From contig DYLP01000008.1 of NCBI GenBank assembly GCA_020722005.1, forward strand, positions 25,032 through 79,474: a stretch of 54,443 nt of DNA, in the 5' to 3' direction. This document shows positions 1-54,443 of the stretch, piece after piece. This DNA is from Melioribacter roseus (GTDB taxonomy: Bacteria > Bacteroidota > Ignavibacteria > Ignavibacteriales > Melioribacteraceae). Both the position numbers and the translations under genes were made by a program. Under the pieces are notes generated by a model. That model saw nothing but the letters and a program-made list of their open reading frames with translations, ran no database searches and was not told the DNA's origin. The stretch's first letter is position 1. Each line of letters begins with the position of its first letter.

Positions 1-4
1 TTTT

Positions 5-10
5 ACTCCT
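5..10 (-). promoter_or_regulatory. Shine-Dalgarno of the next, off-window csm gene
   Basis: Just after the csm1 stop codon the minus strand reads AGGAGT, a good ribosome binding site. A further gene, expected to be csm2 from usual type III-A order, should start a few bases beyond the left edge. This is the only sign in the window that the cas operon continues. Confidence 0.55.
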
Positions 11-13
11 CTT

Positions 14-2599
14 TTATTTTCTTAAATTATAAATTACTTGGCAAACGAGAGGATGCAGAATTTTTTCTAATTTCTGTGCATCCTCATTATCTTCTTTATT
101 TATAGTAAGCACATCAGAGAAAAATTTCTTGATTTCGGAATCTTTATCTTTTGATAATCTGTTAACTGTGTGATTTAATCTTGCATAAGCAATTAAATAT
201 GAAGCATCATCAGTTTCTTCGTATTTTTTCAACATTTCCGACAACTCAAGAAGTCGCCTAATTAAACCTTTGCTCAAACCGGATTTTTCATTTTGTGCTT
301 TTAATGTGAGTTTATTTATTTGTTTCAATAAGTAATCTAAGTTTTCATTCTTAACGAAAGAATCAAACAGATAAATCCCAGCTTTATCATTTGTATGCAT
401 AAACGCTTCAATATTTTTTTGTTTTAAGAGCTCATACTGAGAATCTTTAGTAATCTTTTTCCCTTTTCTTTGGTTATCATCAGCAAAATCTGCTACAAGT
501 CTTATTGGGGTATGATCCTTGAAATGTGTTATCGAATAAGATATATGAACCTCTTTGTTATCACATACGAATTCAGAAAATTTTTTATTTAATTCATTAA
601 CTAACTTAATTGCTGAACTTTGAGGAGTAATAAGCATTAAATCGTCTCCCCCAGCAAAAATAGTATAGACTCTATTTTCATTTTTTAGCTTCTTTAATTC
701 TTCTTTTGAAATCTCAGGATTATCTTTTTTAGATGTTTCTTCAATTTCTATTTGTTTTTTTCGCTCCCAATCAGCAAGAAAACCATTTAAGAAAAAACTA
801 AAGAAATACTTTAAGTGATTGCTTAATGTGGAAGTTCTTGATATTGCAGTTAAATCTTTTTCTTCATCTTCACTGTTAATTTCGCTTTTATCCCGACTTA
901 GTCCATAAGCCATTATAAGTCCAAGGTTATCAATATCTCCTTTTATAAGTGAAAGAAATTCTGCTCCGTCATTTTGTTCAGCAATATCCTCAAATGGCAT
1001 TACATCATAATTTACTTTTGAACAGTAATTGGCGACCTCGATATAATGAGTATTTCTGAATACATTTTTATTATAATTTTCTTTTTTTAGTAGACCTTCA
1101 AGAGTTGGGTTAAGCAGAAGCTTGTGCTTATTCCGGTTGTCTTCACTATCCCGATAATCTTTTATTTTAACAATGTTCTTTGGGTCAATTGTTAAACCAT
1201 CTTCATTAACGATTAAGACTATGTTATCACCAATAATTTTTTCTCCGATTGTATATTCTATCGCAACTTGTTTATCAACCGTTAAAAATTCTAATCCTTC
1301 ATCCGAAGGGATTTTAATTTCATCTTTTCTATCTCTCCTGATAGGTTTGTCAGTAACTTTACATTTTATAGAATCCGTTCCGGTACCATCGTCATCTATT
1401 AATTTTTCTTCCCATACATAATTTTTATAATTCAATTTTTTTTCATCAAATAATCTTCTACTAAATAGATTATATCTGTTTTCTATCAATTTATAAGATG
1501 CTTCTTCAACCAATTGCCCAAAAGTTAGAGGATTGTTTTTATCCATCAAATCAAGAAAAGAAAATGGATAAAATGCACAGTTAAAGCTTAATTCCATTCT
1601 GAAATTATCAAACAGATATTCATCAATTTTTACTTTCAATTCCTCAAATTTTGTTTTAGAAAACTTAGTGTCAGGTGAAACGATGTAGAACTTACCACCA
1701 GCAAGCATAATCAGATTTGCTTCAGTAAGTCCCATTTCTTTAATAAATTTTGTCGCAATATTTCTTGTTAATACCTGAACAAAAATTGAGCGCCCTCGCA
1801 GTATTTTAGCTGGTTTTCTATTAACTACATCAAAAATATACTTTTGAATTCCTGGGATATCCCCTATTATTAAACTAAGATTATTATTTTCATTACTTTC
1901 TTTCCTTGATAAATAAATAGCGTGTGCAAATCCCGCTACATCCTTAAGGTGATTAAATAATGAAATATCTGTTTCTGAGCTGCCGGTAAAATCCGGAATG
2001 CACCACATATATTTTTCAAAAATTATAAGCAATAAGTGGACAAGACTTTCAAAATCTTCATCTTTTTGATAAATATCGAGCACATATTCCAGATCTTCCA
2101 AGAAGTTATTCCAGTCGCTTTCTTTATATGCAAATTCTTTAACTTCCTCTTCGCTCTTGCCAGTAGGGATGATTACGTCGTGATCATTTTTATTTAATGT
2201 TTTGTGTTTATAATATCTTGGAGAAATTCTGATGTTGTTTAGTATTTTTATTTTACTAAATAGCGAGGCGAGATGCTTATGTTGCCACTGATCCTGATAT
2301 ACTTCAGTTTCTTCTTTTTCTACTCTTTCACTTGCTGATAAATGATCTGCAAGTTGAACAATTTTTGTAAGCCCTTGAGCACTTTTATTGTGATGTTCGC
2401 TTATAATATTTAGTAAAGTTTGAAGATTATTTTCCCCAACAATTTTATTGAATCTATCAATAAATCTTCCGGATTCAATTAATTCTTTCCCAAGAACTTG
2501 ATGATACTTTTTGCTCGGATTACCGGTGCATCTTTGTTGAAACTTCCCAATATCGTGGAAAAGTGATCCTAGTATTAATGTCCTTTCTTCATGAGTCAT
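14..2599 (-). CDS. csm1: Type III-A CRISPR-associated protein Cas10/Csm1
   Basis: Large subunit of the type III-A (Csm) interference complex. The family makes cyclic oligoadenylates with its palm domain and often cuts ssDNA with an HD domain when target RNA is bound. The HD motif is at the N-terminus (SLFHDIGKF, H15-D16). The first palm aspartate lies in LIKGDIDNLG. The second palm carries an intact GGDD at residues 650-653 (FAGGDDLML). The length of 861 residues is at the upper end for Csm1. The zinc-ribbon region between the palms, around residue 410, has only one cysteine (IKCKVTDKP), and no CxxC occurs anywhere in the protein, so metal binding there appears lost. It lies 92 bp downstream of cas6 on the same strand. 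The ATG start leads straight into the HD motif. Confidence 0.95.
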   Translation of the reverse strand: MTHEERTLILGSLFHDIGKFQQRCTGNPSKKYHQVLGKELIESGRFIDRFNKIVGENNLQTLLNIISEHHNKSAQGLTKIVQLADHLSASERVEKEETEVYQDQWQHKHLASLFSKIKILNNIRISPRYYKHKTLNKNDHDVIIPTGKSEEEVKEFAYKESDWNNFLEDLEYVLDIYQKDEDFESLVHLLLIIFEKYMWCIPDFTGSSETDISLFNHLKDVAGFAHAIYLSRKESNENNNLSLIIGDIPGIQKYIFDVVNRKPAKILRGRSIFVQVLTRNIATKFIKEMGLTEANLIMLAGGKFYIVSPDTKFSKTKFEELKVKIDEYLFDNFRMELSFNCAFYPFSFLDLMDKNNPLTFGQLVEEASYKLIENRYNLFSRRLFDEKKLNYKNYVWEEKLIDDDGTGTDSIKCKVTDKPIRRDRKDEIKIPSDEGLEFLTVDKQVAIEYTIGEKIIGDNIVLIVNEDGLTIDPKNIVKIKDYRDSEDNRNKHKLLLNPTLEGLLKKENYNKNVFRNTHYIEVANYCSKVNYDVMPFEDIAEQNDGAEFLSLIKGDIDNLGLIMAYGLSRDKSEINSEDEEKDLTAISRTSTLSNHLKYFFSFFLNGFLADWERKKQIEIEETSKKDNPEISKEELKKLKNENRVYTIFAGGDDLMLITPQSSAIKLVNELNKKFSEFVCDNKEVHISYSITHFKDHTPIRLVADFADDNQRKGKKITKDSQYELLKQKNIEAFMHTNDKAGIYLFDSFVKNENLDYLLKQINKLTLKAQNEKSGLSKGLIRRLLELSEMLKKYEETDDASYLIAYARLNHTVNRLSKDKDSEIKKFFSDVLTINKEDNEDAQKLEKILHPLVCQVIYNLRK

Positions 2600-2691
2600 A
2601 AAATTTACCCTGCTTTTTATTCCAAATTTATTTCATTAATCTTTCTATTACGACAAAAGAAATATTTCCGAAACATTTCTTGTTGCTGTCT

Positions 2692-3492
2692 CTAATTATT
2701 GTATTTAGCAACCTCGACCATACCAAATCCCATCGGATTCTGACTGCCAAATCCTGCCCTGTAACCAACTTTAATTAATTCAATATCTCCTTTTACACTA
2801 AAAGGACAAAACATTCCTATTAAATCTACGGGATTCTTTAAATCCTTCATTATCTTTGTCTTTTTGGTCAACTTCAAATTTTTTTTGGCAGCTTTTATAA
2901 CATAATAATAATCCCACTGAAAATTGATTCCCTCCCCTTCATACTTTTTATTGTAAAGAACTTCGTATTTACTAATCAGGTTTTTACTGAATATTTCATT
3001 AGCCACATCAATATCGTCTCCAACCCGGAAATAGTATATTTTTTCTTCGATTTTCTTTGAGAGTATCATCGGTGTATTCATAATAAAATTCATTTCACTT
3101 TTGAATTCAGGCTCCGGTAGCATTTCAGCAGTTACAATTCTAAATTCAGTCCGAATACCTTCCGATACCAATTCAATATTCCGGTTTTCGAATGTACCGA
3201 TAATAAAATTTTTTATAAAATCATCAATTAACGGAGATGAGATTATTAGAAATGCATTTGGAGAATTTAATTTTAATACGCCATTTGAAGGAGTAGACGA
3301 CTCAAATTTAAGTGCAAATGTGAAAAACTTAAATTTCTTGCCGTCAATTTTGTAACCTTGATTGTGGAGAAATTCGGCAAATTCAGGTGAACCGAATTTG
3401 AGGAATTTATATATTAGTGCAGAAAGTGCATAATTATAATTAAATGAAATCCTTTCCGAATTTTTTGCAACAAGTTTTATCAGTAAGCGCAT
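2692..3492 (-). CDS. cas6: CRISPR-associated endoribonuclease Cas6
   Basis: Processes pre-crRNA by cutting within the repeat. The 266-residue RAMP-fold protein ends with the glycine-rich loop typical of Cas6 (GFGSQNPMGFGMVEV, about residues 246-260). The N-terminus (MRLLIKLVAKNSERISFNYNY) is the usual first beta strand followed by the YNYALSALIYK helix. It is the first visible gene of the cas operon, upstream of csm1. The ATG at 3492 has no clear Shine-Dalgarno, as is common in Bacteroidota. A 7-bp perfect inverted repeat (3508-3526) sits just upstream of the start. The active-site histidine cannot be assigned by eye. Confidence 0.9.
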   Translation of the reverse strand: MRLLIKLVAKNSERISFNYNYALSALIYKFLKFGSPEFAEFLHNQGYKIDGKKFKFFTFALKFESSTPSNGVLKLNSPNAFLIISSPLIDDFIKNFIIGTFENRNIELVSEGIRTEFRIVTAEMLPEPEFKSEMNFIMNTPMILSKKIEEKIYYFRVGDDIDVANEIFSKNLISKYEVLYNKKYEGEGINFQWDYYYVIKAAKKNLKLTKKTKIMKDLKNPVDLIGMFCPFSVKGDIELIKVGYRAGFGSQNPMGFGMVEVAKYNN

Positions 3493-3507
3493 CAGGAATA
3501 TTATTTT

Positions 3508-3526
3508 TTTTGCCTCTTTGGCAAAA
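3508..3526. repeat. Perfect palindrome upstream of cas6
   Basis: TTTTGCC-tcttt-GGCAAAA, 7-bp arms with a 5-base loop, 16 bases before the cas6 ATG. No U-run follows on the cas6-coding strand, so it is not a standard terminator. It could be an operator or a 5' UTR hairpin. Confidence 0.5.
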
Positions 3527-3603
3527 TATTGAAAAAATTATTTTACCGCAATTTAAATTTTACATTGTCAATTATTTTTTTACTAAAAATAATTTATATA
3601 AGA

Positions 3604-3679
3604 AGTCTTATTTTATATGAACCAATCTATTATATTTTATAAAAAGGGATAGATTGACTTATAATAGAATTGTAAGACT
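3604..3679. repeat. Nested inverted repeats, AT-rich
   Basis: The outer arms are AGTCTTA (3604-3610) and TAAGACT (3673-3679). The inner arms are CAATCTAT (3623-3630) and ATAGATTG (3649-3656). Together they form an imperfect cruciform of about 76 bp. It could be a relic of a small mobile element or an RNA hairpin; no function can be assigned. Confidence 0.35.
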
Positions 3680-4007
3680 GAAGTTTTTAGATTTTTATTT
3701 AATACGGTAATTGAGAATATACATTGTATCAAATGCTAAATTTTATGCCTAACAATTGTAGGAACCTGATCAACAATATTTTAGCAGTGAGTCCTTGATA
3801 TGATGTAATTATTTAGTTTTGCCTAAAATAATTTAGTATAAATTTCTATTGACTGGATAGATGTCGGATTTTTACAAATCTAATTGTAATTAAACTTTGC
3901 TACACACGTAACCACTCTCAACGTTTCATCTCGCTGTAAGTGTAGGCTGGATTCGTACTAGAAAGACTCCATTGAAATAATTTAGAAGTGAATATTAGTG
4001 CTTGTTT

Positions 4008-4081
<74 letters not shown>

Positions 4082-4192
4082 ATGTTTCAATACACAAAGA
4101 TATAAATCTTTTCCTTTTTCTACAAAGGCTTGTTTATTGATTTGTTTAATTCTCTCTATAAAAATATCTTTATGAATAAAAAAGAAAATATT

Positions 4193-4597
4193 ATGAAAAC
4201 CAGATTTATCTTAGTTATCCCGCTGTTGATATCAGTATCAATAATACTCTTTTCATGCGACGATACAATTAATCAGAGTGAACTCGATTCACGCCCAATT
4301 CCACTATCTAATATCAGTTATGCCGAGCATATACAACCGGTATTCGATGCAAAATGCAGTTACTCGGGGTGCCATAACGACGCAGATATGGCAGGTGGAC
4401 TGAGTCTTACTTCGCACTCGAATACAACTGCAAACTATTTAATAGTCGCACCAGGCTATCCAGATAATAGCAGACTCGTACTTGCAGTGGAAGGTCGAAC
4501 GGTAAATCCAATGCCTCCCTTAGGCTACTGGCCTTTGACAGATAACCAGATACGCGCAATAAGAACATGGGTTAAAGAAGGTGCTAAAAATAACTGA
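4193..4597 (+). CDS. Small c-type cytochrome lipoprotein
   Basis: Exported electron-transfer protein of unknown partner. A lipoprotein signal (MKTRFILVIPLLISVSIILFSC) ends in an LFSC lipobox, so the mature protein would be anchored to a membrane. One heme-attachment site of the CX4CH type is visible (CSYSGCH), with a possible distal Met ligand in NPMPPLG. The remainder (HIQPVFDAKC, RTWVKEGA) matches small single-heme lipoproteins common in Bacteroidota. The ATG at 4193 was chosen because the signal peptide starts there; upstream in-frame ATGs (4130, 4172) would add a non-hydrophobic leader. The 3' end overlaps the next gene by 17 bases. Confidence 0.75.
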   Translation: MKTRFILVIPLLISVSIILFSCDDTINQSELDSRPIPLSNISYAEHIQPVFDAKCSYSGCHNDADMAGGLSLTSHSNTTANYLIVAPGYPDNSRLVLAVEGRTVNPMPPLGYWPLTDNQIRAIRTWVKEGAKNN

Positions 4598-5045
4598 CTT
4601 AGTTTCTAATTCAGGCATTTATCTACTGGAAATTTATATACCTCATGAATTTAATATAGATATAAAAAAATTCATCAACCAAAATTTTCCCAACGGTTAC
4701 TATTATTACGCAGGCAGTGCACAGAAAAATATGCGCAAACGTCTAGAAAGACATCTTAAGAAAAAGAAAACTATCTATTGGCATATCGACTATATTACAA
4801 GCCGCTTCGATATAAATAAAATTTTTTATTTCAACAATCAAAGTAAAGATTTCGAATGCAAATTGGTCTCGGAGTTACAGGAATATTTTGGATTGAAATC
4901 GGTAGCTCCGGGCTTTGGTAATTCTGATTGTAGCATTTGCGAATCGCATTTACTCTATTCAAAAGTGCCGCTCGACTATAACCATTTCATTTCACGGTAC
5001 CAGTCGATAGTCCGTTTCATTCCTTCTTCCAACGAAATCCTCTGA
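4581..5045 (+). CDS. GIY-YIG-type nuclease family protein (DUF123)
   Basis: A 154-residue protein of the DUF123 branch of the GIY-YIG superfamily. It shows the paired motifs SGIYLLEI and YYYYAGSAQKNMRKRLERHL, then a conserved HIDYI and a C-terminal CxxC-H element (GNSDCSICESHLLY). GIY-YIG enzymes cut DNA; the DUF123 branch has no settled substrate that I know of. The likely start is GTG at 4581, preceded by AAAGAAG and overlapping the cytochrome gene, so the two are probably co-transcribed. Its 3' end overlaps the convergent reductase gene by 70 bases, so the last 20 or so residues are under double coding constraint. Confidence 0.75.
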   Translation: MLKITDLVSNSGIYLLEIYIPHEFNIDIKKFINQNFPNGYYYYAGSAQKNMRKRLERHLKKKKTIYWHIDYITSRFDINKIFYFNNQSKDFECKLVSELQEYFGLKSVAPGFGNSDCSICESHLLYSKVPLDYNHFISRYQSIVRFIPSSNEIL

Positions 5046-5968
5046 CGGAAACCAAGTTCGTTAATTGCTTTTGAAACATCGCACGTCCATGCAGGCTGAA
5101 CAAAATCCCTTGCTTTTTCGAGATTGAATGTTGCAGCTTTATTGCTGAACAATGCAAAAAGTTCTGCAATTGCCGCCACTGTGTATACCAGAAAGTGTGG
5201 AATTTTTATTTTCAGTGCACCTCTTCCAAATGCTTTTTTTATTTCTTTGCTAATTTCATTCCAATCGTAAATTTTTTCGGAAGCAATGAAATAAGTTTGT
5301 CCTTTTGATTTTTCGCTTACTGCCGACAGATAAATTCCTTCCACTGCATCAGCCACATGAATGAGATTCAACTTTTTGTTGTCGAATCCCACTAAAGTCA
5401 TTAATCCCATTTTGTATGTTTTAAACACCTGATAAATTTCCGTATCCCTCTCTCCGTAAACCGCCGGCAGTCTAACAATTGTAATCGGAAGTTTGTCCAT
5501 ATAACTTTTTGCAATTTTTTCCTGCTCGAGTTTGCTTCTTCCGTATGTAGTAATCGGATTCTCGGGGGTTTCTTCATTGACGGGCTTTCCGCCGAGGGAC
5601 GGTCCGCACACAGTTTGACTGCTCGATATTACTACTCTTTTTATAGAAGGATTTACCTCGAGCAAAACATCCAGTAAATTCTTTGTGGTTTCCACATTTC
5701 CTTTGAAATATCCTTCTTCGGTTTTGGACTTTACGACGCCGGCAATATGGAATAGATAATCGGCGTCTTTTAAAACTTCTTCAAGTCCTTCTTTATCAAA
5801 TAATCCTGTTGAAAAAATTTCTACCGGTTTATTTTCGAGCCAACGTTTTGAACTTGTTTCTCTAATAATACATTTGACCTTGTGACCTTTAGCCAGTAAG
5901 TAATCAACTAAATGACTTCCCACAAATCCGGAAGCGCCTGTAACTACAGATGTAATTTTCGATTCCAT
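4976..5968 (-). CDS. NAD(P)-dependent epimerase/dehydratase family reductase (CerR-like candidate)
   Basis: Extended short-chain dehydrogenase. The N-terminal Rossmann motif TGASGFVGSH (about residues 10-19) binds NAD(P), the active-site serine is in VVISSSQTV, and the catalytic YxxxK is YGRSK. Overall it resembles dihydroflavonol reductase/3-beta-HSD-like enzymes. It is divergent from a serine palmitoyltransferase gene with a 95-bp shared upstream region. In Caulobacter a protein of this superfamily (CerR) reduces 3-ketosphinganine in bacterial ceramide synthesis, so that role is plausible here, but it is inferred from context only. A generic sugar-nucleotide or steroid-like reductase is the alternative. 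Confidence 0.8.
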   Translation of the reverse strand: MESKITSVVTGASGFVGSHLVDYLLAKGHKVKCIIRETSSKRWLENKPVEIFSTGLFDKEGLEEVLKDADYLFHIAGVVKSKTEEGYFKGNVETTKNLLDVLLEVNPSIKRVVISSSQTVCGPSLGGKPVNEETPENPITTYGRSKLEQEKIAKSYMDKLPITIVRLPAVYGERDTEIYQVFKTYKMGLMTLVGFDNKKLNLIHVADAVEGIYLSAVSEKSKGQTYFIASEKIYDWNEISKEIKKAFGRGALKIKIPHFLVYTVAAIAELFALFSNKAATFNLEKARDFVQPAWTCDVSKAINELGFRQRISLEEGMKRTIDWYREMKWL

Positions 5969-6063
5969 AGTGTTAAATAATTCTTTATATTGTTCAAGTT
6001 AATTCAAAAAAATTTCTTACAAAATATAAAAGATATAAATAACAAATAAAATTCGGAGGTGTT

Positions 6064-7257
6064 TTGGTAGATCTATTCAAAAAATGTTTTGATTTCACCC
6101 GAGCAGACGACATTAAAGCAATGGGTGTTTATCCTTATTTCAGACCTATCGAAGAAAATGAAGGGCCTGTAGTTCAAATTGAAGGCAGAAAAATTGTAAT
6201 GGCAGGCTCAAACAACTATTTGGGTTTAACTGCTCACCCGAAAGTAAAAGAAGCCGCAATCAAAGCAATTGAAAAATACGGTACGGGATGCTCAGGGTCG
6301 AGATACCTGACAGGAACGCTCGATCTACACGTAGAATTGGAAGAGAGATTAGCTAAGTTTTTTGGAACAGAAGCTGTACTGTTATACAGCACGGGGTATC
6401 AAACGGCACAGGGAATAATAGCAGCTCTGGTACAGCACGGCGAGTATGTTATTTCCGATAAAGACAATCATGCATGCATTGTCGCAGGACAGATTATGGC
6501 ACGTGGCGCCACGGCAGAATTAGTACGTTATAAACATAACGATATGAACGACCTCGAACGCGTTCTGAAAAAAGTTCCTCTCGAAGCTGGCAAGTTAATT
6601 GTAAGCGACGGTGTTTTCAGCACGGGCGGTGAAATTGTCGATCTGCCTACTTTAGTTGACCTCGCCAGGAAATATAACGCTCGCGTTTTAATTGACGATG
6701 CACATGCAGTTGGAGTTATTGGAAAAGGTGGTAGAGGAACCGCCAGCGAATTCAACCTGGAAAATGAAGTTGACCTTACAATGGGTACTTTCAGCAAAAC
6801 ATTCGCATCGCTCGGTGGTTTTGTTGCCGGCAAAGAACGAGTAATTAATTATCTTAAACACCACTCCTCTGCACTTATATTCAGCGCATCGCCCACTCCA
6901 GCTTCGGTTGCTGCAGCGCTTGCAGCTCTTGATATTCTCGAAGAAGAACCATGGCGAGTGCAAAAATTGATTAATAATGCAAATAAAATACGTACTGAAT
7001 TAGCTGCAGCTGGATTCAATGTATTAGAAGGTAGAACTGCAATTGTGCCTGTTATCGTAGGCGACGATAACCTGGCATTCAAGATGTGGCGACGTTTGTT
7101 TGACGAAGGTGTTTTTGTCAACGTCTTTATTTCACCAGGCGTTCCGCAGGGCAGACAAATGATGCGCACAAGCTATATGTCGACTCACGAATATGAACAC
7201 CTGGATTATATAATTAATACATTTAAAAAAGTGGGAAAAGAATTAGGATTAATTTAA
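6064..7257 (+). CDS. spt: Serine palmitoyltransferase / alpha-oxoamine synthase family
   Basis: PLP enzyme that condenses an acyl thioester with an amino acid. The Bacteroidota serine palmitoyltransferase form makes 3-ketosphinganine from serine and palmitoyl-CoA. Diagnostic stretches are [10 protein letters not shown] near the N-terminus, [46 protein letters not shown] and the PLP-lysine motif [11 protein letters not shown] (K245). The 397-residue length is standard. The start is TTG, chosen because a strong GGAGG lies 5 bases upstream and no in-frame ATG is suitably placed. GVYPYFR with [12 protein letters not shown] favours serine palmitoyltransferase over glycine C-acetyltransferase (kbl) or BioF. 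The GNAT gene follows by 22 bases. Confidence 0.85.
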
Positions 7258-7279
7258 TTATTATCACGGAGTATCTTCA

Positions 7280-8401
7280 ATGTCGGACATTACAATAAAA
7301 ACGGTTAAATCCAAAAAAGATTTAATGAGATTTTTAAAATTTCCGTGGGAAATTTATAAAGGTGATCCTCATTGGGTGCCCCCCCTAATTTATGACAAAA
7401 AGAAAATCCTGGACAAGAATAAGAATCCGTTTTTCGAACATGCCGACATTGAACTTTTTTTAGCCGAAAGAAATGGTAAAATCCTCGGAAGAATAGCAGC
7501 AATCAGTAATCAATTACATAACCAATATCACTACGACAAAGTTGGCTTTTGGGGCTTTTTTGAATCGATTAACGATCAGGCTGTTGCTAATAAACTTTTT
7601 GATGCCGCTAAAGAATGGCTCAAAGATAGAGGATTCGACACAATGAGAGGTCCAGCCAATCCTTCTTCAAACGATGAATGGGGAATGTTAATAGATGGAT
7701 TTGAAGATACTCCGAGAATTTTAATGACTTACAACCCCCGTTATTATTTGACGCTTTGCGACAATTACGGCTTCAAGAAAGTTAAGGATCTTTATGCATA
7801 CAAGCTGGAACATGACAAAGTTGTTTCGTCCGATAAATTGAGAAGAGTAGCAGAGATTGCTCGCACTCGCTCAAAAATAAAAATCACTCAGTTAAATATG
7901 AAGAACTTCAAAACAGAGCTCGACAAAGTCAAATACGTTTATAACAAAGCGTGGGCTCCGAATTGGGGATTCGTTCCTATGACAGAAAAAGAGATAGATG
8001 CAATGGCTAAAGATTTGAAGCCTCTGGTTGAACCCTCATTGGTGTTATTTGGTGAAATCGACAATAAACTCGTTGGTTTTGCTCTGGTTATGCTCGATTA
8101 CAATCAGATAATCAAAGATATGAACGGGAAATTACTGCCATTTAATTTCATCAAACTTTTCACACAACGAAAAAAAATTAAATGGAGTAGAATTATAACA
8201 CTCGGTATAATACCCGAATATCAAAAAAGAGGTCTCGATGCGGTATTCTACTGGGAAATTGTAAACCGTGCAGCCGATCTGGGAATTTATCTTGGAGAAG
8301 CCAGCTGGATTCTCGAAGATAATGAAATGATGAATCGCGGCGCTAATGTAATGAACGGAGAACTTTACAAAAAATACCGCATCTACGAAATACCGATTTA
8401 A
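7280..8401 (+). CDS. GNAT-superfamily acyltransferase (candidate bacterial ceramide synthase)
   Basis: A 373-residue protein with two GNAT-like halves. The N-terminal half contains FLAERNGKILGRIAAI and a long conserved segment GPANPSSNDEWGMLIDGFE. The C-terminal half contains LVGFALVMLDYNQ and the acyl-CoA-binding type motif ITLGIIPEYQKRGLDAVFYWE. It lies 22 bp behind spt on the same strand and is probably in the same operon. Bacterial ceramide synthase (bCerS) belongs to the GNAT superfamily and is encoded near spt in Caulobacter, so N-acylation of a sphingoid base is a reasonable proposal. Membership of the superfamily is seen; the substrate is inferred. The ATG at 7280 follows ACGGAG. Confidence 0.75.
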   Translation: MSDITIKTVKSKKDLMRFLKFPWEIYKGDPHWVPPLIYDKKKILDKNKNPFFEHADIELFLAERNGKILGRIAAISNQLHNQYHYDKVGFWGFFESINDQAVANKLFDAAKEWLKDRGFDTMRGPANPSSNDEWGMLIDGFEDTPRILMTYNPRYYLTLCDNYGFKKVKDLYAYKLEHDKVVSSDKLRRVAEIARTRSKIKITQLNMKNFKTELDKVKYVYNKAWAPNWGFVPMTEKEIDAMAKDLKPLVEPSLVLFGEIDNKLVGFALVMLDYNQIIKDMNGKLLPFNFIKLFTQRKKIKWSRIITLGIIPEYQKRGLDAVFYWEIVNRAADLGIYLGEASWILEDNEMMNRGANVMNGELYKKYRIYEIPI

Positions 8402-8407
8402 ACAAAA

Positions 8408-9304
8408 CTAATCGACTTCCATCGCTTCGTCGTATTTGGAAATGTGAGGTGGATCGATTTTTTTCAATGCATCAAATAGTGGTTTATTGTCAGGATAATT
8501 TTTCAACAGTTCTGCTATCTCTCCGGCTTTAGCGTCGAAAAATACTTTTAAGAGCGGGCTCCTCGGATCCAATTGGTCTTTTATTCTATCCAAATTTATA
8601 ATCAATTTGACAATATTTTTGTAAGCCGTTTCCTGTTCGGAGCTCAGCAAATCCAATCCATTATAATGGTAATCATAAAAATCCATTCTGAACTGTTGAT
8701 ATTTGGCATTCATTAAATTTTCTACCAATCCTCTGCGGCTGTAAAGAGTGCTTTTCGATTCCCAGCCTTCCATATAGGAAGTGTTGGTGCCTCTTATTGC
8801 AATATCGAGGGCTTTCGAAAAATAGGGTGTTCCTGTCAACTTGCCATACGAATCGCTGTCAAAACCGATTATTACATAAGCATAGAAATCAAGAAAACTG
8901 ACTAAAGGATCAAAATCAGATTGATTGAAATAGAGCGCTTGATTTTTTTCGTACGTAAAGCTCCATGCATTATCGAATATATTCAGCATTAAAGAATTTC
9001 TTTCCGAATTTTCTATTGGCCTTTGACTGGTAACAACAACCTGAGCTTTATATGTAGTTTCGTCGTCTGCTGCTTTAAGGAAAAAAATATTGAATCCGCA
9101 TTGAATTTTATAGTCGCCCCAATTTTCTGTGGTAAATTTGGTATTGTTTAAGTATGTTTCTATCTGACTTTGGAAATTAATTAACCTTTCCTTTGCAGCA
9201 ACGGGCAGCTGTTCATAATTAACCGATACTGTAGCGTTTAATTCTTGAGCTCTAATTGTTGATAAGAATAAGAATGAGACTATTATAAAAATTAGTTTTT
9301 TCAT
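8408..9304 (-). CDS. DUF4835 / PorD-family type IX secretion-associated protein
   Basis: A 298-residue exported protein with a cleavable signal peptide (MKKLIFIIVSFLFLSTIRAQ). It has the family-typical opening ELNATVSVNYEQL, a central YYAYVIIGFD-like segment (FYAYVIIGFDSDSYGKLTG) and a C-terminal DPRSPLLKVFFDAKAGEI. DUF4835 proteins are annotated as PorD-like components of type IX secretion in Bacteroidota; their biochemical role is not well established. It is divergent from the PorV-like barrel gene (66-bp gap) and convergent with the GNAT gene (6-bp gap). The ATG start at 9304 is set by the signal peptide. Confidence 0.8.
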   Translation of the reverse strand: MKKLIFIIVSFLFLSTIRAQELNATVSVNYEQLPVAAKERLINFQSQIETYLNNTKFTTENWGDYKIQCGFNIFFLKAADDETTYKAQVVVTSQRPIENSERNSLMLNIFDNAWSFTYEKNQALYFNQSDFDPLVSFLDFYAYVIIGFDSDSYGKLTGTPYFSKALDIAIRGTNTSYMEGWESKSTLYSRRGLVENLMNAKYQQFRMDFYDYHYNGLDLLSSEQETAYKNIVKLIINLDRIKDQLDPRSPLLKVFFDAKAGEIAELLKNYPDNKPLFDALKKIDPPHISKYDEAMEVD

Positions 9305-9370
9305 TTATGTCCCTGCAAATTTTATAGCAAGATAAATAATTAAACAATTTTATACAATCAAGGATGAACA

Positions 9371-10174
9371 ATGAAGAAAATCAGTTTGATTCTTCTACTC
9401 CTGATTGGAATTAATTGTTTCGCTCAATCCGATGCCGGCGCTCGTAGGACAGCCCTTAATTCTTCTGATATCATAAGTTGCCGTGATCCATTTGCAATCT
9501 TTTATAATCCCGCTTCGGCTGCATTGTGCAGGTCTATGCAAATCGGTTTTTTCTACTCCCCTTCCCCCTTTGAAATGAAAGAACTGTCAACATTCTATGC
9601 AGCTTTTATTCAACCTACTTCCATTGCTTCATTTTCCGTTGGCTTCATGAAATATGGTTTTGAACTCTACAGCGTTAAACAGATTCAAGCTGGTCTTGCA
9701 TTTAACTTTTATGAAATTTTTTCCGCCGGCGTAAATTTTTCAATGCAAAATCTTTTTATCGAAAATTACGGCTCGAGAAATTTCTTTTTTGCCGACGCTG
9801 GACTGACGGTTAAATTAAACGAAAATATAAGCACGGGAATATTTGTTAAAAATATAACCAAAACATCAATTGACAATTTTGAAAATCAATTCCCAACAAT
9901 TTTTAATGCGGGCATTTTTTATAAAATTATTGACGAAATTAATCTTTATGCCAGCGCAAGGAAAGAATTAGGATATAAAATTGCTTTACAATACGGCATT
10001 GAGTACAATTTAATTGAATATCTAAATCTGCGGGCTGGCTTATCAGACTTCCCTGAAACTTATAGCTGCGGAATCGGAATAAATTACAAATCGTTCGAAT
10101 TCGGTTACAGTATAAACTCGCATTTTGAACTCGGACTTTCACATCAATTTGAAATAATAATTAGACCGAATTAA
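9371..10174 (+). CDS. PorV/PorQ-like outer-membrane beta-barrel protein
   Basis: A 267-residue protein with a signal peptide (MKKISLILLLLIGINCFAQ) and an N-terminal PorV/PorQ-type signature, DAGARRTALNSSD followed by DPFAIFYNPASAAL. The rest alternates aromatic and polar residues and ends in a hydrophobic strand (HQFEIIIRP), as expected for a beta barrel. PorV-type proteins act in type IX secretion or lipid transport, but many paralogues have no known role. An AAGGA site precedes the ATG. The next gene begins 1 base after the stop, so the two form one transcription unit. Confidence 0.7.
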   Translation: MKKISLILLLLIGINCFAQSDAGARRTALNSSDIISCRDPFAIFYNPASAALCRSMQIGFFYSPSPFEMKELSTFYAAFIQPTSIASFSVGFMKYGFELYSVKQIQAGLAFNFYEIFSAGVNFSMQNLFIENYGSRNFFFADAGLTVKLNENISTGIFVKNITKTSIDNFENQFPTIFNAGIFYKIIDEINLYASARKELGYKIALQYGIEYNLIEYLNLRAGLSDFPETYSCGIGINYKSFEFGYSINSHFELGLSHQFEIIIRPN

Positions 10175-10175
10175 G

Positions 10176-12104
10176 ATGAGATACTTTTTGACAATATTAT
10201 TTGTCTTGTTCAATATAGTTATTTCGAAAGCACAAACCGATACTTCATTCGAAGATATACTTTCTCAATTAATTGAAGATAACTTAGGCGAATCGGAGGA
10301 ATCTGAAATCTTTGACAATATAGAAGAGTTGCTCGATAACCCGATAGATATTAATACTGCTTCTTTAGATGGCCTTCTTAAGATACCAGCACTCGATGGG
10401 CGCAAAGCCAACGCCATCATCCGATACAGGCAATCGCACGGAGGGTTCAGGAATAAAAACGAACTTTATCTCGTACCGGAATTAAATGATTTGACTGCGA
10501 GATGGATTTCATTTTTTATTAAAATATCGAGTTCAGATAAACCGGAGAGTATCTTTTCGATTTCCAAAATTAGCCTTCGCTCGAGAATACAGAGCGACCT
10601 CCAGACTCGAAGAGCTTATAATGAAAATAAATTTACTGGAAACAAACTGAAATCATATAACCGCCTGCTTTATTACGCGAAATATATTAATGCAGGAATT
10701 GTAATAGACAAAGACCCGGGGGAAAAAAGTTATACTGATTTTACTTCCGGTTTTATCGAATTCAAGACGAATACTTTTCTGAAGAAAATTATTGTTGGTA
10801 ATTATACCGTTGAATCGGGATACGGATTAATTTTATGGTCGCCATATAATTATCGCAAGGGTAACGAAGTCACAATTCCGATTTCTAATTTTAGAAGCGG
10901 TAGCCGACCTTATAAAAGTTCGGGAGAATTCGGTTATTTCTCGGGAATATCGGCAAGCCTCTCAGCCGGAATCCTTGAATTTTTACCATTTGTTTCTTTT
11001 AAGAAAATTGACGCGTCTCTCGATTCAACAGAAAACATCAATTCATTTAAATATGACGGCTACCACCGTTCGTCGTATGAACTAAATTCACGTTGGAATA
11101 CTAACGAATACGCTTTGGGTACAGTGATTAAACTTAATCCATCTCAGAGTTTAACTTTGGGATTAACAACAGTTTCTTATAAATACAACAGAATAATCAA
11201 TTCAGTCGGTTCGTCACACTTGCAAAATCATTCGTTAAATTTTAGTTACAGTAATTCATTATTCACAATCTTTGGCGAGACGGCACTTTATAAAAATCAT
11301 CTCTCCTCAATAGCGTCAGTCTTATTGACGCCGGTCGATAACATTATATTAAGCCTATCGTACAGGAATTACTCGCCCTATTTTTATTCTGTCATGGGTA
11401 ATTCTTTTGGCGAGCGTTCGAATTCAACCAATGAGAAAGGGTTTTACACTTCAATTGACTTTAAATCCCGTATGGGCAATTTTTCTTTCTATTATGATAT
11501 CTATTACTTTCCTTTTGTTAAAGAAAATTTCCCCGCAAAGGGAAAAGATTTTCTGTTCTTCTATCAAAACAAATTGAGCAATACAAGCAGAATAAATTTA
11601 TTATATAAAAATGAATCAGCTGAAAAACCTTCAAACGAAGAGATATATCCCAAATTAGTTTTAAACTCAAGAATCCGTTATAGAATTGAATTGGTTAATT
11701 ATTTCAAAGACAGAATAAGAATGAAAACCCGTTTTGAATTTGTACGTCTTAAGTCATCATCGAAGAAAGAAAACGGTTTTTTAGTTTATCAAGATTTACG
11801 ATTTAAACCTCTGAAGAATATCACGGTATACACCAGAATATTATTTTTCGATAGCGCTTCATATGATTCACGCCTTTATGCATACGAAAACGACCTGGAT
11901 GGTTTAATGTCAAATGTGTTGCTTTATGGAGAAGGGATTCGATGGTATTTATTACTTAAGTATACTCTAAATGGACTTAGTTTTTCACTAAAATACTCCG
12001 AATTATACAAACCATTTGAAAGTCAATTGGGTAGTGGATATTCCGAAATCGACGGACATACGGACAACAGAATTTCATTTCAATTAGATTATGCCGTAAA
12101 ATAA
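10176..12104 (+). CDS. Helix-hairpin-helix domain outer-membrane protein
   Basis: A 642-residue exported protein. After a signal peptide (MRYFLTILFVLFNIVISKAQ) there is a ComEA-like helix-hairpin-helix region at about residues 50-115: IDINTASLDGLLKIPALDG, then GGFRNKNELYLVPELN. The rest is rich in aromatic beta strands (YSNSLFTIFGETALY, FSFYYDIYYFPF) and probably forms an outer-membrane barrel. Such HhH-barrel fusions are common in Bacteroidota; whether they bind DNA or something else is unknown to me. It is co-transcribed with the PorV-like gene. A terminator hairpin lies 6 bases after the stop. Confidence 0.7.
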   Translation: MRYFLTILFVLFNIVISKAQTDTSFEDILSQLIEDNLGESEESEIFDNIEELLDNPIDINTASLDGLLKIPALDGRKANAIIRYRQSHGGFRNKNELYLVPELNDLTARWISFFIKISSSDKPESIFSISKISLRSRIQSDLQTRRAYNENKFTGNKLKSYNRLLYYAKYINAGIVIDKDPGEKSYTDFTSGFIEFKTNTFLKKIIVGNYTVESGYGLILWSPYNYRKGNEVTIPISNFRSGSRPYKSSGEFGYFSGISASLSAGILEFLPFVSFKKIDASLDSTENINSFKYDGYHRSSYELNSRWNTNEYALGTVIKLNPSQSLTLGLTTVSYKYNRIINSVGSSHLQNHSLNFSYSNSLFTIFGETALYKNHLSSIASVLLTPVDNIILSLSYRNYSPYFYSVMGNSFGERSNSTNEKGFYTSIDFKSRMGNFSFYYDIYYFPFVKENFPAKGKDFLFFYQNKLSNTSRINLLYKNESAEKPSNEEIYPKLVLNSRIRYRIELVNYFKDRIRMKTRFEFVRLKSSSKKENGFLVYQDLRFKPLKNITVYTRILFFDSASYDSRLYAYENDLDGLMSNVLLYGEGIRWYLLLKYTLNGLSFSLKYSELYKPFESQLGSGYSEIDGHTDNRISFQLDYAVK

Positions 12105-12109
12105 AAAGT

Positions 12110-12136
12110 GCCCCGATATTGATGCAACATCGGGGC
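12110..12136 (-). terminator. Intrinsic terminator between convergent genes
   Basis: Perfect 8-bp stem GCCCCGAT/ATCGGGGC with an 11-base loop. On the minus strand it is followed by ACTTTTTATTTT, so it should end transcription of the aldehyde dehydrogenase gene. It also lies directly behind the stop of the convergent HhH gene and may slow that transcript too. Confidence 0.8.
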
Positions 12137-12145
12137 TATTGGAAT

Positions 12146-13675
12146 TCAAATTTCAAATTTAATGCCTTGCGCAAGAGGAAGTTTTGTACCGAAATTGATA
12201 GTATTTGTTTGTCGGCGCATATAGAATTTCCAGGCGTCTGAGCCCGATTCACGACCTCCTCCAGTATGCTTTTCGCCTCCGAAGGCGCCTCCAATTTCAG
12301 CTCCTGAAGTCCCTATATTTACATTTGCAATTCCGCAGTCGCTTCCCCATGCTGAAAGAAATTCTTCGGCTTCTCTCAAATTGTTAGTAAATATCGAAGA
12401 GGAAAGTCCCTGTACCACATCGTTTTGTATATCGATCGCATTTTGAACTTCACCGGAATATTTAATCAAGTACAATATTGGAGCGAAAGTCTCCTCCTGC
12501 ACAATTTTATAGTGATTTTCTGCTTCTACAATTGCAGGCACTACATAGCAACCCGATTCGTAACCTTTACCGGAAAGGACTTCGCCGCCGTATAGAATTT
12601 TTCCACCTTCATCCATAACCTGTTTGAGCGCACTTTTGAAATCTTCTACTGCTGCTTTATCGATAAGAGGTCCCACATGATTTTTTTCATCGAGAGGATT
12701 ACCAATTTTCAAACTCTTATAAGCTGTAATTAAAGAATCTTTCACTTTGTCATAAATATCTTCGTGAACAATTAAACGGCGAGTTGTAGTGCATCTCTGT
12801 CCTGCAGTTCCAACCGCCCCGAAAACAACAGCAGGTATTGCCAGATTGAGGTCGGCTTGGGGAGTAATAATAATTGCATTGTTGCCGCCCAGTTCTAATA
12901 TCGACCTACCAAATCTACCTGCAATAATACCGGCAGCTCGTTTACCTACAGCAATTGAGCCGGTCAATGAAATGAGTGGTATCCTTTTGTCGTTCAATAA
13001 ATTGTTGCCAATAGTCGAACCTTTACCAATTATCAAATTGAAGAGTCCTTCCGGCAGATTATTCGATTTTACTATACCGGCTAAAATGTTTTGCACAGCT
13101 ATTGCCGATAATGGGGTTTTCGAAGAAGGTTTCCATAAATTAACATCGCCACATACAGTTGCAATCATAGCATTCCATGCCCACACAGCTACCGGAAAGT
13201 TAAAAGCAGTTATAATGCCAACAATACCGAGCGGATGATATTGTTCATACATACGATGTTTTTCTCTTTCGGAAGCAATGGTTAATCCGTATAGTTGTCT
13301 CGACAAACCTACAGCAAAATCGCATATGTCAATCATCTCCTGTACTTCACCCATTCCTTCCTGCAAAGATTTTCCCATCTCGTAAGAAACCAGCTTACCA
13401 AGTGGTTCTTTATATTTTCTTAGTTCAAGACCGATTTGCCTGACAATTTCACCTCTTTTGGGAGCCGGCACAGTACGCCAGTACTTAAATGCCTGCTCAG
13501 CTTTTTCGACAACACGCTCGTAATCTTCCTCGGCAGCCGAAACCACCTTCGAAATTATTTTTCCGTCTACAGGCGACACTACTTCGAATTCTTCTCCTTT
13601 TGTCTTGACCCAATCGGAGCCCGTCGATGCGCCGTTGTTCTTTCCAGATATTAACAATTGATTTAAGAATTCCAT
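12146..13675 (-). CDS. ALDH7-type aldehyde dehydrogenase, probable L-aminoadipate-semialdehyde dehydrogenase
   Basis: NAD-dependent aldehyde dehydrogenase of 509 residues. The general-base Glu is in SILELGGNNAI, and the catalytic Cys is C295 in GTAGQRCTTTRRL, a wording typical of the ALDH7 (antiquitin) group that oxidises alpha-aminoadipate semialdehyde. FGGEKHTGGGRESGSDAWKFYMRRQT near the C-terminus also fits ALDH7. It is divergent from L-lysine 6-aminotransferase, whose product is the same semialdehyde, which strongly supports a lysine-degradation role. The ATG start has an AGGAGGAG site 6 bases upstream. A terminator follows the stop. Confidence 0.88.
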   Translation of the reverse strand: MEFLNQLLISGKNNGASTGSDWVKTKGEEFEVVSPVDGKIISKVVSAAEEDYERVVEKAEQAFKYWRTVPAPKRGEIVRQIGLELRKYKEPLGKLVSYEMGKSLQEGMGEVQEMIDICDFAVGLSRQLYGLTIASEREKHRMYEQYHPLGIVGIITAFNFPVAVWAWNAMIATVCGDVNLWKPSSKTPLSAIAVQNILAGIVKSNNLPEGLFNLIIGKGSTIGNNLLNDKRIPLISLTGSIAVGKRAAGIIAGRFGRSILELGGNNAIIITPQADLNLAIPAVVFGAVGTAGQRCTTTRRLIVHEDIYDKVKDSLITAYKSLKIGNPLDEKNHVGPLIDKAAVEDFKSALKQVMDEGGKILYGGEVLSGKGYESGCYVVPAIVEAENHYKIVQEETFAPILYLIKYSGEVQNAIDIQNDVVQGLSSSIFTNNLREAEEFLSAWGSDCGIANVNIGTSGAEIGGAFGGEKHTGGGRESGSDAWKFYMRRQTNTINFGTKLPLAQGIKFEI

Positions 13676-14154
13676 TTTTTCTCCTCCTGTTTTTCTTAAG
13701 GACTTTTAGTGCATTTATAGAGCATATCCGACAGAAGAATTTTTCAACGATATTATTCTATATCGGACTTTTTAGTTTAATGTTCCAAATTTTCTTTACA
13801 ATAATCAATTAACAAAAAGTTTAATGATATGCTCCCCCTCTTAAATATTCTTGATAACAATAACGACTTATGTAAAATCTATTTCGAATAAAAAGGATTT
13901 TGTTCATCCCGTAAATTTGTTTTCCAATTTAGTAAATTGAAGATTGCCAGTAAACATAAAATCTTAATAATAGTTCTTGATGAATATTTTTCTATTTGAT
14001 ATATTTGGCTGTCAACATTGATATAAGATGAAAAACTTCAGAAAGTTAACCGGTAGAAACACACTCCGAAACTATATGTCATCCCGCTTCGAACAGGTCT
14101 TTTAAATTTGTTCTCCCTCCGTACTTAATTAACTAAAAACAGGGAGAATGAAAT
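13676..14154. other. Divergent intergenic region between the two lysine-catabolism genes
   Basis: 479 bases with no convincing coding sequence. The only long frame here (13627-13812, plus strand) starts inside the dehydrogenase gene and has no recognisable content. The rightward promoter candidate for the aminotransferase is at 13977-14007, implying a 5' UTR of about 140 bases. I see no riboswitch fold or leader peptide. Confidence 0.6.
13977..14007 (+). promoter_or_regulatory. Bacteroidota-type promoter for lysine aminotransferase
   Basis: TTG (13977-13979), 20-base spacer, TATATTTG (14000-14007). This fits the Bacteroidota primary-sigma consensus (-33 TTG, -7 TAnnTTTG). Transcription would start near 14013. 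Confidence 0.55.
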
Positions 14155-15462
14155 ATGATAACAAAAGAAAATGCATTGGAATTTTTACGTCGTTACATGT
14201 TAATCGACGGATTTGATATTTTGCTCGACCTATCCAAAAGCAAAGGAATTTATCTCGTTGATGAGAGAAATGGAAACAAGTTCCTGGATTTTTATTCTTT
14301 CTTTGCTTCTTCACCTGTGGGAATAAATCATCCAAAATTATTTGAAGCAGAGTTTCTTGATGAATTGCAAAGAGCCGCACTGACCAAACCATCGAATTCA
14401 GATATTTACACACTTGAAATGGCTAAATTTGTTGAAGCTTTTTCAAAATATGCTTTACCTCCGAATTTCAAACATCTCTTTTTCATTGATGGTGGAGCGC
14501 TCGCAGTAGAAAATGCTTTGAAAGCTGCTTTTGACTGGAAAGTTAAAAAGAATTTCCAGAAAGGATACAAAGAAGGAAAAGGTACTCAGGTTATTCATTT
14601 CAAAAGTGCATTCCATGGTAGAACGGGTTATACAATGTCGCTTACAAACACCGACCCAAACAAAACGGCATATTTTCCAAAATTCAACTGGCCAAGAATA
14701 CTGAATCCGAAAATTATTTTTCCGCTTCAGGAAAATCTCGATAAAATAATCAAAGCCGAATCAGAAGCCATCAACCAAATTTATAGTGCAATTAAAAATA
14801 ATCCAGATGGTATTGCAGCGCTTATTATCGAACCTGTTCAGGGCGAAGGTGGCGACAATTTTTTCAGAAAAGAATTTTTCGAAAAGCTGCGCGATATAAC
14901 ATTCGAAAATGAAATTATGCTAATATTTGACGAAGTCCAAACAGGAATTGGCATAACCGGAAAAATGTGGGCATATGAACATTATGTTCAACCCGATATG
15001 ATTGCGTTTGGTAAAAAAGTGCAGGTGTGCGGATTTATGTCGACCAATCGAATTGACGAAGTGGAAGATAATGTATTCAGAAAATCGAGCCGCATTAATT
15101 CAACCTGGGGTGGAAATTTAGTTGATATGGTGCGTTCACAAAAATACCTCGAAATAATCTCTCAAGAAAACCTCGTTAAGAATGCGGAAGCTACGGGTAA
15201 ATACCTGCTCGAGCAATTAATACAAATAGAAAAAAAATTCCCAGAATTAGTATCGCAAGCTCGTGGTTTGGGACTGATGTGTTCATTCGACTTACCAAAT
15301 TCAGAAGTGCGTAAAAAATTTCTGGCAAAACTATTTGGAAAAAGAATGCTCATGCTAGGCTGCGGCGTAAGTACCGTGCGTTTCAGACCACCTCTTATTG
15401 CAAATAAAAATGATGTGGACAGAGGAATAGAAATAATCGAAGAGGTACTAAAATCTTTCTAA
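14155..15462 (+). CDS. lat: L-lysine 6-transaminase (lysine epsilon-aminotransferase)
   Basis: Class III PLP aminotransferase that moves the epsilon-amino group of lysine to 2-oxoglutarate, giving alpha-aminoadipate semialdehyde and glutamate. The 435-residue sequence has LAT-specific wording: FLRRYMLIDGFDILLDL at the N-terminus, FHGRTGYTMSLTNTDP, the cofactor Asp in MLIFDEVQTGIG, and the PLP lysine in FGKKVQVCG (K287/K288). It pairs with the divergent ALDH7-type dehydrogenase for the next step. An AGGGAG site precedes the ATG at 14155. Confidence in LAT over other class III enzymes is high because both motifs and the neighbour agree. Confidence 0.92.
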   Translation: MITKENALEFLRRYMLIDGFDILLDLSKSKGIYLVDERNGNKFLDFYSFFASSPVGINHPKLFEAEFLDELQRAALTKPSNSDIYTLEMAKFVEAFSKYALPPNFKHLFFIDGGALAVENALKAAFDWKVKKNFQKGYKEGKGTQVIHFKSAFHGRTGYTMSLTNTDPNKTAYFPKFNWPRILNPKIIFPLQENLDKIIKAESEAINQIYSAIKNNPDGIAALIIEPVQGEGGDNFFRKEFFEKLRDITFENEIMLIFDEVQTGIGITGKMWAYEHYVQPDMIAFGKKVQVCGFMSTNRIDEVEDNVFRKSSRINSTWGGNLVDMVRSQKYLEIISQENLVKNAEATGKYLLEQLIQIEKKFPELVSQARGLGLMCSFDLPNSEVRKKFLAKLFGKRMLMLGCGVSTVRFRPPLIANKNDVDRGIEIIEEVLKSF

Positions 15463-15466
15463 AAAA

Positions 15467-15539
15467 GACTGACTAAAAAGTAGATCGACATTCCTACCAC
15501 CCGTGATTCGGGACGGGATTGATTACTTTTTAGTCAGTT
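15467..15539. repeat. Long hairpin-forming palindrome, MITE/REP-like
   Basis: The arms ACTGACTAAAAAGTA (15468-15482) and TACTTTTTAGTCAGT (15524-15538) match perfectly over 15 bp. Inside lies a second small hairpin, CCCG-tgatt-CGGG. The element fills the gap between two convergent genes. It lacks a proper U-tract after the outer stem, so it looks more like a small palindromic element than a simple terminator, though it may act as one in both directions. Confidence 0.65.
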
Positions 15540-15543
15540 CCAT

Positions 15544-15981
15544 TTAATAACTGCCCATTCCCTGGTCGTGCTTTTTACTCATATTTTTAACGAGTTGAAA
15601 GCGGATCGGACCGTTGAGTAACGTGCTCGAATTCCAGAGCTTATAACCGCCTGCCATACTGAGATCTTCACCCAGCCATGCATCTATATCACCGTTCAGA
15701 TTACCCATATTTGTATCATTCAGCTGAAATGTAAAAATGGTATGTTTGTTTATAGAAGTACCTTCAAAATTGAACGTGATTGCATTCCAGCTGCCTGTAC
15801 CATAAACTTTGTTTCCTTCTTGCGTATAAAGAAGAATAACAACCGGCTCTTCGGAAGCTGAGTTGTAGGGCACCGACTGATATTGTCCGCTGAATACTTC
15901 TGAATTGACGGGCTCGACTATCTTTTCGGCATTGCAGGCAAATAAGAACGGCAGCAATACAAGAGCAATGAACTTTTTCAT
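15544..15981 (-). CDS. Hypothetical lipoprotein
   Basis: A 145-residue protein with a lipoprotein signal MKKFIALVLLPFLFACNAEK (lipobox LFAC). The mature part looks like a small beta-sheet domain with alternating strands (EPVVILLYTQEGNKVYGTGSW, TIFTFQLNDTNMGNLNGDI) and a charged tail. I do not recognise a family. It stands alone: convergent with lat across the palindrome and divergent from rsmI. The ATG at 15981 is fixed by the signal peptide. Confidence 0.65.
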   Translation of the reverse strand: MKKFIALVLLPFLFACNAEKIVEPVNSEVFSGQYQSVPYNSASEEPVVILLYTQEGNKVYGTGSWNAITFNFEGTSINKHTIFTFQLNDTNMGNLNGDIDAWLGEDLSMAGGYKLWNSSTLLNGPIRFQLVKNMSKKHDQGMGSY

Positions 15982-16199
15982 AGTATCCTTCCTATGATTT
16001 ATTATTAAGAAAGTATCCTTACTTCTGCCATATTATTGATTGCTGCACGCTCTTTGTTTAGTATTCTTCAAATAAATAGTTGAGGGATAAATTTTTGATT
16101 AAACTTATTTTTCCCGATTACGATAATCGAATTTATATCCTGTCCGACTTAATAATCGTAAGGATTTTATTACATTTGATTAAAAGAATGGTAATTTTT

Positions 16200-16910
16200 A
16201 TGACAGAAAAAGAATCGGGCAAAATCTACGTCGTTGCTACGCCCATCGGAAATTTACAGGATATTTCATTTAGAGCCGTTGAAGTGTTGAAACATGTCGA
16301 TTTTATTGTATGTGAAGACACACGCGTCTCCGGTATCTTATTGTCGCATTACGGCATCAATAAACGGTTGAAAGTTTTAAACGCACGGAACGAAACAAAA
16401 GTATCGGAAGAAATAATTGAAGAAATTAAAAGTGGTAATGCGTGCGCGTTGATCTCGGATGCAGGGACACCGCTAATTTCTGATCCAGGAAGTAAGTTAA
16501 TTAACAAAGCTGTAAAAGAAAACATCGTTGTAGTTCCGATACCAGGTCCTAGCGCACTGACTGCAGCATTAAGCATAAGTGGGTTACCATCGAGTTCGTT
16601 TTTATTTGAGGGCTTCCTGCCGCAAAAAAAAGGACGACAAAAGAAACTTGAACAACTATCACACGAAACACGCACAATAGTGCTTTATGAATCAACTTAC
16701 AGAATAGAAAAATTACTTAAAGAACTTTTGGAATATATGCCAGAAAGATCACTGGTGGTTTGTAGAGAATTAACGAAAAAATTCGAAGATATATGGCGAG
16801 GTAAACCCTCGGAGTTACTGGAACAACTCCCCTCCAGAAATATTAAAGGGGAGTTCGTAGTAATCATTTCTCCTCTGGAATGGACTGAAGAAAATTATTC
16901 TGATTCATAA
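16200..16910 (+). CDS. rsmI: 16S rRNA (cytidine(1402)-2'-O)-methyltransferase RsmI
   Basis: Methylates the 2'-OH of C1402 in 16S rRNA using SAM. The family start GKIYVVATPIGNLQDISFRA is clear, followed by DFIVCEDTRVSGILL, ALISDAGTPLISDPGSKL and IPGPSALTAALSISGLPSSSFLFEGFLP, all hallmark RsmI (YraL) segments. From the ATG at 16200 it is 236 residues; the frame is open further upstream, but the extra residues are not family-like. ATG 16188 is a possible alternative, and neither has a strong Shine-Dalgarno. The 3' end overlaps the convergent apt gene by 16 bases. Confidence 0.93.
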   Translation: MTEKESGKIYVVATPIGNLQDISFRAVEVLKHVDFIVCEDTRVSGILLSHYGINKRLKVLNARNETKVSEEIIEEIKSGNACALISDAGTPLISDPGSKLINKAVKENIVVVPIPGPSALTAALSISGLPSSSFLFEGFLPQKKGRQKKLEQLSHETRTIVLYESTYRIEKLLKELLEYMPERSLVVCRELTKKFEDIWRGKPSELLEQLPSRNIKGEFVVIISPLEWTEENYSDS

Positions 16911-17416
16911 TCGATAAGAGAATGTATTTCGTAATTGGATAGTTTGTTCCGTCCATTCAAAAACGATAATTCAATTAGAAAAGAAATCTGCACAATTTTT
17001 CCGCCAAGTTTTTCGACTAATTTACAAGCAGCTTCCATCGTGCCACCAGTAGCCAGCAAATCGTCGTGCATCAACACAATATCGCCCTTTTCGATAGCGT
17101 CTTTGTGAATATCAATTGTATCTGAACCGTACTCCAGTTCATAAGTTTCAGTCAATTTTTCAGCAGGCAGTTTTCCGGGTTTACGCACAGGTACAAATCC
17201 CGCATTTAATTTCAAAGCCAGAGCCGCTCCTAAAATAAAACCTCGTGATTCAATTCCAACCACCTTTGTAATAGCTTTATCTTTACTGATTTCATATAAC
17301 TTATCAACCGCATAACTCAAAGCCTTACTGTCTTTTAAAAGAGTTGTCACGTCTCGAAACATAATGCCCTTTTTGGGAAAATCCGGCACTGTTCTGATGT
17401 AATTTTTTAAGTCCAT
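16895..17416 (-). CDS. apt: Adenine phosphoribosyltransferase
   Basis: Purine salvage enzyme: adenine + PRPP to AMP. It has the Apt opening IRTVPDFPKKGIMFRDVTTLL, the loop GIESRGFILGAALA, RKPGKLPAE and the PRPP-binding motif VLMHDDLLATGGTMEAA (around residue 115). The motif has MHDD where VDD is most usual; the acidic pair is intact. The 173-residue length is standard. GAGGA lies upstream of the ATG. It follows dus on the same strand by 18 bases. Confidence 0.93.
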   Translation of the reverse strand: MDLKNYIRTVPDFPKKGIMFRDVTTLLKDSKALSYAVDKLYEISKDKAITKVVGIESRGFILGAALALKLNAGFVPVRKPGKLPAEKLTETYELEYGSDTIDIHKDAIEKGDIVLMHDDLLATGGTMEAACKLVEKLGGKIVQISFLIELSFLNGRNKLSNYEIHSLIDYESE

Positions 17417-17434
17417 TTTTTTGTCCTCAATTTA

Positions 17435-18430
17435 TTAATTGGAAAGCTGGCTTTCGAATTTATTTAGTTCTTCTAAATAATTCATCAGCAAGTTCTCAAT
17501 TGGCGCATATTCTGTAATTCTCATAATTTCCTGTTTGACTTTCGACGAATTTTTTAGCCCTTTCAAATATCCCGACCAAAATTTACGGAATGGAATGATT
17601 GCGTTTTTTTCGTCGTTTTTTAATTCGAGAGAATATTTAAGATGACGGAGAGCAATTTCGAATCTTTTTTCGGGAGTATTTTTAAATTTAATTTCACCGC
17701 CATCAAGAAGTTCTTTAGCTTCCAAGAAAATCCATGGACGTTCAATGGCGCCTCGTGCTATCATAACGCCATCTGCCGATGTAGTATCGAAGGCACGCTT
17801 AGCGTCATCAGCGGAAAAAATACCGCCGTTTAAAATAACAGGAATACGAACAACTTCTTTAGCTTTATCAATCCATGACCAATCTGGTTCTCCGCTGTGT
17901 CCCTGTTTTTTGGTTCGGCAATGAATTGTCAGTGCAGCGGCACCTGCGTCTTCAATCCTTTTTGCAATTTCCTGTATATTAATTGAATTTTCATCCCATC
18001 CAATGCGGGTCTTGACTGTAACGGGCAATTTTACACTTTTTACAACTTCTTTTACCATCGTTCCCATATATTCAGGATCTTTTAATAGACCTGCACCTGC
18101 TCCTCGATTAGCAACTTTTTTTACCCAGCAACCAGCATTAATGTCGATAATATCGGGGTTTAAGGCTTCTACTATTTTCGCTGATTCGACCATCGGCTCG
18201 AGGTTGCCTCCGTAAATTTGAATGCCTACAGGGCGTTCTTGCTCCGTAATTTCCATTTTCCTATAAGTTTTTTTATTCGAACGCACCAATCCATCTGAAT
18301 TAATAAATTCTGTATAAACAACATCAGCTCCAAATTCTTTGCACAATTTACGGAATGCAATGTCTGTAACGTCTTCCATTGGCGCCAGTAGCAAAGCTCT
18401 ATTTAATTCGATATTTCCTATTTTTAACAT
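17435..18430 (-). CDS. dus: tRNA-dihydrouridine synthase (DusB-like)
   Basis: FMN enzyme that reduces specific uridines in the tRNA D-loop. It shows LLLAPMEDVTDIAFRKLCKEFGAD, the INAGCWVKKVANRGAGAGLLKDP segment carrying the active-site Cys (normally NxGCP; here GCW), KTRIGWDE, IHCRTKKQGHSG and VMIARGAIERPWIF. The Trp in place of the usual Pro after the catalytic Cys is noteworthy. The ATG at 18430 is 2 bases after the stop of the MFS gene, implying translational coupling. DusB is the closest class by general wording. Confidence 0.88.
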   Translation of the reverse strand: MLKIGNIELNRALLLAPMEDVTDIAFRKLCKEFGADVVYTEFINSDGLVRSNKKTYRKMEITEQERPVGIQIYGGNLEPMVESAKIVEALNPDIIDINAGCWVKKVANRGAGAGLLKDPEYMGTMVKEVVKSVKLPVTVKTRIGWDENSINIQEIAKRIEDAGAAALTIHCRTKKQGHSGEPDWSWIDKAKEVVRIPVILNGGIFSADDAKRAFDTTSADGVMIARGAIERPWIFLEAKELLDGGEIKFKNTPEKRFEIALRHLKYSLELKNDEKNAIIPFRKFWSGYLKGLKNSSKVKQEIMRITEYAPIENLLMNYLEELNKFESQLSN

Positions 18431-18432
18431 AT

Positions 18433-19602
18433 TCAATCGGTACTTAAATAGTAATATGTCAAAGCGAGAGTAACAAAAGTAAAGAATGCACCTGTCAAAA
18501 ACGGTGTATAATAACCGAGATAATTAAACGAAAATCCACCCCAGAGTGGACCTAAAACTCGAGCGAGCGATGCCAGTGATTGATTTATTCCCAGAATTGC
18601 ACCCTGCTCGTTTTCCGACGATAATTTTGAAACTAAACTTAGTATTGTAGGCTGTAAAATGCCAGTCCCAATCGAAAGAATGGTAACTACAATTGCTACA
18701 CCAAAAAAATTATAGCCGTATGGAATTGCACCCAGACCAAACATCATCAATGTTGTTCCCCAAAGTACTAATTTTCTTTCGTTAATTTTTCCTCCCGCCA
18801 ATTTTACAAAAAATCCCTGTACCAGTACGCCAACAGCACCCATTATACCATATAGAAACCCGTTCTGCTGATCTGTAAAATTGAAATGTTTATAACCTAA
18901 TAGCGCAAATGTTCCGTATAGATTTGCAATTGAAAAAATGATTATGAAAAAGAGAGTAATTAATAAACCCACTCGCTGAATTTTCAATACCTTAGAGATA
19001 TATTTTATGTCGATTAATTTTAAGGAGATTCTGACATCGTTCGATTTTTTAAGATTCGATTCGGGCAGGAAAAAGATCGCAAAAAGAAAAGCTAAAACTG
19101 AGAAAGTAGCACTTCCCAAACCAGCAATATCATATCCAAATTTCGCCATCAAAGCACCAATTAATGGGCCAAAAACAAAGCCGAGTCCAAATGCAACGCC
19201 GATTAATGCCATTCCCTTTGCCCTCTCTTCTTTCGAAGTTACATCGGCAATATAAGCTTGTGCAACGGCAATATTGCTACCGCCAATACCAGCAAGCATG
19301 CGAGAAATTAATAGAATCATGAATGAATCGGCAAAACTAAAAATAATATACGAAGTGGCTGTCATTAAAAGCGTGGTTGTTATTAGTGGTTTCCTCCCAA
19401 TTTTGTCAGATAGCTTACCCAATAGAGGATTAAATAAAAATTGCATCAAAGAAAAGATAGCCACAATTATACCAATACCGAAATCGGAAATACCAAGTTG
19501 CTTGCTGGCAAAAGTGGGTAATAATGGGATCAGAATTCCGAATCCCATTAAATCGATAAATATTGTAAAGAATACGATTACAAGGGCAGTTCTATTTTTC
19601 AT
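18433..19602 (-). CDS. MFS transporter, TetA-like drug:H+ antiporter family
   Basis: A 389-residue, 12-helix major facilitator. Hallmarks are the N-terminal LVIVFFTIFIDLMGFGILIPLLPTF, the A-motif-like GKLSDKIGRKPLI between helices 2 and 3, and the motif-C-like GVAFGLGFVFGPLIGALM. This is the TetA/MdtG-type sub-group, most often multidrug or tetracycline efflux; the substrate cannot be told. It is upstream of and coupled to dus. A TATCTTTG box (19632-19639) precedes it. Confidence 0.82.
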   Translation of the reverse strand: MKNRTALVIVFFTIFIDLMGFGILIPLLPTFASKQLGISDFGIGIIVAIFSLMQFLFNPLLGKLSDKIGRKPLITTTLLMTATSYIIFSFADSFMILLISRMLAGIGGSNIAVAQAYIADVTSKEERAKGMALIGVAFGLGFVFGPLIGALMAKFGYDIAGLGSATFSVLAFLFAIFFLPESNLKKSNDVRISLKLIDIKYISKVLKIQRVGLLITLFFIIIFSIANLYGTFALLGYKHFNFTDQQNGFLYGIMGAVGVLVQGFFVKLAGGKINERKLVLWGTTLMMFGLGAIPYGYNFFGVAIVVTILSIGTGILQPTILSLVSKLSSENEQGAILGINQSLASLARVLGPLWGGFSFNYLGYYTPFLTGAFFTFVTLALTYYYLSTD

Positions 19603-19631
19603 ATATCAGAAAATTCTTGAGAAATTAGATT

Positions 19632-19639
19632 CAAAGATA
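19632..19639 (-). promoter_or_regulatory. -7 box for the MFS gene
   Basis: On the minus strand TATCTTTG, an exact TAnnTTTG match, 30 bases before the ATG. No clear -33 TTG is present at the expected spacing. Confidence 0.35.
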
Positions 19640-19685
19640 GGAATTTTCGGAATAAATAAGATGCGTGGTGTAGGGTACAACGAGA

Positions 19686-19719
19686 AGGGCGACCCGAAAA
19701 TATTTTCTCGGGTCTCCCT
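19686..19719 (-). terminator. Hairpin after the H1-like gene
   Basis: AGGG-c-GACCCGA / TCGGGTC-t-CCCT forms a stem of about 11 bp with one mismatch, 8 bases after the stop of the H1-like gene. The U-tract on the minus strand is weak (TCTCGTTG), so termination may be partial or factor-dependent. Confidence 0.5.
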
Positions 19720-19727
19720 GTATAGTA

Positions 19728-19919
19728 TTATTCTTTAGGAGCTTTTCTCTGAGCTTTTACTTCCTGAACTTCATTCCGAAAATCTTGAGCCATTTTCTTC
19801 AGTTCGCTCAAGCCTTTTCTCAGACGAGTTCCTGCTGCAGCCTGTCCTTTTTCGTAAAATTTGACTACATCGGCTTCCAAACTTTTAACGAATTCTACCA
19901 GTTGTTGGTATTTTTGCAT
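19728..19919 (-). CDS. Histone H1-like (Hc1-type) small DNA-associated protein
   Basis: A 63-residue basic protein. The sequence LVEFVKSLEADVVKFYEKGQAAAGTRLRKGLSELKK matches the small Bacteroidota proteins annotated as histone H1-like/Hc1 family; the GxxAAGTRxRKGLxxLK core is diagnostic to me. It is probably a nucleoid-associated or structural protein, though the exact role in these bacteria is unproven. A strong Shine-Dalgarno (AAGGAGGAAG) suggests abundant expression. It begins 14 bases after the Fe-S oxidoreductase stop and is likely the last gene of that unit. Confidence 0.75.
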   Translation of the reverse strand: MQKYQQLVEFVKSLEADVVKFYEKGQAAAGTRLRKGLSELKKMAQDFRNEVQEVKAQRKAPKE

Positions 19920-19933
19920 ACTTCCTCCTTTTT

Positions 19934-21940
19934 TTAGTTAACGATTACATTTTCGAGAATTATTTCGGCAATATCTTTAATTTCAATTTCGTTAGATTTA
20001 TCGAGACTTTTTATACCGTCGTTCAGCATGGTCATACAGAAAGGGCATGCCGAAACGACTTTTTGAGCTCCCGTTTCAACAGCTTCTCGGGAGCGATTGA
20101 TATTAATTCTTTCGCCTTCGTTTTCTTCCAAGAACATTCTTCCGCCTCCAGCTCCGCAGCAAAAACCTTTGTCTTTTGAACGTTCCATCTCAATCAATTC
20201 AACACTCCCAAATTTATTCAAAATTTCACGCGGTGGATTATAAATATTATTATACCTCCCCAGATAACACGAATCGTGATACGTCACTTTAATCTTTTTC
20301 TTGCTTTCATTATTGACCTTAATCTTACCTTCGGCGATTAGTTTCATAAGTAATTCCGAATGATGTTCTACTTCGTACTTACCACCAAACTTGGGGTACT
20401 CGTTTTTTATCGTGTTGAAACAATGTGGACACGCAGTCACAATTTTTTTTACACCGTAATTATTCAATGTTTCTACATTTTCTTGAATTAACATTTGAGC
20501 CAGATATTCATTACCAAGCCTTCGTGCAGTATCTCCATTACATTTTTCCTCAACACCCAGAATTCTGAAGTTAATATTTGCAATTTGCAGCAATTTTGCA
20601 ATTGCTTTTGTCACTTTTTGATATCGGGCGTCGAACGAACCGGCACATCCTACCCAGAAGAGATATTCACATTCAGGGTCTTCTGCCATTGTTTTAATAT
20701 CCATACCTTCCGCCCAATTGGCTCTATCCTGCCAATTGAATGCCCACGGTGTGAAATTCGTTTCAATATTTTTGAAAACCGTATTGAGTTCCGGCGGAAA
20801 ATTCGATTCCATCAATACAAGATTCCTGCGCATGTCGATAATGGCATCGAGGTGCTCAATCGAAACGGGACATTCGTAAACGCATGCGCCACATGTTGTG
20901 CACGCCCATAATTCCTCGTCGCTTATGTAATTATGCACTAATGTTTTTTCTAATAATTGATTCTCATTATCGCCTTTTAAGATCAATGGCGCTTTCTCTT
21001 CTGTTCGATGACGGATATTGATAATTATTTCTCTTGGAGACAATTTTTTCCCTGTATTTGCAGCAGGACAGGCTGCGGTGCATCTTCCGCATTCAGTACA
21101 TGAAAATCCGTCGAGTAATTGTTTCCAGGTAAAATGTTCGATGTCGGCGGCGCCAAATTGTTCGGCATTTTCGTCTTCGAGATCGATCGCTTTTGGAATA
21201 AATTTTTCATTGCCAAGCTTGGAAAAAAATACATTCGGAATTGAAGTGACAACGTGAAAATGTTTTGAATAAGGTAAAAAGTTTAGAAATAATAAAATTA
21301 AGCCGACGTGCATCCACCAGAAAAATTCGTAATAAGCCACATGAATATAATTAGAATCATTAAATAATACCTTGCTGATGAACATTGATACAGGCTTAAA
21401 CTCGAATACAGCATAACGAAAATCATTGTTCACAAGATCAATTACATTCTGACCAAACATTGAAAATACAATACCAAATATCATTAGAAGAATAACAGCT
21501 GCATCGAGATTTTCTTTTTTACCCATATTCAAACGGGGGACTTTGATTACAAATCTCCTGTAAAGCGCTGCAAGTACGGCAATCATTACAAACAGGACAA
21601 AGATGTCCTGAACAAACGTAATCAGGAGATAAATCTTTCCGAGAAAACTGAAATTAAAATCATAATAAAATCCCTGAATAATCGACTCGACTACAACGAG
21701 CAAAAAAAGGATAAATCCCCAGAATATTAAAAAGTGAATGATGCCAGCTACAGGTTCACGCAATAGCTTCGATTGTCCGAATGCAATTTTCAGTACGTTT
21801 TTAATTCTTTCGGGAATATTATCCAGTCGGTTCTCTGACTGCCCTATACGCAGGTAAGAAATGATTCTCTTTATATTGTAAAAGAAGAATCCAATTGCAA
21901 ATAAAAAAAAGATAGAAAAAATTATGCTTTTAATTCCCAT
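19934..21940 (-). CDS. Membrane-bound (Fe-S) oxidoreductase with cytochrome b-like and CCG domains (EMO/HdrD-like)
   Basis: A 668-residue fusion. Five or six N-terminal membrane helices (residues about 1-240) carry histidines suited to heme b binding (AGIIHFLIFWG, FFWWMHVGLILLFLNFLPYSKHFHV). Next come two 4Fe-4S clusters (CTECGRCTAACPA, CTTCGACVYECPV) and CCG-type cysteine domains (VGCAGSFDARYQK, DSCYLGRYN, CCGAGGGRMF). This layout matches the EtfAB:menaquinone oxidoreductase group (EMO, formerly DUF224 Fe-S oxidoreductases), which passes electrons from acyl-CoA dehydrogenases to quinone. An acyl-CoA dehydrogenase is encoded 2 kb away on the other strand. The ATG at 21940 is preferred to an adjacent TTG. 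Confidence 0.83.
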   Translation of the reverse strand: MGIKSIIFSIFFLFAIGFFFYNIKRIISYLRIGQSENRLDNIPERIKNVLKIAFGQSKLLREPVAGIIHFLIFWGFILFLLVVVESIIQGFYYDFNFSFLGKIYLLITFVQDIFVLFVMIAVLAALYRRFVIKVPRLNMGKKENLDAAVILLMIFGIVFSMFGQNVIDLVNNDFRYAVFEFKPVSMFISKVLFNDSNYIHVAYYEFFWWMHVGLILLFLNFLPYSKHFHVVTSIPNVFFSKLGNEKFIPKAIDLEDENAEQFGAADIEHFTWKQLLDGFSCTECGRCTAACPAANTGKKLSPREIIINIRHRTEEKAPLILKGDNENQLLEKTLVHNYISDEELWACTTCGACVYECPVSIEHLDAIIDMRRNLVLMESNFPPELNTVFKNIETNFTPWAFNWQDRANWAEGMDIKTMAEDPECEYLFWVGCAGSFDARYQKVTKAIAKLLQIANINFRILGVEEKCNGDTARRLGNEYLAQMLIQENVETLNNYGVKKIVTACPHCFNTIKNEYPKFGGKYEVEHHSELLMKLIAEGKIKVNNESKKKIKVTYHDSCYLGRYNNIYNPPREILNKFGSVELIEMERSKDKGFCCGAGGGRMFLEENEGERININRSREAVETGAQKVVSACPFCMTMLNDGIKSLDKSNEIEIKDIAEIILENVIVN

Positions 21941-21978
21941 CAATCACATCTGTTTAATTTGAGAATGACAACCTGAAT

Positions 21979-22533
21979 TTATTTCTTTTTCAGAGTAAAG
22001 AATAAAAGAGTGGCGCCGGCTACTTTCAAGATATCCCAAAGGGTAAATAAGATCGCACCGCTAAATAAAGCAGCCCTTAGGTTACCTCCGAAGAAAATGG
22101 AAAGATAAAGTGCACCGGATAAAATAATCATTGCATCAGCCAGAAGAAATGTGATAAATACTTTTAATAAACCACTATTTCTTTCGAGCAGATAACCTGT
22201 CAAAAATGCAGCGAATGGGAATGCGAGTAAATAGCCACCTGTAGGACCAAATAATTTCATTATACCAAAACTGAAACCTGCAAATACAGGAATACCGATT
22301 GCACCTGAAATTATGTATAAAATCTGGCTATAAGCGCCGTTGCGTGCACCCAGAAAAGCTCCCGAAAGTAACACAATCATCGTCTGTAATGTAAATGGTA
22401 CGGGTTGAGTTGGAACTATAATCTGAGCACTTAAAAACGTTAACACTGAAAAAAGAAGAACAAGAGCTGCATCTTTTGATTTCGTCAAAGAAATCGGCAG
22501 AATAAAACGTTTTGCATTTTCTTTGGTTGTCAT
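21979..22533 (-). CDS. bioY: Biotin transporter BioY (ECF-type S component)
   Basis: Integral membrane substrate-binding component for biotin uptake. The 184 residues include the BioY hallmarks AQIIVPTQPVPFTLQTMIVLLSGAFLGARNGAYSQ and GIPVFAGFSFGIMKLFGPTGGYLLAFP, and about six hydrophobic helices. No ECF ATPase or T-component genes are nearby, so it would use a shared energising module or work alone. AAGGGG precedes the ATG. It lies between a hydrolase gene (10-bp gap) and the Fe-S oxidoreductase (38-bp gap). I see no biotin-operator palindrome upstream. Confidence 0.92.
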   Translation of the reverse strand: MTTKENAKRFILPISLTKSKDAALVLLFSVLTFLSAQIIVPTQPVPFTLQTMIVLLSGAFLGARNGAYSQILYIISGAIGIPVFAGFSFGIMKLFGPTGGYLLAFPFAAFLTGYLLERNSGLLKVFITFLLADAMIILSGALYLSIFFGGNLRAALFSGAILFTLWDILKVAGATLLFFTLKKK

Positions 22534-22543
22534 AGTATCCCCT

Positions 22544-23374
22544 TTATTTGAGATTATTATTAAAAAACGTCAAAGTTTTGTCGAGTAATTTATCAAATTT
22601 TTCGTTTGATTGCTCAAAAGGATGAACAATACCAAATGTATGTCCGGTATTGTTAATAATATAAAGTTCTGTTTTTTCTCTATTTGCCCAATTGTAAAGT
22701 TTGACTGCTTCCTCCAATCGAACAGCCACGTCTTGATCGCCCTGAGCAATAAACAGAGGGCGATTAAAATTTGTAACTGCATATTGAATATTGAGTAAAT
22801 CGTCGCTGTTTTTTTCGATATCTTTTAGAAGAGTAAGGTTTAATTTCAGTTTTTGTTTTGTGCGCATATTCAAAACTTCAAGGTAGCCTTTCCTGCGCCA
22901 TTCTTCTTTTTGTCTTTCTGAATAGCGGTCTAATTTCGATATCGATGCCCAGAGTGCAATTGCTGGAATATCATCTCTGTGAGTTGCATTCAAAATTGAG
23001 ATTGCACCTCCACGGCTATGTCCGATATAGCCAATTTTTCCTTTGAAATTCAAATTCAGATAATCGTTATAGAGTGCATCGGTAATTTCATTTAGTTCTC
23101 TTATCTCGCGTGAAAAAGTATTTGCAGCAAATTTGTCGAGTCGGGTAAATTCGTTATTTTCGTCGACTCCGTTGTGTGAAAAGTTAAAAGCCACAGTCAG
23201 ATACCCGTTATCGGCAAAGAATTGCGAGGCATACGGACCGAATCCCCAGTCCTTAAATCCTTTGAATCCATGAACAAGAACGAGTGCATTCCCCGAAAAG
23301 CGAGTTTCATTCAGGTATGCGGTAGCATAAATCTGTTCTTTATCGGAAGTCGTAAAAGTGAAATTTCTTATCAT
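22544..23374 (-). CDS. Alpha/beta-hydrolase family protein
   Basis: Serine hydrolase of 276 residues. It has an oxyanion segment LVLVHGFKGFKDWG, the nucleophile elbow GYIGHSRGGAIS, an acid likely in FIAQGDQDVAV, and a late His in NNTGHTFG. It resembles dienelactone-hydrolase or esterase-like enzymes; the substrate is unknown. The ATG at 23374 (MIRNFTF) is chosen; a GTG 24 bases upstream keeps the frame, and neither has a good Shine-Dalgarno. It is the first gene of the leftward unit with bioY. Confidence 0.78.
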   Translation of the reverse strand: MIRNFTFTTSDKEQIYATAYLNETRFSGNALVLVHGFKGFKDWGFGPYASQFFADNGYLTVAFNFSHNGVDENNEFTRLDKFAANTFSREIRELNEITDALYNDYLNLNFKGKIGYIGHSRGGAISILNATHRDDIPAIALWASISKLDRYSERQKEEWRRKGYLEVLNMRTKQKLKLNLTLLKDIEKNSDDLLNIQYAVTNFNRPLFIAQGDQDVAVRLEEAVKLYNWANREKTELYIINNTGHTFGIVHPFEQSNEKFDKLLDKTLTFFNNNLK

Positions 23375-23485
23375 ATTGCACGAAATATCAAGATTCACTC
23401 GTCTAAAGTCAAGTAATTTTCTTTAAAACTAAAGTCTTTTTACTTTTATCCGATTATTAAAGTAGAATAAATAAAGACTAGTGCC

Positions 23486-23773
23486 ATGACAATTGAAGAA
23501 AAAGCAAAATGGTTTGACGTAGCAATGAGATTTGGATTGGAGGGTAAGATACATCTGGTTATGAAATCGAATAAGGACGGAGTTGCAAAATGGGCTATAG
23601 TCGATACCGCGAACAATAAGGTACTCAATTCAAATCTGGAATGGGAACCGGAACCGCCGGCAAAAAAAAGGGATGAAAGTTTTTTAATACGAACGCGTTT
23701 CGATTTCGAAAGCGCTGTTGCTCTTTATAAACAGTACAAAATGTTTGCCGTCGAAACTTCCGAAGCGGTTTAA
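23486..23773 (+). CDS. Conserved-looking hypothetical protein, 95 aa
   Basis: I do not recognise a family. The protein looks well folded and coding: MTIEEKAKWFDVAMRFGLEGKIHLVMKSN, a beta-rich middle (VAKWAIVDTANNKVLNS), a proline-basic linker (EPPAKKRDES) and an alpha-helical tail (FESAVALYKQYKMF). No signal peptide or membrane helix. It starts with ATG at 23486 and lies divergent from the hydrolase gene and 57 bp upstream of the acyl-CoA dehydrogenase. The palindrome at 23803-23820 separates it from that gene. Confidence 0.6.
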   Translation: MTIEEKAKWFDVAMRFGLEGKIHLVMKSNKDGVAKWAIVDTANNKVLNSNLEWEPEPPAKKRDESFLIRTRFDFESAVALYKQYKMFAVETSEAV

Positions 23774-23796
23774 TTTTCTTTTAGCTCTCATTTATG

Positions 23797-23804
23797 TATT
23801 TTTG
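23797..23804 (+). promoter_or_regulatory. -7 box for the acyl-CoA dehydrogenase operon
   Basis: TATTTTTG, an exact TAnnTTTG match, immediately followed by and overlapping the palindrome TGACCTT-caaa-AAGGTCA. No exact -33 TTG is seen; a T-run stands at that place. Confidence 0.4.
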
Positions 23805-23820
23805 ACCTTCAAAAAGGTCA
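23803..23820. promoter_or_regulatory. Candidate operator palindrome
   Basis: TGACCTT-caaa-AAGGTCA, perfect 7-bp arms, 10 bases before the acyl-CoA dehydrogenase ATG and overlapping the likely transcription start. No U-tract follows, so a repressor site fits better than a terminator for the 95-aa gene. The regulator is unknown; TetR-type fatty-acid repressors are one candidate. Confidence 0.4.
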
Positions 23821-23830
23821 GAAAACTTTA

Positions 23831-24982
23831 ATGTATTTTAAATTTAGTGAAGAACATCAAATGCTGCGTCAAACCATGAGGGATTTCGCAGCTTCTGAAA
23901 TTAAACCGCTTGCCCGTAAAATTGACGAGGAAGAATTTATACCCCGTGAACTTATCGAAAAAATTGCAGAAGTTGGACTTCTCGGAACAGCCTTTCCAGA
24001 AAAATACGGCGGAGGTGGTTTTGGAGAAGTTGGATATTGTATTGCCCAGGAAGAGATTGCCAGAGTGTGTGGTTCGACTGCCACTTTTATCGGTGCCCAT
24101 CAATCGATCGGAACAAATGCAATTTTTATAGGGGGTTCGGAAGAATTAAAAGTTAAATACCTCTCTTTTCTAACCTCAGGCAGTAAAATCGCAGCTTTCT
24201 GTCTTACTGAAGCTCAAGCTGGTTCAGATTCTTTCAATATAAAAACATCCGCTGTCAAAAAAGGAAATAAATGGATTATAAACGGCGAAAAATTATGGAT
24301 AACCAACGGTGCGATTGCGGATATATTCAGCGTATTTGCCAGGACAGAAAAGGGAATTACCGGTTTCGTCGTCGAAAAAGATTTTGGAGGCGTTGAAGTT
24401 GGTCCAAATGAAAAAAAGTTGGGTATACGCGGAAGTGTAACCAATGCTATCCGCTTTAACGATGTAGAAGTTCCGGCAGAAAATATTATAGGGAAAGAAG
24501 GCCGTGGCTTCCCGATTGCAATGAAAACTTTAGATGCAGGCAGATTGACCATTGGCGCCTGTTCTCTCGGTGCGGCAAAAGAGATGCTCGAACTTTCGGT
24601 TCAATATGCAAATCAAAGAGTTCAATTCGACCAGCCAATTTCACGATTCGAAGCAATTCAATTTATGATTGCAGAAATGACTTCAAAAATATATCTTATG
24701 GAAAGTATTTTATACCGCGCTGCACAAAAGTACGACGAAGGTCTCGATGTAAGTCAAGATGCAGCTATAGTAAAGTTATATACTTCCAAAGCAGTTCAAA
24801 AAATAGCAGACATGGCTCTCCAGATCCACGGTGGTATGGGGTATTCCAGGGAATTATCAGTAGAACGTTTTTATAGAGATGTACGAATATTGAAAATTTT
24901 CGAAGGCACAAGTGAAATTCAAAAGTTGATTATCAGCAGAAAGACAATAAAAAATAACGGCAAATGGTTTTTCGATGGTTAA
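23831..24982 (+). CDS. Acyl-CoA dehydrogenase
   Basis: FAD enzyme that oxidises acyl-CoA to 2-enoyl-CoA and passes electrons to ETF. The 383 residues show FCLTEAQAGSDSFNIKTSA, WITNGAIADIFSVFA, HGGMGYSRELSVERFYRDVRILKIFEGTSEIQ, and the catalytic Glu E358 in IFEGTSEIQ, typical of short- or medium-chain enzymes. The ATG at 23831 follows a palindrome. Its end overlaps the HisA-like gene by 8 bases, so the two are translationally coupled, although their functions are not obviously linked. Confidence 0.92.
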   Translation: MYFKFSEEHQMLRQTMRDFAASEIKPLARKIDEEEFIPRELIEKIAEVGLLGTAFPEKYGGGGFGEVGYCIAQEEIARVCGSTATFIGAHQSIGTNAIFIGGSEELKVKYLSFLTSGSKIAAFCLTEAQAGSDSFNIKTSAVKKGNKWIINGEKLWITNGAIADIFSVFARTEKGITGFVVEKDFGGVEVGPNEKKLGIRGSVTNAIRFNDVEVPAENIIGKEGRGFPIAMKTLDAGRLTIGACSLGAAKEMLELSVQYANQRVQFDQPISRFEAIQFMIAEMTSKIYLMESILYRAAQKYDEGLDVSQDAAIVKLYTSKAVQKIADMALQIHGGMGYSRELSVERFYRDVRILKIFEGTSEIQKLIISRKTIKNNGKWFFDG

Positions 24983-25730
24983 AAAAATATTAATTATTCC
25001 TTCAATCGATATCCAGGACGGTAAAACTGTAAGAGTCGTTCAAGGCATACCAGAATTAAATTGCCCATCTTATGGAAACGACCCTGTCGAAATGGCACTT
25101 ATCTGGCGCGCCGAGAACGCAAAGTGCCTTCATGTAGTCGATTTCAATTCAGCATGGTATCATTCGCATGTAAACCATGAAGTAATCAGACGAATATGCG
25201 AAAGTGTAATTATTCCAGTAGAACTCGGAGGAGGAATAAGCAATTTAGAAGATGCCGAAAGAGCTTTCGATTTAGGCGCTGCTAGAATTGTAATCGGTAC
25301 ACTTGCTTACGAGAATCAAAAAGAATACATAAAAATCCTCGAGAAATTCTCACCCAGTAAAGTTGTTGCAGCCATTGACGTTATCGAAGGTCAGGTAGTG
25401 ACTCGAGGCAGAAGAGTTTTTACAGGCATTGACGCCCTTGAATATGCTAAAAAATTGAAAGAGCTCGGAACCGAACGTTATATTGTGACTGATGTAAGAA
25501 GAAACGGCATGTTATTGGGTCCAAACATTGAATTATCCAAAAAAATTGCCGAAATTACAGAAAAGAAAGTCACACATTCGGGAGGGATATCCGGTTATCA
25601 AGATTTGATAGAATTGCAAAAAGAAGGTGGCAATCATATTGACTCCGTCATAATTGGAAGAGCTCTGTATGAAAATCGTTTCTCCTGTCAAAAAATATGG
25701 CGTGTGGCAGAAGCTGGATTATTTAATTGA
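24975..25730 (+). CDS. HisA-family paralogue, catalytic acid replaced
   Basis: A 251-residue (beta/alpha)8-barrel of the HisA/HisF family, distinct from the canonical hisA in the his operon. It keeps PSIDIQDGKTVRVVQG (D12), VELGGGISNLEDAE and VVAAIDVIEGQ (D135), and the phosphate loop THSGGISG. In the loop that reads TDISRDGT in HisA it has TDVRRNGM, so the Asp that acts as general acid in HisA/PriA is Asn177. It is therefore unlikely to be a simple duplicate isomerase. The neighbours are acyl-CoA dehydrogenase, a cNMP-binding protein, UspA and an eIF2B-like protein rather than histidine genes. Confidence 0.8.
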   Translation: MVKKILIIPSIDIQDGKTVRVVQGIPELNCPSYGNDPVEMALIWRAENAKCLHVVDFNSAWYHSHVNHEVIRRICESVIIPVELGGGISNLEDAERAFDLGAARIVIGTLAYENQKEYIKILEKFSPSKVVAAIDVIEGQVVTRGRRVFTGIDALEYAKKLKELGTERYIVTDVRRNGMLLGPNIELSKKIAEITEKKVTHSGGISGYQDLIELQKEGGNHIDSVIIGRALYENRFSCQKIWRVAEAGLFN

Positions 25731-25738
25731 GTCGAAAT

Positions 25739-26287
25739 ATGGAACCCAATATCAGAATACCTCAAAAAAGTAGTTTCTGGACAAACTTGTTCAAAAGTCC
25801 AACAGACAAAAACGAACTCGAAGAAGTACTGGCTTCAATACCACCATTTAAAAAATTGTCACCGAAATACCTGAAATTATTGATGAAACTTATACACAAC
25901 CGTTTTTATAAAGCCAACGAATATATCTTTTACCAGAATGACCCTGGAATTGCTCTCTACATAATCATTAGCGGCGAAGTTTTAATTACGCAGGAAGATG
26001 AAGACGGGGAACAATTTGACCTTGCTCATCTAACAAGAGGCGATTTCTTTGGCGAGCTGGCTCTAATTGACGAAGAACGTCGTGCTGCAAGCGCTATTGC
26101 ACTTAAAGATTCTTTTATAGCTGCCATTTTCAAACCCGACCTCGACGAATTTATTGAAGTCCATCCACTGGAAGGAATCAAAATTCTAAAGGGGCTTATT
26201 CATATTATTGCAACACGTTTGCGTAATGTTAATAAAGATTATCTGGAACTCTATAATCAAATTAGAACAAAGGAGAAGCAGCTATGA
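25739..26287 (+). CDS. Cyclic nucleotide-binding domain protein
   Basis: A 182-residue protein containing a single cNMP-binding fold. Visible features are FKKLSPKYLKLLMKL, the beta-roll YIFYQNDPGIALYIIISGEVLI, and the phosphate-binding cassette GDFFGELALIDEERRAASAIALKDS. The Arg pair in DEERRAAS matches the phosphate-binding position. There is no helix-turn-helix, so it is a sensor or regulatory subunit rather than a Crp-type regulator. ATG 25739 is chosen; a TTG at 25727 overlapping the previous stop is the alternative. Its end overlaps the uspA-like gene (ATGA). Confidence 0.85.
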   Translation: MEPNIRIPQKSSFWTNLFKSPTDKNELEEVLASIPPFKKLSPKYLKLLMKLIHNRFYKANEYIFYQNDPGIALYIIISGEVLITQEDEDGEQFDLAHLTRGDFFGELALIDEERRAASAIALKDSFIAAIFKPDLDEFIEVHPLEGIKILKGLIHIIATRLRNVNKDYLELYNQIRTKEKQL

Positions 26288-26766
26288 GTCTGATAAAAAA
26301 AATTTTGGTCCCCGTAGATTTTTCAGAATACTCTAAAGACGCTTTGAAATACGCAGTTCAGTTTGCCAAACAATTCAATGCAAAACTTTATATAATCTAT
26401 GTAATTGAGCCAGTCATTTATCCGGCTGATTTTAGCATGGGGCAAGTTGCAATTCCGTCGCTCGAGAACGACATAAAGAACAGAGCCGATGAAGAGATGG
26501 ATTCATTAATAAAATCTCTCGTCGACCCTTCATTAGAAACAGAAAAAATAATAAAAACAGGCAAGCCGTTTGTCGAGATTATTGAAACAGCAAGGGATCT
26601 GGACGCAGATATAATTATAATGGCAACGCACGGTCATACAGGTGTGGAACATTTATTGTTCGGCAGTACGGCAGAAAAAGTCGTTCGCAAAGCTCCCTGT
26701 CCCGTTCTGACTTTGCGAAAGCCGATTAAAGGATTCCAGTTTAGTACTCAAAACAGTCAAGTCTGA
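26284..26766 (+). CDS. Universal stress protein, UspA family
   Basis: A 160-residue UspA domain: KKILVPVDFSEYSKDALKYAVQFAKQF at the start and the ATP-binding GHTGVEHLLFGSTAEKVVRKAPCPVLTL at the end (G-2x-G-9x-GS). Nucleotide binding is likely intact. The start ATG overlaps the stop of the cNMP-binding gene, so both products are probably made in fixed ratio. UspA proteins commonly respond to stress or energy state, but the specific role is not visible. Confidence 0.9.
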   Translation: MSLIKKILVPVDFSEYSKDALKYAVQFAKQFNAKLYIIYVIEPVIYPADFSMGQVAIPSLENDIKNRADEEMDSLIKSLVDPSLETEKIIKTGKPFVEIIETARDLDADIIIMATHGHTGVEHLLFGSTAEKVVRKAPCPVLTLRKPIKGFQFSTQNSQV

Positions 26767-26782
26767 TTTTACTTAAATCCCC

Positions 26783-27544
26783 ATGAAAAATTTCACTGAC
26801 GACAATATTTCAGGCAGCAGCGAATTGCTCGAAGAATTGCATGAACATCTAAAAACTCAGAAAAATATTCTTTCTATTTTCCCTGATTTACTCGACAGTT
26901 TTGGTAATAAATTTGCTCCATTCGAAAACATCCAGAATTATCTGAATGAACTAAGAAGAACAATCAGAACAAAAAAAAGTATCGAAAAATTTTTTGAAAA
27001 ATACGACAAACTAATATTGAACATATACGATAACATCTACAAAAATTGCCGTCACAAACTCATTAAACACTCTTCCTTTTTAACGATATCGAACAGTAAA
27101 ACTGTTTTCGAAATCTTAAAACGATTATCGAAAGAAAATAAAAATCTGAGAGTGAGCGTAGCGGAATCAAGACCACAATATGAAGGACGGATATTGGCTC
27201 GAGGGTTATCAAAAGAAGGCATTGAAGTTAAGTTAATAACAGAGGCAATGATTTATAATGAATCTTTACAATGCGAAGCGGGAATAATCGGTGCAGACAC
27301 CATATTAAAAAATGGGAACGTCGTAAATAAAACGGGCAGTGGTCTTCTTGCATTGACATGCAAACATCGCAAAATTCCACTATATGTTGTATGCGACAGG
27401 AAAAAATTTTCTCACAAAAACAAATACACCAATAAATTAATGCCTCCCGACGAAATCTGGAAGACAAATTCAAGAATTAAAATTGAAAATTACTATTTCG
27501 AAGAAATCGACAAGAATTTAATTACATTTATTTTTACTGATTAG
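26783..27544 (+). CDS. eIF2B alpha/beta/delta-like protein, Cys-less
   Basis: A 253-residue member of the eIF-2B family that also contains MtnA and ribose-1,5-bisphosphate isomerase. It has SVAESRPQYEGRILARGLSKEGI and GIIGADTILKNGNVVNKTGSGLLALTCK, with the family Asp in GADTIL. In the isomerases the active-site Cys lies in a THCxSK-type stretch; here the same place reads TISNSK, so Cys is replaced by Ser, as in non-catalytic eIF2B subunits. It is the last gene of the acyl-CoA dehydrogenase/HisA-like/cNMP/UspA unit. Its end overlaps the convergent TPR gene by 11 bases. Confidence 0.78.
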   Translation: MKNFTDDNISGSSELLEELHEHLKTQKNILSIFPDLLDSFGNKFAPFENIQNYLNELRRTIRTKKSIEKFFEKYDKLILNIYDNIYKNCRHKLIKHSSFLTISNSKTVFEILKRLSKENKNLRVSVAESRPQYEGRILARGLSKEGIEVKLITEAMIYNESLQCEAGIIGADTILKNGNVVNKTGSGLLALTCKHRKIPLYVVCDRKKFSHKNKYTNKLMPPDEIWKTNSRIKIENYYFEEIDKNLITFIFTD

Positions 27545-28127
27545 AGGCTGCCAGACTTTCAAGAATCTCTTTTGCATTCTTCGCAGCGCGACTATCGGGA
27601 TGTTTTTCAATCAATAGATTCCAGTATTTTTTCGCCTCTTTTTCGTATCCTTTTACCTGCTGAATTACTCCCATGTTATAAAGCGCAAGTGGGTAATCAT
27701 CTTCCAATTTTAAAATCTTTCTTGTATACTCTTCGGCTTTGTCAAGTTCGCCCATGTTAAAATAAATAAACGTCAACTGCAGCATTGTATCGAATCTTCT
27801 GGGATCGATGGCATGGAGTTTTTGATATAATTTTAGCGCCTCTTCCGGCTTATGGGACATAGTTAGCATATCTGCGTATTCTCTGATTCGGAGTGTATCA
27901 TTCGGATTTTCCTCGTATGCTTTTTTAAGAGCGTTTAACTTTTGAATAGCCTGTTCCATTACGTTCGAAGCGGAGGGCATTTCCCCTTCCTCTCCTTTTA
28001 ATCCTTTATGGATTTCGTCGTTCGGCAAATTAGAGTGTATGGTTTCGTTTTTTTGGGAAAGAAATACAACTGTTAAAATAAATGCTATAAAGACCAATAA
28101 ATATATATAAACTGATTTGAATTTCAT
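27534..28127 (-). CDS. Membrane-anchored TPR protein
   Basis: A 197-residue protein: one N-terminal membrane helix (MKFKSVYIYLLVFIAFILTVVF), a polar linker and then three to four tetratricopeptide repeats (EEALKLYQKLHAIDPRRFDTMLQL, DKAEEYTRKILKLEDDYPLALYNMG, KEAKKYWNLLIEKHPDSRAAKNA). Probably a scaffold facing the periplasm; the partner is unknown. The ATG at 28127 is preferred because GGAG lies 8 bases upstream and it starts the membrane helix. Confidence 0.75.
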   Translation of the reverse strand: MKFKSVYIYLLVFIAFILTVVFLSQKNETIHSNLPNDEIHKGLKGEEGEMPSASNVMEQAIQKLNALKKAYEENPNDTLRIREYADMLTMSHKPEEALKLYQKLHAIDPRRFDTMLQLTFIYFNMGELDKAEEYTRKILKLEDDYPLALYNMGVIQQVKGYEKEAKKYWNLLIEKHPDSRAAKNAKEILESLAASNQ

Positions 28128-28270
28128 TTCTTCTGCTCCATAATTATAACTCCTCAAACATAGTAAATTCTGCAATAATTAATTCTTTTTTTTATAAAAA
28201 TGCAAATAAATGAACTAAAATTTATGCGCTTCTGTTAACGAGATAAAATGTCATATTTAAAGGAAGAAAA

Positions 28271-28858
28271 ATGGCTACCACAGGTAAAAACAGACGGAAA
28301 GAATTTGACAATGAAATTGCTCCGCATATATCTGCACTCAAGTCGTATGCTTTAAAATTATCGAGAGATCCGGACGATGCCGATGACCTGCTACAGGATA
28401 CTTTATTGAAGGCATTCCGTTTTTTTGACCAATATGAAAAAGGAACCAACATTAAAGCCTGGTTATTCCAGATAATGAAAAATTCTTTTATAAATACTTA
28501 TCGAAGGATAAAGAGGCAACCGGGGAAAGTAAATTATGATGATATTGAAAACTTTTACGAAAATATACGTTCCGAAGAAATTGCTTCATCTCATATTCAA
28601 AATGATGCCTTTAACGATATAATGAACGATGAAATTGCCAATGCCCTGGCAAGACTTCCCGATGAATTCAGAACAATTATCTTATTAAGTGATATTGAAG
28701 GATATACATACGAAGAAATTGCCGATTTTATCGATTGTCCGGTTGGCACAGTTCGTTCCCGTCTCCACAGAGCGCGTAAAATGCTTTATTATCTTCTCTA
28801 TTCATATGCCAAGGATAAAACACTATTAACAGAAGGAAATAGATTAATTTTAAATTAA
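28271..28858 (+). CDS. ECF-family RNA polymerase sigma factor
   Basis: A 195-residue sigma-70 family protein with region 2 (LSRDPDDADDLLQDTLLKAFRFFDQYEKGTNIKAWLFQIMKNSFINTYRR) and region 4 (LPDEFRTIILLSDIEGYTYEEIADFIDCPVGTVRSRLHRARKML). No anti-sigma gene is adjacent; the TPR protein is divergent and the next gene is the primary sigma. The ATG at 28271 follows AAGGAAG. The DNA target class is not identifiable. Confidence 0.92.
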   Translation: MATTGKNRRKEFDNEIAPHISALKSYALKLSRDPDDADDLLQDTLLKAFRFFDQYEKGTNIKAWLFQIMKNSFINTYRRIKRQPGKVNYDDIENFYENIRSEEIASSHIQNDAFNDIMNDEIANALARLPDEFRTIILLSDIEGYTYEEIADFIDCPVGTVRSRLHRARKMLYYLLYSYAKDKTLLTEGNRLILN

Positions 28859-29122
28859 TAATAATATTTTATTATTTTTTTCTGGACAGTTAGAAAATTT
28901 TTATTTAATTTTGCGAGATGAAAAATCGAGCAACATATCTACGAGCTACTATCGATAACCTGTATTTACTATCACTAAATTCTTCTCTTTAAGAGGAGAT
29001 AATAAACAAGACTAAAATAAATCGCTTATACAAGCAGGCAAATTGAATGCCGAGTGGAACTATTGTCTACTTATTGAAGTCAAAAAACAGTGTAATTTAA
29101 TAATATAAGGAGAAATATAGAG
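28859..29122 (+). other. Upstream region of the primary sigma gene
   Basis: 264 non-coding bases. It contains TAATTTTG at 28906-28913 (a TAnnTTTG match, with no good -33 box). I see no other conserved element. Confidence 0.4.
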
Positions 29123-29983
29123 TTGAAGATAACCAAGCAATTCACTAACCGGGAAAGCAAATCTTTGGACCAATATCTTCAAGAAATCGGAAAAGTTGAC
29201 CTCCTTACCCCGGAAGAAGAAATCGAATTAGCCAAACGAATTAAAAAAGGCGATAAACAAGCCCTCGACAAACTTACGAAGGCTAATTTAAGATTCGTTG
29301 TCAGTGTAGCAAAACAATATCAGAATCAGGGACTCCCGTTAGGTGACCTGATTAACGAAGGAAATTTAGGCTTGATTAAAGCTGGACTTCGTTTCGATGA
29401 GACCCGCGGTTTTAAATTTATTTCTTATGCCGTATGGTGGATTCGACAATCGATAATGCAAGCTATTGCCGAACAATCCAGAATGGTTCGACTGCCCTTA
29501 AATCGAGTAGGCGCATTAAATAAAATGGGCAAAGCTCTCAGTCAGCTCGAGCAGGAATACGAAAGGAAACCAAGCGCTGAAGAAATAGCAGAACAACTCG
29601 ATATGGACGTTCAGGATGTCAATTATGCAATGCAAATTGCTGGCAGACATATTTCGATGGATGCTCCTTTCGCTCATAGCGACGATAGCAATAATAGCCT
29701 GCTCGACGTTATGCCCAACGAAGATCAACCTTCACCCGACCATTCTTTGTTGAAAGAATCTCTCAAAACAGAAATCGAACGTTCTCTTTCAACACTTACT
29801 GAAAGAGAAGCTGAAGTAATCCGACTTTATTTCGGATTGGGCAAGGAACATTCATTAACTCTCGAAGAAATCGGAGAAAAATTAAATCTTACACGCGAAC
29901 GCGTTCGTCAGATTAAAGAAAAGGCTCTTATCCGGTTACGCCATTCTTCCAGGAGCAAAAATCTAAAAGCTTATTTAGGATAA
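29123..29983 (+). CDS. rpoD: Primary RNA polymerase sigma factor, RpoD/SigA family (short form)
   Basis: A 286-residue sigma-70 protein without region 1.1, the usual form of the Bacteroidota housekeeping sigma. Region 1.2 is [27 protein letters not shown], region 2 is [60 protein letters not shown], and region 4 is [30 protein letters not shown]. This factor should recognise the -33/-7 (TAnnTTTG) promoters found in this window. The start is TTG at 29123: it matches the family N-terminus (KITKQ), AAGGAG lies 10 bases upstream, and no ATG fits. Confidence 0.93.
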
Positions 29984-30011
29984 TTTTCATTTCTACCCCC
30001 TTTTTATATAT

Positions 30012-30043
30012 GCCTCTCATACTTTATTATGGGAGGCTTTTTT
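30012..30043 (+). terminator. Intrinsic terminator of rpoD
   Basis: GCCTCTCAT / ATGGGAGGC stem with one G-U pair, followed by TTTTTTA on the plus strand, 29 bases after the rpoD stop. Confidence 0.85.
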
Positions 30044-30076
30044 ATACTCCTTTTTCATCCTCCATATAAATTCTCT

Positions 30077-30084
30077 TATATTTG
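30077..30084 (+). promoter_or_regulatory. -7 box for the class V aminotransferase gene
   Basis: TATATTTG, an exact TAnnTTTG match 20 bases before the ATG. The -33 position has only a T-run (TTTTTC). Confidence 0.4.
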
Positions 30085-30103
30085 TAGAAAAAAATAGGTT
30101 AAT

Positions 30104-31579
30104 ATGGAGACCCTTGAAAAACATTTTGAAAAATTCAGACAGAATATTACAGGTATCGACCAAATATTCGATAGTCCTTACGGTAAAAGAAAAATCGTCT
30201 ATGCCGACTGGATTGCCAGTGGCAGATTGTATAATCCTATCGAAAAAATAATGATTGAACGTTTCGGACCATTTGTAGGAAATACACACTCCGAGTCATC
30301 TGTAACAGGTACTTCGATGACAAAAGCCTATTGTGAAGCCAGGAATATCATAAAAAAACACGTGAATGCTTCGAGCAATGACGTTTTACTGTTCGCAGGC
30401 TACGGTATGACTGCGGCAGTAAACAAATTCCAGCGCCTGCTTGGGTTGAGAGTACCAGAACAGCTGCAAAAGCATATAAATATTCCCAAGGACGAAAGAC
30501 CTGTTGTATTTCTTACACATATGGAACATCATTCCAATCATACATCCTGGCTCGAAACAATTTGCGACGTTGTTTTGATACAACCTGACGAAAAAGGACT
30601 GGTCGATTTAAATCACTTCAAACATTTACTCGAATTGTACAGTCATCGTAAACTTAAAATAGGCTCTTTCACCGCCGCTTCGAATGTTACAGGAATCGAA
30701 ACGCCTTATTACGAAATGGCGGAATTGATGCATAAATACGATGGATTTTGTTTCGTCGATTTCGCAGCGGCCGCTCCTTATGTAAATATCGACATGCATC
30801 CTAAAAATCCAGCTCAAAAACTCGATGCAATCTTTTTTTCGCCGCATAAATTTTTAGGGGGTCCTGGTACATCTGGAGTGCTGATTTTCGATTCTCAGTT
30901 GTACAATCGACGAGTACCCGACCATCCAGGTGGCGGAACAGTCGACTGGACTAATCCCTGGGGAGAACATAAATATATTCAAGACATTGAGACTCGTGAA
31001 GACGGTGGCACACCAGGTTTCCTTCAAGCAATTAAAACAGCTCTTGTTGTTAAACTGAAAGAAAAAATGCGAACAGATAATATACGCAGGCGTGAGAACC
31101 AGTTACTAGCTAAGGCATTCGACCGCCTGAAAAAAATCGAAGGACTCCATATCCTGGCAGCAGAACACGAAGAGAGAATCGGCGTAATCTCTTTTTATGT
31201 AGAAAATGTCCACTATAACTTAATGGTTAAACTTTTGAACGACAGATACGGCATACAAATGCGCGGCGGTTGCTCCTGCGCAGGTACGTATGGACATTAT
31301 ATACTTCACGTCGACCCAACACGTTCTAAATATATTACCGAAAAGATTAACAACGGTGACCTCTCCGAAAAACCTGGTTGGGTAAGACTTTCATTACACC
31401 CAACTATGACAGATGAAGAACTTGATTTTATTCTCGATGCTATTGAAGAAATAATTCTGAATGCCGAAAACTGGTCAAAAGAATACATTTATTCACCTCG
31501 CACAAATGAGTATAGTCATTCTTTTTATAACGACAACAGCTGGCAACATATTCAAGAATGGTTTGAATTTAGGGAATAG
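30104..31579 (+). CDS. Class V aminotransferase, cysteine desulfurase-like
   Basis: A 491-residue PLP enzyme of the SufS/NifS/selenocysteine-lyase fold. The PLP lysine is K249 in FFSPHKFLGGPGTSG, the substrate/cofactor segment is FLTHMEHHSNHTSW, and FVDFAAAAPY holds the cofactor Asp. A Cys in SufS position is present in RGGCSCAGTYGH (C392, with C390 nearby). It is longer than SufS, with extra segments around residues 280-310 and a C-terminal tail. Desulfurase or lyase activity is plausible, but the substrate is not known. It stands alone, with no suf or isc genes in the window. Confidence 0.8.
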   Translation: METLEKHFEKFRQNITGIDQIFDSPYGKRKIVYADWIASGRLYNPIEKIMIERFGPFVGNTHSESSVTGTSMTKAYCEARNIIKKHVNASSNDVLLFAGYGMTAAVNKFQRLLGLRVPEQLQKHINIPKDERPVVFLTHMEHHSNHTSWLETICDVVLIQPDEKGLVDLNHFKHLLELYSHRKLKIGSFTAASNVTGIETPYYEMAELMHKYDGFCFVDFAAAAPYVNIDMHPKNPAQKLDAIFFSPHKFLGGPGTSGVLIFDSQLYNRRVPDHPGGGTVDWTNPWGEHKYIQDIETREDGGTPGFLQAIKTALVVKLKEKMRTDNIRRRENQLLAKAFDRLKKIEGLHILAAEHEERIGVISFYVENVHYNLMVKLLNDRYGIQMRGGCSCAGTYGHYILHVDPTRSKYITEKINNGDLSEKPGWVRLSLHPTMTDEELDFILDAIEEIILNAENWSKEYIYSPRTNEYSHSFYNDNSWQHIQEWFEFRE

Positions 31580-31600
31580 GGATTAGGGGTTAGGGATTAG
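31571..31600. repeat. Telomere-like 7-bp tandem repeat
   Basis: Four adjoining 7-mers AGGGAAT, AGGGATT, AGGGGTT, AGGGATT plus AG. The first unit includes the last codon and stop of the aminotransferase gene. The origin is unclear; it could be replication slippage or a protein-binding tract. Confidence 0.6.
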
Positions 31601-31973
31601 TATGAGGGCGGGAAATTCTTCGACAGAAGATTGCAGTAAAATGCCATCGATCGCTGCTTACTACAGAATTAAATAGTCATTTCATTTTGTTATTCCGCAA
31701 AGAGTCTTTTTAATTCACTCCGAGTGTGTGCAGTTAAATATAAGTGCAAATTAATGCCCTGTAATGAACCAGAATATGAACAGTTCATATCCTTTCCCGA
31801 TTTATATTTTCCAGTTTTTTCAACAACTTTTTCAATCCACAATATTTCATGCAAGTCTATCTCTAACTATTCTGTTTAGCTACATCCTTATCCACTTAAC
31901 TAACTGCAGCCGGGCTTTGAATCTACAATCATTAACAATAAATTGATGGGACAACTTATGTTACACTCTTTAT
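31601..31973. other. Intergenic region without recognised features
   Basis: 373 bases after the tandem repeat. A 60-codon frame at 31764-31946 has a low-complexity, Phe/Ser/Ile-rich product with no recognisable features and is not called. No RNA or repeat structure was recognised. Confidence 0.4.
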
Positions 31974-32387
31974 TTAATTCTGTAATATTTTTTCATTATG
32001 GGTAAATTGTTTTATTTTTTCCAGAAAGTTTTTTATTCCTGGATAACCATTCAGAGTATAGATTCTCAACCTGCCAGCTTTTATTATCAGAATACCATAT
32101 TTAATTTCAATTGACCAAATATCATTAAGGTCTATTGTAATTTCTTTGCCAAATAAACTGTTCATAATTAATTTATTCCCATTAAGACTTATCGTTTTAG
32201 GTATGCGATATAATTTAATTACTTTTAACAGATAGCCAAACAATATTAACATAAGCAAATAAACATATTTCCATCTCGATTGTTCGTAAAAAAATAAAAT
32301 GAGACCGACCAAACCAATTAGAATTGGCAAAGCAATGACAATAAACAAATAGAATGGTTTCATTGATGTTGAATTTTTCGGAGTCAT
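31974..32387 (-). CDS. Small membrane protein, unknown (PH-like C-terminus)
   Basis: A 137-residue protein with two N-terminal membrane helices (FYLFIVIALPILIGLVGLILFF, YVYLLMLILFGYLLKVI) and then a short beta-rich domain (ISLNGNKLIMNSLFGKEITIDLNDIWSIEIKYGILIIKAGRLRIYTLNG) like bacterial PH-type membrane proteins. Family not recognised with certainty. GAGGGAGG precedes the ATG. It is divergent from the trp leader. Confidence 0.6.
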   Translation of the reverse strand: MTPKNSTSMKPFYLFIVIALPILIGLVGLILFFYEQSRWKYVYLLMLILFGYLLKVIKLYRIPKTISLNGNKLIMNSLFGKEITIDLNDIWSIEIKYGILIIKAGRLRIYTLNGYPGIKNFLEKIKQFTHNEKILQN

Positions 32388-32528
32388 AAAGCCCTCCCTC
32401 GTGATGTTTAAAAGTAGCTACTATGCCTGTTATTATTTCTATAGAAAATATATTTTTTACAATTTAGATGAGCATTTTATAATTATCAGCTATAATGAAT
32501 ATTTATGCAAATTCTTTTTTTGAAGATA

Positions 32529-32560
32529 TTGACTTAATAGTATAATTTTCTCTATCTTTG
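32529..32560 (+). promoter_or_regulatory. Promoter of the trp leader
   Basis: TTG (32529-32531), 21-base spacer, TATCTTTG (32553-32560), fitting the Bacteroidota -33/-7 consensus. Initiation would fall at about 32566-32568, right at an ATGATG, so the leader could be translated from a leaderless or near-leaderless transcript. Confidence 0.6.
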
Positions 32561-32597
32561 CAGTCAAATGATGAACGTAATTTTCACATATGGCAAA

Positions 32598-32657
32598 ATG
32601 AACAGAAATCACTGGTGGTGGCGCAGAGATATATCCGTCATCTCAGTGATAACATAA
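32598..32657 (+). CDS. trpL: trp operon leader peptide with three consecutive Trp codons
   Basis: A 19-codon ORF encodes MNRNHWWWRRDISVISVIT, with TGG TGG TGG at 32613-32621. In-frame ATGs at 32568 and 32571 could extend it by up to ten residues and may be the true start if the mRNA begins there. The Trp codons lie in a region that can pair with downstream sequence (ATCACTG 32608-32614 with CAGTGAT 32644-32650). The stop codon lies inside the antiterminator strand, so a ribosome that finishes the peptide would block antitermination. It precedes trpE by 77 bases. The ORF and the pairings are directly visible; the regulatory function is inferred. Confidence 0.88.
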   Translation: MNRNHWWWRRDISVISVIT

Positions 32658-32707
32658 ATTAGTTTAAAATAATTAAATGCAAGAAACCCTTCTTAGTTAT
32701 CACTGAG
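32642..32707 (+). promoter_or_regulatory. trp antiterminator pairing (regions 2 and 3)
   Basis: CTCAGTGATAAC (32642-32653) is perfectly complementary over 12 bp to GTTATCACTGAG (32696-32707). That second strand contains the loop and the first half of the descending arm of the terminator, so the two folds exclude each other. Confidence 0.85.
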
Positions 32708-32718
32708 AAGGGTTTTTT
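32685..32718 (+). terminator. trp attenuator terminator
   Basis: AACCCTTCTTAG (32685-32696) pairs with CTGAGAAGGGTT (32703-32714) with one G-U pair and a 6-base loop, followed by a run of T to 32718. It stands between the leader peptide and trpE, 17 bases before the trpE ATG. Confidence 0.9.
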
Positions 32719-32734
32719 GTTTTAAAGAGGTTGA

Positions 32735-34216
32735 ATGGACTACAATAAATTTTTATCGCTGGCAGAAAGATACAATACCGTTCCGGTTTATGACAAACTG
32801 GCTGCTGATTTACAAACTCCTGTATCGGCATATCTCAAACTGCGTAAATTTTCGAATTCCTCCTTTCTGTTAGAATCGGTTGAAGGGATTGGCAGACTGG
32901 CGCGTTATTCGTTTATCGGTATAGATCCGGAAATAATCATTTCCAACCGCTACAAAAAAGTTAAAATAGAAAAGCAAGGTAAATCGGAAACAATCGAGAC
33001 CAATCTTTTCGATTATTTGCAGCAATCGACAGTGAGTCAGGATTACCCTCTTATCGACGAACTCCCCTACTTCACCGGCGGCTGGGTAGGTTATATCGGC
33101 TTCGACAATATTTCATTAATAGAGAATGTTATCGATTATAAAGATCACAACGGGCACGAATTCCCCGATTCAATTCTCGGCTTCTTCAAAACCATAATCG
33201 TTTTCGACCATTTCAAGCATCAATTAATACTAATTGACAATGCTGATTGTACAGATAAAACTGCATTGAAAAGTGCATACGACTCGTCAATAAAAAAGAT
33301 TGGGAAAATAAAAATATTATTGAACGAAGAATTAAGATACAAATCCAATTTCGAAGTAGATGCAAAAGAACTCGATAAGAGTGAAGAAAACGATTTTTTA
33401 AGATTAGTCGAAAAGAGTAAAACAAATATCTACAAGGGAGACGTGTTTCAAATTGTATTATCGAGAAGATTCGAAGCCGATTATAAAGGAGACCTATTCA
33501 ATGTATATAGGGCGCTGAGAATGATAAATCCTTCACCGTATATGTACTATATAAGCTTTGGGAATGATATTAAAGTAGCAGGGACATCGCCAGAGGACCT
33601 TCTGAAAGTAAAGGACAGGAAAGCGGAAATTCTTCCGATCGCAGGCACTCGCCGCCGCGGCAGAAACGAAGAAGAAGACAAAATGCTCGAAGAAAATTTA
33701 ATTAACGACCCGAAAGAGATTGCCGAGCATGTAATGCTTGTTGACCTGGCACGCAACGACCTGGGAAGAGTTTGCAAAACAGGGACGGTAAAGATAAGCG
33801 AGAATATGAAAATCAATCGGTTTTCTCATGTAATGCATATAGTCTCCAGAGTCGAAGGAATCTTGAAAGACGAACTCGATTCAATCGACGCTCTTAAAGC
33901 TGCCTTCCCAGCAGGTACAGTCTCCGGTGCTCCCAAAATAAGAGCTATACAATTGATTAATCAATACGAAAAGTTCAAACGAGGTCTATATGCCGGCTCT
34001 GTCGGATACATCGACTTCCGGGGCAATCTCGATATGTGCATTGCCATTCGAACTTTGTGGGCAAACAATCGAAACATTTTCTGGCAGGCTGGAGCAGGTA
34101 TTGTAGCCGACAGCCGTCCGGAGCTCGAATTGAAAGAAATTAAAAATAAATCAGCTGTACTTCTGAGCGCATTAAAATTAGCAGAGATAATTGATGAAAA
34201 TATTGATAATAGATAA
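32735..34216 (+). CDS. trpE: Anthranilate synthase component I
   Basis: Chorismate + ammonia (from TrpG) to anthranilate. The 493 residues end with the standard chorismate-binding block: VFQIVLSRRFE, SPEDLLKV, PIAGTRRRG, EHVMLVDLARNDLGRV, FPAGTVSGAPKIRA, QAGAGIVADS. The N-terminal half includes an LLES element (SSFLLESVEGIGRLARYSFIG) that forms the tryptophan feedback site in this family. An AGAGG site precedes the ATG. It is the first gene of the seven-gene operon and overlaps trpG by 23 bases. Control is by the attenuator just upstream. Confidence 0.97.
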   Translation: MDYNKFLSLAERYNTVPVYDKLAADLQTPVSAYLKLRKFSNSSFLLESVEGIGRLARYSFIGIDPEIIISNRYKKVKIEKQGKSETIETNLFDYLQQSTVSQDYPLIDELPYFTGGWVGYIGFDNISLIENVIDYKDHNGHEFPDSILGFFKTIIVFDHFKHQLILIDNADCTDKTALKSAYDSSIKKIGKIKILLNEELRYKSNFEVDAKELDKSEENDFLRLVEKSKTNIYKGDVFQIVLSRRFEADYKGDLFNVYRALRMINPSPYMYYISFGNDIKVAGTSPEDLLKVKDRKAEILPIAGTRRRGRNEEEDKMLEENLINDPKEIAEHVMLVDLARNDLGRVCKTGTVKISENMKINRFSHVMHIVSRVEGILKDELDSIDALKAAFPAGTVSGAPKIRAIQLINQYEKFKRGLYAGSVGYIDFRGNLDMCIAIRTLWANNRNIFWQAGAGIVADSRPELELKEIKNKSAVLLSALKLAEIIDENIDNR

Positions 34217-34763
34217 TTACGATTCGTTCACTTATAATTTGGTTCAGCTCATCGGCATCTATGCTTCCGATATTATTGTGGAACGAAACGACAAAGTCTC
34301 AATCGCCGACATTACCCGAATTAAGCCAAATAAAATTGTAATTTCTCCCGGTCCCGGCACGCCGGAAGAATCGGGTATTTCTATTGAAGTTGTCCGAACG
34401 TTCGGGAAGGATATACCGGTTCTGGGAGTTTGCCTTGGTCATCAAGTTATCGGATTTAGTTTCGGAGGTAAAATAATTAACGCCCCTTCGCTGATGCATG
34501 GCAAAACTTCGTTAATTAAACACGACGGCAAAACAATCTACTCCAATATCGAACAGAAATTCGAGGCAGGCAGATACCACTCGCTGGTTATCGACAAAGA
34601 TACTCTGCCCGATGAACTCGAAATATCTTCCACTACTACGGACGGAATTATTATGGGAGTAAGACATAAATCTTTTCCAATTGAAGGTATTCAATTTCAT
34701 CCCGAATCGATTTTAACAAAAGTTGGCAATTTAATAATCAAAAACTGGTTGGAAATATGTTAA
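34194..34763 (+). CDS. trpG: Anthranilate synthase component II (glutamine amidotransferase)
   Basis: Supplies ammonia to TrpE from glutamine. The 189-residue class I amidotransferase has ILIIDNYDSFTYNLVQ, SPGPGTPEESG, the nucleophile in VLGVCLGHQVIG and the His-Glu pair in GIQFHPESIL. The ATG at 34194 is taken over the TTG one codon earlier. Its end overlaps trpD by 7 bases. It is a separate protein here, not fused to TrpE or TrpD. Confidence 0.96.
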   Translation: MKILIIDNYDSFTYNLVQLIGIYASDIIVERNDKVSIADITRIKPNKIVISPGPGTPEESGISIEVVRTFGKDIPVLGVCLGHQVIGFSFGGKIINAPSLMHGKTSLIKHDGKTIYSNIEQKFEAGRYHSLVIDKDTLPDELEISSTTTDGIIMGVRHKSFPIEGIQFHPESILTKVGNLIIKNWLEIC

Positions 34764-35767
34764 AAGAATATATCGAAAAAATAAGCAGCGGAGAAAATCT
34801 ATCATTCCAGGAATCTCAAATCGCCATGTCACGTATAATGAGCGGAGAATGTAACAATTCCCAGATAGCCGGCCTTTTGACTGCATTGAAAACAAAGGGG
34901 GAAACCGCAAAAGAAGTAGCAGGTTTTGCGAGCGCCATGCGAGAATTTAGCATTAAGATTGAAATTGAAGACGATAATGTAATCGACGTATGCGGCACTG
35001 GAGGCGACAATTCTGGCACATTCAATATATCTACAGCAGCTGCGTTTGTTGTTGCCGGCGCAGGTCTTAAAGTGGCTAAACACGGCAACAGGTCGATATC
35101 GAGTAAATGCGGAAGTGCAGATGTTCTTTCCCTATTGGGGATTAATATTAACCTTGCGCCTGAGCAGTCAAAGCTCGCTCTCGATAAAATCGGTATAGCC
35201 TTTTTATTCGCACCGTTTTATCATCCTGCTATGAAATACGCTGCGCCTGTACGTAAAGAACTCGGTATGAAAACTATATTTAACATCTTAGGTCCACTGA
35301 CAAATCCTGCAGGCACAAAAAAGCAACTTATCGGAACATTCAATAATAGGACTTCGGCTTTAATGGCTGAAGCTGCTCCTTATCTCAATATGAGATCGGT
35401 ATCTTTTGTTTGTACTGCCGACAGATACGATGAAATTACTTTGACGGATAAAAGCAACGTTATAATCTATAATAAAAACAAACCGACTGAAAGGATTACT
35501 ATTGACAATTCGGATTTTTCGTTCGATAAAATTAATATAAAAAATATAACCAGCAATTCGCCCGAAGAGAATGTGAAATTTATTCTAAGCGTTATTAAGG
35601 AAAAACAAAAATCCGACGCGTATAATGTCGTGGTTGCAAATTCCGCCATAGCTCTTCTTACTGCCGGGGCAGCTGCATCGCTCGACGAAGCAAAATCCCG
35701 CGCAATCGAATCAATTGAATCGGGCAATGCCTATAAAAAATTGTCAGCACTCACTAATTTCGGGTAA
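34757..35767 (+). CDS. trpD: Anthranilate phosphoribosyltransferase
   Basis: Joins anthranilate to PRPP. The 336-residue protein shows the family motifs DVCGTGGDNSGTFNISTAAAFVVAGAGLKVAKHGNRSISSKCGSADVL and IFNILGPLTNPAG. The PRPP-binding GTGGD and the KHGNR segment are intact. The start ATG overlaps the trpG stop, and trpC follows after 6 bases. Confidence 0.96.
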   Translation: MLKEYIEKISSGENLSFQESQIAMSRIMSGECNNSQIAGLLTALKTKGETAKEVAGFASAMREFSIKIEIEDDNVIDVCGTGGDNSGTFNISTAAAFVVAGAGLKVAKHGNRSISSKCGSADVLSLLGININLAPEQSKLALDKIGIAFLFAPFYHPAMKYAAPVRKELGMKTIFNILGPLTNPAGTKKQLIGTFNNRTSALMAEAAPYLNMRSVSFVCTADRYDEITLTDKSNVIIYNKNKPTERITIDNSDFSFDKINIKNITSNSPEENVKFILSVIKEKQKSDAYNVVVANSAIALLTAGAAASLDEAKSRAIESIESGNAYKKLSALTNFG

Positions 35768-35773
35768 TAAACA

Positions 35774-36577
35774 ATGAGCTTTCTCGAACAAATAATTAAT
35801 ACAAAAAAAGAAGAAATAATAAACTTACGTAAGAAATTCTCGCTTCGTTTTTTTGAAGATCAGGAATTTTTTCACTCTCCCACACTGAGTCTGATTGATT
35901 CATTATTCGAATCAAAGAGACTGAGCTTGATTGCGGAAATTAAAAAAGCCAGTCCATCAAAAGGCATACTGCGCGAGGATTTTAATCATATTGATATCGC
36001 AAAAATCTATATGAACAATAAAGTAAATGCAATTTCAGTATTAACAGATTCGAAGTATTTCCAGGTTTCACTAGACTATTTAAAAGAAATTGCAAAATTC
36101 AAAACCGTTCCTTTGTTACGAAAAGATTTTATAATAGATGAATATCAAATTTTCGAAGCAAAAGCTTCAGGCGCCGATGTCGTACTGTTAATTGGCGAAG
36201 CTTTGTCGACAGAGCAGTCCGACTCTTTGATTGCCGTTGCAAATGAATGCAATCTTGAAATTTTGTACGAAATTCACTCGCCTACTCAACTCGATAAAAT
36301 CGATTTCAACAAAATTAAATTAATCGGAATTAACAACCGCAACCTCGAAACGTTTGAAGTTGATATTCGTACAACCAGAAAGATAGCCGACTTATTACCT
36401 GAAGGAATCGTTGCAATTTCCGAAAGCGGCATTACTACACCAAACGACATTAAGATTGTTTCTCATGAAAAAGTAAAAGGCCTTTTGGTTGGCGAATATT
36501 TTATGAAATCTACTGACATAGAAATTGCACTCAGGAATTTCATTAATAATCTCGAAAATATTAGCAATGAGAATTAA
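35774..36577 (+). CDS. trpC: Indole-3-glycerol phosphate synthase
   Basis: Ring-closing step of tryptophan synthesis. The (beta/alpha)8 barrel of 267 residues has LIAEIKKASPSKGILREDF, ISVLTDSKYFQVSLDYLKEI, PLLRKDFIIDEYQI, LIGINNRNLETFEVD and AISESGITTPNDI. The catalytic Lys and Glu residues of these motifs are present. It is not fused to TrpF, which starts inside the trpC end (11-base overlap). Confidence 0.96.
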   Translation: MSFLEQIINTKKEEIINLRKKFSLRFFEDQEFFHSPTLSLIDSLFESKRLSLIAEIKKASPSKGILREDFNHIDIAKIYMNNKVNAISVLTDSKYFQVSLDYLKEIAKFKTVPLLRKDFIIDEYQIFEAKASGADVVLLIGEALSTEQSDSLIAVANECNLEILYEIHSPTQLDKIDFNKIKLIGINNRNLETFEVDIRTTRKIADLLPEGIVAISESGITTPNDIKIVSHEKVKGLLVGEYFMKSTDIEIALRNFINNLENISNEN

Positions 36578-37181
36578 GATCTGCGGTATAACGAATTATA
36601 GTGACGCTATCGTCGCATACGAAGCGGGAGCCGATGCTCTTGGATTTATCTTCTATAACAAAAGTAAAAGATACATCGACCCAATTATAGCTTCAAATAT
36701 TATTCGTAAACTACCACCATTTATAACAACGGTTGGAGTTTTTGTTAACTCCTCAGTAGAAGAGATAAACAGGATTGTAGATATCTGCAATATCAATATT
36801 ATTCAGTTGCACGGCGATGAAAAACCGGATATAATTCCTTTGCTTAATAGACCTGTAATTAAAAGTTTTAGAATAACTAATGAATTTCGTTTTGAAGTTT
36901 TAGAGCAATATAAAAATTGTTTTTATTTACTGGATTCATATTCTGAAAATGAATACGGTGGAACGGGAAAAAAATTCGATTGGGACATTATACCAGAAAA
37001 TTTAAAAAACAAAATCATTCTTGCCGGAGGAATACGAAAAGATGATTTAGAAAGAATACGAACGAGCATTAATCCTCCCGCTATCGACGTTTCCTCGTCA
37101 ATCGAATTGGCACCAGGGAAAAAGGACATTATTAAACTAAAAGAGTTTATGAATGAATTACACAGAATTTACCCCAGATAG
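36567..37181 (+). CDS. trpF: Phosphoribosylanthranilate isomerase
   Basis: Amadori isomerisation of phosphoribosylanthranilate. The 204 residues show IKICGITNYSDAIVAYEAGADALGFIFYNKSKRYI (catalytic Cys in KICG), VGVFVN, IQLHGDE, LLDSYSENEYGGTGKKFDWD (catalytic Asp in LLD) and ILAGGI. The ATG at 36567 gives the conserved MRIKICG start; the frame runs further upstream, but that part is trpC. An 88-base gap before trpB holds a hairpin. Confidence 0.94.
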   Translation: MRIKICGITNYSDAIVAYEAGADALGFIFYNKSKRYIDPIIASNIIRKLPPFITTVGVFVNSSVEEINRIVDICNINIIQLHGDEKPDIIPLLNRPVIKSFRITNEFRFEVLEQYKNCFYLLDSYSENEYGGTGKKFDWDIIPENLKNKIILAGGIRKDDLERIRTSINPPAIDVSSSIELAPGKKDIIKLKEFMNELHRIYPR

Positions 37182-37191
37182 ATGCATACAC

Positions 37192-37226
37192 TCCGACCGG
37201 GTCTTTGAGTTCGTTTACCCGACGGA
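37192..37226 (+). repeat. Intercistronic hairpin between trpF and trpB
   Basis: TCCGACCGGGT and ACCCGACGGA can pair with one bulge around a 14-base loop. A second, competing pairing exists between CCGGG and CCCGG further on. No U-tract follows directly. It may stabilise the upstream mRNA or tune trpB output. Confidence 0.4.
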
Positions 37227-37268
37227 CAGAGGGCCCGGCTTATTTATTAATTATGCAGGAAATGAAAA

Positions 37269-38468
37269 ATGAAAAATTATAACGTACCGGATAAATCAGG
37301 TAAATATGGAATATACGGCGGGCAATTTGTACCGGAGACATTAATCGGTGCACTCGAGTCGCTCGAACAAGTATACCTGAAATTAAAAAATGATAAAAAC
37401 TTTTTAGAAAAATTAAATGAACTTCAAAGTGAATATAACGGCAGACCGACGCCATTAACATTTGCTAATCGATTAACAGAATATTACGGCAGAGCCAAAA
37501 TATATTTAAAGAGAGAGGACTTATGTCATACAGGTGCTCATAAACTTAACAACGCTCTTGGACAAATTTTACTGTCAAAGTATCTCGGCAAAGAAAGGAT
37601 AATTGCAGAAACTGGGGCGGGTCAACATGGAGTTGCAACTGCAACAGTATGCGCCAAATTCGGCATGCAATGCGTAGTATATATGGGCGAAGAAGATATC
37701 GAACGACAAAAACCAAATGTCTTTCGCATGAAATTACTTGGCGCCGAAGTTAGACCAGTTTCTTCCGGAAGTAAAACTCTCAAAGACGCTACTAACGAAG
37801 CAATCCGAGACTGGGTTACCAATGTAAAAAATACTCATTACATCATAGGCTCTGTTGTTGGACCACATCCCTATCCGATGATAGTGCGCGACTTTCAGTC
37901 AATTATCGGCATAGAAACCCGAGCACAAATTTTAAGTAAAGAAAATCGATTGCCTGATTATATTATTGCTTGCGTAGGAGGCGGCTCAAATGCCATCGGT
38001 ATTTTTTATCCATTTCTTAACGACGAGTCAGTTAAATTAATCGGAGTTGAAGCAGCGGGTGAAGGTCTCGATACAAATAAACATTGTGCCACATTGACTC
38101 TCGGAACACCAGGTATTTTCCAGGGGATGTACACATATCTTATTCAATCAGAAGAGGGACAAATTTCCGAAGTCCATTCAATTTCTGCAGGATTAGATTA
38201 TCCGGGCGTAGGACCTGAACATTCTTATTTGAAAGATAAAAGTCGTGTCGAATACGGAGCCGTAACGGATCAAGAAGCTTTAAAAGCAGTAGATCTGTTG
38301 ACCAGATTGGAAGGCATACTGCCGGCGCTAGAATCTGCCCATGCAATTGCGTATCTGGAAAAAATGATCGAGACTACAGATAAAGACGATATTATTATAA
38401 TTAATCTGAGTGGACGCGGCGACAAAGATCTTGCAACTTTAATAAATCATTCCGGGAATAAATTATGA
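37269..38468 (+). CDS. trpB: Tryptophan synthase beta chain
   Basis: PLP enzyme that joins indole and serine. The 399 residues include [29 protein letters not shown] with the PLP lysine K92, [31 protein letters not shown] and [10 protein letters not shown] at the end. This is the standard TrpB1 form that works in complex with TrpA. AGGA lies upstream of the ATG, and the stop overlaps the trpA start (ATGA). Confidence 0.97.
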
Positions 38469-39244
38469 AAATTAAAAACACAATTAATACTATCATTAAT
38501 AATAATAAAAAGGCTCTGGCTATTTTTCTTACTGCAGGCTTTCCGAACAAAAACAAATTCATTGATTATGTAAAAGCCACTCTGGATGGCGGAGCAGATA
38601 TATTGGAGATTGGAATTCCTTTCAGCGATCCCCTGGCTGATGGACCTGTTATTCAGAAATCTTCAACACTGGCACTTAAAGAAAATTTCAGAATGAAAGA
38701 CATTTTTAACTATATCGAGGAAATCAGAAAATACTCCGACATACCGCCAATATTAATGGGATATGCAAACCCAATAAATAAATATGATAAAGAAAAATTT
38801 TTAATCGATGCAGCAAATTGTGGCGTAGAAGGTTTAATAGTTCCAGATATACCGCTTGAAGAATATGATTTCTTTTTCCCTGCAGAAAAGCATAATCTTG
38901 AAATAATTCTACTAACAACTCCCACTTCTTCGAGCGAGCGCATAAAAGCTATCGACAAGAAGAGCGAAGGTTTTGTTTACTGTGTCAGCGTTACAGGAAC
39001 AACAGGTGCCGATAAAAAATTCGACGATTACACTATGGAACATCTTAGACGCACTTATTCGTTGATAACAAAAAACAAAATGATGATCGGGTTCGGCATA
39101 GGAAAGCCTGAAGACATAAGAAAATTTTACGATTATTCAAATGGCTTTATTGTGGGAAGCAGAATTATTAAGTCGATACTTGAGGGTATCGAACCCGACG
39201 GGATATCGAATACCGTGGCACTATTTAAAAATGCTTGCAATTAG
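38465..39244 (+). CDS. trpA: Tryptophan synthase alpha chain
   Basis: Cleaves indole-3-glycerol phosphate to indole, which is channelled to TrpB. The 259 residues show [40 protein letters not shown] (catalytic Glu and Asp in these strands), [25 protein letters not shown] and [11 protein letters not shown]. It is the last trp gene. It meets the convergent rhodanese gene with a 4-base overlap and no separate terminator. Confidence 0.96.
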
Positions 39245-40101
39245 TGTTTTCGCTTCGGGTAACCATGTTCTATGGGTAGTGAAAAATCCCGCGACCATTC
39301 ATTCCAGGACGCCAGATAATTAAAAACTTTTTCAAAGCCAGCCATCTTTAATGCTACTAAGAGATTTGACGTACGCGCACCTTTGAAACAATAAAGATAC
39401 AATTTTTTATCTTCCGAAAGACCAAATCCTCTAAACATTTCATTAAGTCGCTCCGGGCTTTTAAACCACGGGATATAATCTTTATACTCCATTGTGTTAT
39501 ACCATTCAATCCAGGTCGAACCGGGGATTCTGCCTTTGCGCGGCGTAAATTCGGGACCGTAGGGAGAAGAACTTATTCCGACCCATTCCGCTCTATCACG
39601 ACAATCTATAATCGTGACCTCCGTATTGTCGATTGCTTCAAGCATCTGCTGTTTATTCAGGATAATAGAATTGTCCACGACTATTTCGAATTTTTTGACT
39701 TGAGGATGAGGGGGTTCTTTTTCAACAATCATATTTTTATTGAGCCATGCCTGATAACCTCCGTGTAGTATCCTGACATTTTTGTGCCCCATATGATTGA
39801 AAATGAACCACCCCCGGCACGAACGTCCGTATCCGTTATCCATTGCATCTTCATAGATAACAACTTCTTTCGAAGAGTCAATCCCGCTCAATCCGAACAA
39901 TCCAGCAAAATGATTTCTCATTTTTTCATAACCGCCGTTCGATTCGGTGGCGAGATAACTGAAAATATCATAGATATTAACCGCACCAGGAATATGGTCG
40001 ACAAGATAATCTTCCGGTTCTCTTGTATCTACAACGACTAGATTATCTTCATTTAATTTTTCGTATAATTCTTCAGCTTCTATAAGATATTTATTGACCA
40101 T
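39241..40101 (-). CDS. Sulfurtransferase with two rhodanese domains
   Basis: A 286-residue thiosulfate/3-mercaptopyruvate sulfurtransferase-type protein. The N-terminal inactive domain has VVVDTREPEDYLVDHIPGAVNI and RGWFIFNHMGHKNVRILHGGYQAWL. The C-terminal domain has IIDCRDRAEWVG and the active Cys C238 in LYCFKGARTSN. CFKGAR differs from the common CGSGVT and CRKGVT loops, so donor specificity is open. It lies 81 bases after hisIE on the same strand and could be read through from the his operon. Confidence 0.87.
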   Translation of the reverse strand: MVNKYLIEAEELYEKLNEDNLVVVDTREPEDYLVDHIPGAVNIYDIFSYLATESNGGYEKMRNHFAGLFGLSGIDSSKEVVIYEDAMDNGYGRSCRGWFIFNHMGHKNVRILHGGYQAWLNKNMIVEKEPPHPQVKKFEIVVDNSIILNKQQMLEAIDNTEVTIIDCRDRAEWVGISSSPYGPEFTPRKGRIPGSTWIEWYNTMEYKDYIPWFKSPERLNEMFRGFGLSEDKKLYLYCFKGARTSNLLVALKMAGFEKVFNYLASWNEWSRDFSLPIEHGYPKRKH

Positions 40102-40182
40102 AGAATAGTAGAATTCAACCTTTCAAGAATAATTATCAGTGTTATAGTATCGGATTTTTGCGAAAATTTTTTAAGTGGATAT

Positions 40183-40800
40183 TTAGATTGTCATTTTTTT
40201 TGTATGTCGTTGAATTAAATTCTCCACCACTTCATCAAGTTCGATCCCGAGTTCAACCATTAATACCAACAGATGATAAATTAAATCAGAAGATTCATCA
40301 ATAAATTCTTTTCTGTTTTTATTTTTGGCTGCTATAACGGTTTCAACCGATTCTTCCCCTACTTTTTGAATTATTCTATCGAGACCGCTCTTGAATAATT
40401 TAGTCGTGTATGAATTTTCCGGTAAATTTTTCTTGCGTTCTTTAATTAAGTTATAGAGATAAGAAAGAAATCTAACATTTTCTTTATCGATCCCGAAACA
40501 CGAATATCTGTTCAAGTGGCACGTTGGTCCTTCGGGTACAGCATAAATTAGAAGAGTATCATTGTCACAATCCGTCACTATCGAATCGAGTTTGAGGTAG
40601 TTACCTGAAGTTTCGCCTTTTGTCCACAATTGTTTCCTACTTCTACTATAGAACGTGACCAGTCCAGTATCAATTGTTTTTTTTAGCGCTTCTTTGTTCA
40701 TAAATCCAAGCATAAGAATTTGCCCGGTAAATTTATCCTGAACAATGGCTGGAACTAATCCGTCCGATTTTTCAAAATCAATACTTTCTACGTTAATCAT
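40183..40800 (-). CDS. hisI: Phosphoribosyl-AMP cyclohydrolase / phosphoribosyl-ATP pyrophosphatase
   Basis: Bifunctional HisIE of 205 residues, steps 2 and 3 of histidine synthesis. The HisI half has LGFMNKEALKKTIDTGLVTFYSRSRKQLWTKGETSGNYL and the metal ligands in DCDNDTLLIYAVPEGPTCHLNRYSCF. The HisE half has YTTKLFKSGLDRIIQKVGEESVETVIAAKN and SSDLIYHLLVLM. It is the last gene of the his operon, and its ATG overlaps the hisF stop. Confidence 0.95.
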   Translation of the reverse strand: MINVESIDFEKSDGLVPAIVQDKFTGQILMLGFMNKEALKKTIDTGLVTFYSRSRKQLWTKGETSGNYLKLDSIVTDCDNDTLLIYAVPEGPTCHLNRYSCFGIDKENVRFLSYLYNLIKERKKNLPENSYTTKLFKSGLDRIIQKVGEESVETVIAAKNKNRKEFIDESSDLIYHLLVLMVELGIELDEVVENLIQRHTKKMTI

Positions 40801-41552
40801 ATTCTTATGTTCGCCTTATTTCCCGATAAATATTGTTTTAATTCCTGAATTGAAAGTTCGCCATAATGGAAAAGACCGGCAGCCAAACAAGCATCTACAT
40901 TAGCTGCTTGAAAAGCTTCCAGAAAGTGTTCTTTTTTACCAGCTCCGCCGCTAGCTATTACGGGTATAGTAACATTTTGGACTACTTTAGATAAGAATTC
41001 GACGTCGTAACCGTTACGAGTACCGTCGTGGTCCATCGAAGTAAGAAGAATTTCGCCGGCACCCAATTCGCAAACTCTTTTGCACCATTCAAAGCCTTCG
41101 AGGTCGGTTTCTTCTTTACCACCTTTAATAAAAACTTTTTTTATTCCGTTTACAATTTTGACGTCGATAGCTGCGACGATAGCCTGCGAGCCAAAACGTT
41201 TGGCTGCTTCGGTAATAAGACCGGGGTTACGAACTATAGATGAATTTAGCGATACTTTATCGGCACCCGCTTTCAACAACTCTTCTATATTGCTCAAATC
41301 CGATATCCCACCGCCAACTGTAAATGGAATACGCAAAACTTTAGCTACTTCTCTAACCAATTCTACTAAGGTTTTCCTTTTTTCTTCCGTGGCTGTAATA
41401 TCGAGAAATACCAGTTCGTCCGCCCCTTCTCTGTAATATCTTTCGGAAAGCTCCACAGCCGAGCCGGCATCTTTAAGATTTACGAAATTAGTGCCTTTAA
41501 CCACTCTACCATTTTTAACGTCAAGACAAGGTATTATTCTCTTTGCTACCAA
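40797..41552 (-). CDS. hisF: Imidazole glycerol phosphate synthase subunit HisF
   Basis: Cyclase subunit that uses ammonia from HisH. The 251-residue barrel shows KRIIPCLDVKNGRVVKGTNFVNLKDAG (catalytic Asp in CLDV), FTVGGGISDL, DKVSLNSSIV, AIDVK, GAGEILLTSMDHDGTRNGYD (second catalytic Asp) and IASGGAGKKEHF. The start is TTG at 41552, giving the conserved MVAKRIIPCLD opening; no ATG fits. It overlaps hisA by 32 bases. Confidence 0.95.
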   Translation of the reverse strand: MVAKRIIPCLDVKNGRVVKGTNFVNLKDAGSAVELSERYYREGADELVFLDITATEEKRKTLVELVREVAKVLRIPFTVGGGISDLSNIEELLKAGADKVSLNSSIVRNPGLITEAAKRFGSQAIVAAIDVKIVNGIKKVFIKGGKEETDLEGFEWCKRVCELGAGEILLTSMDHDGTRNGYDVEFLSKVVQNVTIPVIASGGAGKKEHFLEAFQAANVDACLAAGLFHYGELSIQELKQYLSGNKANIRI

Positions 41553-42261
41553 TTTTTGCCAGATCCTTAATGTTTATTTTATTTTCATAAATTGCTTTCC
41601 CTACAACGATCGCATAGATATCCAACTGGCTTAATACCAGTACGTCGTGAATCGATCCGATACCTCCTGATGCAATCAATCTAATATCCGTACTGTATTC
41701 CATAATTTTTTTATAAAGTTGAGTATTAGAACCGGTCATTGTTCCGTCCCGGCTGATATCCGTACACAAAAAAATATTGATGCCGAGTCCTTTACAATAA
41801 TTAATATGCTCGTAAATTGGGACCCCGCTGTCTTCCGTCCACCCTTTAATAAATATTTTTTCATTGTATGAATCGAGTGCTACTACAATTTTTTCGGCTC
41901 CGTATAATTCTACCATACGTTCAAATGTATTTTTATCCCTGATCGAAAGTGAGCCAATGACAATCCTGTCTGCTCCTGCCTGTAATATTTCTTCAATCTG
42001 GGATGAGTTTCTGATACCTCCACCAAATTCTACTTTAAGTCCAGTGTAATTTTTTATTTCTCTTATAGTAGGCAATATATTAATATTTTTATCGAGAGTT
42101 GCACCGAGGTCAACAATGTGAAGCCACTGAAATCCTGCTTCTTCGTATTTACGTGCTATTGCAAGCGGAGTTGTCTCGTAATATTTGACTTTGTTAAAAT
42201 CGCCTTTTGTTAGTCGGGCAACTTTATTGTTAAGTATGTCGATTGCAGGTATTATTAACAT
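41521..42261 (-). CDS. hisA: ProFAR isomerase HisA
   Basis: Amadori isomerisation in histidine synthesis. The 246 residues show LIIPAIDILNNKVARLTKGDF (catalytic Asp), VEFGGGIRNSSQIEE, DRIVIGSLSI, VALDSYNEKIFIKGW, CTDISRDGTMTGSN (second catalytic Asp intact) and IASGGIGSIHDV. This is the functional copy, in contrast to the paralogue at 24975. Its start overlaps the hisH end by 7 bases. Confidence 0.95.
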   Translation of the reverse strand: MLIIPAIDILNNKVARLTKGDFNKVKYYETTPLAIARKYEEAGFQWLHIVDLGATLDKNINILPTIREIKNYTGLKVEFGGGIRNSSQIEEILQAGADRIVIGSLSIRDKNTFERMVELYGAEKIVVALDSYNEKIFIKGWTEDSGVPIYEHINYCKGLGINIFLCTDISRDGTMTGSNTQLYKKIMEYSTDIRLIASGGIGSIHDVLVLSQLDIYAIVVGKAIYENKINIKDLAKIGSKENNTLS

Positions 42262-42842
42262 TTTTCTATAAAGTTTTTTAGAATTTGTATTCCTTTTTCA
42301 CCAGATTTTTCCGGATGAAATTGCACACCGTAAAAATTATCTTTTTCAATTGCCGCAGAAAATTTTACACCGTATTCCGAAATTGCGATTGTATTTTCGT
42401 TTTGTGGTACATAGAATGAATGTGCAAAATAAAAATATGAATTATTTTCTATACCATCGAAGAGAGGAGAGTTATTAATAATTTCGACTCTATTCCATCC
42501 CATGTGCGGCACTTTGACTTTCGAAGGCTCGAACATTTCGGTAGTTGTATCGAGAATACTCAGGCAACAAACATTTCCCTCCTTTGATTTTGCGGTCAGC
42601 AATTGCATCCCGAGGCAGATACCGAGAAGAGGTTTTTTTGTAATTCGCAGCATAGTAAAAAGATTGAGCAGATGCAGTTTTCTGATTGCAAAAGAAGCTT
42701 CGCCAACACCTGGGAATATGATTTTGTCGCATTTCAAAATATCGCTTTCCCTGTTGGTTACAATGTAGTCGACCTGAAGATCATCGAGTGCGTTTATAAC
42801 TGACTGAATATTACCTGAACCGTAATCAATCAAAGCAATCAT
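42255..42842 (-). CDS. hisH: Imidazole glycerol phosphate synthase subunit HisH
   Basis: Glutaminase subunit of the IGP synthase. The 195 residues have IALIDYGSGNIQSV, IIFPGVGEAS, the nucleophile in LLGICLGMQLLTAKSKEG, NRVEI, FAHSFYV and the His-Glu of GVQFHPEKSGEKG. All catalytic triad residues are visible. The ATG overlaps the hisB stop (4 bases). Confidence 0.95.
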   Translation of the reverse strand: MIALIDYGSGNIQSVINALDDLQVDYIVTNRESDILKCDKIIFPGVGEASFAIRKLHLLNLFTMLRITKKPLLGICLGMQLLTAKSKEGNVCCLSILDTTTEMFEPSKVKVPHMGWNRVEIINNSPLFDGIENNSYFYFAHSFYVPQNENTIAISEYGVKFSAAIEKDNFYGVQFHPEKSGEKGIQILKNFIEKC

Positions 42843-43717
42843 AATTTACCCTTAGTTGATGGAAGTTGACCTTTTGCTCGTTCATCTATTCTGAAGGCTT
42901 CGTTTAACGACTTTGCAAACGCTTTGAACATCGATTCGATTTTATGGTGGTCGTTTTTGCCTTTTGCCTCGAGATAAATATTCGCCATCATTCCCAGCGC
43001 CATGCCTCTAAAAAATTCTTCTGTCAATTCTGTCGGGAATTGCCCCACATTTTCACGTTCGAACTTACATTTGAAATTAAGATAGTTTCTGCCACTGAGG
43101 TCTATGGCACATTTAGCAATCGAGTCGTCCATCGGCAAGAAATAACCAAAACGTTTAATACCCTTTTTGTCGCCAAGCGCTTTTTTGATCGCTTCGCCTA
43201 GTGCAATACCAGTATCTTCTACTGTATGATGCTGATCCACATTTAGATCACCTTTGACATTGACCTTAAGATTAATGTTTGCGTGGCGAGCAATCTGCTC
43301 GAGCATATGATCGAAAAATCCAATGCCGGTTTTAATCTTCGATTTTCCTTCACCATCGATATCTATTTCAATTTTTATATCCGTCTCTTTTGTTTTACGT
43401 TCTTCTTTTGCACTTCTCTTTTTTTTCAAAAATCGAGTTACGATGTCAAGCAAATTCTTATTCTTCTTACCGATCGTGTAAACATCTCCGGCCGATTTAC
43501 CTTTTAGAAGAATTTTAATAGCAGGATTTTGTTTGTTATAGTTGGCAATACTAAAACCGTTGTTGTTAAGGAATTCGAGAATTTGAGGATTAATCTTTTG
43601 TGTATCGCTTTCTATTGAATAAGAATATTCGCCTAAAAGGAACAATGCTTTAAGCAAACCGTTCGAAGCTTTTGTCTTCATATTAAAGAATTCTGGCGCT
43701 ATATAAATTCTATTCAT
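42839..43717 (-). CDS. hisB: Imidazoleglycerol-phosphate dehydratase HisB with unusual N-terminal extension
   Basis: The C-terminal ~190 residues (from ERKTKETDIKIEIDID) are a complete dehydratase: GIGFFDHMLEQIARH, DLNVDQHHTVEDTGIALGEA, FGYFLPMDDS, GKNDHHKIESMFKAFAKSL. The metal-binding His/Glu clusters are intact. The first ~105 residues do not belong to a normal monofunctional HisB, and the HAD motifs DxDGT and ITNQ of the E. coli-type histidinol-phosphatase domain are absent. The linker wording (TKET) resembles that of bifunctional HisB, so the N-terminus may be a decayed phosphatase domain. No other histidinol-phosphatase gene is in the window. Overlaps hisC and hisH by 4 bases each. Confidence 0.9.
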   Translation of the reverse strand: MNRIYIAPEFFNMKTKASNGLLKALFLLGEYSYSIESDTQKINPQILEFLNNNGFSIANYNKQNPAIKILLKGKSAGDVYTIGKKNKNLLDIVTRFLKKKRSAKEERKTKETDIKIEIDIDGEGKSKIKTGIGFFDHMLEQIARHANINLKVNVKGDLNVDQHHTVEDTGIALGEAIKKALGDKKGIKRFGYFLPMDDSIAKCAIDLSGRNYLNFKCKFERENVGQFPTELTEEFFRGMALGMMANIYLEAKGKNDHHKIESMFKAFAKSLNEAFRIDERAKGQLPSTKGKL

Positions 43718-44763
43718 AAAATTTCGTTTAGTTTTTTTAAGAATAATTTGTTCTCGTCCGGCGTTCCGACAGTTACTCTGAGATAACCTTGAAAATTAAA
43801 TTGATTACTCCTGTCTCGTATTATTATTCCGTTTTTTTCAAGATAGTTATAAACCTCGCGAGGATTTTCAACTTTAAAAGAAATAAAATTAGTATCGGAA
43901 GGCAATACATTAATTACTTTTTTATTGCTTTTCAGTTCATTAAACAAAAATTCGCGTTGCTTAATTATTTCTTTGACATATTCGTCTTTGACACTTGCAT
44001 TATCGATAGCCTGAGATACTGCCATTGCGGTCAATTTATTAATATTATATGGCATCTTTACTTTAAAGAGCAATCTTATGATTTCCTCGTGAGCAACGCA
44101 ATATCCACATCTTAGTCCAGCCATACCCCATGCTTTGGAAAAAGTTCGCATAACAACTAAATTGGGTACTGTTAAAGCTTCTTTTACAAAGCCCCCATCG
44201 TTTGCAAAATCGATATAAGCTTCGTCAATCACAACAATTAGATTTAGTTCCGCAATTAATTTCCTGATTACATTTTTATCGAGTAAATTCGATGTAGGAT
44301 TATTAGGTGAACAAAGGAATAGAATCTTTGTATTATTATTTGTATGAGAAATAATAGTTTCATATTCGATGTCATATTTTTCATTCAGTGGTACGTTTAT
44401 TACATCAACATTATTAATATCGCAAGCTACCCTATACATCCCGTATGTGGGCTCGCAGACAATAACATTATCAATTCGCGGTTCGCAAAAGGTGCGAATT
44501 AAAAGGTCGATAATTTCGTCCGACCCGACTCCGAAGATGAGATTAGACTCGGGAATGCCAAGATAATCACTCGCTTTTTTCCTCAAAGCTTTCTGAAACG
44601 GATCCGGGTAACGGTTGTAATTGGAATTCTCAAAGTCATCAACGACGCTGCCAAAACTATTTTCATTTGCATCGAGTAATATACCTTCCATATGCGATTG
44701 TCGCGCCGAAGTATACGGTTTTAAATTGAGGATATTTTTTCTAACCAGTTTTTCGATATTCAT
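43714..44763 (-). CDS. hisC: Histidinol-phosphate aminotransferase
   Basis: Class I/II PLP aminotransferase, 349 residues. It shows LDANENSFG, YPDPFQKALRKK, FGVGSDEIIDLLIRTF, FLCSPNNPTSN, VVIDEAYIDF and the PLP-lysine motif VMRTFSKAWGMAGLRCGY. It converts imidazole acetol phosphate to histidinol phosphate. Its ATG overlaps the hisD stop and its stop overlaps hisB, so translation is coupled through the operon. Confidence 0.95.
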   Translation of the reverse strand: MNIEKLVRKNILNLKPYTSARQSHMEGILLDANENSFGSVVDDFENSNYNRYPDPFQKALRKKASDYLGIPESNLIFGVGSDEIIDLLIRTFCEPRIDNVIVCEPTYGMYRVACDINNVDVINVPLNEKYDIEYETIISHTNNNTKILFLCSPNNPTSNLLDKNVIRKLIAELNLIVVIDEAYIDFANDGGFVKEALTVPNLVVMRTFSKAWGMAGLRCGYCVAHEEIIRLLFKVKMPYNINKLTAMAVSQAIDNASVKDEYVKEIIKQREFLFNELKSNKKVINVLPSDTNFISFKVENPREVYNYLEKNGIIIRDRSNQFNFQGYLRVTVGTPDENKLFLKKLNEIL

Positions 44764-46031
44764 TTCTTCAACCTTATTTTGATTGCATTTGCATGTGCCT
44801 GAAGATTTTCTTTTTCTGCCATAGTAATTATTGTCGGAGCAAGATTGGTCAATCCCCGCCTGGATAATTTTTGAAATGTTACCGATTTCATAAACGATTC
44901 TACAGTTACGCCGCCATACGATTTTGCATATCCATAAGTAGGTAACGAGTGATTAGTCCCCGATGCATAGTCACCAGCGCTTTCTGGAGAATAGGCACCA
45001 ATAAAAACCGAACCGGCATTTTTTACAAGCCGTTTAAATCTGGAAACATTTTTCAAATTCAATATTAAATGTTCGGGGGCATAGTCGTTTGATATTTCGA
45101 AAGCAGTTTCAATTTTCGATACGACTACAATTTTTGAATGTTTTAGTGCTCTTTGTGCTATTTCATTCCTTGGTAGATTTTTCAATTGAGTATTAATTTC
45201 TCTGGAAACATTGCGGGCAAGTTGATCGCTGTTTGTAATCAAAAATACTTGAGAATCGGCGCCGTGTTCTGCTTGTGAAAGTAAATCGGCAGCAATAAAA
45301 GAAGCTTTGGCATATTTATCCGCAATTACCAGTACTTCGCTAGGTCCTGCCGGCATATCGATAGCACATCCATCAGGATCAATACTTACGATTGATTTTG
45401 CCGCAGTTACAAATTGATTTCCTGGACCGAAAATCTTGGCAACTTTGTGGACAAATGCCAGCATACCAACTGCTTGCGCGCCACCAACATTATAAAATTC
45501 GCCTACTTTTAATTTGTATGCTGCATAAGCTAAAGCCGGCTCTATTTTATCTCCCACAGGAGAAGCGACAATTATTTTTTGGCAGCCTGCAATACGAGCA
45601 GGAACAGCAAGCATCAGCAAAGTCGAGAACAAGACGGCACTCCCGCCCGGAATGTATAATCCTATTTTTTCAATTGGAATGAAAGTTCTGCTGCATTCCA
45701 CACCTGGCATAGTCTCGATTTTATAACCTGTGGGATACTGTAATTCATGGAATCGTGTGATATTTTTAATTGCCGTATCAATTGCAATTTTAGTTTTACG
45801 ATCGAGTAACTCAGATGATCGTTTCAATTCACTTTTCGAGATTAGCAAATTTTCATTTTTAATATTGTCAAACTTTCGTGCGTATTTGACAACAGCTTTC
45901 ATTCCATTTTTCTTGATATCTTTCAGTAAGGGTAAAATATATTCATAGACATCGTCCGTTTTGATGGCAGATCTCTTAAATAATTTTTCCCGTTCTTCCT
46001 TTTTGAGCTTGTTATAATATAATATTTTCAT
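44760..46031 (-). CDS. hisD: Histidinol dehydrogenase
   Basis: Zn- and NAD-dependent final enzyme of histidine synthesis, 423 residues. Visible motifs are YIPGGSAVLFSTLLMLAVPARIAGC, VGGAQAVGMLAF, FGPGNQFVTAAK, DMPAGPSEVLVIAD, AADLLSQAEHGADSQVFLIT (with the Gln/His ligands) and GTNHSLPTYGYAKSYGGV. The ATG overlaps the hisG stop by 4 bases. Confidence 0.96.
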   Translation of the reverse strand: MKILYYNKLKKEEREKLFKRSAIKTDDVYEYILPLLKDIKKNGMKAVVKYARKFDNIKNENLLISKSELKRSSELLDRKTKIAIDTAIKNITRFHELQYPTGYKIETMPGVECSRTFIPIEKIGLYIPGGSAVLFSTLLMLAVPARIAGCQKIIVASPVGDKIEPALAYAAYKLKVGEFYNVGGAQAVGMLAFVHKVAKIFGPGNQFVTAAKSIVSIDPDGCAIDMPAGPSEVLVIADKYAKASFIAADLLSQAEHGADSQVFLITNSDQLARNVSREINTQLKNLPRNEIAQRALKHSKIVVVSKIETAFEISNDYAPEHLILNLKNVSRFKRLVKNAGSVFIGAYSPESAGDYASGTNHSLPTYGYAKSYGGVTVESFMKSVTFQKLSRRGLTNLAPTIITMAEKENLQAHANAIKIRLKK

Positions 46032-46897
46032 ACTATCATATTATCTATTGGTAATAATAAAATTCCTGATGCGCCGGCATCTTTAAGGTCCTTATAAATT
46101 TCCCAGAATTTGTTTGTAGGAATCACTGCGTGGACGGCTACCATTTCCGGGTCGGCTAATGGTAAAATAGTGGGACTTTTCAGTGAAGGAATAATTTCCT
46201 CGATTTTTTCAAGTGAACTTTTTGGAGCATTCATCATTAAGTATTTCGATTTGCGTGCTGTAAGCGCGGAATCGATTCTTACGAGTAAATTATCAAGTTG
46301 CGATTTTTTCTCAACGTCTTTTTCTATATACCTATTGGCAATCAAGACAGCCTGCGATGAAAAAATATCAATCGACTTTTTGAGTTTATTAAACTTTAGA
46401 GTATTCCCAGTTGAAACGAGGTCACAGATATAATCAGCGACTCCGAGGGAAGGTGCAATTTCTACGGAACCACTGATTTCCACAACAGTTGCATTGATAT
46501 TGTTCTGTGTTAAAAAGCTTTTCAAAATATTTGGGTAGGAAGTTGCAATTCTCTTGCCGTTAAGGTCGGATATCCTTTCAAGCGTTTGATCTTCAGGAAT
46601 TGCCAATGAAAGCTGACATTTTCCGTAACCCAATTTTCTGATAACATCCACATTAGCTTTTTTTTCATAGAGCACATCCTCTCCTACTATCCCGATATCA
46701 GCAACTCCATCTTTAACATATTCTGGAATGTCGTCGTCTCTTAACAATAAAATATCGAGGTTGTAGTTTCTGGCAGTGATTATTAGTCTGGAAGAATATT
46801 CCTCAATGTCGATATCACAGCTTTTGAGAAGATTTATCGACTTTTCCGTAAGCCTGCCGTTTTTTTGTAATGCAAGTTTAAGGTTTCCGTTTAACAT
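46028..46897 (-). CDS. hisG: ATP phosphoribosyltransferase (long form)
   Basis: First enzyme of histidine synthesis: ATP + PRPP. The 289-residue length marks the long, hexameric form with a C-terminal regulatory domain that binds histidine (PKSSLEKIEEIIPSLKSPTILPL ... HAVIPTNKFWEIYKDLKDAGASGILLLPIDNMIV). The catalytic part has LALQKNGRLTEKS and YICDLVSTGNTLKFN (the PRPP loop DLVSTGxT). The ATG at 46897 is chosen because GGGAG precedes it and the U-tract of the attenuator ends just upstream; upstream in-frame ATGs fall at or inside the terminator. Two layers of control are implied: feedback inhibition and the leader attenuator. Confidence 0.95.
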   Translation of the reverse strand: MLNGNLKLALQKNGRLTEKSINLLKSCDIDIEEYSSRLIITARNYNLDILLLRDDDIPEYVKDGVADIGIVGEDVLYEKKANVDVIRKLGYGKCQLSLAIPEDQTLERISDLNGKRIATSYPNILKSFLTQNNINATVVEISGSVEIAPSLGVADYICDLVSTGNTLKFNKLKKSIDIFSSQAVLIANRYIEKDVEKKSQLDNLLVRIDSALTARKSKYLMMNAPKSSLEKIEEIIPSLKSPTILPLADPEMVAVHAVIPTNKFWEIYKDLKDAGASGILLLPIDNMIV

Positions 46898-46909
46898 TTT
46901 ATCTCCCAT

Positions 46910-46937
46910 AAAAAAAAACCCCGACATGCGCCGGGGT
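46910..46937 (-). terminator. his attenuator terminator (region 3:4)
   Basis: On the minus strand ACCCCG-gcgcatgt-CGGGGT (46937-46918), a 6-bp GC-rich stem, is followed by eight or more U (46917-46910). It lies 24 bases after the leader-peptide stop and 12 bases before the hisG ATG. Confidence 0.88.
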
Positions 46938-46977
46938 CAATTAAGTTTTTCCAAATTTTTTTATAATATACCGGCGC
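46928..46977 (-). promoter_or_regulatory. his antiterminator pairing (region 2:3)
   Basis: On the minus strand GCGCCGG (46977-46971) pairs perfectly with CCGGCGC (46934-46928). The second strand includes part of the terminator ascending arm and loop. The same region 2 can instead pair as CCGGTAT (46974-46968) with ATACCGG (47019-47013) located just before the His codons, giving the 1:2 fold. Confidence 0.82.
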
Positions 46978-47035
46978 TACAAGTGTAGGAAAAGTAATGA
47001 TGATGCCAGTTACCGGTATGAATTCTTCTTTCCAT
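46961..47035 (-). CDS. hisL: his operon leader peptide with three consecutive His codons
   Basis: A 24-codon ORF on the minus strand, ATG at 47035 and TAA at 46961. Its middle reads NWHHHYF, with CAT CAT CAT at 47005-46997 and another His codon at residue 6. Region 1 of the attenuator (47013-47019) is directly upstream of the triplet, so a ribosome stalled for histidine would break the 1:2 fold and free region 2 for the antiterminator. There is no strong Shine-Dalgarno. It is not annotated by simple length-based gene calling because of its size. The peptide and pairings are seen; control by histidine is inferred. Confidence 0.88.
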   Translation of the reverse strand: MERRIHTGNWHHHYFSYTCSAGIL

Positions 47036-47103
47036 AAATTTTCTTATTTTACTTCGAAAAATAACAAACTTTACAATAGAAACAAAACAAAAAAGGATCA
47101 ACT

Positions 47104-47934
47104 TTGCTTTTTTTCCATGTTTCCGATTTACATGGACGGAAAGAGCTCTACGATAAACTATTCGTTCAGATTATTAAAGAAAAGCCAAACGTAGTATTGA
47201 TTAGTGGCGACCTTCTGCCACATGGTATATCGAACCATAACTTTATTACTGATTATTTTAAACAAAGGCTAATCGATTTAAAGAAAATACTAAAAAAAGA
47301 CTATCCAAAATTTCTGTTGATAATGGGCAACGATGACCCGAGAAAATTTGAAAAAGATTTCGAAGAATTATCCAATGAAAATTTAATCTGCTATTTGAAC
47401 CTTAAAAAGGAAACCATAGAAAATTATGACTTTTATGGTTATTCATACGTCCCACCAACTCCTTTTCGAATAAAAGACTGGGATAAGTATGACGTTTCGA
47501 GATACGTAGAACCAGGTTGTATATCCCCGGAAGAAGGGTATTTTACTATTAAACGAAATGAATACGACATCAAATATTCCACGATAAAAGAGGACCTTCA
47601 AAGTTATTTAGGTCAAAAAGACCTATCAAATTCAATAATTCTATTTCATACGCCTCCGTATAATACAAAACTCGATATAGTTAAATCTGCCATAATAGAT
47701 CATCTGGAAACAGACAAGCATGTGGGGAGTATTGCCGTTCGTAAGATAATAGAGATAAAACAACCCTTGATTACATTGCATGGTCATATACACGAAGCTT
47801 CTGAATTAAGTGGCTCTTGGAGCGAAAGAATTGGCAGGACTTATTGTTTCAACGCCTCATATCATAAATCAAAATTATCGATAATAATGTTTGACCCATC
47901 TGCACCAGAAGGAGCGGAAAGAATATTAATCTGA
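47104..47934 (+). CDS. Metallophosphoesterase (calcineurin-like)
   Basis: A 276-residue binuclear-metal phosphoesterase. It has the five family motifs: FHVSDLHG (D-x-H), ISGDLLPHG (GD), MGNDDP (GND), LFHTPPYN (H) and LHGHIHEAS (GHIH). The substrate is unknown; related proteins cleave nucleotides or phosphodiesters. The start is TTG at 47104 (MLFFHVSDLHG) with AAGGA about 7 bases upstream; no ATG precedes the first motif. Divergent from the his leader and convergent with the 1,065-aa gene, overlapping it by 9 bases. Confidence 0.85.
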   Translation: MLFFHVSDLHGRKELYDKLFVQIIKEKPNVVLISGDLLPHGISNHNFITDYFKQRLIDLKKILKKDYPKFLLIMGNDDPRKFEKDFEELSNENLICYLNLKKETIENYDFYGYSYVPPTPFRIKDWDKYDVSRYVEPGCISPEEGYFTIKRNEYDIKYSTIKEDLQSYLGQKDLSNSIILFHTPPYNTKLDIVKSAIIDHLETDKHVGSIAVRKIIEIKQPLITLHGHIHEASELSGSWSERIGRTYCFNASYHKSKLSIIMFDPSAPEGAERILI

Positions 47935-50900
47935 TTTTTCAATTATTTTAAGAGGCTTGGCTGCATCTGTCAGTGTATTTATTTTAACGGCATAACTTGT
48001 TTTGTTTTTAATATCCGCGTCGGTTACGAAATGGATGTCAAGAAGTCCTTCTGTTTTAATACCTGTTCGCATAAAATTAAAGTTACTCAAACATAAACTC
48101 CACCCTTGTAACCAGGCTTCCAATTCTTTTTTAGGACATTTGTTCTCGTCGATGTGAATTATAAGGTCAATATCGCTTCCCGGTCCGGCAACTGCATTTT
48201 TAGTGCTTCCGAACAAATAAACTCCTTTAACACCCATTTTTTCGGCATCCAACTCTTTGGCGAGATTTTCTGCCATTTTCATCCGCCATCTCCAGTGATC
48301 GCTGGGATTATAATTTTCGATAGCAGCTTTAGTTTCGATTTCACCAATTATTTCGTTAGTCGGATCGGTAAATATTGCAACTGCTTCTTCCATATCAGCG
48401 TTCATCAGTATTCGTAATATCATCCCACTGCGCACTAAAGGCACATCGATAACTTTCACTACATCTTCCATATAAAAATATTCTGGTAATACATCCGAAA
48501 GGATATTTTTCGATTCATTAAAAAATTTTTCGTCGAAAATTATATCAGGGTCATCTGGATAAAGAGGAAGATATTTAATATTTGCTTCTACAAGGTCCTG
48601 GAAAAAATGGGTTCCGAATGAAACGTCGGGTATATAATTACCTTTTTTACGAGCAATTTCAATTAACATCGCTGTATTGTTAATATCGGAATATGTAACG
48701 CTGACTCCCAATTTAATATCGCCACGGCTGCCCCATCTACCTGGTCCAAGCAAAATGAATTTTCGTTTCGGAAGTATTTTATTCAACTTTCCAATTACTC
48801 TACCAATTTTCAATAATTTATTTTTATCAGAAATTTCTGAGTACTTTTGTGGGTCTACATAAACTAAATGAGTTATTTCTGGCACTCTCCCATTCGAAAC
48901 AAATTTTTTTGCGTTGAAAAGTATTTTTTCTCTGGGGAGATCTTTCGGAATTGGATCGCCAGCAGTTTCGTGACTTCTGCTTTGAGGTCTGCATTGAAGT
49001 AAATAAAAATCGTTACCGCTAGAAACAAATTCGATATCAACGGGTGTTTCCATTTTTGCTTGCAATGTCTTAAGAATCGAATCCATTTTTCTGAGAAAAT
49101 CCGTTTTTGTAAAAAGACCTTCAAACGTAACAATATAATCGTTTTTGTCGTTATCCATTAAAGAAGGCATTCTAATTATTCCGCCGTCAAGAATTGAAAA
49201 CACATTTTCAAATGATGGGTAATCATGATTAACTTCCTGAATTAATAGGTCGATATCAATTGTTTCAAATTCGTTAGTTTTCAAATTGATTACGTCAATT
49301 TTTTTGGGAGAATAACGAATTCTTTCCTCTGGAGTAACATTGACTCGAATGGAAGGTTGGCCTGGAGAAATTAAAATTGGATAATCATCGCTCAATCTGT
49401 CAACTGCCCTTGTGCCGAGTCCAGGTACAATTCTTACTAACCCGTCTTCTCTTTTAATACGTGGTGACCATCTGAATTCATTAACGCTAAAAGCGACGCC
49501 AGCATAAGCAGGTATGAAATAATCCCCGACATGTTTACCAATCACTTCCTGAATCATTATTCCCATCTCTTCGTGAAAATCGAGTAGTTCTCGCTCCGCT
49601 CTGTATTCGATTGGGTCGGGACTGAATGTTGAAGCATAAACTTCGGCTATTGCATCCATTAGAGCAGCAAGACGCTCGGACTTGCTCCCTTGATTAGCCA
49701 GGAATAAGCTTTTGTACTTACCCGAGAACGAGGCGTCCATCTGATCTTCGAGTAAACTTGAACTGCGAACCACAAGTGGCACATTGCCAAAATCATCCAA
49801 TGCAACTGCCAGACCTTTTACAATATCCGGCGGAAATTCTGAATTTTTAAAAAGCTGAACTATATGAGGATATTCAATTCTGACTTCATCTATTTCTTTA
49901 TATTTTTGTTCTAATACTTCTTCTAAGTTATTATGTTGCATAAAATTAAGAATTCCATCTGATGTAATATACCAAGTATTTGGCACTTTAATATTTTTCA
50001 GTAAATCATTTTTTTCTGCTTCTATTATTAAGATATGATAAGCTATAAAAAGGCCTGCGCTTTTCCCACCAAGTTTTCCATGACTTTGAGGCGGAAAAAT
50101 CATTTTATCGATAAGTCGATAGAAATCGGTTAATTTTACGTATTCTTTTGCTATTGATATAAAATTCAGTTGGTCTGTAAAGAATCTACGGAGCAAGGAT
50201 ACTCTCAAACCTTTAATAGTTTGAGGAGGCAATTCAAATTTCTCGGGAGCAATGTGATAATATTTTCTGAGAGCCTCAGCAATTTCAGTCAATGATGTGT
50301 CCTGATTATCCACCACTTTAATAAGAGCACTCGATTTATCTTCCTGTATCCATTTCTGGATTTTACTTAATATTACTTCGTCGGGTAAATTTTCGTCTGC
50401 CAGGCGTTGAATTGAATCAACGTATTCGTCGTAATTTACAATGCGTTCTACTTTAGAGGGTTTATTTTCATCTTCTTCTATAATGTCGTCACTCAAACCA
50501 ATTTTAATTTTTCGTGCTATACTTGTATGTCTCATCAAAAGTTCGGCTTCTTCTACACCTTTCCAGCATAAAAGATGAAGTAATTTCCGCATTAAACTCA
50601 TGAATAAATTTGGGTCAGTTTTGCGTATCATATCGAGTACAACTTTCCACTCGCCCCGTGCAGTTTTACCAACCGATTGACGCACGTTTTGGAGTTCGTT
50701 GATGACATTTTTAAGTTTATTGTGAAGAATAAAATGTCCCAGTCGGTCAGCAATAATTCTAATTAAACGAATTTCTTCTTTGAGGAACAAGTTGCTTTTT
50801 TTGGCAGGAACGCCTTCAAGATAAAATACCTCAAGGCGTCCAACAATTTTATCCTGAACTTTAATATCTTCTGAAATTTTGCATTTGCTTTCGGCAAATT

Positions 50901-51123
50901 CTTCTGTCTGATAAACGATATCGCCATAAACGATTCTTGCTTTACAATAATTCGAATATAAAAAAGCCGACGGGATTGCACTGATCACTGTCTGGAACGC
51001 CTGCCTCAGCGAAATTTCCGACCGATTTAATGTATCTTCGATTGTATAAAGGCAATTTAATTCTTTAGTCCTCTCCTGCAGTTCGGCCATCAAATTATCA
51101 ATTGGTTTATTTTCCGTATTCAT
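47926..51123 (-). CDS. GAF-like + PEP/pyruvate-binding (PPDK_N) + nucleotidyltransferase multidomain protein
   Basis: 1,065 residues in four parts. (1) A GAF-like sensory N-terminus, about 1-145 (RTKELNCLYTIEDTLNRSEIS ... LKEEIRLIRIIADRLGHFI). (2) A helical linker. (3) A PPDK_N/PEP-synthase ATP-grasp module, about 340-715 (GKLGGKSAGLFIAYH, PLVVRSSSLLEDQ, GIMIQEVIG, VDIEFV...YLLQCRPQS). (4) A conserved segment at about 790-860 (FILLGPGRWGSRGD ... FGTHFFQDL), ending in a nucleotidyltransferase at about 960-1050 (GVYLFGSTKNAVAGPGSDIDLIIHID). The swivelling phospho-His domain of PEP synthase is absent. It overlaps its paralogue gene by 4 bases. Substrate and product are unknown. Confidence 0.8.
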   Translation of the reverse strand: MNTENKPIDNLMAELQERTKELNCLYTIEDTLNRSEISLRQAFQTVISAIPSAFLYSNYCKARIVYGDIVYQTEEFAESKCKISEDIKVQDKIVGRLEVFYLEGVPAKKSNLFLKEEIRLIRIIADRLGHFILHNKLKNVINELQNVRQSVGKTARGEWKVVLDMIRKTDPNLFMSLMRKLLHLLCWKGVEEAELLMRHTSIARKIKIGLSDDIIEEDENKPSKVERIVNYDEYVDSIQRLADENLPDEVILSKIQKWIQEDKSSALIKVVDNQDTSLTEIAEALRKYYHIAPEKFELPPQTIKGLRVSLLRRFFTDQLNFISIAKEYVKLTDFYRLIDKMIFPPQSHGKLGGKSAGLFIAYHILIIEAEKNDLLKNIKVPNTWYITSDGILNFMQHNNLEEVLEQKYKEIDEVRIEYPHIVQLFKNSEFPPDIVKGLAVALDDFGNVPLVVRSSSLLEDQMDASFSGKYKSLFLANQGSKSERLAALMDAIAEVYASTFSPDPIEYRAERELLDFHEEMGIMIQEVIGKHVGDYFIPAYAGVAFSVNEFRWSPRIKREDGLVRIVPGLGTRAVDRLSDDYPILISPGQPSIRVNVTPEERIRYSPKKIDVINLKTNEFETIDIDLLIQEVNHDYPSFENVFSILDGGIIRMPSLMDNDKNDYIVTFEGLFTKTDFLRKMDSILKTLQAKMETPVDIEFVSSGNDFYLLQCRPQSRSHETAGDPIPKDLPREKILFNAKKFVSNGRVPEITHLVYVDPQKYSEISDKNKLLKIGRVIGKLNKILPKRKFILLGPGRWGSRGDIKLGVSVTYSDINNTAMLIEIARKKGNYIPDVSFGTHFFQDLVEANIKYLPLYPDDPDIIFDEKFFNESKNILSDVLPEYFYMEDVVKVIDVPLVRSGMILRILMNADMEEAVAIFTDPTNEIIGEIETKAAIENYNPSDHWRWRMKMAENLAKELDAEKMGVKGVYLFGSTKNAVAGPGSDIDLIIHIDENKCPKKELEAWLQGWSLCLSNFNFMRTGIKTEGLLDIHFVTDADIKNKTSYAVKINTLTDAAKPLKIIEKSD

Positions 51124-52817
51124 CTTAGAAGCAATCCCTTCCCTTTTTTGCCGTCTACTTTTACTATTAATTTACTGTTCGTTTTTATGTGCCTGACAAA
51201 TTTCAGTTCATCAATTGTTTCCTGCTTTTCAATCCATTCCCAATCAATATAATCGTTATCATAATTTAATGTAAAATAATAAACATCCAAATTCAATAGG
51301 TTATGGAAAAAGTGAGAACCCTGACTTGATTCCACATTTAGATTCATAAGATTAACTTCGACAATCACTTTTGCGGCACTTACGTTTGACAATTCAACCG
51401 GGATTCCCATCCAAGGATCTGCGCTTCCCCACCTGCCGAAACCTATCAGTATATATTTTTTATTTCCCTTGAGAAATTTTTTATTCATTTGTGATATTTC
51501 ATTTGCTATAATAGTCGAGTTTTTTATATCAAAATTTTCTCTTTTTACAAATATGATATCATATATTCCCTCCAAAATACCGTTACCCAGAACTTTATTT
51601 GACTTTAACACCACGTTGTTAGCATTCAGTTCGAATTCCTCAATCGAAGATGTATATTTCCTCATAGGTCGTACCTGAAGAAAAGCAAAATTCAGTATTG
51701 AGTTTTTATAATCCTGCCAACAAGCAAATTCGATCTCAACAGGAGCTTTGTATTCTGTTTCAAAACAATTGAATAATATTTTCATAAAATCGTTGAAACC
51801 ATACATGTTTAGTTCAATCAATGGCGAAAAATCTACTACTCGAGGACCTTCATAGCCCAAGCCCATAATAATTTTATCATCATAAGTCACATAAGTAGAA
51901 ACAAGATTTTTTAAAACATTATCATATTCAGCTGTAGATAATTCTTCGTGTAATAAAAATTCCGTTTCTTTAAGAGGATCGTATTTTACTGCGGAACTTA
52001 TGTCAATTGCCCAGAATTTTTTTTGAGTTAGATTTAGCAGGTCTTTATTGTTTTTATATTGAAACTTGTGCTTAGGAAATGCAGGAGAATATGCCCATGC
52101 AATATCTCCGTCAACAATTGTTTTCCCAAGTCCTAATGCGAGATGGACAATCCCATCTTCCGGACGAACTTTACCAAATGGATAAAAGTTATAAGATTTG
52201 GCAACTCCTGAAAAATCTGGATAGAAGCGATTATAATGTTTTTCTCCCGCTACTCTTTGTAATATTACTGCCATTTTTTCGTGCTCGATTGGATAAGTTG
52301 ATACAGTAAAATAATTTTTAGCCACTTCCGAGTAAACCGATGCATAAACAAATTTTATTGAGTCGATTAGTCTAGTAAATCGTAAATTCGGCGTACCCGG
52401 TTGAGGATTAATCATTTTTGTTTTATAAACACCAGCGAACGGCTCCTCTGCTGAGTCCTCCAGCATCCCTGAGGATCTGACTGCGAGAGGAAATTTTGCT
52501 TCGTTCAATATGTTATAAAGTTCTCCCAGATATTCATTTGGGAAAATAGAACTTAAGAACCTTTTATTCAGATATCTATCGTTGTTTTCGTTAATTGCAT
52601 ACTCCAATAATTTATTGCGTTCAATAAATTTATCGAATATGTCCGAAGCAATTATTACCATCCCGGGTATGAATAAATTGATAGTGGGAGGAATTTCTTT
52701 TTTTATCTTAAGTAAAATAGAAGAAGCTGATAGAAGTCCTGCAGCTTTCCCCCCCACTTCACCCTTTCCAATTATCAGGTGAGAATTATGAGAGAAAAAT
52801 TTTGATATATTATCCAT
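51120..52817 (-). CDS. PEP/pyruvate-binding (PPDK_N) domain protein, short paralogue
   Basis: 565 residues. It has the ATP-grasp module of PEP synthase/pyruvate phosphate dikinase: IGKGEVGGKAAGLLSASSIL at the start, PLAVRSSGMLEDSAEEPFAG, MAVILQRVAG, VEIEFACW and LQVRPMRKY. It shares with the next gene the C-terminal segment YILIGFGRWGSADPW ... GSHFFHNLL. It lacks the GAF-like N-terminus, the nucleotidyltransferase and the phospho-His swivel domain. It starts 11 bases after the gdhA terminator and is translationally coupled (ATGA) to the 1,065-aa gene, so the two products probably work together. Confidence 0.78.
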   Translation of the reverse strand: MDNISKFFSHNSHLIIGKGEVGGKAAGLLSASSILLKIKKEIPPTINLFIPGMVIIASDIFDKFIERNKLLEYAINENNDRYLNKRFLSSIFPNEYLGELYNILNEAKFPLAVRSSGMLEDSAEEPFAGVYKTKMINPQPGTPNLRFTRLIDSIKFVYASVYSEVAKNYFTVSTYPIEHEKMAVILQRVAGEKHYNRFYPDFSGVAKSYNFYPFGKVRPEDGIVHLALGLGKTIVDGDIAWAYSPAFPKHKFQYKNNKDLLNLTQKKFWAIDISSAVKYDPLKETEFLLHEELSTAEYDNVLKNLVSTYVTYDDKIIMGLGYEGPRVVDFSPLIELNMYGFNDFMKILFNCFETEYKAPVEIEFACWQDYKNSILNFAFLQVRPMRKYTSSIEEFELNANNVVLKSNKVLGNGILEGIYDIIFVKRENFDIKNSTIIANEISQMNKKFLKGNKKYILIGFGRWGSADPWMGIPVELSNVSAAKVIVEVNLMNLNVESSQGSHFFHNLLNLDVYYFTLNYDNDYIDWEWIEKQETIDELKFVRHIKTNSKLIVKVDGKKGKGLLLR

Positions 52818-52818
52818 A

Positions 52819-52844
52819 TAATAAAAAGCCGGGCATAACCCGGC
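52819..52844 (-). terminator. Intrinsic terminator of glutamate dehydrogenase
   Basis: GCCGGG-cataa-CCCGGC stem, followed on the minus strand by TTTTTATTAT. It lies between gdhA and the PPDK_N pair, only 2 bases before the latter's ATG, so it could also lower their expression by read-through control. Confidence 0.85.
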
Positions 52845-52869
52845 CTTAAATAATTTTCCTTTTTAAAAA

Positions 52870-54156
52870 TTAAACCCAGCCTCTATCTTTACATGCCTGA
52901 GCTACTCTACTAACCGCAATTACATAAGCTGCATCGCGCATAAACAGTTTTTTATTACGAGCAAGTTCGCTTACAGATAAATAAGCGTTCGTCATTTTTG
53001 TATCGAGCTTTGCTATTACTTCTTCTTTTTCCCAGTAATAATTCATATTAGATTGAACTTGTTCGAAGTAACTGCACGTAACTCCGCCTGCATTTGCCAG
53101 AAAATCAGGGATAACAAAAATGTTTCTTTCTTGAATTACCTTATCTGCTTCAATTGATGTAGGACCGTTAGCTCCTTCGGCGATAATTTTAACGCGTTCG
53201 CTGATCTTATTTACATTAGCTTCAGTAATCTGATTTTCGAGTGCGGCAGGAATCAATATATCGACATCCTGTTCTATCCATGCTTCTCCGTCAAGAACTT
53301 CGTAGCCGAGCTCTTTGGCTTTAGCTTTGTCTATACCACCGAACTTGTCTGTAATTCGTGTTAATACATCGCGATTAATTCCATCCATTTTTCTAAAAGT
53401 ATAAGAACATTTCTCCTGTTCATCCCAGCTAGCTACTGCAATAACTTTTCCACCGAGTTGCGTATATAATTCGATTGCATATTGTGCTACATTTCCGAAT
53501 CCCTGGACAGAAGCCAGAGTGTCTTCTGGGTTGATATTCATTTCCTTCAGTGCTTCTCGTAAAGTGAAGATAACACCGTATCCTGTAGCTTCGGTTCTAC
53601 CCAAAGAACCTCCCATGCCAACAGGCTTTCCTGTTATGAAACCGGGGTATTTTCCGCCTGTGATCGTTTCATATTCATCAAGCATCCAGAGCATATGCTG
53701 TGCATTGGTCATTACATCGGGCGCTGGTACATCATTTACTGGACCTACATTTTTAGCCATCTGGCGTACCCATCCGCGACAGATTTGTTCCTGTTCCTTC
53801 ATACTTAGATGGTGCGGATCGCATACCACTCCGCCTTTCCCTCCACCTAATGGAATGTTAACTACTGCACATTTCCAGGTCATCCACATTGCCAGTGCTC
53901 TTACTGTATCAACAGTTTCCTGTGGGTGAAAACGGATTCCACCTTTGGAAGGACCACGTGCATCGTTATGTTGAACACGGAATCCTCTGAATATTTTTGT
54001 AGAACCATCATCCATCTTAACAGGAATACTGAAATGATATTCCCGAAGTGGATTCCTTAATAGTTCTCGTGTTGCCTCATCTAAATTAAGTAATTCGGCA
54101 ACTTTGTCGAATCGAGCCTGAGCCGTTTCAAAAGGGTTAAACTCTTTGGATTTCAT
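52870..54156 (-). CDS. gdhA: Glutamate dehydrogenase (Glu/Leu/Phe/Val family)
   Basis: Interconverts glutamate and 2-oxoglutarate + ammonia. The 428 residues include KGGIRFHPQETVDTVRALAMWMTWKCAVVNIPLGGGKGGVVCDP (catalytic Lys in GGGKGG), DVPAPDVMTNAQHM (catalytic Asp), the NAD(P) fold VQGFGNVAQYA and AEGANGPTS. It fits the hexameric family common in Bacteroidota. Cofactor preference cannot be told with confidence. It is a single-gene unit with its own promoter (54217-54248) and terminator. It can regenerate the 2-oxoglutarate that lysine aminotransferase uses. Confidence 0.95.
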   Translation of the reverse strand: MKSKEFNPFETAQARFDKVAELLNLDEATRELLRNPLREYHFSIPVKMDDGSTKIFRGFRVQHNDARGPSKGGIRFHPQETVDTVRALAMWMTWKCAVVNIPLGGGKGGVVCDPHHLSMKEQEQICRGWVRQMAKNVGPVNDVPAPDVMTNAQHMLWMLDEYETITGGKYPGFITGKPVGMGGSLGRTEATGYGVIFTLREALKEMNINPEDTLASVQGFGNVAQYAIELYTQLGGKVIAVASWDEQEKCSYTFRKMDGINRDVLTRITDKFGGIDKAKAKELGYEVLDGEAWIEQDVDILIPAALENQITEANVNKISERVKIIAEGANGPTSIEADKVIQERNIFVIPDFLANAGGVTCSYFEQVQSNMNYYWEKEEVIAKLDTKMTNAYLSVSELARNKKLFMRDAAYVIAVSRVAQACKDRGWV

Positions 54157-54216
54157 AAAAACCTCTTTATTTGAATATGTTTATTCAGGGATTATGCTTC
54201 CCTTTTTCTTTTATAT

Positions 54217-54248
54217 CAAAAATAAATATGCTCATATTGCTAAGCAAA
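54217..54248 (-). promoter_or_regulatory. Bacteroidota-type promoter of gdhA
   Basis: On the minus strand TTTG (54248-54245), 20-base spacer, TATTTTTG (54224-54217). Both boxes match the -33/-7 consensus, giving a start about 55 bases upstream of the gdhA ATG. Confidence 0.6.
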
Positions 54249-54289
54249 CAAAATCAATAACAGAAATCTTAATTATGAAACTATGTTTA

Positions 54290-54320
54290 CTTAATTATTA
54301 TCGACTTGCTACTAATTAAG
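54290..54320. repeat. Inverted repeat near the right edge
   Basis: CTTAATTA (54290-54297) and TAATTAAG (54313-54320), with outlying ACTATG/CATAGT extending the symmetry after a 4-base bulge. The rest of 54249-54443 shows nothing recognisable. Confidence 0.35.
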
Positions 54321-54443
54321 CATAGTAAATTAATATGACTACTTTCTTTTCCTCTAATAATTAGTCCTAACAAATAATTCCTTTTAAAAAATGAGTTCAC
54401 TCTAAAAAGGTAAAACAATATAAATAAAAAAACATAGTTAGTT

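Follow-up and report, generated by a model that had tools for sequence, protein, structure and literature searches.

The window, by which we mean the whole stretch of 54,443 nucleotides analysed here, contains an intact tryptophan operon, trpE to trpA in the gene order trpEGDCFBA, directly 3' of the leader region considered below. The nearest named TrpE to that of the window comes from a Melioribacter MAG (locus L039; 69% identity), and the bacterium is a relative of Melioribacter. The leader and operon features are collected in Table 1, along with those of a second leader region, before hisG.

Table 1. Features of the trp and his leader regions and genes of the trp operon in the window
Feature	Position	Strand	Basis
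Promoter-like elements: TTGAC (32529-32533) with TATCTTTG (32553-32560), a -7 element of Bacteroidota type	32529..32560	+	sequence
Leader peptide ORF, 29 aa, MMNVIFTYGKMNRNHWWWRRDISVISVIT*	32568..32657	+	sequence; Trp-rich leader ORF in 58/58 loci read
Predicted region 1, pairing with region 2 (32644-32650) and overlapping the first Trp codon	32608..32614	+	MFE hairpin 32608-32650, inverted repeat, pairing probability
Three consecutive Trp codons TGG TGG TGG (TGGTGGTGG), codons 16-18	32613..32621	+	sequence
Region 2, antiterminator strand TCTCAGTGATAAC	32641..32653	+	complementarity, covariation
Terminator ascending arm (core CCCTTCTTAG, 32687-32696)	32681..32697	+	fold, inverted repeat, covariation
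Terminator loop with the proximal part of the descending arm, GTTATCACTGAGA, pairing with region 2	32696..32708	+	complementarity, duplex energies
Terminator descending arm with U tract 32713-32718	32702..32718	+	fold, inverted repeat, covariation
trpE, opening the operon and encoding anthranilate synthase component I	32735..34216	+	TIGR00564 above cut-off
trpG, trpD, trpC, trpF, trpB, trpA	34194..39244	+	NCBIfam matches, ORF coordinates
Second leader-peptide attenuator, before hisG	47035-46910	-	leader ORF and terminator
His leader ORF MERRIHTGNWHHHYFSYTCSAGIL*	47035-46961	-	sequence
His-His-His	47005-46997	-	sequence
his terminator	46936-46910	-	sequence

The trp leader region of the window

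A leader with three consecutive Trp codons had been predicted upstream of trpE and is indeed there: TGGTGGTGG is unique in the window, both strands having been scanned, and is in frame within the leader ORF. The original prediction went astray in placing the leader stop inside the antiterminator strand. The in-frame stop is the TAA at 32655-32657, which begins 2 nt after the last base of that strand; the TGA at 32647-32649, within the strand, is out of frame with the leader ORF. In the 44 trpE loci compared below, the eighth leader codon specifies Tyr in 35 cases and the seventh Thr in 24 (codons 7-8 of the window are at 32586-32591), while ACATAT precedes the Trp codons in 26. The position of this Tyr is fixed relative to the start codon, and the helices of the window do not account for it.

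Upstream of the leader ORF is a promoter-like pair of elements that the prediction had not mentioned, with TTGAC ending 34 nt and TATCTTTG ending 7 nt before the leader ATG. The consensus TAnnTTTG, which we take to be the Bacteroidota -7 element, occurs in 26 of the 44 loci at a distance of 4-13 nt upstream of an in-frame ATG, in a scan that favoured gaps near 8 nt; a further 13 loci have a weaker element and five have none. Transcription in Bacteroidota starts a few nucleotides after the -7 element. If it starts a few nucleotides after TATCTTTG, as we infer, the leader ORF is almost leaderless.

The predicted terminator with its U tract is present as well. Within its stem the core ascending arm pairs with 32703-32712, and the region 32669-32718 folds with z = -7.16. 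A simple terminator scan of the window called no terminator here, a miss that we suppose to result from the stem running into the U tract. The antiterminator, described beforehand as a perfect 12-bp pairing of 32642-32653 with 32696-32707, proves to be slightly longer, the true match being 13 nt (32641-32653 with 32696-32708). When 32622-32684 was subjected to 5000 dinucleotide shuffles, no match to the terminator was longer than 10 nt, and 13 nt was reached in 0/5000. As had been claimed, the antiterminator takes the loop and descending arm of the terminator: the duplex has an energy of -20.0 kcal/mol, against -5.4 kcal/mol for the ascending arm plus loop. Antiterminator and terminator are mutually exclusive.

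The minimum free energy fold adds a hairpin, 32608-32650, overlapping the Trp codons and absent from the original prediction. Beginning at the His-Trp codons, this hairpin takes up the antiterminator strand; its arms (32608-32614 and 32644-32650, the 1:2 pairing) are extended in the fold. With leader ORF, terminator, antiterminator and a predicted 1:2 hairpin, the window thus has the parts of the classical scheme. The claim of a complete trp-operon attenuator is essentially sustained, with dependence on Trp as a presumed property.

Conservation and the arm taken by the antiterminator

A TrpE query against 58 related genomes gave 43 TrpE loci with upstream DNA, the window included, and L039 brought the set to 44. 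One genome was left out as its TrpE is broken at the contig start, without upstream DNA (G030), and another was left out of the alignments as its TrpE is split between contigs (G026); the leader ORF of the latter, read separately, is also Trp-rich and fits the pattern. A contig search for TrpE gave only two loci, and L040, a Methanophagales archaeon TrpE locus at 38% identity, was not used. All 44 loci have a terminator upstream of trpE and all 44 have Trp in the leader ORF: two residues in 3 loci, three in 20, four in 19 and five in 2. The most divergent leader, with Trp-Ile-Trp, is that of L038, from a GC-rich genome; this locus is part of alignment A1 and of the 44-locus counts, but not of alignment A2 or of the covariance model R1.

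A search of 294 genomes of the class with R1 found matches in 44 of the 59 listed genomes of the order, of which 30 had supplied the model and 14 had not. Of the 14 matched genomes of the order that had not supplied R1, all but G295 served as a held-out set of 13 loci. In 13/13 of these a Trp-cluster leader ORF precedes TrpE, together with a terminator for which the loop and descending arm are the stronger partner; one of them, L067, shares its encoded leader with L039, and the two are probably from a single organism. Altogether, a Trp-rich leader ORF is seen in 58/58 TrpE loci read in the order, so that the leader ORF is conserved in relatives, a check that the prediction itself had named.

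Both pairings of the terminator region show compensatory change. In the MAFFT alignment A1 (44 loci), 97.2% of cells in the terminator stem are paired, with 28 double changes against 6.8 in shuffles, and the antiterminator pairing has 86.5% of cells paired with 31 double changes against 11.3, the shuffles in each case ignoring relatedness. Sliding the antiterminator partner along A1 gave at most 46.7% paired. In A2 (43 loci, without L038) the antiterminator reaches 90.4% paired, with 31 double changes against 10.4 in shuffles that likewise ignore relatedness; the number of pairs showing a double change, four, is no more than in shuffles (285/500). The compensatory changes support both the terminator and the pairing with loop and descending arm.

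A true attenuator might alternatively employ a canonical antiterminator of the ascending arm, the complementarity to loop and descending arm being a by-product of a palindromic terminator. There are loci that lean this way: five of them (L024, L032, L037, L043 and L052) carry an additional segment able to pair with the ascending arm, and in duplex energies calculated for the segment following the Trp codons the ascending arm plus loop is stronger in 2/44 loci and within 1 kcal/mol in three. Nevertheless, loop and descending arm are the stronger partner by more than 1 kcal/mol in 39/44, the mean z against shuffles over the 44 loci is -2.13 for loop and descending arm but -0.34 for ascending arm and loop, and both the held-out loci and the energies in the window itself agree. 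We accordingly think a canonical arrangement very unlikely. The topology that had been called unusual is real, then, but is not unique to this genome, being found in 39/44 loci, in 13/13 held-out loci and in the 12 Bacteroid-trp members discussed below. Sequence comparison supports the mirrored antiterminator as a general feature of this order.

The 1:2 pairing is significant for the 44 loci as a group: region 2 is paired upstream with a mean probability of 0.70, and when the upstream sequence is shuffled this falls to 0.48 (Wilcoxon p 6e-7, with no correction for relatedness). Singly, the pairing is at p <= 0.05 in only 8/44, the window having p 0.066. The window and L010 have a predicted region 1 that overlaps the Trp codons; in many other loci the partner precedes these codons, by as much as about 45 nt. 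In some leaders (L011, L028, L035 and others) the N-terminal codons show long complementarity to sequence surrounding region 2 or immediately following it; in L011 this complementarity extends to 14 nt and would make a pseudoknot with the antiterminator. As a general feature, pairing of leader N-terminal codons with the pre-terminator stretch was rejected: over 44 loci the own partner was best in only seven, and the window ranks 25/44. Such pairings may be lineage-specific versions of 1:2 or may be left unassigned.

Distribution, known families and the his leader

Within the order the attenuator follows TrpE closely. Among genomes of the order covered by both searches, R1 matches 24/24 with TrpE (20 of them in the model and four not) and 0/8 without. 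The 15 genomes of the order without an R1 match comprise 11 without a TrpE ortholog, G054, where TrpE has the divergent leader, and three others (G253, G280 and G307). Nine genomes of the order with a listed completeness of 97-100% (G029, G012, G033, G017, G035, G045, G048, G050 and G052) have neither a strong TrpE match nor the attenuator, and are possible Trp auxotrophs.

Outside the order R1 gave 20 matches, with E from 3e-7 to 9e-4. Fourteen are upstream of TrpE, and 13/14 of these have a Trp-cluster ORF, no Trp cluster being present at L102; the remaining six matches (L098, L101, L104, L106, L107 and L108), with no TrpE in the stretch concerned, were taken to be chance terminators. When genomes of other orders with TrpE were read directly, a Trp-cluster leader ORF near trpE was found in 13/44, of which 44 one (L153) has only 70 nt of DNA; the 13 are L090, L092, L093, L095, L096, L097, L103, L105, L138, L139, L140, L141 and L158. 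The ORFs of four more (L151, L163, L166 and L171) satisfy the Trp criterion of the script but were scored as non-leaders, either for want of a nearby terminator or for their distance from trpE. No such leader was found in the TrpE-bearing families f10, f18 and f19 or in most of f5. For the analysis of pairing in other orders 14 loci were chosen, and L100, L105 and L140 were dropped because the script did not find their terminator. Complementarity to the loop and descending arm amounts to 6-9 nt in seven of the remaining 11, and to only 4-5 nt in L089, L091, L093 and L158. In L090 and L092, from family f7 in another order of the class, the triplet is replaced wholesale by GAACACCAA / TTGGTGTTC / GAATACCAA with the topology kept.

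This last observation bears on an alternative explanation, in which trpE is preceded by a constitutive intrinsic terminator or a leader-derived small RNA, the short ORF is non-regulatory and the complementarity is left over from repeat-like sequence. The terminator is certainly strong, and read-through is a matter of prediction. Such an explanation nonetheless sits badly with compensatory change in the alternative pairing, with Trp clusters in every one of the leader ORFs read and with a switched triplet that preserves the topology in another order, and we give it little credence.

Current RNA family models do not mark the leader. At gathering score, an Rfam scan of the window returned nothing except a tRNA, with no riboswitch or T-box. 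Neither RF00513 (trp_leader), which we take to represent the E. coli-type trp attenuator, nor RF01692 (Bacteroid-trp) matches in the window at gathering score or in 32400-32800 at E <= 10, and RF01692 matches 0/58 relatives. Matches to SpF51, PyrR, SpF11 and other Rfam families were far below gathering scores, most of them on the terminator, and were set aside. With the E. coli trp attenuator the leader shares tandem Trp codons, a candidate region 1 over the Trp codons, the alternatives of a predicted 1:2 hairpin, antiterminator and terminator, and a terminator before trpE. It departs from the 2:3 arrangement of E. coli in that the loop and descending arm are taken instead of the ascending arm, in its presumably near-leaderless leader ORF and in the lack of an Rfam match.

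Among 198 genomes of the phylum RF01692 has 17 matches, all in family f41 and none in the class of the window. In the 12 of the 17 that were read, the leader has Trp-Trp-Trp and a region 2 complementary to the loop and descending arm (12/12). This region 2 is GTCGTGA in 10/12, with shifted variants of 6-7 nt in two, and region 2 ends with the leader stop in 10/12; the stop adjoins it in L120 and lies 12 nt earlier in L119. The Trp-Trp-Trp leader and the topology, the latter as read from the sequences here, are thus common to the present leader and to the Bacteroid-trp family (RF01692; Weinberg et al. 2010, PMC2864571). Bacteroid-trp differs in sequence and spacing, its region 2 beginning 17-18 nt after the last TGG.

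Two other systems can be likened to the leader of the window. The trp attenuators described in actinobacteria (PMC1262725) have leader peptides with double or triple UGG, a U-tract terminator and conserved complementary triplets, gGCC-rGCy-GGCC; on that description they have the same plan of leader, terminator and triplet, but their triplets are GC-rich and they belong to another phylum. In Sinorhizobium meliloti, the trpLE(G) transcript is described as beginning with a leaderless trpL and as subject to Trp-dependent attenuation of trpE (PMC7298713); by that account the two would be alike in a leaderless or nearly leaderless ORF before trpE and differ in that the S. meliloti system is Alphaproteobacterial. 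A leaderless trpL being already known, a near-leaderless leader here would not be new in kind. The literature searches made found no published description of attenuation in Ignavibacteria; as far as they show, the trp attenuator is known in kind but undescribed in this lineage.

The his leader of the window presents a different topology. The listed hisG start, 46927, falls inside the his terminator, and an ATG at about 46909 is likelier. Of the 42 genomes with HisG, 30 loci were examined, and 27/30 have an ATG-started His-rich leader ORF no more than 220 nt from hisG; the His run of L177 and L203 is not in an ORF begun by ATG, and no His leader is present in L199, a locus of the GC-rich genome G054. 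For duplex energies L177, L198, L199 and L203 were removed beforehand and L179 was then dropped, having no tandem His pair. In the 25 that remain the ascending arm plus loop is stronger in 22, loop and descending arm in one, and the two are within 1 kcal/mol in two. With his on the ascending arm and trp on the loop and descending arm, the genome of the window and many of its relatives use both topologies.

Ribosome geometry and a proposed mechanism

Region 2 is 22-41 nt away from the first TGG in the 44 loci, and 28-37 nt away in 35 of them. The leader stop begins no more than 3 nt from the end of region 2 in 27/44, with exceptions ranging from -27 to +14. Partition-function folding was applied to the RNA exposed as polymerase nears the U tract, with an assumed ribosome footprint of 13 nt ahead of the A site. 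In the window, a ribosome stalled at the first Trp codon gives an antiterminator probability of 0.87-1.00 for exposure to 32706-32712, and the terminator prevails from about 32714 on. A ribosome placed at the stop lets the terminator form from 32708 onwards. On ribosome-free RNA the antiterminator has a short-lived advantage (0.73-0.93 at 32706-32708) before the terminator and the 1:2 hairpin win. Over all loci the antiterminator outweighs the terminator in 41/44 with the ribosome stalled, 7/44 with it at the stop and 16/44 without it, so that the stalled-state calculation fails in 3/44 loci while the antiterminator is not favoured at the stop in 37/44. In this model the geometry fits: a stall would free region 2 and a ribosome at the stop would cover it.

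Once the whole terminator is exposed, it beats the antiterminator in the window, and antitermination must therefore be kinetic. Since the loop would emerge from the polymerase ahead of the descending arm, region 2 could nucleate on the loop first.

The spacing also matters for the possibility that a trans-acting protein, TRAP-like, or a riboswitch acts on the leader in place of ribosome position. Conservation beyond the helices, such as the Tyr at codon 8 in 35/44, goes unexplained by an attenuator model and could be read in favour of such a factor; however, the spacing of Trp codon, stop and region 2 fits a ribosome ruler, and the Rfam scan at gathering score turned up neither riboswitch nor T-box in the window, making this a most improbable mechanism.

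Our preferred reading, to which we assign a probability of about 0.93, is a ribosome-mediated leader-peptide attenuator that would sense charged tRNA-Trp and control trpEGDCFBA, with translation of the leader ORF, stalling and Trp-dependence as its presumed elements. Under Trp starvation, the ribosome on the near-leaderless leader ORF would stall at the Trp codons and cover region 1. Region 2 would be left free to capture the terminator loop and proximal descending arm as polymerase releases them; the terminator would be blocked and transcription would read on into trpE. When Trp is replete, the ribosome would reach the stop and cover region 2, allowing the terminator to form. If the leader were not translated, the 1:2 hairpin would hold region 2 and the terminator would form once its stem was complete.

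A broader proposal, for which we see even odds, is that a mirrored trp attenuator, whose antiterminator nucleates on the loop before invading the descending arm, is employed in Bacteroidota (by Ignavibacteria and, to judge from Bacteroid-trp, by a family of another class), while in the same genomes the his attenuators use the ascending arm. The two topologies would set different decision windows for polymerase, and hence a different sensitivity to ribosome lag.

At the least, the ribosome-mediated reading would extend amino-acid-sensing attenuation by leader peptides, for trp and for his, across an Ignavibacteria order that Rfam leaves unmarked, as judged from the window and from Bacteroid-trp. 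It implies that in these bacteria the ribosome would be close behind RNA polymerase, on a leader ORF starting almost at the 5' end of the transcript. The trp leader, with its loop and descending arm, and the his leader, with its ascending arm and loop, would form a natural pair in which to ask whether the side of the terminator that is captured changes the switch.
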